A DNA stretch of 32,617 nt from a virus, in the IMG/VR virus record IMGVR_UViG_3300042691_013694, positions 1-32,617 of that record; one strand, 5' to 3'. Positions 1 through 32,617 of the stretch are shown here, in pieces. The position numbers and the translations under genes were made by a program. The notes under the pieces were generated by a model. It saw nothing but the letters and a program-made list of their open reading frames with translations. It had not been told where the DNA came from and searched no databases. The stretch's first letter is position 1, and the number at the start of each line of letters is the position of its first letter.

Positions 1-2
1 TA

Positions 3-368
3 GAAAGCAAAGTATTTGAAAAATTATTTACTACTGATAAAGTAGAATTAGAATCACAAAAAGTAGAATTAGAATCAAAGAAATACGAGTTTGTTTTACT
101 TGATACTGCTTTAAAAGTTGCTAATACATTAGAAAAAATGGCAGAAATGATTAAGCAAGATGGAGATAAACAAAATGAATACAGAGAAAAAGTATCACGT
201 CAAGGCGAGACTATAATGAATCAATGGCAAAATGGTCAAGATATAATTCAACAAATTTCAATTGGCGCTAAACAATTAGGTATACCTTTAAATTCTATTA
301 AAGAAGTTAAAAGAATTACTGATATACAAGATCTTATTTTAACTTACCGCAAACGTTACAGTTTTTAA
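3..368 (+). CDS. Phage structural-region protein, 5' partial
   Basis: The frame is open from base 3 and has no stop before the left edge, so the gene begins outside the window. The first ATG at 138 is internal to a longer coiled-coil-like stretch and is probably not the true start. The visible 121 residues are charged and helical, with a short tandem KVELES element near residues 14-26. No catalytic motif is visible. It lies just before the scaffold-like and capsid genes. In a circular genome it would follow the prohead protease at 31883 and the Cys-rich gene at 32454, so a minor head or assembly role is likely by position only. Function not recognised. Confidence 0.7.
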   Translation, partial: ESKVFEKLFTTDKVELESQKVELESKKYEFVLLDTALKVANTLEKMAEMIKQDGDKQNEYREKVSRQGETIMNQWQNGQDIIQQISIGAKQLGIPLNSIKEVKRITDIQDLILTYRKRYSF

Positions 369-391
369 AAGAGTTTAAATTAAATAAATAT

Positions 392-991
392 ATGGAATAC
401 AAAAGCACAAAAAATCGAGTTAAAGCAGTTTTAGGCTTTCAGGTTAATTTGGCGCAGATGAAGTTAGAAGATGGAGTTACCATTATCGAAGCTGAAGAGT
501 TTGCACCAGAGTTTTCTGTTGGTATAGTTACTGCCGATGGTGTTGTACCTATGCCAATAGGTGAGTACACATTAGAAGATGGAATGGTTTTGGTAGTTGC
601 AGTTGAAGGTATTATAGCTGAAGTTAAAGAGGCTACAACCGAAGAAGAAACAGCACCAGAAGTAGAAGTTGAAGTGGAGGCTAAAGCATCACCACAGGCA
701 CCTGCACCACAAGCAAAACGAGTGGTTGAATCAGTTAGCAAGGAAACTTTCTTTGCAGAAATTGAAAAATTAAAAACGGAATTATCTTTACAGATTAATG
801 AAGTTAAAGCTGAAAATGAGTCTTTGAAATTAGAAAAAGAAGCATTAGAAGTTAAATTAAATTCTCAAGAGGAAGGTGCTGAACCAATTGTTCAGAATCC
901 AGAAGCAGAGGAAAAAGTGCAAGGATTTTCTTTTGGTCAAAACAGACCAGAAACAATCCAAGATAAAGTTTATGATAAAATGTTCAACTAA
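392..991 (+). CDS. Putative capsid scaffold / head assembly protein
   Basis: A 199-residue acidic protein directly upstream of the major capsid gene. The N-terminal half (about residues 25-75) is a compact beta-rich segment with the phrase IGEYTLEDGMVLVV, which I recognise as a recurring element in Bacteroidetes phages. A low-complexity Glu/Val/Ala/Pro linker follows at about residues 86-110, then a coiled coil at about 118-160. Position, acidity and the coiled coil fit a scaffolding or decoration-type protein, but no family with known biochemistry was identified. The start follows an A/T-rich tract (aaattaaataaatat) typical of Bacteroidetes translation initiation. Confidence 0.72.
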   Translation: MEYKSTKNRVKAVLGFQVNLAQMKLEDGVTIIEAEEFAPEFSVGIVTADGVVPMPIGEYTLEDGMVLVVAVEGIIAEVKEATTEEETAPEVEVEVEAKASPQAPAPQAKRVVESVSKETFFAEIEKLKTELSLQINEVKAENESLKLEKEALEVKLNSQEEGAEPIVQNPEAEEKVQGFSFGQNRPETIQDKVYDKMFN

Positions 992-1007
992 TTAAATTAA
1001 ATAAAAA

Positions 1008-1961
1008 ATGCCGACTACAACAAGTATTACCACAACCTATGCTGGGGAGTATGCAAATAAAATTATTGCTGCTTCTTTGCTTTCTTCACCTACCATTGAT
1101 CGTGGTGGTATTGAAGTAAAACCAAATGTACGTTTTAAGCAAGTTATTAAAAGAGTTGGCACAGATGCCATCTTGAAAAATGCTACTTGTGATTTTGATG
1201 CTACATCAACAGTTACTTTGACTGAAAAGATTTTACAACCAGAAGAATTCCAAGTTAACTTACAATTGTGTAAAAAAGATTTTGCATCTGATTGGTTATC
1301 TGTAGAGCAAGGATTCTCTGCTTTCAAAACTTTGCCTAAGTCTTTTGCTGACTTTTTAGTTGCTCATGTTGCTGCTAAAGTTGCTGCTAAGAACGAAACT
1401 AATATCTGGGAAGGTGTTACTGCTAACGCAGGTGAGTTTGATGGTATTTCTACATTATTGGCTGCAGATGCTTCATTGCCTTCAGGTCAAGAAATTGCTG
1501 GTGCTGCCGTTTCTTCTTCAACTATCATTGCTGAATTAGGAAAAATTGCAGATGCTATTCCTTCTTCTTTATACACTAAAGATGATCTTTACATCTATGT
1601 TTCTCAAGCAATGGCTCGTGCTTATATCCGTTCTTTGGGTGGGTTTGGTGCATCTGGCTTAGGTGCTAATGGTACTAACGCAATGGGAACACAATGGTAC
1701 AACAATGGTTCTCTTACTTTTGATGGTATCAAGATATTTGTTGCAGATGGTCTTGCTTCTACAAAAGCAATCGCTGCTCAAAAATCTAACTTGTATTTTG
1801 GAACAGGATTAATTTCTGATTTGACTGAAGTTAAGGTTATTGATATGGCTGACATTGATGGATCACAAAATGTTCGCATTATTATGAGAATGACTGCAGG
1901 TGTACAATACGGATTTGCTTCTGATATTGTTACTTACGGTATTACAAATGCTGCTAACTAA
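1008..1961 (+). CDS. Major capsid protein
   Basis: A 317-residue protein that would form the icosahedral shell. Supporting points are its place after a scaffold-like gene, a terminator right behind it, and a composition rich in Ala, Gly, Ser and Thr. Its coding sequence also favours codons such as gct and ggt more than its neighbours, as expected for a very highly expressed gene. The middle (about residues 120-215) resembles Bacteroidetes phage capsid proteins, with SLYTKDDLYIYVSQAMARAY followed by a Gly-rich loop. The C-terminal segment (VRIIMRMTAGVQYGFASDIV) fits the A-domain end of HK97-fold capsids. The HK97 fold is inferred, not shown. The start follows aattaaataaaaa. Confidence 0.85.
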   Translation: MPTTTSITTTYAGEYANKIIAASLLSSPTIDRGGIEVKPNVRFKQVIKRVGTDAILKNATCDFDATSTVTLTEKILQPEEFQVNLQLCKKDFASDWLSVEQGFSAFKTLPKSFADFLVAHVAAKVAAKNETNIWEGVTANAGEFDGISTLLAADASLPSGQEIAGAAVSSSTIIAELGKIADAIPSSLYTKDDLYIYVSQAMARAYIRSLGGFGASGLGANGTNAMGTQWYNNGSLTFDGIKIFVADGLASTKAIAAQKSNLYFGTGLISDLTEVKVIDMADIDGSQNVRIIMRMTAGVQYGFASDIVTYGITNAAN

Positions 1962-1968
1962 AATAAAT

Positions 1969-1999
1969 AGCACCTCATTAATTTGGGGTGCTTATTTTT
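1969..1999 (+). terminator. Rho-independent terminator after capsid gene
   Basis: Stem AGCACCTCA (1969-1977) pairs with TGGGGTGCT (1984-1992), nine pairs including one G-T, with a 6-base loop. It is followed by a T-rich run (tattttt). It begins 8 bases after the capsid stop codon and would end or attenuate the capsid transcript, or stabilise its 3' end. Confidence 0.85.
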
Positions 2000-2019
2000 A
2001 ACTTTTAAATTCAATCAAT

Positions 2020-2550
2020 ATGCCTGGATGCGATATATCATTAGGGAGATTAGAGCCTTGTAAAACAAGTGTTGGTGGATTAAGAGCAGTTTATTTTATG
2101 ATTGAAGGAGATGCTACTGGAGTTACTTATGATGTAACAAATACAGATGCAATTACTGCTATTGCAGGAACTCCAATCGGATTTAAATACGATTTGAAAG
2201 GTACAAGTTCTTTTGAGCAAACAATCAATTCAAGTCGTGAAAATGGAACTACTTTTTTTACGCAAACTTTAAATTTAAACTTAAAGCAATTAACGATTAA
2301 AGACCATAGGCAAATTAAATTACTTGCTTTTGGTAGACCTCAAGCAATCGTTGAAGACAACAATGGAAACCTTTTCTATTGTGGATTAAAAAATGGTCTT
2401 GATGTTACAGGTGGTACAATAGTTACAGGTGCAGCGATGGGCGATATGTCTGGCTACACTTTGACAATCGTAGGTGAAGAACCAGTACCTGCAAATTTTA
2501 TTACAACTACTTTGACTGCTGCTGGTGTAACGGTTACATCTGGAGTTTAA
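2020..2550 (+). CDS. Probable major tail tube protein
   Basis: A 176-residue protein with a beta-rich pattern and no membrane segment. The N-terminus (CDISLGRLEPCKTSVGGLRA) and the C-terminal GDMSGYTLTIVGEEP motif mark a family that I recognise next to the capsid gene in many Bacteroidetes phages and that is thought to be a virion structural protein. Terminators lie on both sides (1969 and 2578), so it is a single-gene high-output unit like the capsid gene. That expression pattern is what one expects for the tail tube, the second most abundant virion protein. Tail tube is inferred from abundance logic and fold pattern; a head decoration protein is the main alternative. Confidence 0.65.
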   Translation: MPGCDISLGRLEPCKTSVGGLRAVYFMIEGDATGVTYDVTNTDAITAIAGTPIGFKYDLKGTSSFEQTINSSRENGTTFFTQTLNLNLKQLTIKDHRQIKLLAFGRPQAIVEDNNGNLFYCGLKNGLDVTGGTIVTGAAMGDMSGYTLTIVGEEPVPANFITTTLTAAGVTVTSGV

Positions 2551-2577
2551 GAATTTTTGTTTGTTTGGGTTGAAATT

Positions 2578-2600
2578 GGGAGGCTTTTGCCTCCTTTTTT
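2578..2600 (+). terminator. Rho-independent terminator after tail tube gene
   Basis: Perfect 6-bp stem GGAGGC (2579-2584) with GCCTCC (2589-2594), loop TTTT, followed by six T (2595-2600). A textbook intrinsic terminator 28 bases after the stop codon at 2550. Confidence 0.93.
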
Positions 2601-2627
2601 CGTTAAAAAGAAAACAAAATCAATTTT

Positions 2628-2645
2628 TAGCGTTTATACATTATG
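2628..2645 (+). promoter_or_regulatory. Repeated late motif, copy 1 (CGTTTATACATTATG)
   Basis: CGTTTATACATTATG spans 2631-2645 and ends in the start codon of the gene at 2643. Near-identical copies lie at 22309 and 31871, and a shortened copy at 30073. All four are at gene starts, and this one lies just after a terminator. An A-rich tract (aaaagaaaacaaaat) precedes it, as at the other copies. The core resembles the Bacteroidetes -7 box with G replaced by A. If it is a promoter, transcription would start close to the ATG. A translation signal is the alternative. Confidence 0.55.
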
Positions 2646-2993
2646 ATCGTATTAAAATCATCTGCAAGCAATCAGGAAGTATCTTTTATTCCAACAAGAA
2701 TAGATGATGCTAATTATGTATTTATAAAAAATGAAACTACAAACGTAGAAACATCATTTAAAATAAATTGCAAAAAGAAAAGTTTTTTTAGCACATTTAA
2801 GATGGTATTTGATTTAGAAGAGGGACATTTTTATTCTTTTAAAATTAAGTATTATGGAGTTATAGATAATGTTTTAGATTATCATTTAGTAAGCAACATG
2901 AAGGTTTTTTGTACTAATCAATTACCAGATAGTTATTCGGTTAATAATAATGAGTATGTTAATCGTTCAGAAAATATAATATTCTATGAATAA
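2643..2993 (+). CDS. Small virion-region protein, unknown function
   Basis: A 116-residue protein with alternating hydrophobic and polar residues suggesting a beta-sandwich. The segment around residues 83-105 (KVFCTNQ ... DSYSVNNNEYV) is a phrase I recognise from short structural-cluster proteins of Bacteroidetes phages, where function is not established. Its start codon is the end of repeated motif copy 1, and its last 8 bases overlap the portal gene, so the two are probably co-transcribed and translationally coupled. A minor tail or connector role is inferred only from position. Confidence 0.72.
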   Translation: MIVLKSSASNQEVSFIPTRIDDANYVFIKNETTNVETSFKINCKKKSFFSTFKMVFDLEEGHFYSFKIKYYGVIDNVLDYHLVSNMKVFCTNQLPDSYSVNNNEYVNRSENIIFYE

Positions 2994-4767
2994 GAAAGAT
3001 CATTTAAATTCACATTTTATTCAATTAGAAGCATACTCACAACCAAAAATTGTTGAGTCAAAGCGAGATAATTGGGTCGAATTTGGAGAAGACAATAACT
3101 TTTTTCAATTCTTAATTGACAGATACAATGGATCTACGACAAATAATGCAGTAATTAATAACATTTGCAAATTAATTTATGGTCGTGGTTTAGATGCAAC
3201 TGATGCAAGTAAAAAACCTAATGAATATGCACAAGCAATTATGCTATTTAGAAAGGATGTGCTTAAAAAAGGAATTGCAGATTTAAAACTATTGGGTCAA
3301 TATGCTTATCAGTTAATTTACAACAAGCAAAAGACTGAAATTATTAGAGTTGAACATATTCCAGTGCAACTTTTAAGAGCAGAAAAATGCAATAGCAAAG
3401 GAGAAATTGAAGCCTATTATTATTCTGATAATTGGGAAGATACAAAGAAATTTGTGCCTAAACGTATTCCTGCTTTTGGATTTGGTAATAAGACATTGGA
3501 AATTCTTTATGTTGGTAATTATACAGTAGGTCAAAAATATTATAGCAATGTTGACTATGTTGGCTGTATTCCTTATGCAAAATTAGAAGAAGAAATAGCG
3601 GATTATTTAATTAACGATGTGCAAAACGGATTTAGTCCTACAAGCATTGTTAACTTTAATAATGGTATTCCAGATGAGGAAAAAAGAGAATTAATTTCAA
3701 GACAAGTTACCAAAACACTTACAGGATCAAAAGGTAAAAAAGTAGTTGTATCATTTAACAATGATGAAACAAAGAAAACAACCATTGATTCAGTACCATT
3801 AAATGAAGCACCAAAGCATTACGAATATTTATCAGAGGAATCCAAATCAAAGATATTATTAGGTCATGGTGTTGTAAGTGGTTTGCAATTTGGTATTCCA
3901 AGTGCAAGTGGATTTAGTTCTAATGCTGATGAATTAAAAAACGCTATTACCTTATTTGATAACATGGTTATTAGATATTTTCAAGATACTTTTTTAGATG
4001 GATTAGATAAGATTTTAGCTTACAACAAAATTAGTTTAAATCTATATTTTAAGACTTTGCAACCATTGGAGTTTATTGATTTAAATCCTAATGTAAGTAA
4101 AGAAGAAGCAACAGAAAAAACAGGTGTTGCTTTATCATCTCATATTGATGAATTAAATGTTGAAGAATTTGGCGAAGACATTGATTTAGATGAATGGGAA
4201 TTAATTGATTCAAGAGCAGTTGATGTTAATACAGAGGAGCAGTTGGATGCAGAATTAGAGGCATTAAACAATCCTAAAAAATCATTAATGTCAAAGATTT
4301 ACGAATTTGTAAGCACTGGTGTTGCAAGACCTAATATTGGTTCAGATCAAGATGGTAAATTGTTTCAGTCAAGATATAGATACACAGGAGAAATAACAGA
4401 AAAGAGTAGATTATTTTGCAAGAAAATGATTGCTGCAAATAAGTTATATCGTAAAGAAGATATAATGCGAATGAGTGAGAAACCTGTTAATGAAGGATTC
4501 GGCCCCAAAGGTGCAGATACATACGACATATTTTTATACAAAGGCGGAGGAGCCTGCCATCATTATTGGATGAGAGAAACTTATAAAAGATTTATTGATC
4601 CAAGAAGAAAAGGAGCAAAGGAAGTTACACCAGCAGAAGCGAGAAAGCAAGGTGAAATATTAGCAACTCCATTTAATAAATCAGATGGCAAGAATTATAA
4701 AAAAGATAGTAAATTGGTTTACACTAAACCTATTAATATGCCAAATAAAGGATTTTTACCAAAATAA
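2986..4767 (+). CDS. Portal protein with C-terminal extra domain
   Basis: 593 residues. Residues 1 to about 390 have the features of a phage portal (the DNA-entry ring in the capsid vertex). These include an early YNGSTTNNAVINNICKLIYG segment, the mid-protein VEHIPVQLLRAEK region, and a long helical part with GVVSGLQFGIPSASGFSSNADEL, typical of Bacteroidetes phage portals. An acidic linker lies at about 390-430. From about residue 440 on there is a distinct domain, with RYRY, SRLFCKKMIAANKLYRKEDI and GADTYDIFLYKGGGACHHYW. I know this element mainly from the end of XkdF-type head proteins; here it is fused to the portal. Conserved Cys and His residues suggest a metal site or a tight fold; function unknown. 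Confidence 0.86.
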   Translation: MNKKDHLNSHFIQLEAYSQPKIVESKRDNWVEFGEDNNFFQFLIDRYNGSTTNNAVINNICKLIYGRGLDATDASKKPNEYAQAIMLFRKDVLKKGIADLKLLGQYAYQLIYNKQKTEIIRVEHIPVQLLRAEKCNSKGEIEAYYYSDNWEDTKKFVPKRIPAFGFGNKTLEILYVGNYTVGQKYYSNVDYVGCIPYAKLEEEIADYLINDVQNGFSPTSIVNFNNGIPDEEKRELISRQVTKTLTGSKGKKVVVSFNNDETKKTTIDSVPLNEAPKHYEYLSEESKSKILLGHGVVSGLQFGIPSASGFSSNADELKNAITLFDNMVIRYFQDTFLDGLDKILAYNKISLNLYFKTLQPLEFIDLNPNVSKEEATEKTGVALSSHIDELNVEEFGEDIDLDEWELIDSRAVDVNTEEQLDAELEALNNPKKSLMSKIYEFVSTGVARPNIGSDQDGKLFQSRYRYTGEITEKSRLFCKKMIAANKLYRKEDIMRMSEKPVNEGFGPKGADTYDIFLYKGGGACHHYWMRETYKRFIDPRRKGAKEVTPAEARKQGEILATPFNKSDGKNYKKDSKLVYTKPINMPNKGFLPK

Positions 4768-4770
4768 GAT

Positions 4771-5271
4771 ATGGCAACTGCGTTATTTATAAGTCGTGAT
4801 GAATTAATAAAATATACTGCGTTAAATGGCAACATTGATACAGACAACTTTTTGCAGTGGGTTAAATTAGCACAAGACATTCACATCCAAAGTTATTTAG
4901 GTACTGATTTATTTAATAAAATTAACAATGATATAGTGGCAAACACTTTAGCAGGTAACTATTTAATGCTTGTTAATGTGTACATAAAACCTATGTTAAT
5001 TCATTGGTCAATGGTTGAATTTTTACCTTTTGCAGCTTACACAATTGCAAACAAAGGAGTCTATAAACATGGTAGTGAAAATAGTTCAAATGTTGAAAAA
5101 TCGGAAATAGATTTTTTAGTAGAAAAAGAAAGATCTATTGCACAATCTTACACAAGAAGGTTTATAGATTACATGAGTTTTAACAACAATCTTTATCCAG
5201 AATATAACACAAATAGCAATGCCGATGTATTCCCAAGCAAAGAAAGTGATTTTGTTGGCTGGGTCTTATAA
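4771..5271 (+). CDS. Head-tail adaptor-like protein (DUF6712-like)
   Basis: A 166-residue mostly helical protein. It begins ISRDELIKYTALNGNIDTDNF and continues with an early helix containing HIQSYLGTDLFNKI, then YIKPMLIHWSMVEFLPFAAY. This pattern matches the DUF6712 family, which sits right after portal genes in Bacteroidetes phages and resembles gp6/gp15-type head-tail connectors. The gene starts three bases after the portal stop. A role in closing the head and docking the tail is inferred from family and position. Confidence 0.72.
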   Translation: MATALFISRDELIKYTALNGNIDTDNFLQWVKLAQDIHIQSYLGTDLFNKINNDIVANTLAGNYLMLVNVYIKPMLIHWSMVEFLPFAAYTIANKGVYKHGSENSSNVEKSEIDFLVEKERSIAQSYTRRFIDYMSFNNNLYPEYNTNSNADVFPSKESDFVGWVL

Positions 5272-5324
5272 GCCAAAAGCCGAAAATGTTAAGAAATTAA
5301 AAGTGTATTTAAAAAAAATAGAAA

Positions 5325-5663
5325 ATGAGTCTTAATTTCAGCCATATAAAAGCAGATACATTTGATCAAGTCAACTTTGAGTTAAAGGTCAATAATGTTG
5401 CTAAAGATTTAACAGGTGCAATTATAAGGATGCAATTAAGAACTAATGCAGATAATACAACTCCTGCTTTATCATTAACATCTGTTGGAAGTGCAGGCAT
5501 CACAATTACATCACCTTTAAGTGGCTTATTTAGAATTAATGCTCAAATAATTGATATTCCTGTTTATGATTATGAGTACGATATAGAAATTAGATTTGCT
5601 GATAATACGGTTAAGACATACATTTCAGGAATATTTTCAATAACCCAAGAAATTACACGATAA
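5325..5663 (+). CDS. Small beta-sandwich tail/baseplate protein
   Basis: 112 residues with regularly alternating beta strands and no signal peptide. The pattern (an N-terminal strand with FDQVNFEL, a TGAIIRMQLRT strand, then DYEYDIEIRFADNTVKTYISGIFSITQEI) resembles the N-terminal domain of phage baseplate upper proteins (BppU/DUF2479-like). These often stand next to the receptor-binding fibre. The stop overlaps the fibre start (TAATG), so translation of the two is probably coupled. It may anchor the fibre to the tail; this is inferred. Confidence 0.62.
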   Translation: MSLNFSHIKADTFDQVNFELKVNNVAKDLTGAIIRMQLRTNADNTTPALSLTSVGSAGITITSPLSGLFRINAQIIDIPVYDYEYDIEIRFADNTVKTYISGIFSITQEITR

Positions 5664-8008
5664 TGGCGAATGATATTATAGGTATAGTAGTTACGGATAA
5701 TTCGGATAATGTTCAGATTAATGCAACTCCTAATTTAGTTTCTATTAATGTTACAAATACAAGTGGTAATATTATTGGATACAATTATTATTTAGCAAGT
5801 ACATTTGGTGCTTTACCTGCCATTGGTGAAAATACTGTCTTATATGTTGTTAATACCACAAGTCTAATGTATCGTTGGAATGGTAGTGCTTATGTTCAGA
5901 TTAATAGCATAAGCTCAATAAATTGGGGTAATATAAATGGAACATTAAGCAATCAAACTGATCTACAAAATGCTTTAAATGCCAAAGCACCATTAGCATC
6001 ACCAACTTTTACAGGAACGGTAAGTGGAATTACCAAAGCAATGGTTGGATTAGGAAACGTAGATAATACTACGGATTTACTGAAACCTATTAGTACTGCG
6101 ACACAAACTGCACTAAATTTAAAGTATGATGCTACTAACCCAGCTGGTTACACTACTAATGTAGGAACGGTTACAAGTGTAGGAGCATTAACATTAAGCA
6201 CAAGTGGAACTGATGTTTCCAGTACGGTAGCAAATGGAACGACAACTCCTGCAATTACCTTAAATATACCTACTGCATCAGCGACAAATAGAGGGGCATT
6301 AAGTTCAAATGATTGGACTACGTTTAATAACAAGGCAAATGCATTAAGTGGTACAACAAATTATGTTCCTAAGTTTACATCTGGAAGTTCTATAGGAAAT
6401 AGTTTAATTTTTGATAATGGTACTAATGTTGGGATAGGAGTTACAAACCCAGCTAACTTACTTTCTGTTAATGGTACTGTAGGTGCAACCGCATTTACTG
6501 ATGGTTATATTACTATGAGTGCTGCTCAAATTAATAGAGCAGATGCTCCTGTAGAATTACAATATAATGCAACAGCTGGCGTAAGACTATTTGGAAATAC
6601 TAGTAATCTTATAACATTTTTTCCAAATGGAAACGTTGTTATTGGTCAGAGTCCTGATGCAGGATACAAATTAGATGTGACAGGTACTGCAAGGGTGAGT
6701 GGTATTTTAACATTTGGAAGTACTATCTCTAACGGCACATTTGCCTACACATTACCAAGTGCTTCAGGAACACTTGCTTTGACATCTGCTTTAAGTAACT
6801 ACCTTCCATTAACGGGAGGTACATTAACGGGTGCATTAACTGGTACAAATGCTACGTTTAGTGGGGCGGTTACCAATCAAGTAACAAATATATCATCAGA
6901 TGGTGCTGGAGTAGTTTTGCAAGGTTATATAGATAATTTTTTAAGAATAGCAGTTAGAGGAAGTGGCTATAATAATGGAGGAAGGGGAGGATTACTTGCA
7001 TCTACGGGGGATTTTAGTTCTACATTAGTCGTCTCAGGAGCCGCCACATTTTCAAGTAGTGTAACTGCATCATCATTAATAAAATCAGGTGGAACATCAG
7101 TCCAATATTTAATGGCTGATGGTAGTGTATCAACTTTAACTAATCCAATCACGGGTACTGGTACAACTAACTACGTTCCCAAGTTTACAAGTGGTAGTGC
7201 GATTGGTAATAGTTTAATTTATGATAATGGAACTAATGTATTAATAGGCACAACTACAGATTCGGGGTATAAGTTAGATGTAAATGGTACAGGTAGGTTT
7301 AGTGGGAATTTAAGCGGCACAAATGCTACGTTTAGTGGTAATGTTGGTATAGGTTCTCCACCAACGCAAGCGGCTCAATTTGATTTATTTGGAAGTGACC
7401 AAGCAAGTTTGCTAACATATTCAGGTTTTGGGAATAGACAAGGAAGTGATTTTTTAATTAACTCATACAGATTACCTGGCGGAAATCTTTTTCAAAGGGT
7501 TTCAGACATAGTTTCATTGGGTGATGATACTAATAATAGAGAGAGTATTTTTAGATTTATTACAACAAATACAAGCAATTCAACCGCAACAAGATTAACA
7601 ATTTCAGGTAGTGAAATAATTGCTTCAGTTTTATCTACGTTTGTGGGAGGTGCTACTTTAAAAGGTGTATGTAAAATATTTTCAGATACAACAAGTGCAG
7701 GAGTAGTTTTGCAAGGCTATACTGGCGGACTAAGAATCGCAGTAAATGGTTCTTCAGAAACAGGCGGAACAAGAGGTGATTTATTAGCATCGGCGGGGGA
7801 TTTTAGTTCTACATTAAATGTCACAGGAGCCGCCACATTTTCAAGTAGTGTTACTGCTACATCGTATAATTTATCTGCGCTTAACACAGCACCAGCTTCT
7901 GCAACTGCTACAGGAACTCTTGGACAAATAAGAATAGATGATTCATTTATTTATGTTTGCACAGCTACAAATACTTGGAAGCGAGCAGCAATAACAACTT
8001 GGGTATAA
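5663..8008 (+). CDS. Large tail fibre protein
   Basis: 781 residues of Ser/Thr/Asn/Gly-rich repeat sequence typical of trimeric phage fibres. In order there is an N-terminal attachment part and a short-fibre module (LYVVNTTSLMYRWNGSAYVQI, about residues 60-85). The stalk phrases ALNAKAPLASPTFTGTV and KAMVGLGNVDNTTDL come next, at about 107-145. Repeated modules follow: TNYVPKFTSGS.IGNSLI.DNGTNV occurs twice, and GDFSST.L.V.GAATFSSSVTA twice. The C-terminal end GQIRIDDSFIYVCTATNTWKRAAI is a common cap in Bacteroidetes phages. No chaperone-type intramolecular peptidase is visible. Role: host attachment (inferred). The internal duplications suggest growth by module duplication. Confidence 0.86.
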   Translation: MANDIIGIVVTDNSDNVQINATPNLVSINVTNTSGNIIGYNYYLASTFGALPAIGENTVLYVVNTTSLMYRWNGSAYVQINSISSINWGNINGTLSNQTDLQNALNAKAPLASPTFTGTVSGITKAMVGLGNVDNTTDLLKPISTATQTALNLKYDATNPAGYTTNVGTVTSVGALTLSTSGTDVSSTVANGTTTPAITLNIPTASATNRGALSSNDWTTFNNKANALSGTTNYVPKFTSGSSIGNSLIFDNGTNVGIGVTNPANLLSVNGTVGATAFTDGYITMSAAQINRADAPVELQYNATAGVRLFGNTSNLITFFPNGNVVIGQSPDAGYKLDVTGTARVSGILTFGSTISNGTFAYTLPSASGTLALTSALSNYLPLTGGTLTGALTGTNATFSGAVTNQVTNISSDGAGVVLQGYIDNFLRIAVRGSGYNNGGRGGLLASTGDFSSTLVVSGAATFSSSVTASSLIKSGGTSVQYLMADGSVSTLTNPITGTGTTNYVPKFTSGSAIGNSLIYDNGTNVLIGTTTDSGYKLDVNGTGRFSGNLSGTNATFSGNVGIGSPPTQAAQFDLFGSDQASLLTYSGFGNRQGSDFLINSYRLPGGNLFQRVSDIVSLGDDTNNRESIFRFITTNTSNSTATRLTISGSEIIASVLSTFVGGATLKGVCKIFSDTTSAGVVLQGYTGGLRIAVNGSSETGGTRGDLLASAGDFSSTLNVTGAATFSSSVTATSYNLSALNTAPASATATGTLGQIRIDDSFIYVCTATNTWKRAAITTWV
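6350..6429 (+). repeat. Intragenic direct repeat A, copy 1 (with 7160-7239)
   Basis: About 80 bases inside the fibre gene recur 810 bases downstream at 7160-7239, with scattered and mostly synonymous differences. Both copies encode GTTNYVPKFTSGS.IGNSLI.DNGTNV. It marks a duplicated fibre module. Confidence 0.85.
7006..7072 (+). repeat. Intragenic direct repeat B, copy 1 (with 7795-7861)
   Basis: About 67 bases recur at 7795-7861, offset 789. They include a perfect 22-base run (7006-7027 and 7795-7816) and a perfect 28-base run (7035-7062 and 7824-7851). The encoded module is GDFSST.L.V.GAATFSSSVTA. A weaker match upstream (6904 and 7699, VVLQGY) suggests the duplicated unit is longer. Confidence 0.88.
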
Positions 8009-8077
8009 AATTTTTTAAATAAATAGAAACAAATAATATGTTCACATGCGGCTTACACCGCTTAACAAGTAAAACTT

Positions 8078-8380
8078 ATGAAACTAATTAACGAAATATC
8101 AATCTGGTACAATGGTTATCAAAAGAAAGCAACAATTCTAAATGCTTATGTAGTCAACTTGATTCTAAATGAATCAGCAACTTTTTACTACGGATTATCT
8201 GCTCAAAATGAAGATGGTTCAATAGGAGCAACATTAACACAAGGTAATTTATCAATGACAGGAGAAGATTACGAAGATTGGATAATTGATAATGATGCTT
8301 GGGATTATATTGCAAAGTCTTTAAACCTTGTTGTTGTTGGTGATTATGTAGCACCTACAACACAATTTACTGAATTATAG
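8078..8380 (+). CDS. Small hypothetical protein downstream of fibre
   Basis: 100 residues, acidic, with no signal peptide or membrane segment. The sequence alternates beta-like stretches (ISIWYNGYQKKATILNAYVVNLILN) with a C-terminal acidic part (GEDYEDWIIDNDAWDYIAKSLNLVVV). I recognise this type of short gene after fibre genes in Bacteroidetes phages but know no function. A fibre-associated or fibre-assembly role is possible by position. The start follows a small GC hairpin (gcggcttacaccgc, 8049-8062), which could affect initiation. Confidence 0.62.
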   Translation: MKLINEISIWYNGYQKKATILNAYVVNLILNESATFYYGLSAQNEDGSIGATLTQGNLSMTGEDYEDWIIDNDAWDYIAKSLNLVVVGDYVAPTTQFTEL

Positions 8381-8415
8381 TATATTTACATAATTTTTAA
8401 CTAAACAACAAAAAA

Positions 8416-8679
8416 ATGAAGATTGAATTAAATTTTGATTTATTGGATTTAGATGGTAATGCCATTCAAAATTCAAACGCAGGTAAAGTGGTTGCAAACG
8501 CATTAATTCAACAAGCAAAAGGTGATCCATTAAAATTTTGGGAATGGGCATTGTCATTAAATAAAGGAGAGTCATTAAATTTAGATTCTTCTGATTTTGA
8601 AATTTTTAGTTCATTTATTAAGGATAATGATTTTCCTATCATTGCTAAAGCACAAATCTTAAACGCATTAAAGAAATAA
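8416..8679 (+). CDS. Small hypothetical protein before lysis genes
   Basis: 87 residues, with no membrane segment and no cysteine. It starts KIELNFDLLDLDGNAI and continues with helical segments (AGKVVANALIQQA, FWEWALSLNKGESLNL). The layout looks like one small folded domain. The stop overlaps the next start (TAATG), so it is in the same operon as the membrane protein and endolysin. A tail or lysis-timing role cannot be decided from sequence. The start follows an A-run (aacaacaaaaaa). Confidence 0.6.
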   Translation: MKIELNFDLLDLDGNAIQNSNAGKVVANALIQQAKGDPLKFWEWALSLNKGESLNLDSSDFEIFSSFIKDNDFPIIAKAQILNALKK

Positions 8680-8984
8680 TGGATCATTGGAATGAAGTAA
8701 TCTTGCCTACATTAACTGCATTTTTTGCATCTGCAATTACATGGCTATTTGGTAGAAAAAAAGCACAAGTTGAAGTTGAAGCAGGTGAGATTACTAATGT
8801 CCAAGAGGCCATTAAAATTTGGCGAGAGATGGCAAACGACATGAAGCAAGAAGTTGCCGATCTAAAAATTAAGGTTGAAACCTTGACTACCGAAATTCAT
8901 AATTTACGAACTGAAAACATAGAGTTAAGAAGCAAACTTGATGAAGATAAGCCAAAAAGGACTCGAATTATTAAAAAAATATGA
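8679..8984 (+). CDS. Membrane-anchored coiled-coil protein, possible holin
   Basis: 101 residues. One hydrophobic segment near the N-terminus (about residues 7-24, VILPTLTAFFASAITWLF) is followed by a basic turn (GRKK). A long charged helix with heptad pattern runs to about residue 90, then a Lys/Arg-rich tail. It lies directly upstream of the endolysin and overlaps its start by 44 bases in another frame. A single-TM protein in this position is a candidate holin, antiholin or release factor for the lysozyme. The long coiled coil is unusual for a classical holin, so the lysis role is inferred from position. Confidence 0.62.
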   Translation: MDHWNEVILPTLTAFFASAITWLFGRKKAQVEVEAGEITNVQEAIKIWREMANDMKQEVADLKIKVETLTTEIHNLRTENIELRSKLDEDKPKRTRIIKKI

Positions 8985-9387
8985 GGGCATTAAATTAAAA
9001 CCTTATTTATGTCCTGCTGGCATTGCCACGATTTCAATAGGATGCACATACTATGAAGATGGCACAAAGGTAAGATTAACAGACCCAGAGATTAGCCAAG
9101 CAAGGGCAACAGAAATATTCTTAAATGTCCTAAAACATTATGAAGCATCTGTTGACTCATTTACAAGAGATGACATCAATCAAAATCAATTTGATGCTTT
9201 AGTTTCTTTTGCCTATAACGTAGGCACAGGTGCATTAAAAAAAAGCACCTTACTTAAGAAAGTTAATGCCGATCCCAATGACAAATTAATAGAAAGCCAA
9301 TTTTTGATTTGGAATAAAGTCAAAGGGGTTGAGGTCAAAGGCTTAACATTACGCAGACAAGCAGAATCCAAACTTTATTTCTCATGA
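8941..9387 (+). CDS. Endolysin, GH24 (T4-type) lysozyme
   Basis: 148 residues, the usual size of single-domain phage lysozymes that cut the MurNAc-GlcNAc bond of peptidoglycan. With the ATG at 8941 as start, the active-site region reads YEGIKLKPYLCPAGIATISIG. Glu15 is the catalytic acid, Cys24 stands where T4 lysozyme has Asp20, and Thr30 matches T4 Thr26. A second family motif is NQFDALVSFAYNVGTGAL (about residues 81-98), and LTLRRQAE near the end matches the usual RR.E terminus. There is no signal peptide, so export would need a holin. The TTG at 8938 is a less likely start. It overlaps the spanin gene by 4 bases (ATGA). Confidence 0.93.
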   Translation: MKISQKGLELLKKYEGIKLKPYLCPAGIATISIGCTYYEDGTKVRLTDPEISQARATEIFLNVLKHYEASVDSFTRDDINQNQFDALVSFAYNVGTGALKKSTLLKKVNADPNDKLIESQFLIWNKVKGVEVKGLTLRRQAESKLYFS

Positions 9388-9824
9388 ACAAATTAGCATT
9401 CTTATTTCTATTTTTTGGTATTATATCTTGTAAAACAAGCAAGGTAGAAACGCAAAAAACGATCATAAAAATAGATACTTTTAGAACGGAAAAGATAATT
9501 CGTATTTATGATTCAGTCAAAGACACTTTAATTATTGAAAATCCGTGCGATTCTTCGGGTATTCTGACACGATTTTATAGTAAGATATCCATTCCACAAG
9601 GTCGCATAATTATAAGGTCTTACAATGGCAATATTAAAGCCACAATAGATATTGATTCAATCAAGAATGTTTACGAAAAACAATATCAATCAAGACTTAA
9701 AGATAATCAACATTTGACCTTTGAGAGAATAGTTAGGGAAGTTATTCCAATGTGGGCAATAATTACAATAATAGTACAAGGTGTTTTGATTATGGTTTGG
9801 GTCTACTTTAAATTTATCTATTAA
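9384..9824 (+). CDS. Putative unimolecular spanin (lipoprotein with C-terminal TM)
   Basis: 146 residues. The N-terminus (MNKLAFLFLFFGIISC) is a lipoprotein signal peptide with Cys16 as the probable lipidated residue. The middle is a periplasmic domain of about 100 residues, with beta-like and helical stretches. A C-terminal membrane segment lies at about residues 122-143 (PMWAIITIIVQGVLIMVWVYF). An outer-membrane lipid anchor plus an inner-membrane helix in one chain is the layout of u-spanins such as phage T1 gp11, which fuse inner and outer membranes at the last step of lysis. The position directly after the endolysin supports this. The lipobox is looser than the E. coli consensus, as is common in Bacteroidetes. 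Confidence 0.78.
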   Translation: MNKLAFLFLFFGIISCKTSKVETQKTIIKIDTFRTEKIIRIYDSVKDTLIIENPCDSSGILTRFYSKISIPQGRIIIRSYNGNIKATIDIDSIKNVYEKQYQSRLKDNQHLTFERIVREVIPMWAIITIIVQGVLIMVWVYFKFIY

Positions 9825-10015
9825 TGGAAAATGAAACTATTATTGAGGTTGAATACAAAAGAAGCAAGGCAAATGATCTTCTTGATACAATGATGGATGT
9901 CATGGAAAACATACAATATGTTGATGATGCTGGCTTTGCATTACGAATGAAGATATTAAATAACATAGATTTTTTGGTCGATGTGTTAATGACAGAATAT
10001 GAACAAGGAAAATAA
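9824..10015 (+). CDS. Small acidic hypothetical protein
   Basis: 63 residues, acidic and helical (DLLDTMMDVMENIQYVDDAGFALRMKILNNIDFLVDVLM), with no membrane segment or cysteine. Its start overlaps the spanin stop (TAATG) and its end overlaps the phosphoesterase start by 17 bases, so it is translated as part of the same message. Function not recognised. Confidence 0.6.
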   Translation: MENETIIEVEYKRSKANDLLDTMMDVMENIQYVDDAGFALRMKILNNIDFLVDVLMTEYEQGK

Positions 10016-10991
10016 AATCACTAAAATTCGTGAACATTTTTTTTCAATCAATTTATCTAAAATCGATTTTTATAATTCTTTTTATGAAATGTATGGGTTT
10101 CAAAGACCTGATTCATTAAGAAAATTTATGATTCAAAATAATATATCTTCAAAGGATAGATCAAGTCAAGAAGCAAATAAAATTATTCCGCCAGTAGTTG
10201 TTAATTATAATCTTGAAACTTTAGACAATTTTGGAATAGAAGCGAGTTTAGGAGAAGAATATACATCGGCTAAATTACCAAGTCATTTAAAAAAGATTGG
10301 TATTATGTCTGATATACATTTTCCATACCATGATTTAGCAGCACTTACTTGTGCAATTAAACATTTAAAGGACCAGAAGATTGATTGTCTTTATCTCTTA
10401 GGCGATATTTTTGATTTTTATGCAATAAGCAGACATGAAAAAGATCCCGACAAAAGGGATTTTAAAAGAGAAGTAGAAATGAATAGGGAATTTCTGCAAA
10501 GATTAAGAGATATATTTAGGGACATTCCTATTTATTACAAATTAGGAAACCATGAGAATAGATACGCAAGAGCATTAAATAACGATGCAGAAGAATTTGC
10601 TCAATTACATGATCTTCAGTTTGATATATTCTTCAGGTTAGATAAGTTAAGTATTATAGTAATAGATGAATGGCGAGGTATGGAGATGGGAGATCTATTA
10701 GTATTGCATGGACATGAGTTATATGGTGGCGGTGGAGTTAATCCAAGTCAAAATTTATTTAACAAGACTATTTGTAATACTTTAATTGGTCACGTTCATA
10801 GGACTAGCAATACGCAAAAGAAAACAGGCTTTAAAGAATTTATTAATACTTATTCAATAGGATGCTTAACATTATTAAGTCCAAAGTATATGCCATTCTC
10901 AATGCACAATCATGGATTTGCAATTGTTGAAATAGATAATGGAAAAACTAAAGTTAAAAATATTCAAATAAAAGACGGAAAAATTGTTTAA
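9999..10991 (+). CDS. Calcineurin-like metallophosphoesterase
   Basis: 330 residues. An N-terminal part of about 95 residues resembles a small helical DNA-binding or targeting domain (FYNSFYEMYGFQRPDSLRKFM). The metallophosphoesterase core has all the usual metal-binding motifs in order: SDIHFP (Asp105, His107), LGDIFDF (Asp136), GNHEN (Asn184, His185), LHGHE (about 238-242) and GHVHR near residue 260. Enzymes of this fold use two metal ions to cut phosphomonoesters or phosphodiesters, including DNA ends and cyclic nucleotides. The substrate here is not evident. It is the last gene before the 11036 terminator, in the lysis operon rather than with the replication genes. Confidence 0.88.
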   Translation: MNKENKITKIREHFFSINLSKIDFYNSFYEMYGFQRPDSLRKFMIQNNISSKDRSSQEANKIIPPVVVNYNLETLDNFGIEASLGEEYTSAKLPSHLKKIGIMSDIHFPYHDLAALTCAIKHLKDQKIDCLYLLGDIFDFYAISRHEKDPDKRDFKREVEMNREFLQRLRDIFRDIPIYYKLGNHENRYARALNNDAEEFAQLHDLQFDIFFRLDKLSIIVIDEWRGMEMGDLLVLHGHELYGGGGVNPSQNLFNKTICNTLIGHVHRTSNTQKKTGFKEFINTYSIGCLTLLSPKYMPFSMHNHGFAIVEIDNGKTKVKNIQIKDGKIV

Positions 10992-11035
10992 GTTTGTACT
11001 TTCATAGTTAAATGGTTTAAGGGTTAATTATAATT

Positions 11036-11066
11036 TCCCTACTGATTTTATTGGTAGGGATTTTTT
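11036..11066 (+). terminator. Rho-independent terminator ending late operon
   Basis: TCCCTAC (11036-11042) pairs perfectly with GTAGGGA (11054-11060) around an 11-base loop, followed by six T. It lies 45 bases after the phosphoesterase stop and separates the late/lysis block from the early block. Confidence 0.9.
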
Positions 11067-11125
11067 ATGATCAATAAATAATTAAATAATTTTATATAAA
11101 GTTTTTTTATTTAAAATATTAGTTT

Positions 11126-11133
11126 TATATTTG
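11126..11133 (+). promoter_or_regulatory. Early promoter, Bacteroidetes -7 box TATATTTG
   Basis: TATATTTG is an exact match to the Bacteroidetes -7 consensus TAnnTTTG. It lies in the gap between the 11036 terminator and the first gene of the early block (ATG at 11173). No clean TTTG -33 box is seen at the usual distance, only a T-run at 11102-11108. Predicted transcription start is near 11140, giving a leader of about 30 bases that is A-rich. It probably drives the block from 11173 onward using host sigma factor. Confidence 0.75.
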
Positions 11134-11172
11134 TACAACAAAAACAAATAATAAACTTAAACCAATAAAAAA

Positions 11173-11550
11173 ATGACAACTGACTTTAAATTAAAAGGAA
11201 AAATTACGGTAGCAATGCAATCTTATATATTAGATGGTGTATGGATACCTGATGTTTGTGGAATGATTAGAGATTTTAAAGAGCAATTAAATTCTCATTT
11301 AAAAATATCGAATGAAGTTATTATGACTTTAAAAACTAAAATTGAAGATTGTGATTTTCCAATAGATAATAAATATGAATTAGATAAATCTAAAAGGATA
11401 AGTGTAAATTATATTGAATATCCCGATTTAGCTTATCATAGATTAAATAGTAGGTCAATGACAAAAACATTTATTCACAAACTTAATTTAGAATTAAGAA
11501 ATTTTAAAATGCAAATTAGAATTGAAGAATTTATTTTTACTATAGTTTAA
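11173..11550 (+). CDS. First gene of early block, hypothetical
   Basis: 125 residues, basic and Lys/Ile-rich, with mixed helix/strand pattern and no membrane segment. Phrases such as AMQSYILDGVWIPDVCGMIRDFKEQL and RISVNYIEYPDLAYHRLNSRSM do not match a family I know. As the first gene behind a strong consensus promoter it is likely expressed immediately after infection, where phages often place host-takeover or anti-defence proteins. That is inference from position only. It is followed by a GC-rich hairpin at 11562. Confidence 0.65.
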   Translation: MTTDFKLKGKITVAMQSYILDGVWIPDVCGMIRDFKEQLNSHLKISNEVIMTLKTKIEDCDFPIDNKYELDKSKRISVNYIEYPDLAYHRLNSRSMTKTFIHKLNLELRNFKMQIRIEEFIFTIV

Positions 11551-11561
11551 ATAAAACCCGA

Positions 11562-11581
11562 GCCGGAGCGGATTCTTCGGC
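11562..11581 (+). promoter_or_regulatory. GC-rich hairpin after first early gene
   Basis: GCCGGAG (11562-11568) pairs with CTTCGGC (11575-11581), seven pairs with one G-T and a 6-base loop. It stands out as the most GC-rich spot in an AT-rich region. What follows (aacttttaaac) is a weak T tract, so it may be a leaky terminator, an mRNA processing or stabilising hairpin, or a structured leader for the gene at 11603. Confidence 0.55.
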
Positions 11582-11602
11582 AACTTTTAAACTAACAATC
11601 AA

Positions 11603-11743
11603 ATGAAAAAAATCATTAAATTTTTTAAAGAATTTTACCAAGAAGATCCTGAAGGATTATTTGGTAGCATTGCAATCTTTATTTTTAGTTACATTCTTTA
11701 TTGTCACATCATCCCAATAATCACAGGCCATGCAAACTATTAA
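11603..11743 (+). CDS. Small membrane peptide, 46 aa
   Basis: ATG after an A-rich tract (caatcaa) opens a 46-codon frame. It has a basic/acidic amphipathic N-terminus (KKIIKFFKEFYQEDPEG) and one hydrophobic segment at about residues 19-41 (FGSIAIFIFSYILYCHIIPI). It overlaps the next ORF by 14 bases. The TM prediction and tight packing support a real gene. Function unknown; early single-TM peptides in phages often act on host membrane or exclusion systems, but nothing here shows that. Confidence 0.58.
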   Translation: MKKIIKFFKEFYQEDPEGLFGSIAIFIFSYILYCHIIPIITGHANY

Positions 11744-11876
11744 AGTTAAATTTAAGGATGATGCTGGGTATTATTTTTATACCTTTTCGTATGAAGATAT
11801 CGATGACCTTTGGAGAAAAATTGCCAAAGAGGAAAGAGTTTACAAATCAAAATTCGTAGAAATAAATCAAGACTAA
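11730..11876 (+). CDS. Small hypothetical protein, 48 aa
   Basis: A 48-codon frame starting inside the end of the membrane peptide gene and ending 1 base before the ERF start. The product begins MQTIKVKFKDDAGYYFYTF, then has a charged helix (YEDIDDLWRKIAKEERVYKSKF). It looks like a small alpha/beta fold. The snug fit between neighbours supports coding. No family recognised. Confidence 0.58.
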   Translation: MQTIKVKFKDDAGYYFYTFSYEDIDDLWRKIAKEERVYKSKFVEINQD

Positions 11877-11877
11877 A

Positions 11878-12423
11878 ATGAAAAACCTAATTAAATCATT
11901 ATCCAATTTTCAGAATGAATGTCCAGTCATTCATAAAGACACGAAAGGTCATAACTACACTTATGCAGATTTGACTCAAATTCATTCAATTATCAATCCT
12001 ATTTTAAGAAAACACGGATTGTGTATCGTTCAACCTTTAGACAACGAAGGGATTAAGACTATTTTATTTCATGTCGAATCTGGAGAATCATTGGAATCGT
12101 TTACAACAATACCTAAAATTAAATTAGGAATTATGAATGAATATCAATCCTTTGGTTCTGGAGTTACTTATTATCGCAGATACGCATTAGCATCAATGCT
12201 TGGTTTAATTACCGATAAAGATTTAGATGCTTGTGGTGTACAGGTAGAGTCTAAATCAATACCTAATACTTTGCCTTTAGCAGGTTGGAAAATTATGGTT
12301 GATGGATGTCAATCAATAGACCAATTAAATGCTTTATATGCAGAGAAATCTGAATTTATTAATAACAACAAAGATATTATATCATTATTTTCAACTAAAA
12401 AATTAAGTTTTATCGTTAAATAA
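11878..12423 (+). CDS. ERF-family single-strand DNA annealing protein
   Basis: 181 residues. The core carries the ERF superfamily signature: an N-terminal helix plus HNYTYADLTQIHSIINPILRKHGL (about residues 25-48), then SFGSGVTYYRRYALASMLGL (about 91-110) and an acidic turn (DKDLDACG). ERF proteins bind ssDNA ends and anneal complementary strands in phage recombination, as in phage P22. The next gene encodes a small SSB-like protein, and a VRR-NUC nuclease lies at 19151, so a recombination set is present although no exonuclease is adjacent. The length is close to the family core, without the long C-terminal extension of P22 Erf. Confidence 0.9.
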   Translation: MKNLIKSLSNFQNECPVIHKDTKGHNYTYADLTQIHSIINPILRKHGLCIVQPLDNEGIKTILFHVESGESLESFTTIPKIKLGIMNEYQSFGSGVTYYRRYALASMLGLITDKDLDACGVQVESKSIPNTLPLAGWKIMVDGCQSIDQLNALYAEKSEFINNNKDIISLFSTKKLSFIVK

Positions 12424-12429
12424 ATAAAA

Positions 12430-12654
12430 ATGGAAAAGCCAGAAAAAGTATTCGCAAAAGGTTTCATCTTTAAAAGAAATGAAAATGCACCAACATTTGT
12501 TATTGGGAATTTATCCCTTAACGCAAAAGATGCCGCAGAGTTTATTGCAGCAAACTCAAAGAATGGTTGGGTTAATTTAAAGATTAATCAGGCTCAAAAT
12601 GGTAAGTACTATGTTGAACTTGATACATGGGAGAAAAAAGATTTACCTTTTTAG
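12430..12654 (+). CDS. Small SSB-like protein with DLPF tail
   Basis: 74 residues, directly after the ERF gene. A beta-rich body (KGFIFKRNENAPTFVIGNLSLNA, then GWVNLKINQAQNGKYYVELDTW) is followed by the last residues KKDLPF. Bacterial ssDNA-binding proteins end in an acidic tip with the consensus DDDLPF, which docks partner proteins, so this terminus suggests an ssDNA-binding or SSB-mimicking role. The protein is shorter than a full OB-fold SSB of about 110 or more residues. I recognise similar small proteins in many phages, but biochemical proof is not known to me. Confidence 0.72.
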   Translation: MEKPEKVFAKGFIFKRNENAPTFVIGNLSLNAKDAAEFIAANSKNGWVNLKINQAQNGKYYVELDTWEKKDLPF

Positions 12655-12656
12655 AT

Positions 12657-12848
12657 ATGGAAAAGATAACATACTTGTTTCATTGGATTGATTTATTAGA
12701 CAATTCAAGATTTAGAGAAAGGAAAGAATTTACTCAAGATGAAATTCAGCCTTACATTAAAAGAATGAGTGGTTGGAATAGGCTTGAGGAATGTACGGAA
12801 GATTTAATTATCACCGAAGAAATGGAATTTGAACTTAACAAAAATTAA
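12657..12848 (+). CDS. Small hypothetical protein, 63 aa
   Basis: Charged, helical 63-residue protein (MEKITYLFHWIDLLDNSRFRERKEF and acidic C-terminus). I chose the ATG at 12657, two bases after the upstream stop; the in-frame ATG at 12627 would lie inside the end of the SSB-like gene. Aromatic and acidic residues dominate; no motif recognised. It is part of the replication operon by spacing. Confidence 0.6.
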   Translation: MEKITYLFHWIDLLDNSRFRERKEFTQDEIQPYIKRMSGWNRLEECTEDLIITEEMEFELNKN

Positions 12849-12849
12849 A

Positions 12850-13098
12850 ATGAAGAAATTTAGAAAAATGGATTCCTACAAAATTGTAGCAGAGAATTTA
12901 AAGAAAAAGGGAATTGTTCCTTTTTCTGCGCGCGAGTACACAGTTGAAAATATTACTGGTATCATCAACAAGTACGAAAAGAGTGATGATAAATATTTCC
13001 CTTTACATCAAGAGCATGTCATTCGGGAATGGGTATCAGTTACAAGGGATTTAATTAAAAAATACGATGAATCAAGGGAAGCAATCACGTTCGAATAA
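12850..13098 (+). CDS. Hypothetical protein, 82 aa
   Basis: 82 residues, basic N-terminus (MKKFRKMDSYKIVAENLKKKGI) and helical body (EHVIREWVSVTRDLIKKYDESREAI). The ATG at 12850, one base after the upstream stop and behind an A-rich tract, is preferred over the in-frame ATG at 12829. The charge pattern would fit nucleic acid binding, but no known domain is visible. Confidence 0.6.
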   Translation: MKKFRKMDSYKIVAENLKKKGIVPFSAREYTVENITGIINKYEKSDDKYFPLHQEHVIREWVSVTRDLIKKYDESREAITFE

Positions 13099-13198
13099 CA
13101 CCTCTGAATTTCTGACTTTTATCGGAATTGTCGGAATTATATCTTGTTGGATCTGGGCAATAGTTGTTAATATAATTATTAAACTTTATAATTTATGA
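13067..13198 (+). CDS. Small membrane peptide, 43 aa
   Basis: 43 codons starting inside the 3' end of the previous gene. A polar, basic N-terminus (NQGKQSRSNNTSEF) is followed by one long hydrophobic segment (about residues 16-38, LTFIGIVGIISCWIWAIVVNIII). It ends 4 bases into the next ORF (ATGA-type overlap). A clean TM segment in a short overlapping frame argues for a real peptide; function unknown. Confidence 0.5.
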   Translation: MNQGKQSRSNNTSEFLTFIGIVGIISCWIWAIVVNIIIKLYNL

Positions 13199-13326
13199 AA
13201 AAATTATCATACAATGAATGGCATATTTATTTAGCAAAAGAATTAGAAAAAGATTACGTAAAACTAAATTTAATCCCTAAACAAAAAAAAAATGAAAACA
13301 AGTTTCAAACAGTATCATCAAGATAA
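13195..13326 (+). CDS. Small hypothetical protein, 43 aa
   Basis: 43 codons overlapping the membrane peptide by 4 bases and the next gene by 35 bases. Charged helix (YNEWHIYLAKELEKDYVKLNLIP) with a basic, Asn/Gln-rich tail encoded across an A-run. It could be a genuine peptide or only the translational lead-in to the gene at 13292. No family recognised. Confidence 0.42.
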   Translation: MKKLSYNEWHIYLAKELEKDYVKLNLIPKQKKNENKFQTVSSR

Positions 13327-13558
13327 TCCGCAGATCTATCAAGAATTTAAAAAATTAGCATTTCAGTTAATAAATCGTGGATATATAAGATTAGGATCTA
13401 AACAAATATTTGAAGTAATTAGATGGCAAACAATGGTATCTGGTAATGATAGATTTAAAATAAATAATAACTACACTAGCGATTACGCTAGATTGTTTGA
13501 AAATGATCACCCAATTTATTCTGGTTATTTTTCAAAAAGATTGTGCAAGTTGACATAA
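13292..13558 (+). CDS. Conserved phage hypothetical protein
   Basis: 88 residues: FKQYHQDNPQIYQEFKKLAF, then IFEVIRWQTMVSGNDRFKINNNYTSDYARLFENDHPIYSGYF. The block with FE.IRW ... FKINNNYTS.YARLF is one I recognise in many temperate and lytic phages of diverse bacteria, usually next to replication or recombination genes. Its function is not established. It is helical with conserved Trp, Asn and Tyr positions, so it could bind nucleic acid or a replication partner. It is the last gene before the small RNA at 13579, whose promoter overlaps its 3' end. Confidence 0.72.
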   Translation: MKTSFKQYHQDNPQIYQEFKKLAFQLINRGYIRLGSKQIFEVIRWQTMVSGNDRFKINNNYTSDYARLFENDHPIYSGYFSKRLCKLT

Positions 13559-13572
13559 AATAGTTATATTTG
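13541..13572 (+). promoter_or_regulatory. Promoter of the small RNA (-33 TTG, -7 TATATTTG)
   Basis: TATATTTG at 13565-13572 matches the Bacteroidetes -7 consensus exactly. A TTG at 13541-13543 lies 21 bases upstream, in the normal range for the -33 element, and a second TTG is at 13550. It overlaps the end of the preceding gene. Predicted start of transcription is near 13579, exactly where the structured RNA begins. Confidence 0.78.
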
Positions 13573-13578
13573 TGATAT

Positions 13579-13670
13579 AATTAACCAAGAGGGTCGGAGT
13601 TCTTGGGTAATTTAATAGGTTAAATAACCAAAGCCAGTTTTGCACTCCGACGCAGACTGGCTTTTTTATT
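13579..13670 (+). ncRNA. Predicted kissing-loop small RNA or leader
   Basis: Hairpin 1 pairs 13579-13590 with 13601-13612, twelve positions with one A-G mismatch, and has loop GGGTCGGAGT (13591-13600). Hairpin 2 pairs 13630-13638 (AAAGCCAGT) with 13656-13664 (ACTGGCTTT), with inner pairs closing a loop ACTCCGAC (13644-13651), and ends in a T-run. The loop sequences GTCGGAGT and ACTCCGAC are perfect complements over 8 bases, so the loops can kiss or form a long-range pseudoknot. A consensus promoter lies immediately upstream and the second hairpin is a terminator, so a free RNA of about 90 bases is predicted. Alternatively it is a structured leader of the gene at 13678. Confidence 0.72.
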
Positions 13671-13671
13671 T
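13630..13671 (+). terminator. Terminator hairpin of the small RNA
   Basis: Nine perfect pairs (13630-13638 with 13656-13664) followed by a T-rich tail (ttttttattttt overall). The loop contains ACTCCGAC, which can pair with hairpin 1. If loop pairing or a ligand alters this stem, it would act as an attenuator of the replisome organiser gene starting at 13678. Confidence 0.8.
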
Positions 13672-13677
13672 TTAAAA

Positions 13678-14340
13678 ATGAAATATTATCTTCATGATTC
13701 TAATTCGTTTAATGATGAAAAAATAACAGAATTGTATCTTCAATTTGGATACGAAGGTTTAGGTTTATTCTATACTATTTTAGAAAAATTAGCCTTACAA
13801 GAGAAACCAATTAAGACAAAAGTTCTTAAACATCAGTTAAATGTTGGAAAAAAATTAGAGAAAATTTGGTCTTTTATTGAAGAAATTGATTTGATTTCTT
13901 CTAATAATGGCGATACTTTTAACAAACAATTGCTAAACTATAGCAAAAAGTATCAAGTTTCTAAAGAAAAAAATGCAAAACGTATTTTAGAATGGCGTGA
14001 AAATCAAGTAGTTAGCGAAAATGTAACAAGTTCAGAACATGTTAGTAACACCGATAAAGTAAAAGAAAGTAAAGTAAAAGAAAGTAAAGTAAAGTTAAGT
14101 GATATATTAACTCCACATCAACATAGTTTTGAATTAGGAGATGAATATGAAAATTTTTATTCTTACTGGTCAGAAAAAAATAAATCTGGAAAGGAACGTT
14201 GGGAATCTGAAAAATTCTTTGATATTAGCAGAAGGATTAAAACTTGGATGAATAATAAAACTAAATTTAACAACAATGGAAATACTACAGAAAAACTTGG
14301 CACTAGTGCAGCAAGAATGGAAGCCATTAGGAAGTGGTAA
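13678..14340 (+). CDS. Replisome organiser, DUF4373 (Lin1244/Lin1753-like) N-terminus
   Basis: 220 residues. The N-terminal domain (about residues 1-95) reads YYLHDSNSFNDEKITELYLQFGYEGLGLFYTILEKLA, the winged-helix domain called DUF4373 or Lin1244/Lin1753-like. It occurs in DnaD-like phage replication initiators that bind the phage origin and load the host helicase. A linker follows, with a repeated VKESK element (about 127-139) encoded by a DNA tandem repeat. The C-terminal segment (YENFYSYWSEKNKSGKERWESEKFFDISRRIKTW) is common in phage replication proteins. It follows the small RNA terminator by a few bases and overlaps the next gene by 65 bases. Confidence 0.83.
   Translation: MKYYLHDSNSFNDEKITELYLQFGYEGLGLFYTILEKLALQEKPIKTKVLKHQLNVGKKLEKIWSFIEEIDLISSNNGDTFNKQLLNYSKKYQVSKEKNAKRILEWRENQVVSENVTSSEHVSNTDKVKESKVKESKVKLSDILTPHQHSFELGDEYENFYSYWSEKNKSGKERWESEKFFDISRRIKTWMNNKTKFNNNGNTTEKLGTSAARMEAIRKW
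14056..14095 (+). repeat. Short tandem repeat inside replisome organiser, possible iterons
   Basis: About two and a half copies of a 15-base unit (aaagtaaaagaaagt) encode the KVKES repeats of the linker. Origins of lambdoid and similar phages lie as repeats inside the initiator gene, so this could be an origin with iterons. It could equally be simple coding low complexity. Confidence 0.45.
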
Positions 14341-15019
14341 TGCATTAGCTATACAACTAGCACAGAGCACTAATAGTTTACGTCTAAGCAACGATGAAGA
14401 TCTTAAGCAAATACTACGTTACTGTATGGTTTTAGTAGGCTTACGAGGAAACAATTTGCCTACCGAAGAAGAGAAGTTTGTGTTAACTAATTTTGTTAGA
14501 TCTAATTTTGGAAATCAAACATCAGCTGAAATTAAAATTGCATTTGAAATGGCAGTTTCAGGTAAATTACAAGTAGATGCTAAATGTTATGAAAATTTTA
14601 GTTGCGAATACTTTGGAAGAATTATGAATGCTTATGTTGAATATGCAAGAGAAGAAATTAAAAATTTACCTAAACAAATAGAGCCTATGAAAGAAAAACC
14701 AACAGAAAAAGAATTAAAAAAACAAGCCATTGATACGGCTAATGAGTATGCAAAGCAGATTAAATATTGCGAAGAAAATAATAAGAAGTTTACATTTATA
14801 GCAGGAGGCTTATCAATTTTATTTGATTACTTAGAACAATTTAAGATTCCGACAATATCAAAAGAAGAGCGAATTGAACTTTGGGAAAAGTATTCTAATT
14901 ATTTTGATTTAGAAGACAGAAAAATTCAATGCAAAACTCAAGGTTACATTAAATTTATTAACTCATTAGTTACATTTGATTGTCATATAGATGACGATGG
15001 AACTATTAAACCAAATTAA
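14276..15019 (+). CDS. Replication-associated protein, probable helicase-loader partner
   Basis: 247 residues, starting in another frame within the end of the organiser gene. The central helical region (LKQILRYCMVLVGLRGNNLPTEEEKFVLTNFV ... EIKIAFEMAVSGKLQVDAKCYENFSCEYFGRIMNAY, about residues 43-118) is one I recognise in Bacteroidetes phages directly after DUF4373-type genes. There is no Walker A motif, so it is not an AAA+ loader of DnaC type. The C-terminal half is charged and helical. A role as helicase loader or primosome component is inferred from its constant position. The 65-base overlap suggests coupled translation. Confidence 0.72.
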   Translation: MEILQKNLALVQQEWKPLGSGNALAIQLAQSTNSLRLSNDEDLKQILRYCMVLVGLRGNNLPTEEEKFVLTNFVRSNFGNQTSAEIKIAFEMAVSGKLQVDAKCYENFSCEYFGRIMNAYVEYAREEIKNLPKQIEPMKEKPTEKELKKQAIDTANEYAKQIKYCEENNKKFTFIAGGLSILFDYLEQFKIPTISKEERIELWEKYSNYFDLEDRKIQCKTQGYIKFINSLVTFDCHIDDDGTIKPN

Positions 15020-15021
15020 AA

Positions 15022-15288
15022 ATGAATATTTTATCAGAAGCAAATAAGATCATTAATGAAAGATCTGAAGAAAAAGAAAGAATGTATGGTCCATTTGAAG
15101 AAGGAATGGATAGAGCAGCAAAAATCGCAAGTGGTATGACAGGAAAAGATATTAATGGTAAAGACATGTACGCATGTATGATAGCATTAAAATTATCTAG
15201 ACATAGTTATAACTATAAAGAAGACAATCTATTAGATGCTGTTGCATACATTGGATCATTAAATAATTACATAATTAAAACTAAATAA
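15022..15288 (+). CDS. DUF6378-like phage protein
   Basis: 88 residues: ANKIINERSEEKERMYGPFEEGMDRAAKIASGMTGKDINGKDMYACMIALKLSRHSYNYKEDNLLDAVAYIGSLN. The pattern (ERMYG.F, a middle helix with ALKLSR, then DN..DA.AYIG) matches the DUF6378 family. This family is widespread in phages and helical, with a conserved Asp/Glu-rich C-terminal helix reminiscent of all-alpha nucleotide pyrophosphatases. Its activity is not established. It lies just upstream of the base-modification cassette and could serve nucleotide metabolism. Confidence 0.75.
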   Translation: MNILSEANKIINERSEEKERMYGPFEEGMDRAAKIASGMTGKDINGKDMYACMIALKLSRHSYNYKEDNLLDAVAYIGSLNNYIIKTK

Positions 15289-15289
15289 C

Positions 15290-16246
15290 ATGAAAATTGG
15301 AATGATTGGTATAGTAAACAACTTAAGCACAAGGCTTAGTTCACATAATGCAGGATGGACTTACGTAAGTAGATCTGCGTTAGAAACGTATTTTAATACT
15401 AAAGTAGAAATATTAGATAATTCTATTGACTATCAAAACTATGATGTATTAATAATTAACGAAGGTGTAAATTATAAAGAAAATGTATTTAACTTTTTTG
15501 GAGGTGTACAAGATAAACAAATAGATTCTTTAACAAGATTTGCTAATTTTAAAAGAAAAGTGTACTGTGTTAATACTCATATTAATTATAACATATTAAT
15601 TGCTAAAAGAAAAGAATTAAAAGATTTGCAATTAACTTTTAATATACCAGAAGTAATTGATCTTAGTAAAGTTTCTAGCAAATTAGTATTAGGTGATAGC
15701 CACTCATTATCTGCTTATCAAAAAGGATATGCAATTAGTAGAAATGATGGAAAGACTTTGCATGGTTTTTTAAAGATAGGTATTAAAAACTTTATAGAAA
15801 AAAACGTAGACACTCTTGTTTTTTATGCTGGTAATATTGACATTCGATTCCACTTACACAAGTTTGGAAAAGATGGAATTGATAAATTATTAAAAGAATT
15901 AGAAAATCAATTGCAAGAATTAAATTTAAAATCAATAACTTTAGTTCAGCTTATTCCAATTGAAGATGAATCAAGAAAATTACCTGGAACTGGTTTATAC
16001 AAAGGCGAACCGTTTTATGGATCTAGACAAATAAGGTCAGAATTAGTTTTATATTTTAATCAAAAACTTTATGACATGTGCGCACCTTATTATAATTATA
16101 AGTGCTTATCTTGGAATTTTGACTATAACAATTTTTCTTTTGATTGCATGGAAGCAAAGCAATCTGTTCATATTAGACCTTCTTATTATTTAAACCTTAA
16201 AGACTACATAAATGGAAATGATCAACACTTTTTTGGAGTATTATAA
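15290..16246 (+). CDS. SGNH/GDSL-like protein in base-modification cassette
   Basis: 318 residues. The N-terminal half (about 1-135) looks like an alpha/beta substrate-binding domain. From about residue 139 the sequence has SGNH-type blocks: VLGDSHSLSAYQKGY (block I, GDS with the candidate nucleophile Ser), FYAGNIDIRFHLHKFG (block III, G-N), and a late SVHIRPSYY His that could complete the site. SGNH enzymes are esterases or acyltransferases. It starts the run of genes 15290-18948 that all fit base hypermodification, so it may add or trim a group on the modified base. I do not know a characterised member in this role. Confidence 0.62.
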   Translation: MKIGMIGIVNNLSTRLSSHNAGWTYVSRSALETYFNTKVEILDNSIDYQNYDVLIINEGVNYKENVFNFFGGVQDKQIDSLTRFANFKRKVYCVNTHINYNILIAKRKELKDLQLTFNIPEVIDLSKVSSKLVLGDSHSLSAYQKGYAISRNDGKTLHGFLKIGIKNFIEKNVDTLVFYAGNIDIRFHLHKFGKDGIDKLLKELENQLQELNLKSITLVQLIPIEDESRKLPGTGLYKGEPFYGSRQIRSELVLYFNQKLYDMCAPYYNYKCLSWNFDYNNFSFDCMEAKQSVHIRPSYYLNLKDYINGNDQHFFGVL

Positions 16247-16256
16247 AAAAGCAAAA

Positions 16257-17123
16257 ATGATGCAAGAATTAAAATATGAAGGTGCATCATATACAAAACA
16301 AGATATTAACGATGACCTTATTTGGCATATACCAATTTATGATGTTGTTAATAGAAAATATGCAGCATTTAGTTCTTTATTAGAAGCTATTGTTCACAAA
16401 GAAAAAGATCCTAAAGGTAATGGAATTAATTTTTTAAGAAATATACCTAAAGAAGATTTTATTGATCTTTGTTATTTATTTAGACTATGTGGTTCAGGAA
16501 TTAATTATAAACCTAAAGTAAAAATTAATGATGAACCATGGGGTACCCACGGTTTTGGTAACTTTTGGGTAGTAGAGTTACTTAGAAACGATATAAATAA
16601 TAGAAATGAATGGTTGCATTTTTTACCTTATTCTGATAAATTTTGTGATGTAAAAGGATATTTACTTCCAATGATTAAAGGTGGTTTAAAAAAATTTATT
16701 TTAAATGAATCAATATACTTAATTCATGATATTAAAAATTTTATTAAAAAATCTGGAAAGGTAGGAATAAAAGATATAGTTGATCATGGAAATAAATATC
16801 TTAAAGAAAAAGGATACATGAGACAAAATTTTGTTCTTACTGCATTTGCAATGGATTTGGCAGAATATTTCCCTGATCTAGTAGATAGAGATTCAGATGT
16901 TTACATTGGTTCTAATGCAAAAAAATGCTTGAAACTAATTTTACCAAATATGAAACACGATGAAGCGCTACGTTATCTTTGTGATATTACTGGCAATTTT
17001 TCTAAACCATATGATATGGAAGATGTTGCATGTGATTTTATAAGATACATGGACAACTTTCAATCTAATGAACATATTTTAATGAATAACAATAAAACTT
17101 ATACAAACAATGTTCATAAATAA
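16257..17123 (+). CDS. Putative base hypermodification enzyme, aGPT-Pplase-like
   Basis: 288 residues from the ATG at 16257, which follows an A-rich tract after the upstream stop (the in-frame ATG at 16212 would overlap by 35 bases). The layout resembles the alpha-glutamyl/putrescinyl thymine pyrophosphorylase (aGPT-Pplase) family, helix-hairpin-helix glycosylase-fold proteins. Key matches are HGFGNFWVVELLRND, then a long helical region with VDRDSDVYIGSNAKKCLKLI, and the C-terminal DMEDVACDFIRYM. The last resembles the family's E..LC.f.rY motif. These enzymes are thought to displace pyrophosphate from an activated hydroxymethyl base in phage DNA and attach an amino acid or amine. The family match is by eye; the neighbours strongly support it. 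Confidence 0.66.
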   Translation: MMQELKYEGASYTKQDINDDLIWHIPIYDVVNRKYAAFSSLLEAIVHKEKDPKGNGINFLRNIPKEDFIDLCYLFRLCGSGINYKPKVKINDEPWGTHGFGNFWVVELLRNDINNRNEWLHFLPYSDKFCDVKGYLLPMIKGGLKKFILNESIYLIHDIKNFIKKSGKVGIKDIVDHGNKYLKEKGYMRQNFVLTAFAMDLAEYFPDLVDRDSDVYIGSNAKKCLKLILPNMKHDEALRYLCDITGNFSKPYDMEDVACDFIRYMDNFQSNEHILMNNNKTYTNNVHK

Positions 17124-18012
17124 GCAAATAGGAAAACAAAATAATAATCTTAAAGATATGAATCTTAATGATTATTTAGATATAACTAAATCTTTTCAAT
17201 CTTCTTTTGACGATTTTGTTATAAAAGATGTTAACGGATTTAAAGTTATAGATGAATCTGTTGTATGTGCTGTAGGATATAAAGCAAGAGCAGGCGAATT
17301 TTTAATACAGCAATTAGTTGAACAAGGTATAAAAGAAGTAGTTTATGTTCAACCTAGGATTGGTTTTGCAGGAATATCTTTATCTTGGCTTTGCAAAAAA
17401 TATGGACTTGCATTAACACTTATTATGCCATCGTCAAAAGAAGTAAGCGATCATCAAGCTTTATGTATAGAATATGGTGCTAAGGTATTATTTGTAAGAA
17501 TAGCGGCAATGCCTAATGCTAATTTAATAGCAAAAAAATACGCAGAAAAAACAGGTTCATATTTTATTCCTCTTGGTTTAAATCACCCTTATGTTATAGC
17601 AGCAGGAGTAAGACTAATTCATGATTTTTTTTTAGAAATAGAAAAGCCTAAAACAATGTGGTCCGTTATATCTACAGGAGTTTTAGCAAGAAGTTTACAG
17701 ATAGCATTGCCTAATACAGAGTTTAAGGCTGTTGCTGTATCTAGGAATATACAGCAAGGTGAATTAGGGTCAGCAGAATTTTTTACTTATCATAAACCAT
17801 TTGAATCTAAATCAGATCTTATACCAATTGAATTTAACTGTGAAAATAGTTATGATGCAAAAGGTTGGGATTATATTAATAAATTTGGTAAATTTGGTGA
17901 CTGGTTCTTTAACGTAGCCGGAGAAGCAGAAAAACCTACTATTGAAAAAAGATTAATTAACTCTTATCGTGATTGGAACGACTTAAAAGACTTTACTAAC
18001 TATGGAATTTAA
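17110..18012 (+). CDS. PLP-dependent enzyme, tryptophan-synthase-beta fold
   Basis: 300 residues. Residues about 50-200 follow fold-type-II PLP enzymes (TrpB, threonine dehydratase): AVGYKARAGEFLI with Lys58 as the probable Schiff-base lysine, YVQPRIGFAGISLSWLCKKYGLALTLIMP in place of the usual SSGNHG loop, and EYGAKVLFV. VISTGVLARSLQIALP follows, then AVAVSRN. The altered loop indicates a substrate unlike free serine or threonine. Related PLP enzymes accompany aGPT-Pplase genes in hypermodified phages, where PLP enzymes decarboxylate or trim the added amino acid on DNA. Start at 17110 overlaps the previous gene by 14 bases; ATG 17158 is an alternative. Confidence 0.76.
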   Translation: MFINKQIGKQNNNLKDMNLNDYLDITKSFQSSFDDFVIKDVNGFKVIDESVVCAVGYKARAGEFLIQQLVEQGIKEVVYVQPRIGFAGISLSWLCKKYGLALTLIMPSSKEVSDHQALCIEYGAKVLFVRIAAMPNANLIAKKYAEKTGSYFIPLGLNHPYVIAAGVRLIHDFFLEIEKPKTMWSVISTGVLARSLQIALPNTEFKAVAVSRNIQQGELGSAEFFTYHKPFESKSDLIPIEFNCENSYDAKGWDYINKFGKFGDWFFNVAGEAEKPTIEKRLINSYRDWNDLKDFTNYGI

Positions 18013-18649
18013 TACAGCAAACGATGTGTTTGAATTTTACTACAAAAAAATATCAAACGAAGGAATTGATTTTAGTAATACTAAAGCATTATTTAATCAA
18101 GGTTTTACTATACTAAAACCTATGGATAATAACATAACCGCAGATTTTAGAAATTGGAATTTAAAATATGCAAAAGCAGAATACGATTGGTATACATCAG
18201 GAGACCGTAATATAAAAGCACTAGGTGACATATATGGAAAAATACCAAGTATTTGGTTAAAGATGGCAGATGAAAACGGAAATGTAAATTCTAATTACGG
18301 TTGGCAATGGAAAAGAAATAACCAATTATCAAATGTTATTAATGTTTTAAAGACAAACAAAGGATCAAGACAAGCGGCAATTAGTATTTATGACGCTAAA
18401 GAAATAAATACTTATAAATATGATACGCCTTGCACTTATGCAGTACAGTTTACGATAATTGATAATAAATTAAACATGTCTGTTCTTATGAGGTCTAATG
18501 ATCTGTGGTTTGGTTTCTGCAATGATCAATATTGTTTCTCTAGACTTCAATGGTATGTCTCTAATGAATTAGGAATAAGCATTGGTAGTTATTACCATTA
18601 TGCTCACAATTTACATATTTACAATAACTTTTTAAACATACAAAAATGA
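18002..18649 (+). CDS. Thymidylate-synthase-like dNMP hydroxymethylase
   Basis: 215 residues. Thymidylate synthase fold landmarks in order: Glu60 in KAEYDWYTSGDRNI (matches E..WF..G), Tyr99-Gly100-Trp103 in NYGWQW, nucleophile Cys144 in DTPCTYAVQF, RSND (164-167), and His205/Tyr207 in HIY. At the position of E. coli TS Asn177, eight residues after the conserved Asp, this protein has Asp175 (GFCND). T4 dCMP hydroxymethylase also has Asp there, and an Asn-to-Asp change shifts TS toward dCMP. It would make 5-hydroxymethyl-dCMP or -dUMP from methylene-tetrahydrofolate as feedstock for the cassette. It is shorter than TS (about 264 residues). Confidence 0.82.
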   Translation: MEFNTANDVFEFYYKKISNEGIDFSNTKALFNQGFTILKPMDNNITADFRNWNLKYAKAEYDWYTSGDRNIKALGDIYGKIPSIWLKMADENGNVNSNYGWQWKRNNQLSNVINVLKTNKGSRQAAISIYDAKEINTYKYDTPCTYAVQFTIIDNKLNMSVLMRSNDLWFGFCNDQYCFSRLQWYVSNELGISIGSYYHYAHNLHIYNNFLNIQK

Positions 18650-18948
18650 AATTAACAAACGAATTTGATTCAGTTAGAACATGGGCAAATAATAAAGGTA
18701 TACTTGCCAAAGGTGATCCAAAAACACAGTTCATAAAATTATTAGAAGAGGTAGGAGAATTATCTAGATCAATATTAAAAAATAACGATACAGAATTTAT
18801 AGATGCTATAGGCGATTGTGTTATTGTTTTAACAAACCTTGCTGCAATAAAAGGTTACACTATCGAAGAATGTATAAATTCCGCTTATCAAGAAATAAAA
18901 AGCAGAACAGGTAAAATGGAAAATGGAACTTTTGTAAAAGATAAATAA
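18646..18948 (+). CDS. MazG-like nucleotide pyrophosphohydrolase
   Basis: 100 residues, the size of a single MazG-type domain. The metal-binding acidic motif is KLLEEVGELS (Glu34, Glu35, Glu38), followed by FIDAIGDCVIVLTNLAA (Asp53, Asp57). These enzymes hydrolyse dNTPs to dNMP and pyrophosphate. Next to a nucleotide hydroxymethylase it would remove the unmodified dNTP or supply the dNMP substrate. The 4-base ATGA overlap with the hydroxymethylase gene indicates coupled expression. Confidence 0.9.
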   Translation: MKLTNEFDSVRTWANNKGILAKGDPKTQFIKLLEEVGELSRSILKNNDTEFIDAIGDCVIVLTNLAAIKGYTIEECINSAYQEIKSRTGKMENGTFVKDK

Positions 18949-19151
18949 TGAAAAAAATATTAATATCAATAATTGCTTTATTATTAATTGGTTTTATATT
19001 TTATCAATTAAACAATATTAAAGTAGTTAAAAAAAGAATTATTTTTATTGATAAATTTGGAATTATTACTCACGAAGATATTTATACGGATACAATAGAT
19101 TTAAAATTGTACACAAGTCACGGAAGATTAAAAAATCAAAACATTAAATAA
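18948..19151 (+). CDS. Small N-terminally anchored membrane protein
   Basis: 67 residues with one hydrophobic segment at about residues 3-21 (ILISIIALLLIGFIFYQL) after a short basic start. A small polar domain follows, with repeating Lys/Ile/Asp and predicted beta strands. It overlaps both neighbours by one base pair of TAATG type. It could be an anchored periplasmic or cytoplasmic peptide. No family recognised; it separates the MazG gene from the nuclease. Confidence 0.6.
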   Translation: MKKILISIIALLLIGFIFYQLNNIKVVKKRIIFIDKFGIITHEDIYTDTIDLKLYTSHGRLKNQNIK

Positions 19152-19501
19152 TGAGGAATGAATACGAGCATAAGTTACAAGTTGCAATTTGCCATTGGTT
19201 AGATTTTACACAAGACTTTTATTACTTTGCCATTCCAAACGGAGGTGCAAGACATAGGTTAGTTGCAATCAAATTAAAATTAGAAGGTGCAAAGGCTGGA
19301 GTCGCTGATATGTTTTGGATGATTTCCAACAAAAATTGGAAAGGTTTATTTGTTGAAGTAAAAATTGAAAAAGGAAGCCAACAACCTAATCAAAAAGCAT
19401 TTCAACAAATTGCACTTGCACATGGGTATTATTACACGATTGTTAGAAGGTTAGAAGATTGTGAAGAACTCATAAGAAAATTTAAAGCAGATGAGATTTG
19501 A
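19151..19501 (+). CDS. VRR-NUC domain nuclease
   Basis: 116 residues, the size of a stand-alone VRR-NUC domain, a PD-(D/E)xK-type fold related to Holliday junction resolvases. Visible landmarks: an N-terminal acidic helix (NEYEHKLQVAICHWL), FAIPNGGAR at about 26-34, GVADMFWM with Asp53, the FVEVK motif with Glu69 and Lys71, and the following GSQQPNQKAF helix. Stand-alone phage members cut branched DNA or ends. It probably resolves recombination intermediates made by ERF-type annealing, or trims branched DNA before packaging. Confidence 0.9.
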   Translation: MRNEYEHKLQVAICHWLDFTQDFYYFAIPNGGARHRLVAIKLKLEGAKAGVADMFWMISNKNWKGLFVEVKIEKGSQQPNQKAFQQIALAHGYYYTIVRRLEDCEELIRKFKADEI

Positions 19502-19710
19502 AAGAAAATTATAGGAATGCTATTAAATGGATTGATAAGATGTTACAATATCCAACAAGACAAATACAAATTGATTGTGCTACCTATTTAGATTTGAATT
19601 TTAGCCTTCAAGTAAATAAAAACAGAATACTAATGAACGATGGATCTTCATATCCAGCTTACAGACAAACAAAAAAAATTAAAGATTATTTAGAATTTTG
19701 CAATTTTTAA
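19498..19710 (+). CDS. Small hypothetical protein, probable TTG start
   Basis: 70 residues. The frame opens with TTG at 19498, overlapping the nuclease stop (TTGA), which fits the coupled layout of neighbouring genes; the first in-frame ATG is only at 19540. It is basic, with mixed helix and strand (NAIKWIDKMLQYPTRQIQIDCATYLDLNFSLQVNKNRI). No known domain. Start choice is uncertain. Confidence 0.5.
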   Translation: MKENYRNAIKWIDKMLQYPTRQIQIDCATYLDLNFSLQVNKNRILMNDGSSYPAYRQTKKIKDYLEFCNF

Positions 19711-19723
19711 TTTAAATTTACAC

Positions 19724-19960
19724 ATGGAAAATTTTAATTATAAGTTTAATTACGAGGGAGTTATAAAAGATCAAGTTAATAATCCCGAGCATTACCAAAG
19801 TAATGGAATTGAAGTGATTGACATAATTGATTGTTTTAATCTTAATTTTAATTTAGGTAATTCAATTAAATATATTTTAAGGTGCGATAAGAAAGGAAAT
19901 AAGAAACAAGATCTTGAAAAAGCAATTTGGTATTTAAAAAGAGAGTTACAAAAATTCTAG
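19724..19960 (+). CDS. DUF3310 protein
   Basis: 78 residues with the full DUF3310 signature: NNPEHYQSNGIEVIDIIDCF, then FNLGNSIKYILRCDKKGNKKQDLEKAIWYLKRE. This small helical family is very common in phages, usually in nucleotide metabolism and replication regions. It is sometimes labelled nucleotide kinase, although it lacks a P-loop and no activity is firmly established. No P-loop kinase for the hydroxymethyl base was found elsewhere, so this protein should not be assumed to fill that role. Confidence 0.92.
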   Translation: MENFNYKFNYEGVIKDQVNNPEHYQSNGIEVIDIIDCFNLNFNLGNSIKYILRCDKKGNKKQDLEKAIWYLKRELQKF

Positions 19961-19976
19961 TTCTAAAAAATAAAAA

Positions 19977-20456
19977 GTGAATGCAATAGATCATCTTGTT
20001 AAGCGACATCGACATTGGATTAACATTGTACGAAAGTTTGGCGAGGTGACTTATGCAGAAGATATAGTTCAAGAAGCATACATAAAGATCTTAGATTTAA
20101 ATAAAGAAATAAATGAGGCATATTTCTATTATACGTTAAGATCATTAACTATGAATCTTCATTCTAAAAAGATTATTAAAATAGAAATAACAAAAGAAAT
20201 AGAATATCTTTTAATAGAGTCTCAAGAAGACAATGCAATTTTAGAAATTACAAAACCTTATTATGATTACATCGCAACATGGGATTATTATGATCAAATG
20301 TTATTTTCTATATATTTAAAAAAAGGAATATCAATGCGTAAAATGTCAAGAGAATCAGGCATATCATTTACATCTATTTATAACACAATCAGAAATTGTA
20401 AAAACAAATTAAAACAATGGGCAAAAGAAAATCACAAGGACTTGGAGATTCAATAG
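19977..20456 (+). CDS. RNA polymerase sigma-factor-like protein (ECF type)
   Basis: 159 residues from a GTG start. The N-terminal part (about residues 8-60) resembles sigma region 2: a helix with HRHWINIVRKFG, then YAEDIVQEAYIKILD, the classic DDIVQE..I.. motif of ECF sigmas, and YFYYTLRSLTMN. The C-terminal part (about 105-150) resembles region 4, a helix-turn-helix with GISMRKMSRESGISFTSIYNTIRNCKNKLKQW. It sits just before the terminase genes, a natural place for a late-gene activator. It may direct RNA polymerase to the repeated CGTTTATAC motif upstream of late genes; this is inference. Confidence 0.78.
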   Translation: MNAIDHLVKRHRHWINIVRKFGEVTYAEDIVQEAYIKILDLNKEINEAYFYYTLRSLTMNLHSKKIIKIEITKEIEYLLIESQEDNAILEITKPYYDYIATWDYYDQMLFSIYLKKGISMRKMSRESGISFTSIYNTIRNCKNKLKQWAKENHKDLEIQ

Positions 20457-20791
20457 AGAAGTTTACAGAAGCAACAGGCATTAAAGCAGGAGTTGAGAAA
20501 TTATCGGAAGCAATCGGATTTGATTGTGGTTGTGATAAAAGAAAAGAAGTATTAAATAAGTTATTCCCTTACAACAATCCAGAATGTTTATCAATTGAGG
20601 ACTACGATTATTTGACTAACTTTTTTGCAGCAAATCACGAAACAATCACTCCTATGATACAGGCTGAATTGTCAGAGATCTATCTACACGTTTTTAATGT
20701 TAGGTTACAACAAACAAGTTGTGATTCATGCTGGAGAGATACTATTGGAAAATTACGGAAAGTTTACATGGAACATGAAACTAAAGTATAG
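20417..20791 (+). CDS. Conserved Bacteroidetes phage protein with CGC motif
   Basis: 124 residues, beginning within the last 40 bases of the sigma-like gene in another frame. The start MGKRKSQGLGDSIEKFTEATGI and the segment FDCGCDKRKEVLNKLFPYNNPECLSIEDYDYL are phrases I recognise in many Bacteroidetes phages just before the terminase genes. Cys residues in CGC and CDSC could bind a metal. Function unknown; a DNA-packaging or terminase accessory role is suggested by its constant position. Confidence 0.75.
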   Translation: MGKRKSQGLGDSIEKFTEATGIKAGVEKLSEAIGFDCGCDKRKEVLNKLFPYNNPECLSIEDYDYLTNFFAANHETITPMIQAELSEIYLHVFNVRLQQTSCDSCWRDTIGKLRKVYMEHETKV

Positions 20792-20814
20792 TTTGGATTT
20801 CAATTTTTTTCATT

Positions 20815-21087
20815 ATGGATGAGATAAAAAAACAAAGAGGAGGCGCAAGACCAAATTCAGGTAGATTAAAAAAGGATGAAGTAATTACTTTAATCGAAAC
20901 TATGGATTTAGTTAAAGTACCTGAAGCAGTATGGATTAAGTTAGCTGAAAGAGTTGATGAAGGTGATACTAATGCCATCAAGACTTGGTTACAATATAGG
21001 TATGGTATGCCAAAGCAAGTCATAGATCAAAACAATACGCACACAATTAACGATTTCGACATCAAAGACATTGTCAAATTTGAGTGA
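20815..21087 (+). CDS. terS: Terminase small subunit
   Basis: 90 residues. The N-terminus KKQRGGARPNSGRLKKDEV is the basic leader typical of small terminases. It is followed by a helical region with VWIKLAERVDEGDTNAIKTWLQYRYGMPKQ, usual for Bacteroidetes and Gram-positive-type TerS proteins. TerS recognises phage DNA and regulates the TerL motor during packaging. It lies immediately before TerL with a 4-base overlap (ATGA). It is short for the family, consistent with a minimal version. Confidence 0.82.
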   Translation: MDEIKKQRGGARPNSGRLKKDEVITLIETMDLVKVPEAVWIKLAERVDEGDTNAIKTWLQYRYGMPKQVIDQNNTHTINDFDIKDIVKFE

Positions 21088-22289
21088 TAAAATTAAATGA
21101 TAAATATAAGCCGTTATTTTATTCTGATTCAAGATACTATGTAATAACTGGTGGTCGTGGTTCGGGTAAATCGTATGCTTTAAACTCATTCCTTTTGCTC
21201 CTAACATACGAAGTAGGTCATGTAATACTATTTACAAGGTATACTCTTACATCTGCTCATGTGTCAATTATTCCAGAGTTTACAGATAAGATAGAAACGG
21301 CAGGATTGCAAGACCATTTTTATATTACCAAAGATGAAATTATTAATACTCAAACTAATTCGAGAATAATATTTAAGGGTATAAAAACAAGTAGTGGAAC
21401 TCAAACGGCTAACCTAAAGTCATTGGCTGGAGTTACTACATTTGTTCTTGATGAAGCTGAAGAATTAGTTGATGAAGATGTATTTGATAAAATTGATTTA
21501 TCTGTTAGGCATAACTCAAAACAAAATAGAGTAATTCTAATTTTAAATCCTGTCACAAAAGAGCATTTTATTTACAAAAGATTCTTTGAGAATAAAGGAG
21601 TTGATGCTGGATCTTCATTAATAAAAAAGGATACCACTTACATACATACAACTTATAAAGACAATCAAAAATATCTTTCTAATTCGTTTATTTATCAAAT
21701 TGAAAACTTAAAAGAAACTAATCCTAAAAAATTTCAACATACAATATTAGGAGGATGGTTAGATAAGGCTGAAGGTGTTGTGTTTACTAATTGGAAGTTT
21801 GGCGAGTTTAATCCGAATCAATTACAAACATCATTTGGTATGGACTTTGGATTTTCAATAGATCCAGATGCTTTAGCAGAAGTTGCAATTGACAAAGCAA
21901 GAAAGATTATCTATGTCAAAGAAGTGATTTATGAAAGAGGATTAAAAACACATATTCTTGCATCACTTATTAAAGAGAAATGCAACAATGGTTTAATTAT
22001 TGCCGATTCAGCAGAGCCAAGATTAATAGATGATTTACGATATCAAGGTATTAACATACAACCTGTAAAGAAAGGAACTATTGAATCAGGTATTGTAAGA
22101 ATGCAAGACTATCAAATTATAGTAGATCCACAATCACAGAACATTGCCAAAGAATTTAACAACTACGTTTATATAAATAAGGCATCAAAACTTTATTTAG
22201 ATGCTTGGAATCATATTATAGATGCGATTAGGTACAATATAATCTATCATTTAGACAATCCAAATCAAGGTAACTACCATATTTATTAA
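21084..22289 (+). CDS. terL: Terminase large subunit (PBSX type)
   Basis: 401 residues, the DNA-packaging ATPase and nuclease. Walker A is GGRGSGKS (residues 23-30). Walker B with catalytic Glu is FVLDEAEE (about 120-127). A coupling motif region includes ILNPVTKEHFIYKRFF. The C-terminal RNase-H-like nuclease has MDFGFSIDPDAL (first Asp), IIADSAEPRLIDDL (second) and AWNHIIDAIRY (third). The order and phrases match the PBSX/phage terminase large subunit family. The ATPase and nuclease domains are both complete. Its end is followed by a repeated late motif. Confidence 0.97.
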   Translation: MIKLNDKYKPLFYSDSRYYVITGGRGSGKSYALNSFLLLLTYEVGHVILFTRYTLTSAHVSIIPEFTDKIETAGLQDHFYITKDEIINTQTNSRIIFKGIKTSSGTQTANLKSLAGVTTFVLDEAEELVDEDVFDKIDLSVRHNSKQNRVILILNPVTKEHFIYKRFFENKGVDAGSSLIKKDTTYIHTTYKDNQKYLSNSFIYQIENLKETNPKKFQHTILGGWLDKAEGVVFTNWKFGEFNPNQLQTSFGMDFGFSIDPDALAEVAIDKARKIIYVKEVIYERGLKTHILASLIKEKCNNGLIIADSAEPRLIDDLRYQGINIQPVKKGTIESGIVRMQDYQIIVDPQSQNIAKEFNNYVYINKASKLYLDAWNHIIDAIRYNIIYHLDNPNQGNYHIY

Positions 22290-22305
22290 GACAAAAACAA
22301 ACAAA

Positions 22306-22323
22306 TTACGTTTATACATTATG
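22306..22323 (+). promoter_or_regulatory. Repeated late motif, copy 2 (CGTTTATACATTATG)
   Basis: TTACGTTTATACATTATG, with the 15-base core 22309-22323 identical to copy 1, ends in the start codon of the gene at 22321. The upstream tract taagacaaaaacaaacaaa closely matches that before copy 3 at 30073. It lies in the short gap after TerL. Confidence 0.6.
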
Positions 22324-22995
22324 AAGATTAAAATTTCAATTCCAACATTATTAAGTGAGATTAAATTAAGCCAATATCAGAAGTTTGTTAAGATAGCAAA
22401 CGAAAATGAAGAAGGCACATTTCTAAACCAAAAGATGGTTCAGATATTTTGCAATGTTGATTTAATGATAGTTGCCAAAATGAAGCAACAAGATTTAAAT
22501 TATGCGGTTAATAAGATTGCCGAATTGTTTAAAAAGATTCCAGAGTTAGTAACAAAGTTTACTTTAAATGGAACAGAGTTTGGATTTATACCTAACCTAA
22601 ATGATATGTCAAGTGGCGAGTACATGGACTTGGATGGTTACATAACTGATTGGGAAGATAGTCATAAGAGCATGGCAATATTATACAGACCAATTAAGCA
22701 AAAATTAGGCAATAAATACTTAATTGAACCTTATGAGGGAAGTGATAAGTATTCAGAATTAATGCTTGATGCTCCAATGAATGTTGTATTAAGTAGTAAG
22801 GTTTTTTTTTGGACTTTAGGTCGAGAATTATTGAAAAGTACGATGGACTTTTTGGAACAGAGCAAGGAGATGAGTTCAGCGAAACAGCACAATTTGGCAA
22901 AAGATGGGGTTGGTATTCTTCAATCTATGCCTTATCACAAGGCGATGTTAGACGATTTGATGAAATTACCCAACTACCCATTAATCAATGTCTAA
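22321..22995 (+). CDS. Tail assembly chaperone-like protein, zero-frame form
   Basis: 224 residues. Conserved-looking blocks: PTLLSEIKLSQYQKFVKI, FTLNGTEFGFIPNLNDMSSGEYMDLD, SMAILYRPIKQKLGNKYLIEPYEG and APMNVVLSSKVFFWTLGRELL. I recognise these in a Bacteroidetes phage family that resembles tail assembly chaperones (gpG type). The nine-T run at 22802-22810 allows a -1 slip into the frame 22809-23060, giving a longer product. Tail chaperones of phage lambda and many others use such a slip to make G and GT forms. The unusual location is after TerL rather than just before the tape measure. Confidence 0.7.
   Translation: MKIKISIPTLLSEIKLSQYQKFVKIANENEEGTFLNQKMVQIFCNVDLMIVAKMKQQDLNYAVNKIAELFKKIPELVTKFTLNGTEFGFIPNLNDMSSGEYMDLDGYITDWEDSHKSMAILYRPIKQKLGNKYLIEPYEGSDKYSELMLDAPMNVVLSSKVFFWTLGRELLKSTMDFLEQSKEMSSAKQHNLAKDGVGILQSMPYHKAMLDDLMKLPNYPLINV
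22803..22809 (+). other. Predicted -1 frameshift slippery site (T TTT TTT)
   Basis: A run of nine T (22802-22810) contains the heptamer T_TTT_TTT in the zero frame, where both tRNAs can re-pair after slipping back one base. Translation would then continue with codon TTG at 22809, exactly where the open -1 frame lies. No downstream pseudoknot was identified by eye. Confidence 0.68.
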
Positions 22996-23060
22996 CATTT
23001 TTGACCTTTGAGAAACAAAAGAATGAATTAGAAATTAAAATGATTAAACAAAATAGATAA
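22809..23060 (+). CDS. Frameshift extension of tail chaperone (-1 frame)
   Basis: 83 codons overlapping the zero frame by 187 bases, with no good start of its own (TTG inside the T-run). The encoded sequence, with FGKRWGWYSSIYALSQGDVRRFDEITQLPINQCLTFLTFEKQKNELE, looks like a genuine conserved domain. The pattern WGWY..IY.L..GD......I..LP...CL..L.FEK is that of gpT-type extensions. Joined to residues 1-163 of the zero frame it would give a 246-residue fusion. A sequencing error in the T-run that split one gene is the alternative. Confidence 0.68.
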   Translation: MDFRSRIIEKYDGLFGTEQGDEFSETAQFGKRWGWYSSIYALSQGDVRRFDEITQLPINQCLTFLTFEKQKNELEIKMIKQNR

Positions 23061-23515
23061 TGAACGGATTTTATTACGTTATTGATAAGTTAAGGGACTA
23101 CATTAAAGACACAGGCTTTGTGCATACAGTTAGTACTGGGGACATCTTTGAAGTTGACTTGGCAAAGCAAACTATTTATCCTTTATCACATATAATTGTT
23201 AATAATGCAAGTCCAAAAGAATTTGTTAGCAATTACAACATTTCAATTTTGTTCATGGATCTTGTTGATATTAGTAAAGAAAATGCCACAGATATATTCG
23301 AGGGCAATGATAATTTATTAGATGTGCTAAATGAACAATTAACAATTGCGCAAAGATTAATTAGCAGTTTAAAACGTGGTGAATTATTTACAAATTTAGT
23401 TCAACTTGAAGGTGATCCATTGTGCGAGCCATTTACAGATAGATTTGAAAATAAAGTGGCAGGATGGACATTGACTTTTGATATTATTGTACCTAATGAT
23501 ATGTCTGTTTGCTGA
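23060..23515 (+). CDS. Tail completion / terminator-like protein
   Basis: 151 residues. Blocks VIDKLRDYIKDTGFVHTVSTGDIFEVDLAKQ, YPLSHIIVNNAS, NISILFMDLVDISKENA and EPFTDRFENKVAGWTLTFDIIVPND define a family I know from Bacteroidetes phage structural clusters. Its fold pattern (helix, then beta sheet, with a conserved C-terminal strand) resembles tail terminator or tail completion proteins. It starts one base before the previous stop ends (TAATG) and overlaps the next start (TGATG), so it is part of the late operon. Confidence 0.74.
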   Translation: MNGFYYVIDKLRDYIKDTGFVHTVSTGDIFEVDLAKQTIYPLSHIIVNNASPKEFVSNYNISILFMDLVDISKENATDIFEGNDNLLDVLNEQLTIAQRLISSLKRGELFTNLVQLEGDPLCEPFTDRFENKVAGWTLTFDIIVPNDMSVC

Positions 23516-24051
23516 TGGAATTAAAGAACACAGAGGCTTTAATAAAACGATATAGGGACTATGTAATTCAGCAGTCAAAGTCTAACCTATCCAAAAGCAG
23601 AAAGAATAACACAAAGGAGTTATACAATAGCATTAAAGGTGAGATAGTAAGTGAAAAGAATTACACAATAGTTGGCTTTAAGATGGCTGATTATGGAATG
23701 TATCAAGATCAAGGTGTTAAGGGAAAAAGCAGTTCAGCTAAAGCACCAAATAGTAGATTTAAATTTGGAAGTGGTACTGGTCCCGAAGGTGGATTAACTC
23801 AAGGAATTGAAAAATGGGTAAAGCAAAAAGGAATACAATTTAGAGATAAAAAAAGTGGTAGATTTATTTCATATCAATCAACTGCATTTATTATTACACG
23901 AAGCATTTACCAAACAGGGTTAAGGCCAAGTTTATTTTTTACCAAACCATTTGAAGCTGGAAAGAAAAAGTACATTGATGGAGAAATAGGACAGGCTTTT
24001 GCAATGGATATAGATTATATTGTTGACTACGAATTAAAGAAAATAAAATGA
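23515..24051 (+). CDS. Neck / HK97 gp10-like structural protein
   Basis: 178 residues from the ATG at 23515, which overlaps the upstream stop (TGATG); a TTG at 23509 is less likely. Basic N-terminal helix (ALIKRYRDYVIQQSKSNLSKSRKNNTKELYNSIKG), beta strand pair (YTIVGFKMADYGMYQDQGVKG) and C-terminal helix ending in FFTKPFEAG. This is the outline of gp10-like neck proteins, which often show a conserved Y..yqeyG motif like the one here. Role at the head-tail junction is inferred. Confidence 0.65.
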   Translation: MELKNTEALIKRYRDYVIQQSKSNLSKSRKNNTKELYNSIKGEIVSEKNYTIVGFKMADYGMYQDQGVKGKSSSAKAPNSRFKFGSGTGPEGGLTQGIEKWVKQKGIQFRDKKSGRFISYQSTAFIITRSIYQTGLRPSLFFTKPFEAGKKKYIDGEIGQAFAMDIDYIVDYELKKIK

Positions 24052-25115
24052 TAATATACGCACGATCTCCTTACCTTATTGAGATTAATGAAGCAGCACA
24101 AGTAGGAAGTAAAATTGAGATATTTCTTTGGAATACTCCTAATTCTATTCCTGCAACTCCAATTATACTTTCAAAGAAGGTAGCATCTAATGAACAAAGA
24201 TCTACGATATACAATATATCACCATACATAAGAGAATACATAGATAATATTGTTTCAAGTGATGGTACTAATAATCAATGGTGTAATGTTTCCATAAAAC
24301 GATACAAAGAAACATCAGCAGGTGCATACACTTTAGTTGATACGACAACTTATGCTGGAGTTGATGGGTACACTAATTACAATGGCGGATATAATCAAAC
24401 GAATCCATTAAACAATTATTGCTTATTGGCTGATAATACTAAAGAAATACAATATAATTTAGGAAGTATTCCTTTTGTAAATGTTTTAATTAATAATGCT
24501 TTAGGCGATAAATTAGATGTTGAATATAAGGATAAAAGTAATAACAATGTAATTACAAATTCAATATTTGGGACTGGAGTTGCAGCAGGTAAATACATGT
24601 ACAAAGTACCATTAACCACATCAAGTGCTAATTACAATAATGGAAATATTACAACTTTAAAATATTTTGTAGGTGCAACATTAACATACTCATCAATCTT
24701 TAATGTAACTCCTATTTGTGAAAATAAATATACACCAGTGCAATGTTCATTTATTAATCGTTTTGGTGGATGGCAGTTTCTTACATTCTTTAAAGCACAG
24801 ACAAATCAATTAACGGTATCAAGTACGATGTACAACTTGCTTCCAAGTAATTTTAACTATAATGCCTACAAAGGACAATTAAAAGCATTTAATTTTAATG
24901 CAAGGCAAACAGTTACTCTAAACACAGGTTTTGTTCCAGAGAATTATTCCGATCTAATTCAAGATTTGATGTTAAGTGAAGTTGTACTATTAGACAACAA
25001 GCCTGTAACCTTAAAGACAAATCAAACCAATTTAAAGACAACTATTCAAGATAAGAATATTAATTATACTATGGATTTTGAGTATGCCTATAATTTATTA
25101 AACAATGTAATATGA
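24048..25115 (+). CDS. Tail structural protein, distal-tail or baseplate candidate
   Basis: 355 residues, rich in Asn, Thr and Tyr, with a regular beta pattern. Blocks: YARSPYLIEINEAAQVGSKIEIFLW at the start, INRFGGWQFLTFFKA around residue 240, and a C-terminal part with VTLNTGFVPENYSDLIQDLMLSEVVLLDN. These resemble tail-tip proteins of Bacteroidetes phages found just before a very large tail protein, as here. The 4-base ATGA overlap ties it to the next gene. Exact role (distal tail or baseplate hub) cannot be decided. Confidence 0.65.
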   Translation: MIIYARSPYLIEINEAAQVGSKIEIFLWNTPNSIPATPIILSKKVASNEQRSTIYNISPYIREYIDNIVSSDGTNNQWCNVSIKRYKETSAGAYTLVDTTTYAGVDGYTNYNGGYNQTNPLNNYCLLADNTKEIQYNLGSIPFVNVLINNALGDKLDVEYKDKSNNNVITNSIFGTGVAAGKYMYKVPLTTSSANYNNGNITTLKYFVGATLTYSSIFNVTPICENKYTPVQCSFINRFGGWQFLTFFKAQTNQLTVSSTMYNLLPSNFNYNAYKGQLKAFNFNARQTVTLNTGFVPENYSDLIQDLMLSEVVLLDNKPVTLKTNQTNLKTTIQDKNINYTMDFEYAYNLLNNVI

Positions 25116-28100
25116 TTAATGTAAGTATTTATATTTATGGCGAAGATGGCTTGGCAAAAAGACTTGAATTATTTGAGGATGAAAACATTTCAGTCAATAG
25201 TTCAATCCAAAACATTAATGATATATCAAAAGTCTTTACCGATTTCTCACAATCGTTTACGGTGCCTGCCACGAAGAACAACAATATAATATTTAAACAT
25301 TGGTATGAAAATAGTTTAGATTCTGGATTTAATGCCACTAAAAGAAAAGATGCTTACATTGAGATTGACACATTGCCATTTAGAAAAGGAAAGATTCAAT
25401 TAGAAAAAGCCAGTTACAAGAAAGGCGATATTGATAACTACACTTTGACTTTCTTTGGATCTCTAATATCATTAAAAGATAAATTCAATAATCGGTTTTT
25501 AAGGGACTTTGATTATTCAGCATACAACTTTACCTATTCGGGAATTATAGTTAAAAATAGGGTAACGAGTGGTGTTGCAAACGATATTAAATTTCCTTTA
25601 ATATCTTCAATAAATGTTTGGCAATATAATACTAATGGAAATAGCCAAAGCAATTGGGACATACAAAAAAATTCACATCCAATTTCTTATTTAGATTTAT
25701 TTCCTGCAATGCGAGTAAGCAAAATTTTAGATTCTATTGCAACTCAAATTGGAATAACATTAAGTGGCTCATTTTTAAGCAACACAAAATTTTTAAATGC
25801 TTATTTATGGTTAAAAAATACAGATACATTTGTTCAGAAGGGATCTGATAATAAAATACTATTCCAATCTAAAACAAGTACTACTGGAACATCAAGCATC
25901 TTTGATTTATCTACTAATGCTTTAAATTTTACTCAACCTATTTTGCCAGCTTATGTAAGTAAAAATTATATTGATATAGATTTTACAAGTGGCGATGGTA
26001 TTGCGTTTAATTTTTCAGTTTACAAAAATGGAATTAAAATAACAGAACAATCAGCACTTACAACTCCATCAGGAACTCCAATAAGATTAGATATTGCTTT
26101 TGTTGATTCAGGTGCCTACACTTTTTTTATATCCTCAACATCAGCACTAACATTTACATCTGTTTATACTTTTGAAATTAATAGTGGATCAGGTGCAAGC
26201 ATTGATGTAACTGCAACACAAAGCATAGCACAAACAACAACCACTACTTTAAATGTTGGCGATTATATGCCAGAACTTAAAGCAGAAGATTTTTTTAGTG
26301 GTTTATTAAAAATGTTTAATCTTACTTGTTATTCTAACGATGGAATCACTTATTATGTTGAGCAATTAGAGGATTGGTATTCAGCAGGTCAAACCTATGA
26401 TATATCAGAATATTGTCAAACAGATGAAATAGATTTAGAGAGGGTAAAACCATACAAGACTATTAATTTCAAATATGAGGAATGTGAAAACTTATTAGCA
26501 ACAAGATTTTTATCACAATCAGATATACCTTATGGAGATTTAAAATATCAAGTTGATAATGATGGCGAAGAATATTCAATTGAATTACCATTCGAGAATA
26601 TGCCATTTACTAAATTTTCAAATACAAATTTACAGGTAGGTTATTCAATTAAAGCAGATTTAACTGCATACATTCCAAAGCCTGTTATCCTTTACGACTA
26701 TGGTGTAATTCAAACATTATCAGGTGGTCAGCATTTTCATTTTTTTGATGGTACACATAGTGCAACCGTTACAACTTATAATTTATTTGGACAAGATACT
26801 TTAGTGTCATCTGTTGTTAATACAATTAATTGGGGAGCAGAGCAGTCAACTTTCACAAATAAAATTGAGCCAAATTCATTATTTCAAAATTACTATTCAG
26901 CATATCTTACAAACACATTTAATCAAAAAGCAAGGCTAATGAAGATTAAAACAATTTTGCCAATATTTCTATTAAGTAAACTTGCCTTAAATGACAAGAT
27001 AGTAATTAGAGATAAACGGTACATTATTAATTCTTACCAAACAGAATTAACCACAGGTGAAACAAGTTTTGAGTTGATGTCTGATTTTCGAAATATAACT
27101 TTAGGAACTACCACAACTACAACTACGGCTGCACCAACAACTACTACTTTAGCACCAACGACAACCATAGCGCCAACAACTACGTTAGCGCCAACGACAA
27201 CTATTGCACCGACAACTACTGCAACACCAACAACATATTACAGGCTTGATTCTTGTTCAGCTGGTTATGGTCAATTGTACACTACAATAGTACCTAATTT
27301 AGTAAGTCAAAGATACATTGATTCGGTTACTCAAATATTCTATGTTTGGGATAATACCACGACTACCGCTCCCGGCACAATAGGCACTAATATTCAGTTA
27401 GTATTTGCGCAACAAAATTGCCCACCAGCACCAACAACGGTTGCACCAACAACAACTACTTTAGCACCTGTAAACTTTACAATTTCAAATGCTTGTTCGG
27501 GTGGATCTGGTACGGTCACAATCAATTCATTTAGCGGTGGAAGTGGTACTTATCAAGCATCTGATACAGTTTACACATCACAAGTAAATGCATTCATAGG
27601 TAATTTTGTTAGTGCTACTGCTCCTACAAATTATAATAGTGTTGCAGATGGTACTTGGTGGATTGCTTTAAGGGATGCCAATAATACAGGTAATGCAATT
27701 GCTAAATCAATTGTTGTAAGTTGTGCTACGACAACGGCTGCGCCAACAACAACTACAATTCAAGTTGTTTGGTATAGGCTTTTATCTTGCATAAACGCAG
27801 ATACATTGTTTTCGCAATCTTATAACATTGGCACATTTAATTTGAATGATCGTGTAACATTTGGTGGCGCATTCTTTACGGTTGAAGAAGTTAGATTTAA
27901 TCAGCCAGCAGGTAGTTTAATTCCAATTACTGCAACAGGATTAACAGGATGCCCAACTACAACTGCGCCACCAACAACCATTCCACCAACAACCGTTCCA
28001 CCAACGACTGCTGCACCTGTATTTACATATTTAAGATATGATGTTGATGGTAATTGTGGCACATCAAATCCTATTCCTTTCTTTGCGACAACTAATTATG

Positions 28101-28483
28101 CAAATGGATTTTATTTTATAAATGGGGATGGAATTTTAAGATATTTAAATTCGGCTTCACATACTAATTTTACTAATCAAATTAATAGTATTGCAAATGG
28201 TTCTTGTACTCCACCAACAACTATTGCTCCAACAACGGTTGCACCAACAACAACTACTGCGACACCTACGACTACTGCTACACCACCTAATTGTCAACAA
28301 TATACTTTAGCTAATAATGATGAGTTTTCGGATTTTTACGATTTCCAATCTTGTAATGGTACTCAAAATAATAATGTAGAATTACAAGGAGGTGGTGGTA
28401 GTGTCACAATTTGTGCAAGGATAGGGACGGTAGTTGCTGGAGGCGCAATAACGGTTACTGGTCCACAAGGAACTTGCGTGTAA
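25112..28483 (+). CDS. Large tail protein with mucin-like linkers and Cys-bearing adhesin domains
   Basis: 1123 residues, the longest gene. Residues 1 to about 660 form the tail-attached part: VFTDFSQSFTVPATKNNNIIF near the start and KIVIRDKRYIINSYQTELTTGETSFELM at its end are typical of Bacteroidetes phage tail-tip proteins. From about residue 665 to the end there are five Thr/Pro/Ala linkers (about 666-708, 772-786, 873-883, 947-969, 1033-1058). They separate five small beta-rich modules, most with a Cys near each end. This beads-on-stalk design suggests host-surface binding. Two glycosyltransferase-like genes follow directly, so the Thr-rich linkers may be O-glycosylated; this is inference. 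Confidence 0.8.
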   Translation: MINVSIYIYGEDGLAKRLELFEDENISVNSSIQNINDISKVFTDFSQSFTVPATKNNNIIFKHWYENSLDSGFNATKRKDAYIEIDTLPFRKGKIQLEKASYKKGDIDNYTLTFFGSLISLKDKFNNRFLRDFDYSAYNFTYSGIIVKNRVTSGVANDIKFPLISSINVWQYNTNGNSQSNWDIQKNSHPISYLDLFPAMRVSKILDSIATQIGITLSGSFLSNTKFLNAYLWLKNTDTFVQKGSDNKILFQSKTSTTGTSSIFDLSTNALNFTQPILPAYVSKNYIDIDFTSGDGIAFNFSVYKNGIKITEQSALTTPSGTPIRLDIAFVDSGAYTFFISSTSALTFTSVYTFEINSGSGASIDVTATQSIAQTTTTTLNVGDYMPELKAEDFFSGLLKMFNLTCYSNDGITYYVEQLEDWYSAGQTYDISEYCQTDEIDLERVKPYKTINFKYEECENLLATRFLSQSDIPYGDLKYQVDNDGEEYSIELPFENMPFTKFSNTNLQVGYSIKADLTAYIPKPVILYDYGVIQTLSGGQHFHFFDGTHSATVTTYNLFGQDTLVSSVVNTINWGAEQSTFTNKIEPNSLFQNYYSAYLTNTFNQKARLMKIKTILPIFLLSKLALNDKIVIRDKRYIINSYQTELTTGETSFELMSDFRNITLGTTTTTTTAAPTTTTLAPTTTIAPTTTLAPTTTIAPTTTATPTTYYRLDSCSAGYGQLYTTIVPNLVSQRYIDSVTQIFYVWDNTTTTAPGTIGTNIQLVFAQQNCPPAPTTVAPTTTTLAPVNFTISNACSGGSGTVTINSFSGGSGTYQASDTVYTSQVNAFIGNFVSATAPTNYNSVADGTWWIALRDANNTGNAIAKSIVVSCATTTAAPTTTTIQVVWYRLLSCINADTLFSQSYNIGTFNLNDRVTFGGAFFTVEEVRFNQPAGSLIPITATGLTGCPTTTAPPTTIPPTTVPPTTAAPVFTYLRYDVDGNCGTSNPIPFFATTNYANGFYFINGDGILRYLNSASHTNFTNQINSIANGSCTPPTTIAPTTVAPTTTTATPTTTATPPNCQQYTLANNDEFSDFYDFQSCNGTQNNNVELQGGGGSVTICARIGTVVAGGAITVTGPQGTCV
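27108..28286 (+). repeat. Mucin-like Thr/Pro/Ala linker series in tail adhesin
   Basis: Five blocks of APTTT-type units occur at about 27108-27235, 27427-27470, 27729-27759, 27952-28018 and 28211-28286. All four Thr codons are used in changing order, so the protein repeat is much cleaner than the DNA repeat. Confidence 0.85.
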
Positions 28484-28484
28484 T

Positions 28485-29408
28485 ATGAGATATATTTGTT
28501 GTCAACCTGCGAATGATTATTATTTATGGCAAATAGAAACGGTCATAAATAATTTTATGTCGCATGGGATTAACCCTAATCACATAGATATTGTATTAGG
28601 TTATAATAATGAAGATTTAAGCAAGTGGAGAATTTTACAACAACATCATAATACAATAAGGTTTTTCTTTTATAAAGACACAAGAGAAAATAATAGTTAT
28701 GCACCATCTATTTATTTTAACTTAATGAAGCAACATGTTGCATCTGATTACATATTAAAAGATGAAGTTTTATTCTTACATGATTCCGACATAGTATTTA
28801 CAGGAACTCCAGATTATTCGCAATTTGAAAGAGGTAAAATTTGGTATTTAAGCGACACGAATAGTTATATTAATTATGATTATGTAATGTCTAAAGGAAA
28901 TGACCTTTTAATTGATATGTGCAGAATTGTTGGTATTGATTGCTTAATCCCTAAGTTAATGAACGATCATAGCGGAGGCGCACAATACATAGTAAAAGGA
29001 ACGGATTATAATTTTTGGGATAAAGTTGAAAAAGATTCTATTAGTTTATATCAATATTTTGTAAACAAAGAACCTTATTATGTACCTAAATATGAAAACG
29101 ATTATCCGATACAGAAATGGACTGCTGGTATGTGGTCATTGCTTTACAATGCGTGGTTTTTTGGACATCAAACAAAGGTAGTTAAGGAATTAGATTTTGG
29201 GTGGTCTACAAACGATATATCGGATACTATTAAACATAAGATTTTACATAACGCTGGAGTGACTGATTCAAAAAGTGGATTGTTTTATAAGGGAGAATAT
29301 GCAAATAAATTACCTTACAATACAAATTTAGATTTAGATAAAAATAAAAGCAGTTACTATTATTATAACGAAGTGCAAAAAGCAGGTTTAAATTCTCCAT
29401 TATTATGA
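28485..29408 (+). CDS. GT-A-like glycosyltransferase
   Basis: 307 residues. The N-terminal half has an alpha/beta pattern with HIDIVLGYNN, then VLFLHDSDIVFTGTPDY. Asp100-Ser-Asp102 would be the DxD metal and sugar-nucleotide site of GT-A enzymes. Further on, SGGAQYIVKG (about 163-172) and KILHNAG near residue 250 resemble acceptor and C-terminal His motifs of protein glycosyltransferases. No membrane segment, so it acts in the cytoplasm, where virions assemble. It begins one base after the adhesin stop. Target inferred: virion protein, possibly the Thr-rich linkers. A lipopolysaccharide or DNA sugar transferase is less likely by context. Confidence 0.7.
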   Translation: MRYICCQPANDYYLWQIETVINNFMSHGINPNHIDIVLGYNNEDLSKWRILQQHHNTIRFFFYKDTRENNSYAPSIYFNLMKQHVASDYILKDEVLFLHDSDIVFTGTPDYSQFERGKIWYLSDTNSYINYDYVMSKGNDLLIDMCRIVGIDCLIPKLMNDHSGGAQYIVKGTDYNFWDKVEKDSISLYQYFVNKEPYYVPKYENDYPIQKWTAGMWSLLYNAWFFGHQTKVVKELDFGWSTNDISDTIKHKILHNAGVTDSKSGLFYKGEYANKLPYNTNLDLDKNKSSYYYYNEVQKAGLNSPLL

Positions 29409-30049
29409 TTGAAATAGTATTGCCAACTATGTGGAAGTCTGATAAAATCTTTGAAATGATTCATAGATATATTGGCAATCCTAATATTTATCGGATTCAT
29501 ATAATAGATAATACAAATGAGTTTGATGTTTATTATCCATTAGGCATAAATTCTAAAAAAGTAAAAGTTTATTCTTTTGAAGAAAATATCTATGTCAATC
29601 CTGCTTGGAATTATGGTGTTAGCAAATGTAAAGAAGATTCAATTATTTGTCTTGCAAATGATGACATTGAATTTAACACAGAAATATTCGATTTTATAAT
29701 TAGTCATAAATCTGAATTAGGAATTATAGGAATGGACAACGAAAACTATGATATAAATATTAGTAAAGAAAAAAAGATAAATAGTACAAATTGCCAAACC
29801 TACGGATGGGGATGCTTAATATTTATATTGAAAAAAGATTGGGTTAATATACCTAATGCACTAAAGGTATTTTATGGTGACACATTTATGTTTCACAATG
29901 TAAAAGTATTATGTAAAAAATTAAGTGGCTTTTTTATAGATACAAATATGTCAACTACAAGCTCATCAAGTTTTGTAATGGATATACATAAAAGCGATAT
30001 TGATAATTGGGAATTAATAGGGAATAAATCTTCTTTAAACCTAAATTAA
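29405..30049 (+). CDS. GT2-like glycosyltransferase
   Basis: 214 residues. Family-2-type features: an N-terminal strand (IEIVLPTMWKSDKIFEMI), IHIIDNTNEF, then NPAWNYGVSKCKEDSIICLANDDIEF. The last phrase holds the NDD form of the DxD motif (Asn85-Asp87), and the N.G...a pattern precedes it. GDTFMFHNVK near 153-162 could be the catalytic ED-like region. It is short for GT2 but keeps the core. It overlaps the upstream GT by 4 bases, so the two are co-expressed and may act in sequence to build a short glycan. Confidence 0.74.
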   Translation: MIEIVLPTMWKSDKIFEMIHRYIGNPNIYRIHIIDNTNEFDVYYPLGINSKKVKVYSFEENIYVNPAWNYGVSKCKEDSIICLANDDIEFNTEIFDFIISHKSELGIIGMDNENYDINISKEKKINSTNCQTYGWGCLIFILKKDWVNIPNALKVFYGDTFMFHNVKVLCKKLSGFFIDTNMSTTSSSSFVMDIHKSDIDNWELIGNKSSLNLN

Positions 30050-30070
30050 AGTAAGACAAAAACTAAAAAA

Positions 30071-30080
30071 TACGTTTATG
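30071..30080 (+). promoter_or_regulatory. Repeated late motif, copy 3 (shortened)
   Basis: TACGTTTAT with the upstream tract taagacaaaaac-aa matches copy 2 closely over about 25 bases, then diverges. The ATG here falls inside the motif (30078), unlike the other copies. If it is a promoter, transcription would begin within the small ORF and serve the tape measure gene at 30209. Confidence 0.45.
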
Positions 30081-30224
30081 ATAAAGAATATATTGGATTT
30101 ATTGATGGTGATTGACCATTATGGAAAACATGACTCAATAGAAATTGCAAAAGGTAAAAATGAACTTCCAAATAATTGGGATAAAGCATATAATCAAATA
30201 AAAAGAATATGGAAGAGAAAGTAA
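30078..30224 (+). CDS. Small hypothetical protein, 48 aa
   Basis: 48 codons: MIKNILDLLMVIDHYGKHDSIEIAKGKNELPNNWD and a basic helical tail. It overlaps the tape measure start by 16 bases. It lies in the otherwise empty stretch between the glycosyltransferase and the tape measure genes, and has sensible amino acid use. No family recognised. Confidence 0.52.
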   Translation: MIKNILDLLMVIDHYGKHDSIEIAKGKNELPNNWDKAYNQIKRIWKRK

Positions 30225-31843
30225 TTAAATTAAAGATTACCGATAATTCAAAGGAAGCACAAAAAAATGCTATAGAATTAAAAAAAGATTTTGATAAGGT
30301 AAATGCTTCTGTTGATAATGTAAGTAAATCTTTAAATAAAGTTGAAGGAGATGTAGAAGAAATTAGTAGTGCTTCAAAAAAGGCAGCATCGGCATTACAA
30401 AGAATGGGTAATGGTATTCGTTCAATTAGTGCAAACGTAAAAACAATTGGATTAGGATTATTGGTTTCTCAATTTGATGATTTTAAAGACGCTATTACAA
30501 GTTCAAATGAAATTACAGACATTTATTCAAATACATTAAATACTACTAAAAAGGCTGCATCTGATTTTGGTAAAGTATTATTTGGAGGCAATTTAATAGG
30601 TAATTTGCAAGGTGCTTTAAGTTCAGTATTAGATGGTACTGCTATTGGTAAAACTAAAGAATATTTTCAAGAATCATTTAAGGCAGCACAAAATGTAACT
30701 GAATTAACAAATAAGGCTGCAATGGCAGCGGTTAAACAAGCAGGTATATTTGAAACATTTGATAGACAAGCAGAAATTGAAAGAAAAACAAGAGATAATC
30801 AATTACTTTCTTTCGATGAAAGAATAAAAGCGAGTGATAATTTAAAAGTAATATTATCTGAACAAACAAAATCAATGCTTGCTCAAGCAGCAATTCAGCA
30901 ACAAGCAAAGCAGGCAGAGTTTGATTTAACTGGTAAGCGAGAAGATGAAATTGCTTTAGAAGAATCTAAAAATAATGTTTTAGCAATAAGGGCGCAAATA
31001 CAAGGCTTAATAACTGAACAAGATCAAGGAAGAATTGCTTTATTATTAGAATCAAGACAAGTACAATCAGATGTAGCATTAAATGAGATAGATCTTTTAT
31101 ATGCTAAAGAAGAAGTAGCCAATGCAATGTTTATCAACGATAAAGATAGGTTGATGGCAGAAAGAGAAACTTTAAAATCTCAATTAGCAGATTATGCAGG
31201 ATATTATGCACAACAAGAACTATTAGCTGAAAAAGGATCAGCAAAGCGAGCAGAGATTCAATTAGCTGCTTCACAAAAATTAGCAGAAATACAAAATAAA
31301 CTTAGTCAAAATGCTAATCAAAATGCTTTAGAGGATATAAGAATATTAGAAGTAAGAAAAGAAAGTCAATTATCTTATGTTGCAAGTGTTGGTTCAGCAA
31401 TAGGGGCATTAGGTGGATTATTTGAACAAGGAACGGCAGCAGCAAAAGCAGCAGCATTATCAGAAATTGCAATTAATACGGCAGTTGGATTTGTTCAAGG
31501 TTTAGATATTGCACAAAAAGGAGCAAAAGCAGGAGGACCAGCAGCACCATTTTTAATGCCTATATTTTATGCTTCACAAGTTGCAGCAGTATTAGGTGCA
31601 GCATCAAGAGCAAAGTCTGTTTTAGAGTCAGGTAATGTAGATAGTGGATCAGGTGGAACTAGTGTTTCAGTACCTCAACCACAAGCACCACAATTTAATG
31701 TAGTTGCATCAAGTGGTATAAATCAAATAGCACAAGTAGTTAATCAAAGCCAACAACCAATCAAGGCTTATGTTGTGTCTTCTGAAATAAGTTCACAACA
31801 ATCTTTGGACAGAAATAAGGTTATGAGTGCAAGTATAGGATAA
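30209..31843 (+). CDS. Tail tape measure protein
   Basis: 544 residues. A long helical N-terminal part (about 1-60, KEAQKNAIELKKDFDKVNASVDNVSKSLNKVE) is followed by extended coiled-coil stretches rich in Ala, Gln and Glu (about 180-380). A hydrophobic region follows at about 390-470 (SVGSAIGALGGLFEQG, INTAVGFVQGLDIA, APFLMPIFYASQVAAVLGAA). The C-terminal tail is IKAYVVSSEISSQQSLDRNK, a phrase I recognise at the end of Bacteroidetes phage tape measure proteins. At about 1.5 angstrom per residue it would set a tail near 80 nm. It lies downstream of the adhesin and glycosyltransferases rather than right after the chaperone. Confidence 0.82.
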   Translation: MEEKVIKLKITDNSKEAQKNAIELKKDFDKVNASVDNVSKSLNKVEGDVEEISSASKKAASALQRMGNGIRSISANVKTIGLGLLVSQFDDFKDAITSSNEITDIYSNTLNTTKKAASDFGKVLFGGNLIGNLQGALSSVLDGTAIGKTKEYFQESFKAAQNVTELTNKAAMAAVKQAGIFETFDRQAEIERKTRDNQLLSFDERIKASDNLKVILSEQTKSMLAQAAIQQQAKQAEFDLTGKREDEIALEESKNNVLAIRAQIQGLITEQDQGRIALLLESRQVQSDVALNEIDLLYAKEEVANAMFINDKDRLMAERETLKSQLADYAGYYAQQELLAEKGSAKRAEIQLAASQKLAEIQNKLSQNANQNALEDIRILEVRKESQLSYVASVGSAIGALGGLFEQGTAAAKAAALSEIAINTAVGFVQGLDIAQKGAKAGGPAAPFLMPIFYASQVAAVLGAASRAKSVLESGNVDSGSGGTSVSVPQPQAPQFNVVASSGINQIAQVVNQSQQPIKAYVVSSEISSQQSLDRNKVMSASIG

Positions 31844-31867
31844 TGAAAATGTAACAAAATATAAAAT

Positions 31868-31885
31868 ATACGTTTATACTTTATG
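31868..31885 (+). promoter_or_regulatory. Repeated late motif, copy 4 (CGTTTATACTTTATG)
   Basis: CGTTTATACTTTATG (31871-31885) differs from copies 1 and 2 by one base and ends in the start codon of the protease gene at 31883. An A-rich tract with gtaacaaaatataaaa precedes it. Confidence 0.58.
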
Positions 31886-32461
31886 AAAATAATAGAACTA
31901 ATTATTTCAAATGATGAAGATGGAATTGAAGCCATAAGTTTGGTGGATAGACCTGCGATTGAATCCAACTTTATTACGTTGGCTAAAGAATACGAAATGA
32001 ATTTAGCCGAAGTAGATAAGGAAAAGAAAATATTAATGGGACCAGCATTAATCCCAAATAAAATGATTTTCCGTAAAGATGGAGAATCAAAATATCAAGT
32101 ATTCTTTTCAGAAAGTACGGTTGAGCAAGCAAGCCAAATGTATTTGCAAAATGGCAATCAGTCGAATGCTACTTTGCAACATAAAACTAAAATAGAGGGT
32201 ATGTCATTAGTAGAATCTTGGCTAATTACAGATCCTGATATGGACAAGTCTAAATCCTATGGGTTTAATTTACCTAAAGGTACTTGGATGGTATCAATGA
32301 AAGCAGACAATGAGCAGATTTGGGCAAAAGCAAAAAGTGGAGAGATAAAAGGATTTTCTATTGAGGGATATTTTGCTGATAAATTAAGTTTGAAATTATT
32401 GCCTGAAATTAAAGATGAAGAATTAGTAAATCAAATTTTAAACATATTAGAAAATGAGTAA
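31883..32461 (+). CDS. XkdF-type prohead protease
   Basis: 192 residues. The start, EDGIEAISLVDRPAIESNFITL, is the hallmark of XkdF-like phage head proteins. Downstream, ATLQHKTKIEGMSLVESWLI (His100, Glu111), PKGTWMVSMKADNEQIWAKAKSGEIKGFSIEGYF (Ser159) matches the catalytic His and Ser of HK97-type prohead serine proteases. This enzyme would cut scaffold and capsid delta domains during head maturation. In many relatives this protein continues into a C-terminal domain with a Cys-His-His-Tyr-Trp motif; here it ends short and that domain is on the portal instead. Confidence 0.85.
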   Translation: MKIIELIISNDEDGIEAISLVDRPAIESNFITLAKEYEMNLAEVDKEKKILMGPALIPNKMIFRKDGESKYQVFFSESTVEQASQMYLQNGNQSNATLQHKTKIEGMSLVESWLITDPDMDKSKSYGFNLPKGTWMVSMKADNEQIWAKAKSGEIKGFSIEGYFADKLSLKLLPEIKDEELVNQILNILENE

Positions 32462-32617
32462 AGATAAAACATCAAGTCCAAGAGGTGGTAATAGAGGATG
32501 CTTGTGTGCAGATGGTACATATAGCATTGAATGTTGCGATGGAGAATTACATTCACAAGGTGTAGGTTCATTAGTGCAATCAGTAGCATCAACAATAGTA
32601 AATACAAATCAAGAAAG
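32454..32617 (+). CDS. Short Cys-rich phage protein, 3' partial
   Basis: The frame opens with an ATG overlapping the protease stop by 8 bases and runs off the right edge. The visible start contains RGNRGCLC-type sequence (here GGNRGCLCADGTYSIECCDGE) followed by HSQGVGSL. This is a small protein I recognise next to XkdF-like genes in Bacteroidetes phages. The four closely spaced cysteines could bind metal. If the molecule is circular and the ends abut directly, the frame would stop at about base 18 of the window, giving roughly 60 residues. Confidence 0.68.
   Translation, partial: MSKDKTSSPRGGNRGCLCADGTYSIECCDGELHSQGVGSLVQSVASTIVNTNQE

Follow-up and report, generated by a model that had tools for sequence, protein, structure and literature searches.

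A candidate cytosine hypermodification cassette built around an obligate SGNH, transferase-like and PLP gene trio in a flavobacterial-type phage

Thymidine hypermodification cassettes are known from Pseudomonas phage M6 and Salmonella phage ViI (5-NedU, 5-NeOmdU), where a TS-family enzyme is found together with a protein of the amino acid:DNA transferase fold and a neighbouring PLP enzyme of the gp52 group. In particular, a gp52-type PLP enzyme is listed in the M6-type cassette (PMC9476957), and in M6 the gene of this group adjoins the ADDT gene. As for cytosine, TS enzymes of the Asp177 type have been linked with modified-cytosine contigs, and TS co-occurs with a pyrophosphohydrolase (PMC8670742); in Synechococcus phage S-B43, a Cx-SAM carboxymethyltransferase makes the modification together with an ATP-dependent ligase (PMC12783734). 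Here, we analyse a 32,617-nucleotide stretch of viral DNA (IMG/VR record IMGVR_UViG_3300042691_013694, positions 1 to 32,617; hereafter, the window), in which the original prediction, made from the sequence alone, had placed a base hypermodification cassette of five adjacent, overlapping genes. Our analysis retains the reading as a base hypermodification cassette, but not its thymidine framing.

The five open reading frames were located where they had been predicted, with neighbours that overlap or nearly so (Table 1), and the unit also takes in a preceding gene for a DUF6378 protein. The only boundary we would move is the start of the transferase-like gene (listed as 16212/16257-17123). Namely, members of the family share a conserved N-terminus (MIDQF...) that aligns with the second Met of this frame in the window, and the gene consequently most likely starts at 16218 and not at 16257. 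A Pfam check of the window proteins matched those called TS-like, PLP enzyme and MazG, while the SGNH and aGPT-PPlase calls were left without Pfam support; PADLOC returned no defence-system match. The virus itself appears to be a small phage of the Flavobacteriaceae type, in agreement with the Bacteroidetes phage initially suggested.

Table 1. Genes of the cassette and the evidence for their assignment.
Feature	Position	Strand	Evidence
DUF6378 protein, 88 aa (PF19905)	15022..15288	+	Pfam E 8.8e-14
SGNH-type protein, 318 aa	15290..16246	+	predicted structure, conserved residues
Amino acid:DNA transferase-like protein (aGPT-PPlase/HhH-glycosylase fold), ~301 aa	16218..17123	+	predicted structure
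Fold-type-II PLP enzyme, 300 aa	17110..18012	+	Pfam PALP 4.7e-12, phrog_7093 3.9e-23
dCMP-type TS-fold enzyme (deoxycytidylate hydroxymethylase-like), 215 aa	18002..18649	+	PF00303 1.7e-25
MazG-type NTP pyrophosphohydrolase, 100 aa	18646..18948	+	PF03819 8.6e-7

The same gene order is kept in scores of viral contigs and the dN/dS values of the five cassette genes (0.05-0.14, with L002 as reference) indicate purifying selection, which together place the gene set well beyond chance. We examined 84 loci from many metagenomes, where one scan found 114. Among transferase-like loci with sufficient room, the SGNH gene is present in 76/76, the PLP gene in 81/81 and a dCMP-type TS in 55/55. In other words, the trio of SGNH, transferase-like and PLP genes is obligate. 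No phage in the isolate collection searched carries it. What is more, the SGNH and transferase-like proteins are naturally fused in one contig (L089), while two close relatives (L020 and L021) lack exactly the three trio genes, leaving an empty site. The distances between the cassette families are correlated as well (Mantel r 0.28-0.61).

Which base is modified is best judged from the TS-like enzyme. Its Asp175, which corresponds to the dCMP-determining position 177 of the E. coli enzyme, aligns with Asp179 of T4 dCMP hydroxymethylase (gp42; structure 1b49) and is Asp in 74/74 relatives, so that the dUMP-specific Asn at this position is not encountered; the catalytic Cys144 is likewise kept in all 74, and the nearest isolate matches are annotated as deoxycytidylate hydroxymethyltransferase. 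Given Asp at the dCMP-determining position, the predicted target base is cytosine, not thymine. The enzyme could still methylate instead of hydroxymethylating, as the TS profile gives much the same score to a thymidylate synthase (96.5 bits) and to T4 dCMP hydroxymethylase (95.1 bits). Were it a dCMP methylase producing 5mC, the trio would have to modify some other target, such as the nucleotide pool or glycans of the cell surface or virion, and one could point here to the frequent action of SGNH enzymes on glycans and to two genes of unknown function after a large Thr/Pro-rich open reading frame (28485-30049). We consider this very unlikely, however, as the trio is tied to a hydroxymethylated base by the constant presence of TS, the DNA-acting transferase/glycosylase fold and the T4-like N-domain of the SGNH protein discussed below.

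The two small proteins may have a nucleotide-pool role. The MazG protein also matches the MazG-like phrog_1992/715, and almost all TS loci have its gene beside TS or close to it; we propose that it trims the dCTP pool. DUF6378 is present in 60/60 aGPT-like loci with more than 2 kb of upstream sequence and directly precedes TS in the two trio-less relatives, and its role is possibly also related to the dNTP pool.

For the transferase-like protein, the assignment comes from structure. The AF2 model (pLDDT 82) has as its top match 8z2n, the PaMx11 gp46 5-PmdU glycinyltransferase (Z 10.9, rmsd 3.6, 204 aligned residues, 7% identity), followed by AGOG, DUF2419, OGG1 and AlkA, in a VIA search. The tie to ADDT is one of fold only, and middling Z values in VIA are common among helical proteins. 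In BFVD, the protein finds A0A6J5L8T5, named 'amino acid:DNA transferase' (E 8e-10, TM 0.74), as well as entries named aGPT-Pplase clade 1. With the 8-oxoG and AlkA glycosylases among its matches, the product belongs, at the level of the fold, to the aGPT-PPlase/HhH-glycosylase group, as had been predicted. By sequence, no Pfam match to PF18724 (ADDT) was found among 17 members of the family at E values up to 10, a PF18724 search of the window's own record was empty while the M6 positive control matched, and hhalign of the family against that of M6 gp51 did no better than decoys. Searches of Pfam, NCBIfam, PHROGs, PDB sequences and, by tblastn, isolate phages gave nothing useful, and the protein was absent from the 84,980 bacterial and archaeal genomes searched. 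We propose that it may swap an activated 5-hydroxymethyl group for an amino acid or amine.

The PLP enzyme, correctly recognised at the outset as fold-type II, can be placed within the M6 gp52 family. Namely, it matches phrog_7093, to which M6 gp52 itself belongs (2e-159), and both its Schiff-base lysine (Lys58, in GYKAR) and a YDxK motif at the C-terminal end, which do not vary in 73/73 relatives, align with those of M6 gp52, Vi01_182, R6L and Mae-JY30; direct BLAST against M6 gp52 and profile-profile comparison with that single sequence are both weak, and it is phrog_7093 and the common motif that support the relation. We propose that the enzyme would trim the amino acid once transferred, for instance by decarboxylation. 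Alternatively, it may make or edit a free donor (e.g. D-serine, 2,3-diaminopropionate or ammonia) without acting on DNA, in an otherwise unchanged pathway. Fold-II PLP enzymes usually use free Ser, Thr or Cys, and the nearest cellular relatives here are cysteine synthase and threonine dehydratase. However, the closest group of all is the phage family, and in phage R6L a related domain, sharing the YDxK motif, is part of a ParB/DNA-methyltransferase protein, which suggests action on DNA; we therefore regard a free donor as unlikely. That said, the PLP domain is also found with DNA methyltransferases in phages without TS, so it may act on something other than a hydroxymethyl-derived base.

The SGNH-type protein is a composite. 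In its AF2 model (pLDDT 82), residues ~123-306 adopt an SGNH/GDSL fold, with Z 12.4 to SGNH/GDSL esterases and 11.0 to the O-acetyltransferase OatA in the VIA structure search, and Ser137 (GDSH), Asn182 (GNID) and His294 (SVH), corresponding to blocks I, III and V, are invariant in 77/77 relatives; the classical block-V Asp is missing, DxxH being replaced by QSVH, with Gln found in 76/77. Residues 1-~100, on the other hand, resemble the N-domain of T4 beta-glucosyltransferase (BGT), including an NFFGG motif. T4 BGT scores 18.8 bits, against no more than 8.0 for any of 2000 shuffled sequences or of the other ORFs, up to 4000 in number; hhalign of this domain with T4 BGT gives E 3e-6, and PF09198 is matched by 4/17 family members (best E 0.0024). 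A reading as glucosyltransferase was dropped, since only the first ~100 residues are BGT-like, the rest is SGNH and the UDP-glucose GT-B half is absent.

Given its obligate linkage, its BGT-like N-domain and the one contig that fuses it to the transferase, the SGNH protein is probably central to the pathway; in this respect, the predicted SGNH-like fold holds, but not the peripheral acyl step once assigned to it. We propose that it may act on 5hmC, either as an activator or as an acyl-transfer enzyme; in line with this, relatives of the protein occur in T4-like Aeromonas phages, which also carry a second, divergent TS-fold gene. The SGNH domain could also be a hydrolase or the last-acting enzyme. 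In such a scheme, the same 5hmC pathway would end with the addition of an acyl cap or with acyl removal, and the transferase would use a phosphorylated intermediate from an unrecognised or host kinase, which could activate the base. Indeed, esterase or O-acetyltransferase activity is common among SGNH folds, and relatives of the protein show that it can act without this transferase: in Aeromonas phage 25 it is not fused to a transferase-like domain and has a UDP-galactopyranose mutase gene nearby, and in Tenacibaculum PTm1 it is present with the other two trio genes not detected. Against this, a search for a 5-hmdU DNA kinase (PF18748) came up empty in the window and in seven relatives with records of 30-35 kb, with M6 matching as control at 1e-19, although these records may be incomplete and that of the window may be without an end present in P12024S. 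Moreover, within the family the SGNH gene is never apart from the transferase gene and is once fused to it, which better fits a shared step. We thus find a last-acting SGNH enzyme doubtful.

For the cassette as a whole, we infer a cytosine-based pathway, including the order of its steps, the acyl activation, the nature of the amino acid, the PLP reaction and the protection gained. The dCMP-type enzyme would make 5-hydroxymethyl-dCMP, which would be built into DNA as 5hmC at some cytosines; MazG, and perhaps DUF6378 too, would shape the dCTP pool. The SGNH protein would then hold 5hmC through its BGT-like N-domain and O-acylate, and thereby activate, the hydroxymethyl group, in the role played by the 5-hmdU DNA kinase in M6 and ViI. 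The transferase-like enzyme would displace the leaving group with an amino acid whose alpha-amine is left free (e.g. O-linked serine), and the PLP enzyme would decarboxylate or trim it to give an amine-bearing cytosine, which may protect against restriction and hide the DNA from host nucleases. We favour this series of steps, SGNH activation of 5hmC followed by amino-acid substitution and PLP trimming, over the other readings, at about even odds. More tentatively, and as a possibility rather than an expectation, the route may be kinase-independent, with the BGT-like/SGNH enzyme esterifying 5hmC, the ester itself being the transferase's leaving group and PLP trimming leading to an undescribed amine-bearing cytosine.

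If this is true, the amino-acid hypermodification chemistry of thymine also operates on cytosine, with another activation step, and is spread across a group of small flavobacterial-type phages in many metagenomes. It would yield a new modified nucleoside, the cytosine counterpart to those of ViI and M6, and new DNA-acting enzymes usable as tools, and it would lead to a clear expectation as to host restriction. The pathway is directly open to testing, given that the three genes are obligately linked, that a natural fusion exists and that close relatives without the trio are at hand. In the literature, we found no report of the SGNH/transferase/PLP trio and no description of the gene combination, with an esterase-like enzyme in and the usual DNA-base kinase out, in keeping with the novelty first claimed for it.

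How, then, does the locus compare with described systems? It shares with M6 and ViI the TS-family enzyme, the transferase fold and the gp52-group PLP enzyme, but it is not the ViI/M6 set to which it had been likened: its TS is of the dCMP type, no 5-hmdU kinase, radical SAM (as in M6) or HMUDK_hel was found, an extra obligate SGNH protein is present and the transferase lies outside PF18724 by sequence. With PaMx11 gp46/PUGT (8z2n, 8z2m) the transferase has its fold in common, but the PUGT substrate is phosphomethyl-uracil, and no kinase for such a substrate was found in the window. The 5hmC carbamoyltransferase systems (MetaGPA, PMC8670742) have the Asp177-type TS and pyrophosphohydrolase, as here; there, a carbamoyltransferase acts on the 5hmC hydroxyl, whereas in the window, where PF02543 had no match (nor in the seven relatives), the trio stands in its place. 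S-B43, with 5-carboxymethylcytosine and the CmoY glycine amide, offers an amino-acid-bearing cytosine like the one proposed here (PMC12783734), but its carboxymethyltransferase and ligase families have no assigned member among the six cassette proteins. ORF233c of Aeromonas phage 44RR2.8t is homologous to the SGNH protein over ~300 residues (31% identity) and, as in other 44RR-type phages, is joined in one protein to a C-terminal domain that matches HMUDK_hel weakly; no PLP enzyme of the cassette kind was found in that genome. Since the transferase profile has no match to this domain, which is not detectably homologous to the window's transferase, the fusion supports only a similar arrangement. 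Finally, the T4 BGT pathway has the dCMP hydroxymethylase in common with the window and a counterpart in the N-terminal ~100 residues of the SGNH protein, where the sugar-nucleotide half of BGT has given way to an SGNH domain.

The cassette is best described, with partial support, as a hypermodification system acting on cytosine, with an obligate SGNH partner and, as far as seen, no kinase. The original prediction, a five-gene base hypermodification cassette, stands as regards a real cassette and not as regards its thymidine, the TS being of the dCMP type. All five ORFs were found, almost without gaps, on the plus strand of the window (a complete IMG/VR record of 32,617 bases), and a further ORF lies upstream of them. 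In comparison with a related viral locus, L002, the dN/dS of these six genes ranges from 0.05 to 0.14, from which it follows that they encode functional proteins.

Features discussed, with coordinates and Pfam search results (E-values)
Feature	Coordinates	Strand	Pfam
DUF6378 protein	window 15022-15288	+	DUF6378
SGNH protein	window 15290-16246	+	no match
Transferase-like protein	window 16218-17123	+	no match
PLP protein	window 17110-18012	+	PALP family, 4.7e-12
TS-like protein	window 18002-18649	+	TS, 1.7e-25
MazG	window 18646-18948	+	MazG, 8.6e-7
Large ORF, numerous Thr/Pro-rich (PTTTxAPTTT) repeats, 42-nt unit x15	window 25112-28483		
Two genes directly 3' of it	window 28485-30049		first gene: no significant match
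Erythrobacter phage vB_EliS_R6L gp1	L099:6801-9230		
Aeromonas phage 44RR2.8t SGNH fusion, 795 aa	L101:6381-10361		
Aeromonas phage 25 SGNH homologue	L104:3776-7047		

As for the base, the motif FGFCND of the TS-like protein aligns with FGFRND of T4 dCMP hydroxymethylase (PDB 1b49), the Asp being present in 74 of 74 relatives and the catalytic Cys likewise, and its nearest isolate matches, at 46% identity, are Bacteroides phage proteins annotated as deoxycytidylate hydroxymethyltransferase. Moreover, in a genome-phenome study (PMC8670742), Asp at E. coli position 177 marks the TS proteins of modified-cytosine contigs, where TS co-occurs with a pyrophosphohydrolase. For these reasons, the comparison with the thymidine systems of ViI and M6 gives way to 5-hydroxymethylcytosine, and, judging by the residues, the modified base is predicted to be cytosine.

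The surroundings of the transferase-like gene were compared in 84 loci. Counting those with room in each case, the SGNH gene lies upstream in 76/76 and the PLP gene downstream in 81/81, with TS nearby in 55/55, DUF6378 in 60/60 and MazG in 53/55; in most of the 84, the cassette genes overlap or are only a few bases apart. Most TS loci carry TS and MazG without the trio of SGNH, transferase-like and PLP genes. In two related loci, L020 and L021 (TS 97% identical), TS comes immediately after DUF6378 and the trio is absent as a block, and in another, L089, SGNH and transferase form a single 639-aa ORF. Because of this obligate linkage, the trio-less loci, the block-wise absence and the fusion, we conclude that the trio behaves as one functional unit, which depends on the dCMP-type TS, and that TS does not depend on the trio. 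The distance matrices of the families also correlate (Mantel r 0.28-0.61, exceeding all 2000 permutations); since the trio genes' mutual correlation is not throughout higher than that with TS or DUF6378, this reflects co-inheritance of the whole unit. The DUF6378 protein is linked to the cassette as tightly as TS, and its residues suggest a possible all-alpha NTP pyrophosphohydrolase.

By sequence, the transferase-like protein falls in no listed family, and its profile comparison with the amino acid:DNA transferase (ADDT) family of Pseudomonas phage M6 fails. A model built from 17 diverse relatives (mean pLDDT 82) has its two best solved-structure matches in gp46/PUGT, a 5-PmdU glycinyltransferase from Pseudomonas phage PaMx11 (Z 10.9 and 9.8, with rmsd 3.6-3.8 over 203-204 residues), and next in rank come HhH-type 8-oxoguanine glycosylases, DUF2419 and AlkA; with Foldseek alone, glycosylases rank first too, with weak E-values. 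Predicted viral proteins named amino acid:DNA transferase match the model at 8e-10 (TM 0.74) and 6e-4, and one named aGPT-Pplase clade 1 at 0.056. The proposed placement in the aGPT-Pplase/HhH glycosylase group is therefore borne out by fold and not by sequence or profile. Given a fold match with no sequence family, we assign the protein the amino acid:DNA transferase fold and, on the strength of the model, probably the corresponding function, and do not file it in PF18724.

An SGNH/GDSL domain spans residues ~123-306 of the SGNH protein (model pLDDT 82), with Z 12.4 to esterases and 11.0 to the O-acetyltransferase OatA. Ser137, Asn182 and His294 are conserved without exception (77/77 relatives), but in block V a Gln stands in place of the Asp. 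Over its first ~100 residues, the protein is similar to the N-terminus of T4 beta-glucosyltransferase (BGT), scoring 18.8 bits where no other ORF (of up to 4000) and no shuffled BGT sequence (of 2000) exceeds 8.0 bits, and with an hhalign E of 3e-6; PF09198 matches in 4 of 17 members (best 0.0024). The best reading is that a glucosyltransferase-like half engages hydroxymethylcytosine, with an acyl-handling half in place of the sugar-nucleotide half. Relatives occur in phage records of Aeromonas (38), Tenacibaculum (3) and Stenotrophomonas (2), and in 19 Aeromonas phages the protein is fused to a further domain weakly matching HMUDK_hel (E 0.0036 and 4e-4). In phage 44RR2.8t, such a fusion adjoins a sodium:solute symporter gene. 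In phage 25, the homologue is preceded by genes for a UDP-galactopyranose mutase and for an uncharacterised protein of 358 aa (phrog_14998), a neighbourhood that suggests sugar-bearing 5hmC there.

The terminase and portal of the window are closest to those of Nonlabens phages P12024S/L (62% and 36% identity), whose host is of the Flavobacteriaceae, and the backbone order (ERF, VRR-NUC, sigma-like, terminase) is similar. At the corresponding place in P12024S, no TS, MazG or trio gene is annotated. P12024S has a right-end block of minus-strand genes not seen in the window, which may mean that a small part of the genome is missing from the record. No phage DNA polymerase was recognised in the window. 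The sequences of the two genes 3' of the Thr/Pro-rich ORF suggest glycosyltransferases. The terminase of Shigella phage Henu10 (OQ791282.1) has the same coordinates and identity as that of Riemerella phage PT15, and the host label of Henu10 may be wrong.

No member of the 5-hmdU DNA kinase family (M6 as positive control), no radical SAM protein and no carbamoyltransferase turned up in the window or in seven related records of 30-35 kb. Since the hydroxymethyl group must become a leaving group, and the SGNH protein is the sole obligate partner of unknown role, we propose that this protein activates the group by esterifying it. The pathway would then lead from dCMP to 5hmdCMP, a step supported by the TS residues, through insertion into DNA, presumably with the polymerase of the host, and activation by the SGNH protein, to amino acid substitution, which the modelled fold supports, and putative editing by the PLP enzyme. 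As such editing requires a free alpha-amine, a side-chain linkage resembling the O-serine of ViI is favoured. By analogy, the benefit would be escape from restriction.

The PLP enzymes of M6 and ViI decarboxylate the amino acid attached to the base. The best family of the PLP protein studied here is phrog_7093 (E 3.9e-23), of which M6 gp52 is a member (2e-159); its Schiff-base lysine K58 and C-terminal YDxK motif, invariant in 73/73 relatives, align with those of M6 gp52 and of the proteins from R6L and Mae-JY30, Vi01_182 being a looser match. In R6L gp1, a related PLP fold-II domain is inserted in a ParB/N6-N4 DNA methyltransferase protein, and in Microcystis phage Mae-JY30 (L100) a ParB/methyltransferase gene is followed by the PLP domain as a gene of its own, which suggests another PLP-using DNA modification. 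The window, where neither 5-hmdU kinase nor radical SAM was found, differs from M6, which carries both: there, ADDT gp51 is directly followed by gp52, then by radical SAM, 5-hmdU kinase, HMUDK_hel, Nmad5 and TS, and an identical gene set is given for the M6-like phage SN1 (PMC9476957).

Follow-up and report, generated by a model that had tools for sequence, protein, structure and literature searches.

The window analysed here, an entire IMG/VR virus record of 32,617 bases with 30% G+C, encodes what is almost certainly a phage dCMP hydroxymethylase, an activity predicted from its sequence, and places it directly behind a cassette of three further genes (ORF1–ORF3). Our favoured reading, to which we give a probability of about 0.6, is that 5-hydroxymethylcytosine (5hmC) is made and then receives an amino-acid-type decoration, in a chemistry like that of phage M6 moved to cytosine. 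A dCMP hydroxymethylase is a known kind of enzyme; what is new is its pairing with an amino-acid-type cassette. To our knowledge, thymine is the only base of phage DNA on which hypermodifications derived from amino acids have been described, and a literature search for amino-acid-type decoration of cytosine in DNA found no case. The genes concerned are six ORFs (15022-18948) that lie tightly packed on one strand, and from ORF1 to the MazG gene every ORF overlaps its successor:

15022..15288, + strand: small DUF6378 protein, whose gene opens the conserved block (PF19905, E=8.8e-14)
15290..16246, + strand: ORF1, T4 beta-glucosyltransferase-like N-terminal ~100 aa plus SGNH/GDSL-fold domain (PF09198, hhalign, AlphaFold)
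16212..17123, + strand: ORF2, amino-acid:DNA transferase-like (aGPT-PPlase-like) helical protein (AlphaFold, Foldseek)
17110..18012, + strand: ORF3, PLP enzyme of fold type II, a relative of M6 gp052 (PF00291, E=4.7e-12)
18002..18649, + strand: predicted dCMP 5-hydroxymethylase of the thymidylate synthase (TS) family (PF00303, E=1.7e-25; residue tests; tree)
18521..18532, + strand: codons of N174-D175-Q176-Y177 (aat gat caa tat), D175 being the base-reading residue
18646..18948, + strand: MazG-type NTP pyrophosphohydrolase (PF03819, E=8.6e-7; phrog_715/1992)

A predicted cytosine-type hydroxymethylase

The hydroxymethylase ORF encodes 215 aa, with the RSND motif at residues 164–167 and D175 (codon 18524-18526) eight residues past D167. 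The original prediction had counted without gaps from RSND and had placed Asp175 where E. coli TS (EcTS) has Asn177 and the T4 enzyme has Asp. The ORF translation and phmmer alignments against PDB sequences bear this out: D175 pairs gaplessly with the Asp of T4 gp42 (D179; RSNDVVFGFRND) and of MilA (Asp186; RANDAFRGAVSD), and stands opposite the Asn of ordinary thymidylate synthases (EcTS N177; RSADVFLGVPFN, ungapped). The catalytic and ribose/phosphate residues C144, E60, R123, H205, and Y207 are all present, as had been said of Cys144, Glu60, His205, and Tyr207. The gapless count holds for E. coli TS and T4 gp42 and fails for the phage dUMP hydroxymethylases of SPO1, M6, ViI, and PhiW-14, in which the base-reading Asn lies nine residues past the Asp, as against eight in the window enzyme, because their loop has one extra residue.

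In T4, the preference for dCMP over dUMP depends chiefly on Asp179 (PMC6400193), and MilA Asp186 is its counterpart (PMC5175136); these two residues read cytosine, and Asn occupies the position in TS and dUMP hydroxymethylase (PMC6400193, PMC5175136). In MetaGPA metaviromes, Asp at E. coli position 177 is a mark of modified-cytosine contigs (PMC8670742). D175 occurs in 73/73 complete distinct homologues tied to the cassette (after three incomplete sequences were left out) and in 67/67 distinct homologues not linked to it, an invariance that describes constraint within a family gathered by similarity and not an unbiased sample; many of the loci were gathered with ORF1, ORF2, or ORF3 as query, the hydroxymethylase being disregarded. 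At residue 174, the homologues have N, I, Y, S, or V. Asn174, the alternative base-reading residue that had been named beforehand, was set aside because of this variation next to an invariant D175.

The signature of hydroxymethylases consists of an Asp three residues before the Cys and a Ser-x-Tyr motif (D145, S94, and Y96 in T4; PMC6400193), and was scored here as Asp (or Glu) three residues ahead of the catalytic Cys plus Ser-x-Tyr. The window enzyme has D141, S97, and Y99, and the dCMP-hydroxymethylase signature as a whole (T4 S94, Y96, D145, C148, and D179) is complete. The four phage dUMP hydroxymethylases keep the signature Asp and Tyr, have Ala or Gly in place of Ser, and carry Asn after the catalytic Cys, where the window has Thr. 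Ser97, Thr145, and the Asp at D+8 of the window enzyme therefore depart from the dUMP pattern: Ser, Thr, and Asp are common to the window and T4, while the corresponding residues of SPO1, M6, ViI, and PhiW-14 are Gly or Ala, Asn, and, at D+9, Asn. These four form one clade in the tree (support 100/96), apart from the window clade; several long branches make the deep order unsafe, so only the separation of the clades was used. S165 of RSND is the deoxyribonucleotide-type residue, Ala replacing the serine of RS-x-D in MilA-type enzymes (PMC5175136). Given the signature, D175, the clade separation, and Ser165, the description that suits the enzyme best is dCMP hydroxymethylase. The earlier proposal of a pathway built on cytosine (5hmC) thus gains support from D175, the full T4 signature, the tree position, and comparative genomics.

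Three other activities were weighed. A dUMP hydroxymethylase despite Asp175, serving ordinary thymine hypermodification, would suit the relatives of ORF2 and ORF3, which belong to thymine pathways, and the annotation of some D-type relatives as dUMP hydroxymethylases (AB434P2). It is nonetheless very unlikely, since D/N exchange at the base-reading position switches base specificity in both T4 dCH and TS (PMC6400193, PMC8670742), two more discriminating positions are T4-like, the tree puts the dUMP hydroxymethylases in a separate clade, and no 5hmdU kinase was found on the contigs searched (see below). We regard as highly improbable that the enzyme is a dCMP methylase yielding 5-methyl-dCMP, as in phage XP12: dCMP is methylated by TS N177D mutants according to work cited in PMC8670742, but the residues of hydroxymethylation are in place (S97/Y99, and D141 three positions ahead of the Cys), and the neighbour genes need a hydroxyl handle. 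MilA is among the top PDB sequence matches, and the carbamoyltransferase precedent works on RNA and DNA (PMC8670742), both of which would agree with a MilA-like CMP (ribonucleotide) hydroxymethylase feeding a small-molecule or RNA pathway; Ser165 of RSND, where MilA has Ala176, and the location of the gene in a phage operon leave this very little room.

D-type relatives occur in other phages. The enzyme of Agathobaculum phage AB434P2 (L248:3838-4500) is annotated as a deoxyuridylate hydroxymethyltransferase, yet has the cytosine-enzyme Asp and the CT motif; judged by these residues, the label is probably a mis-annotation. Lactobacillus phage ATCCB (L249:4980-6884) carries a D-type TS-family gene with, immediately behind it, an annotated beta-glucosyltransferase and a UDP-galactopyranose mutase, a gene order consistent with glycosylated 5hmC. 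Bacteroides phages BF486P2 and BF503P2 (L001, L002) have two TS-family hydroxymethylase-like genes each, all with the base-reading Asp, and one of the two (RSSDMMKLLPYD) is highly divergent and, judged by alignment, has no catalytic Glu.

Conservation of the gene cassette

ORF1, ORF2, and ORF3 were found together on the same strand on 122 fetched loci, some of which overlap one another, and their order is kept at 119 of the 122. At 86/122 loci the hydroxymethylase lies no more than 300 bp from the cassette, and it is Asp-type every time. On most related contigs the DUF6378 gene stands 5' of the cassette and the MazG-type gene, which in the window overlaps the hydroxymethylase stop, stands 3' of the hydroxymethylase; the MazG-type protein is a candidate dCTP-pool enzyme. 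Two loci, L027 and L028, encode a 97% identical hydroxymethylase among the same neighbours and lack exactly ORF1–ORF3 (window 15290-18001), the gap falling between the DUF6378 gene and the hydroxymethylase. This clean absence suggests that the three genes come and go together, and it fits a module that acts once 5hmC has been made. One hydroxymethylase (L008:9220-9831) combines the Asn that follows the catalytic Cys in dUMP enzymes with Asp at the base-reading position; it is the sole enzyme on a cassette contig with this Asn, lies 4 kb off the cassette, and is 44% identical.

Predicted functions of ORF1–ORF3

The N-terminal ~100 residues of ORF1 align with T4 beta-glucosyltransferase (BGT) from residue 1, NFFGG included. 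PF09198 matched four members of the ORF1 family with E=2e-4 to 4e-2 (E=0.0019 for the window ORF1), the best score of 21.6 bits (E=2e-4, in an ORF1 relative) being below the curated cut-off of 27, and hhalign against T4 BGT residues 1-101 gave 92%, compared with at most 1.1% for 20 shuffled BGT controls. A search of PDB sequences with the ORF1 profile returned nothing useful, which leaves PF09198 and hhalign as the two grounds for the BGT link. The likeness is limited to this N-terminal part, and the C-terminal UDP-glucose-binding half of BGT is absent. The AlphaFold model of ORF1 (pLDDT 85) matches SGNH esterases with Z 13.3, a comparison filled by SGNH matches that speaks to this domain and not to the N-terminal one. 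Together with this fold, the invariant S137 (of GDS), N182 (block III), and H294 (C-terminal) place the C-terminal domain of ORF1 in the SGNH/GDSL hydrolase superfamily; Gln stands where the usual SGNH Asp is found three residues before the His.

ORF1 homologues are encoded by T4-like phages of Aeromonas and by Tenacibaculum phage PTm1. In Aeromonas phages 44RR and 25, the two tested, gp42 is D-type, and no match to PF09198 (beta-glucosyltransferase) was found in either. The co-occurrence with D-type gp42 ties ORF1 to 5hmC rather than 5hmU, and the homologues in 44RR and 25 are candidate 5hmC-modifying enzymes of T4-like phages without a BGT match. In phage 44RR2.8t (L112:6974-9361) the homologue is part of a 795-aa protein and in phage 25 (L113:7001-8047) a stand-alone protein of 348 aa. 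The ORF1-bearing phage PTm1 (L246) has a TS-like protein with RSNN for RSND and YPCID around the cysteine, so that its TS-family gene is apparently divergent or inactive. A host search for ORF1 in bacterial genomes yielded only two distant matches, both in metagenome-assembled genomes.

ORF2 is modelled as an all-helical protein (AlphaFold, pLDDT 81). Foldseek against BFVD matched it to a viral protein labelled 'Amino acid:DNA transferase domain' (E=1.2e-9, TM 0.75), and the best PDB structure is the 5-PmdU glycinyltransferase PaMx11 gp46 (Z 9.5), with HhH DNA glycosylases close behind (Z 8.4). The PF18723 and PF18724 HMMs matched the ViI, M6, and PhiW-14 controls and did not match ORF2, and hhalign of ORF2 gave a null result with the amino-acid:DNA transferases (ADDT) and no signal with HMUDK of M6, ViI, and PhiW-14. 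Since the ADDT sequence models are blind to ORF2, we describe it as working like ADDT and not as a member. No close relative of ORF2 was found in named phages, and the host search of bacterial genomes returned none.

ORF3 has an invariant K58 at the position of the PLP lysine, as aligned with PLP enzymes in the PDB. Comparison with M6 gp052 by hhalign gave 95.6% over 185 columns (E 1e-8, a single comparison). M6 gp052 is flanked by gp053 and the M6 transferase gene, gp051. An ORF3-like PLP domain lies inside a protein annotated as a DNA methyltransferase in Erythrobacter phage ZS04 (L115:2326-4764), and a similar domain stands beside ParB-like genes in Microcystis phage Mae-JY30. The original prediction assigned the neighbouring genes to thymine-hypermodification families; this holds for ORF3 through M6 gp052 and probably for ORF2 through its fold, and not for ORF1 with its BGT-like N-terminus.

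Search for a kinase and a source of 5hmdU

In M6-type pathways a DNA kinase phosphorylates 5hmdU in DNA before the amine is attached (PMC6449724). A search with the HMUDK_hel HMM and M6 gp054 matched M6 and ViI controls and found nothing in the window or in any of 13 cassette contigs (21-37 kb); these contigs may be fragmentary, and a kinase gene might sit beyond their ends. In a Walker A scan of the window, the terminase was the only sizeable ORF with the motif. On 17/17 longer contigs there is one TS-family gene per contig. Cassette contigs had no Tet/JBP match, a weak absence with no named control above the cut-off. From the single TS-family gene and the lack of a Tet/JBP match, no source of 5hmdU is seen on these contigs.

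Putative pathway

The hydroxymethylase would convert dCMP and methylene-tetrahydrofolate to 5-hydroxymethyl-dCMP, which would be phosphorylated further and incorporated into phage DNA as 5hmC. Like T4 gp56, the MazG-like protein may reduce the dCTP level. We consider the presence of 5hmC in virion DNA very likely. The upstream operon would then decorate the 5-hydroxymethyl group in DNA, and ORF1–ORF3 probably act on 5hmC. Whether the decoration is of the amino-acid type is evenly balanced. ORF1, as the third constant member of the cassette, suggests itself for the activating step; since it joins a domain resembling one that recognises 5hmC to a serine acyl-transfer fold, we propose acyl (ester) activation or O-acylation. 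It would recognise 5hmC via the BGT-like domain and activate or acylate the hydroxyl via the SGNH serine site, and we suggest only tentatively that ORF1 replaces the kinase. ORF2, going by its fold, may transfer an amino acid to the hydroxymethyl carbon, and ORF3, going by its relative in phage M6, may reshape or decarboxylate the attached amino acid. The outcome would be a cytosine of the aminoalkyl or aminoacyl type that shields phage DNA from restriction. The complete kinase-free route, in which a fusion of BGT-like and SGNH acyltransferase domains activates 5hmC, an amino acid is added and then reworked by the PLP enzyme, and an amine-bearing cytosine results, is speculative and taken as a whole rather improbable.

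The main competitor accepts the dCMP hydroxymethylase and has ORF1 merely acylate or deacylate 5hmC, with ORF2 and ORF3 serving otherwise, for example in base-specific DNA binding or small-molecule supply. The SGNH fold of ORF1 is clear, ORF1 occurs without ORF2 and ORF3 in the Aeromonas T4-like phages and PTm1, and ORF2 is without sequence-level transferase support and has a fold that also fits HhH DNA glycosylases. Set against this, ORF1, ORF2, and ORF3 almost always occur together on environmental contigs (122 loci), and ORF3 groups with M6 gp052, whose gene adjoins that of the M6 amino-acid:DNA transferase; we hold this alternative to be unlikely. Amino-acid-type decoration of 5hmC, if true, would widen known DNA chemistry, as amino-acid chemistry would then operate on cytosine by way of another activating enzyme. 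It would also account for a gene triad found at more than 100 loci of environmental phages, suggest which modification the Aeromonas T4-like phages without a beta-glucosyltransferase match may carry, and supply enzymes for 5hmC labelling. If the kinase-free route is correct, an amine-bearing cytosine would be one never before seen in DNA.

Comparison with known systems

The window enzyme belongs to the same superfamily as T4 gp42 (T4dCH) and has the equivalents of S94, Y96, D145, C148, T149, D171, D179, H216, and Y218, whereas identity is only ~35% over the aligned core in T4-like homologues. The window has ORF1–ORF3 and no alpha/beta-glucosyltransferase pair as in T4. ORF1 shares its N-terminal ~100 residues with T4 beta-glucosyltransferase and differs in that an SGNH-fold domain replaces the C-terminal UDP-sugar-binding half.

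In common with M6, ViI, and PhiW-14, the window combines a TS-family hydroxymethylase, an amino-acid:DNA-transferase-like protein, and a PLP enzyme (M6 gp051, gp052, and gp058). Unlike in these phages, the modified base is predicted to be 5hmC and not 5hmU, ORF1 is an extra gene, and the window is without a match to the P-loop kinase (M6 gp054) or HMUDK_hel (gp055); general annotation of the window recognised no M6-type radical-SAM gene. PaMx11 gp46 (PUGT, PDB 8z2n), the top solved structure for the ORF2 model, aligns over 202 residues with an rmsd of 3.8 and is only 8% identical to ORF2, and for the latter no phosphorylated substrate is expected if the kinase is truly absent. The 5hmC carbamoyltransferase system found by MetaGPA (PMC8670742) uses an unrelated decorator, and no carbamoyltransferase was recognised in the window; the two systems share an Asp177-type TS-family enzyme, a dedicated 5hmC decorator, and a nearby nucleotide pyrophosphohydrolase.
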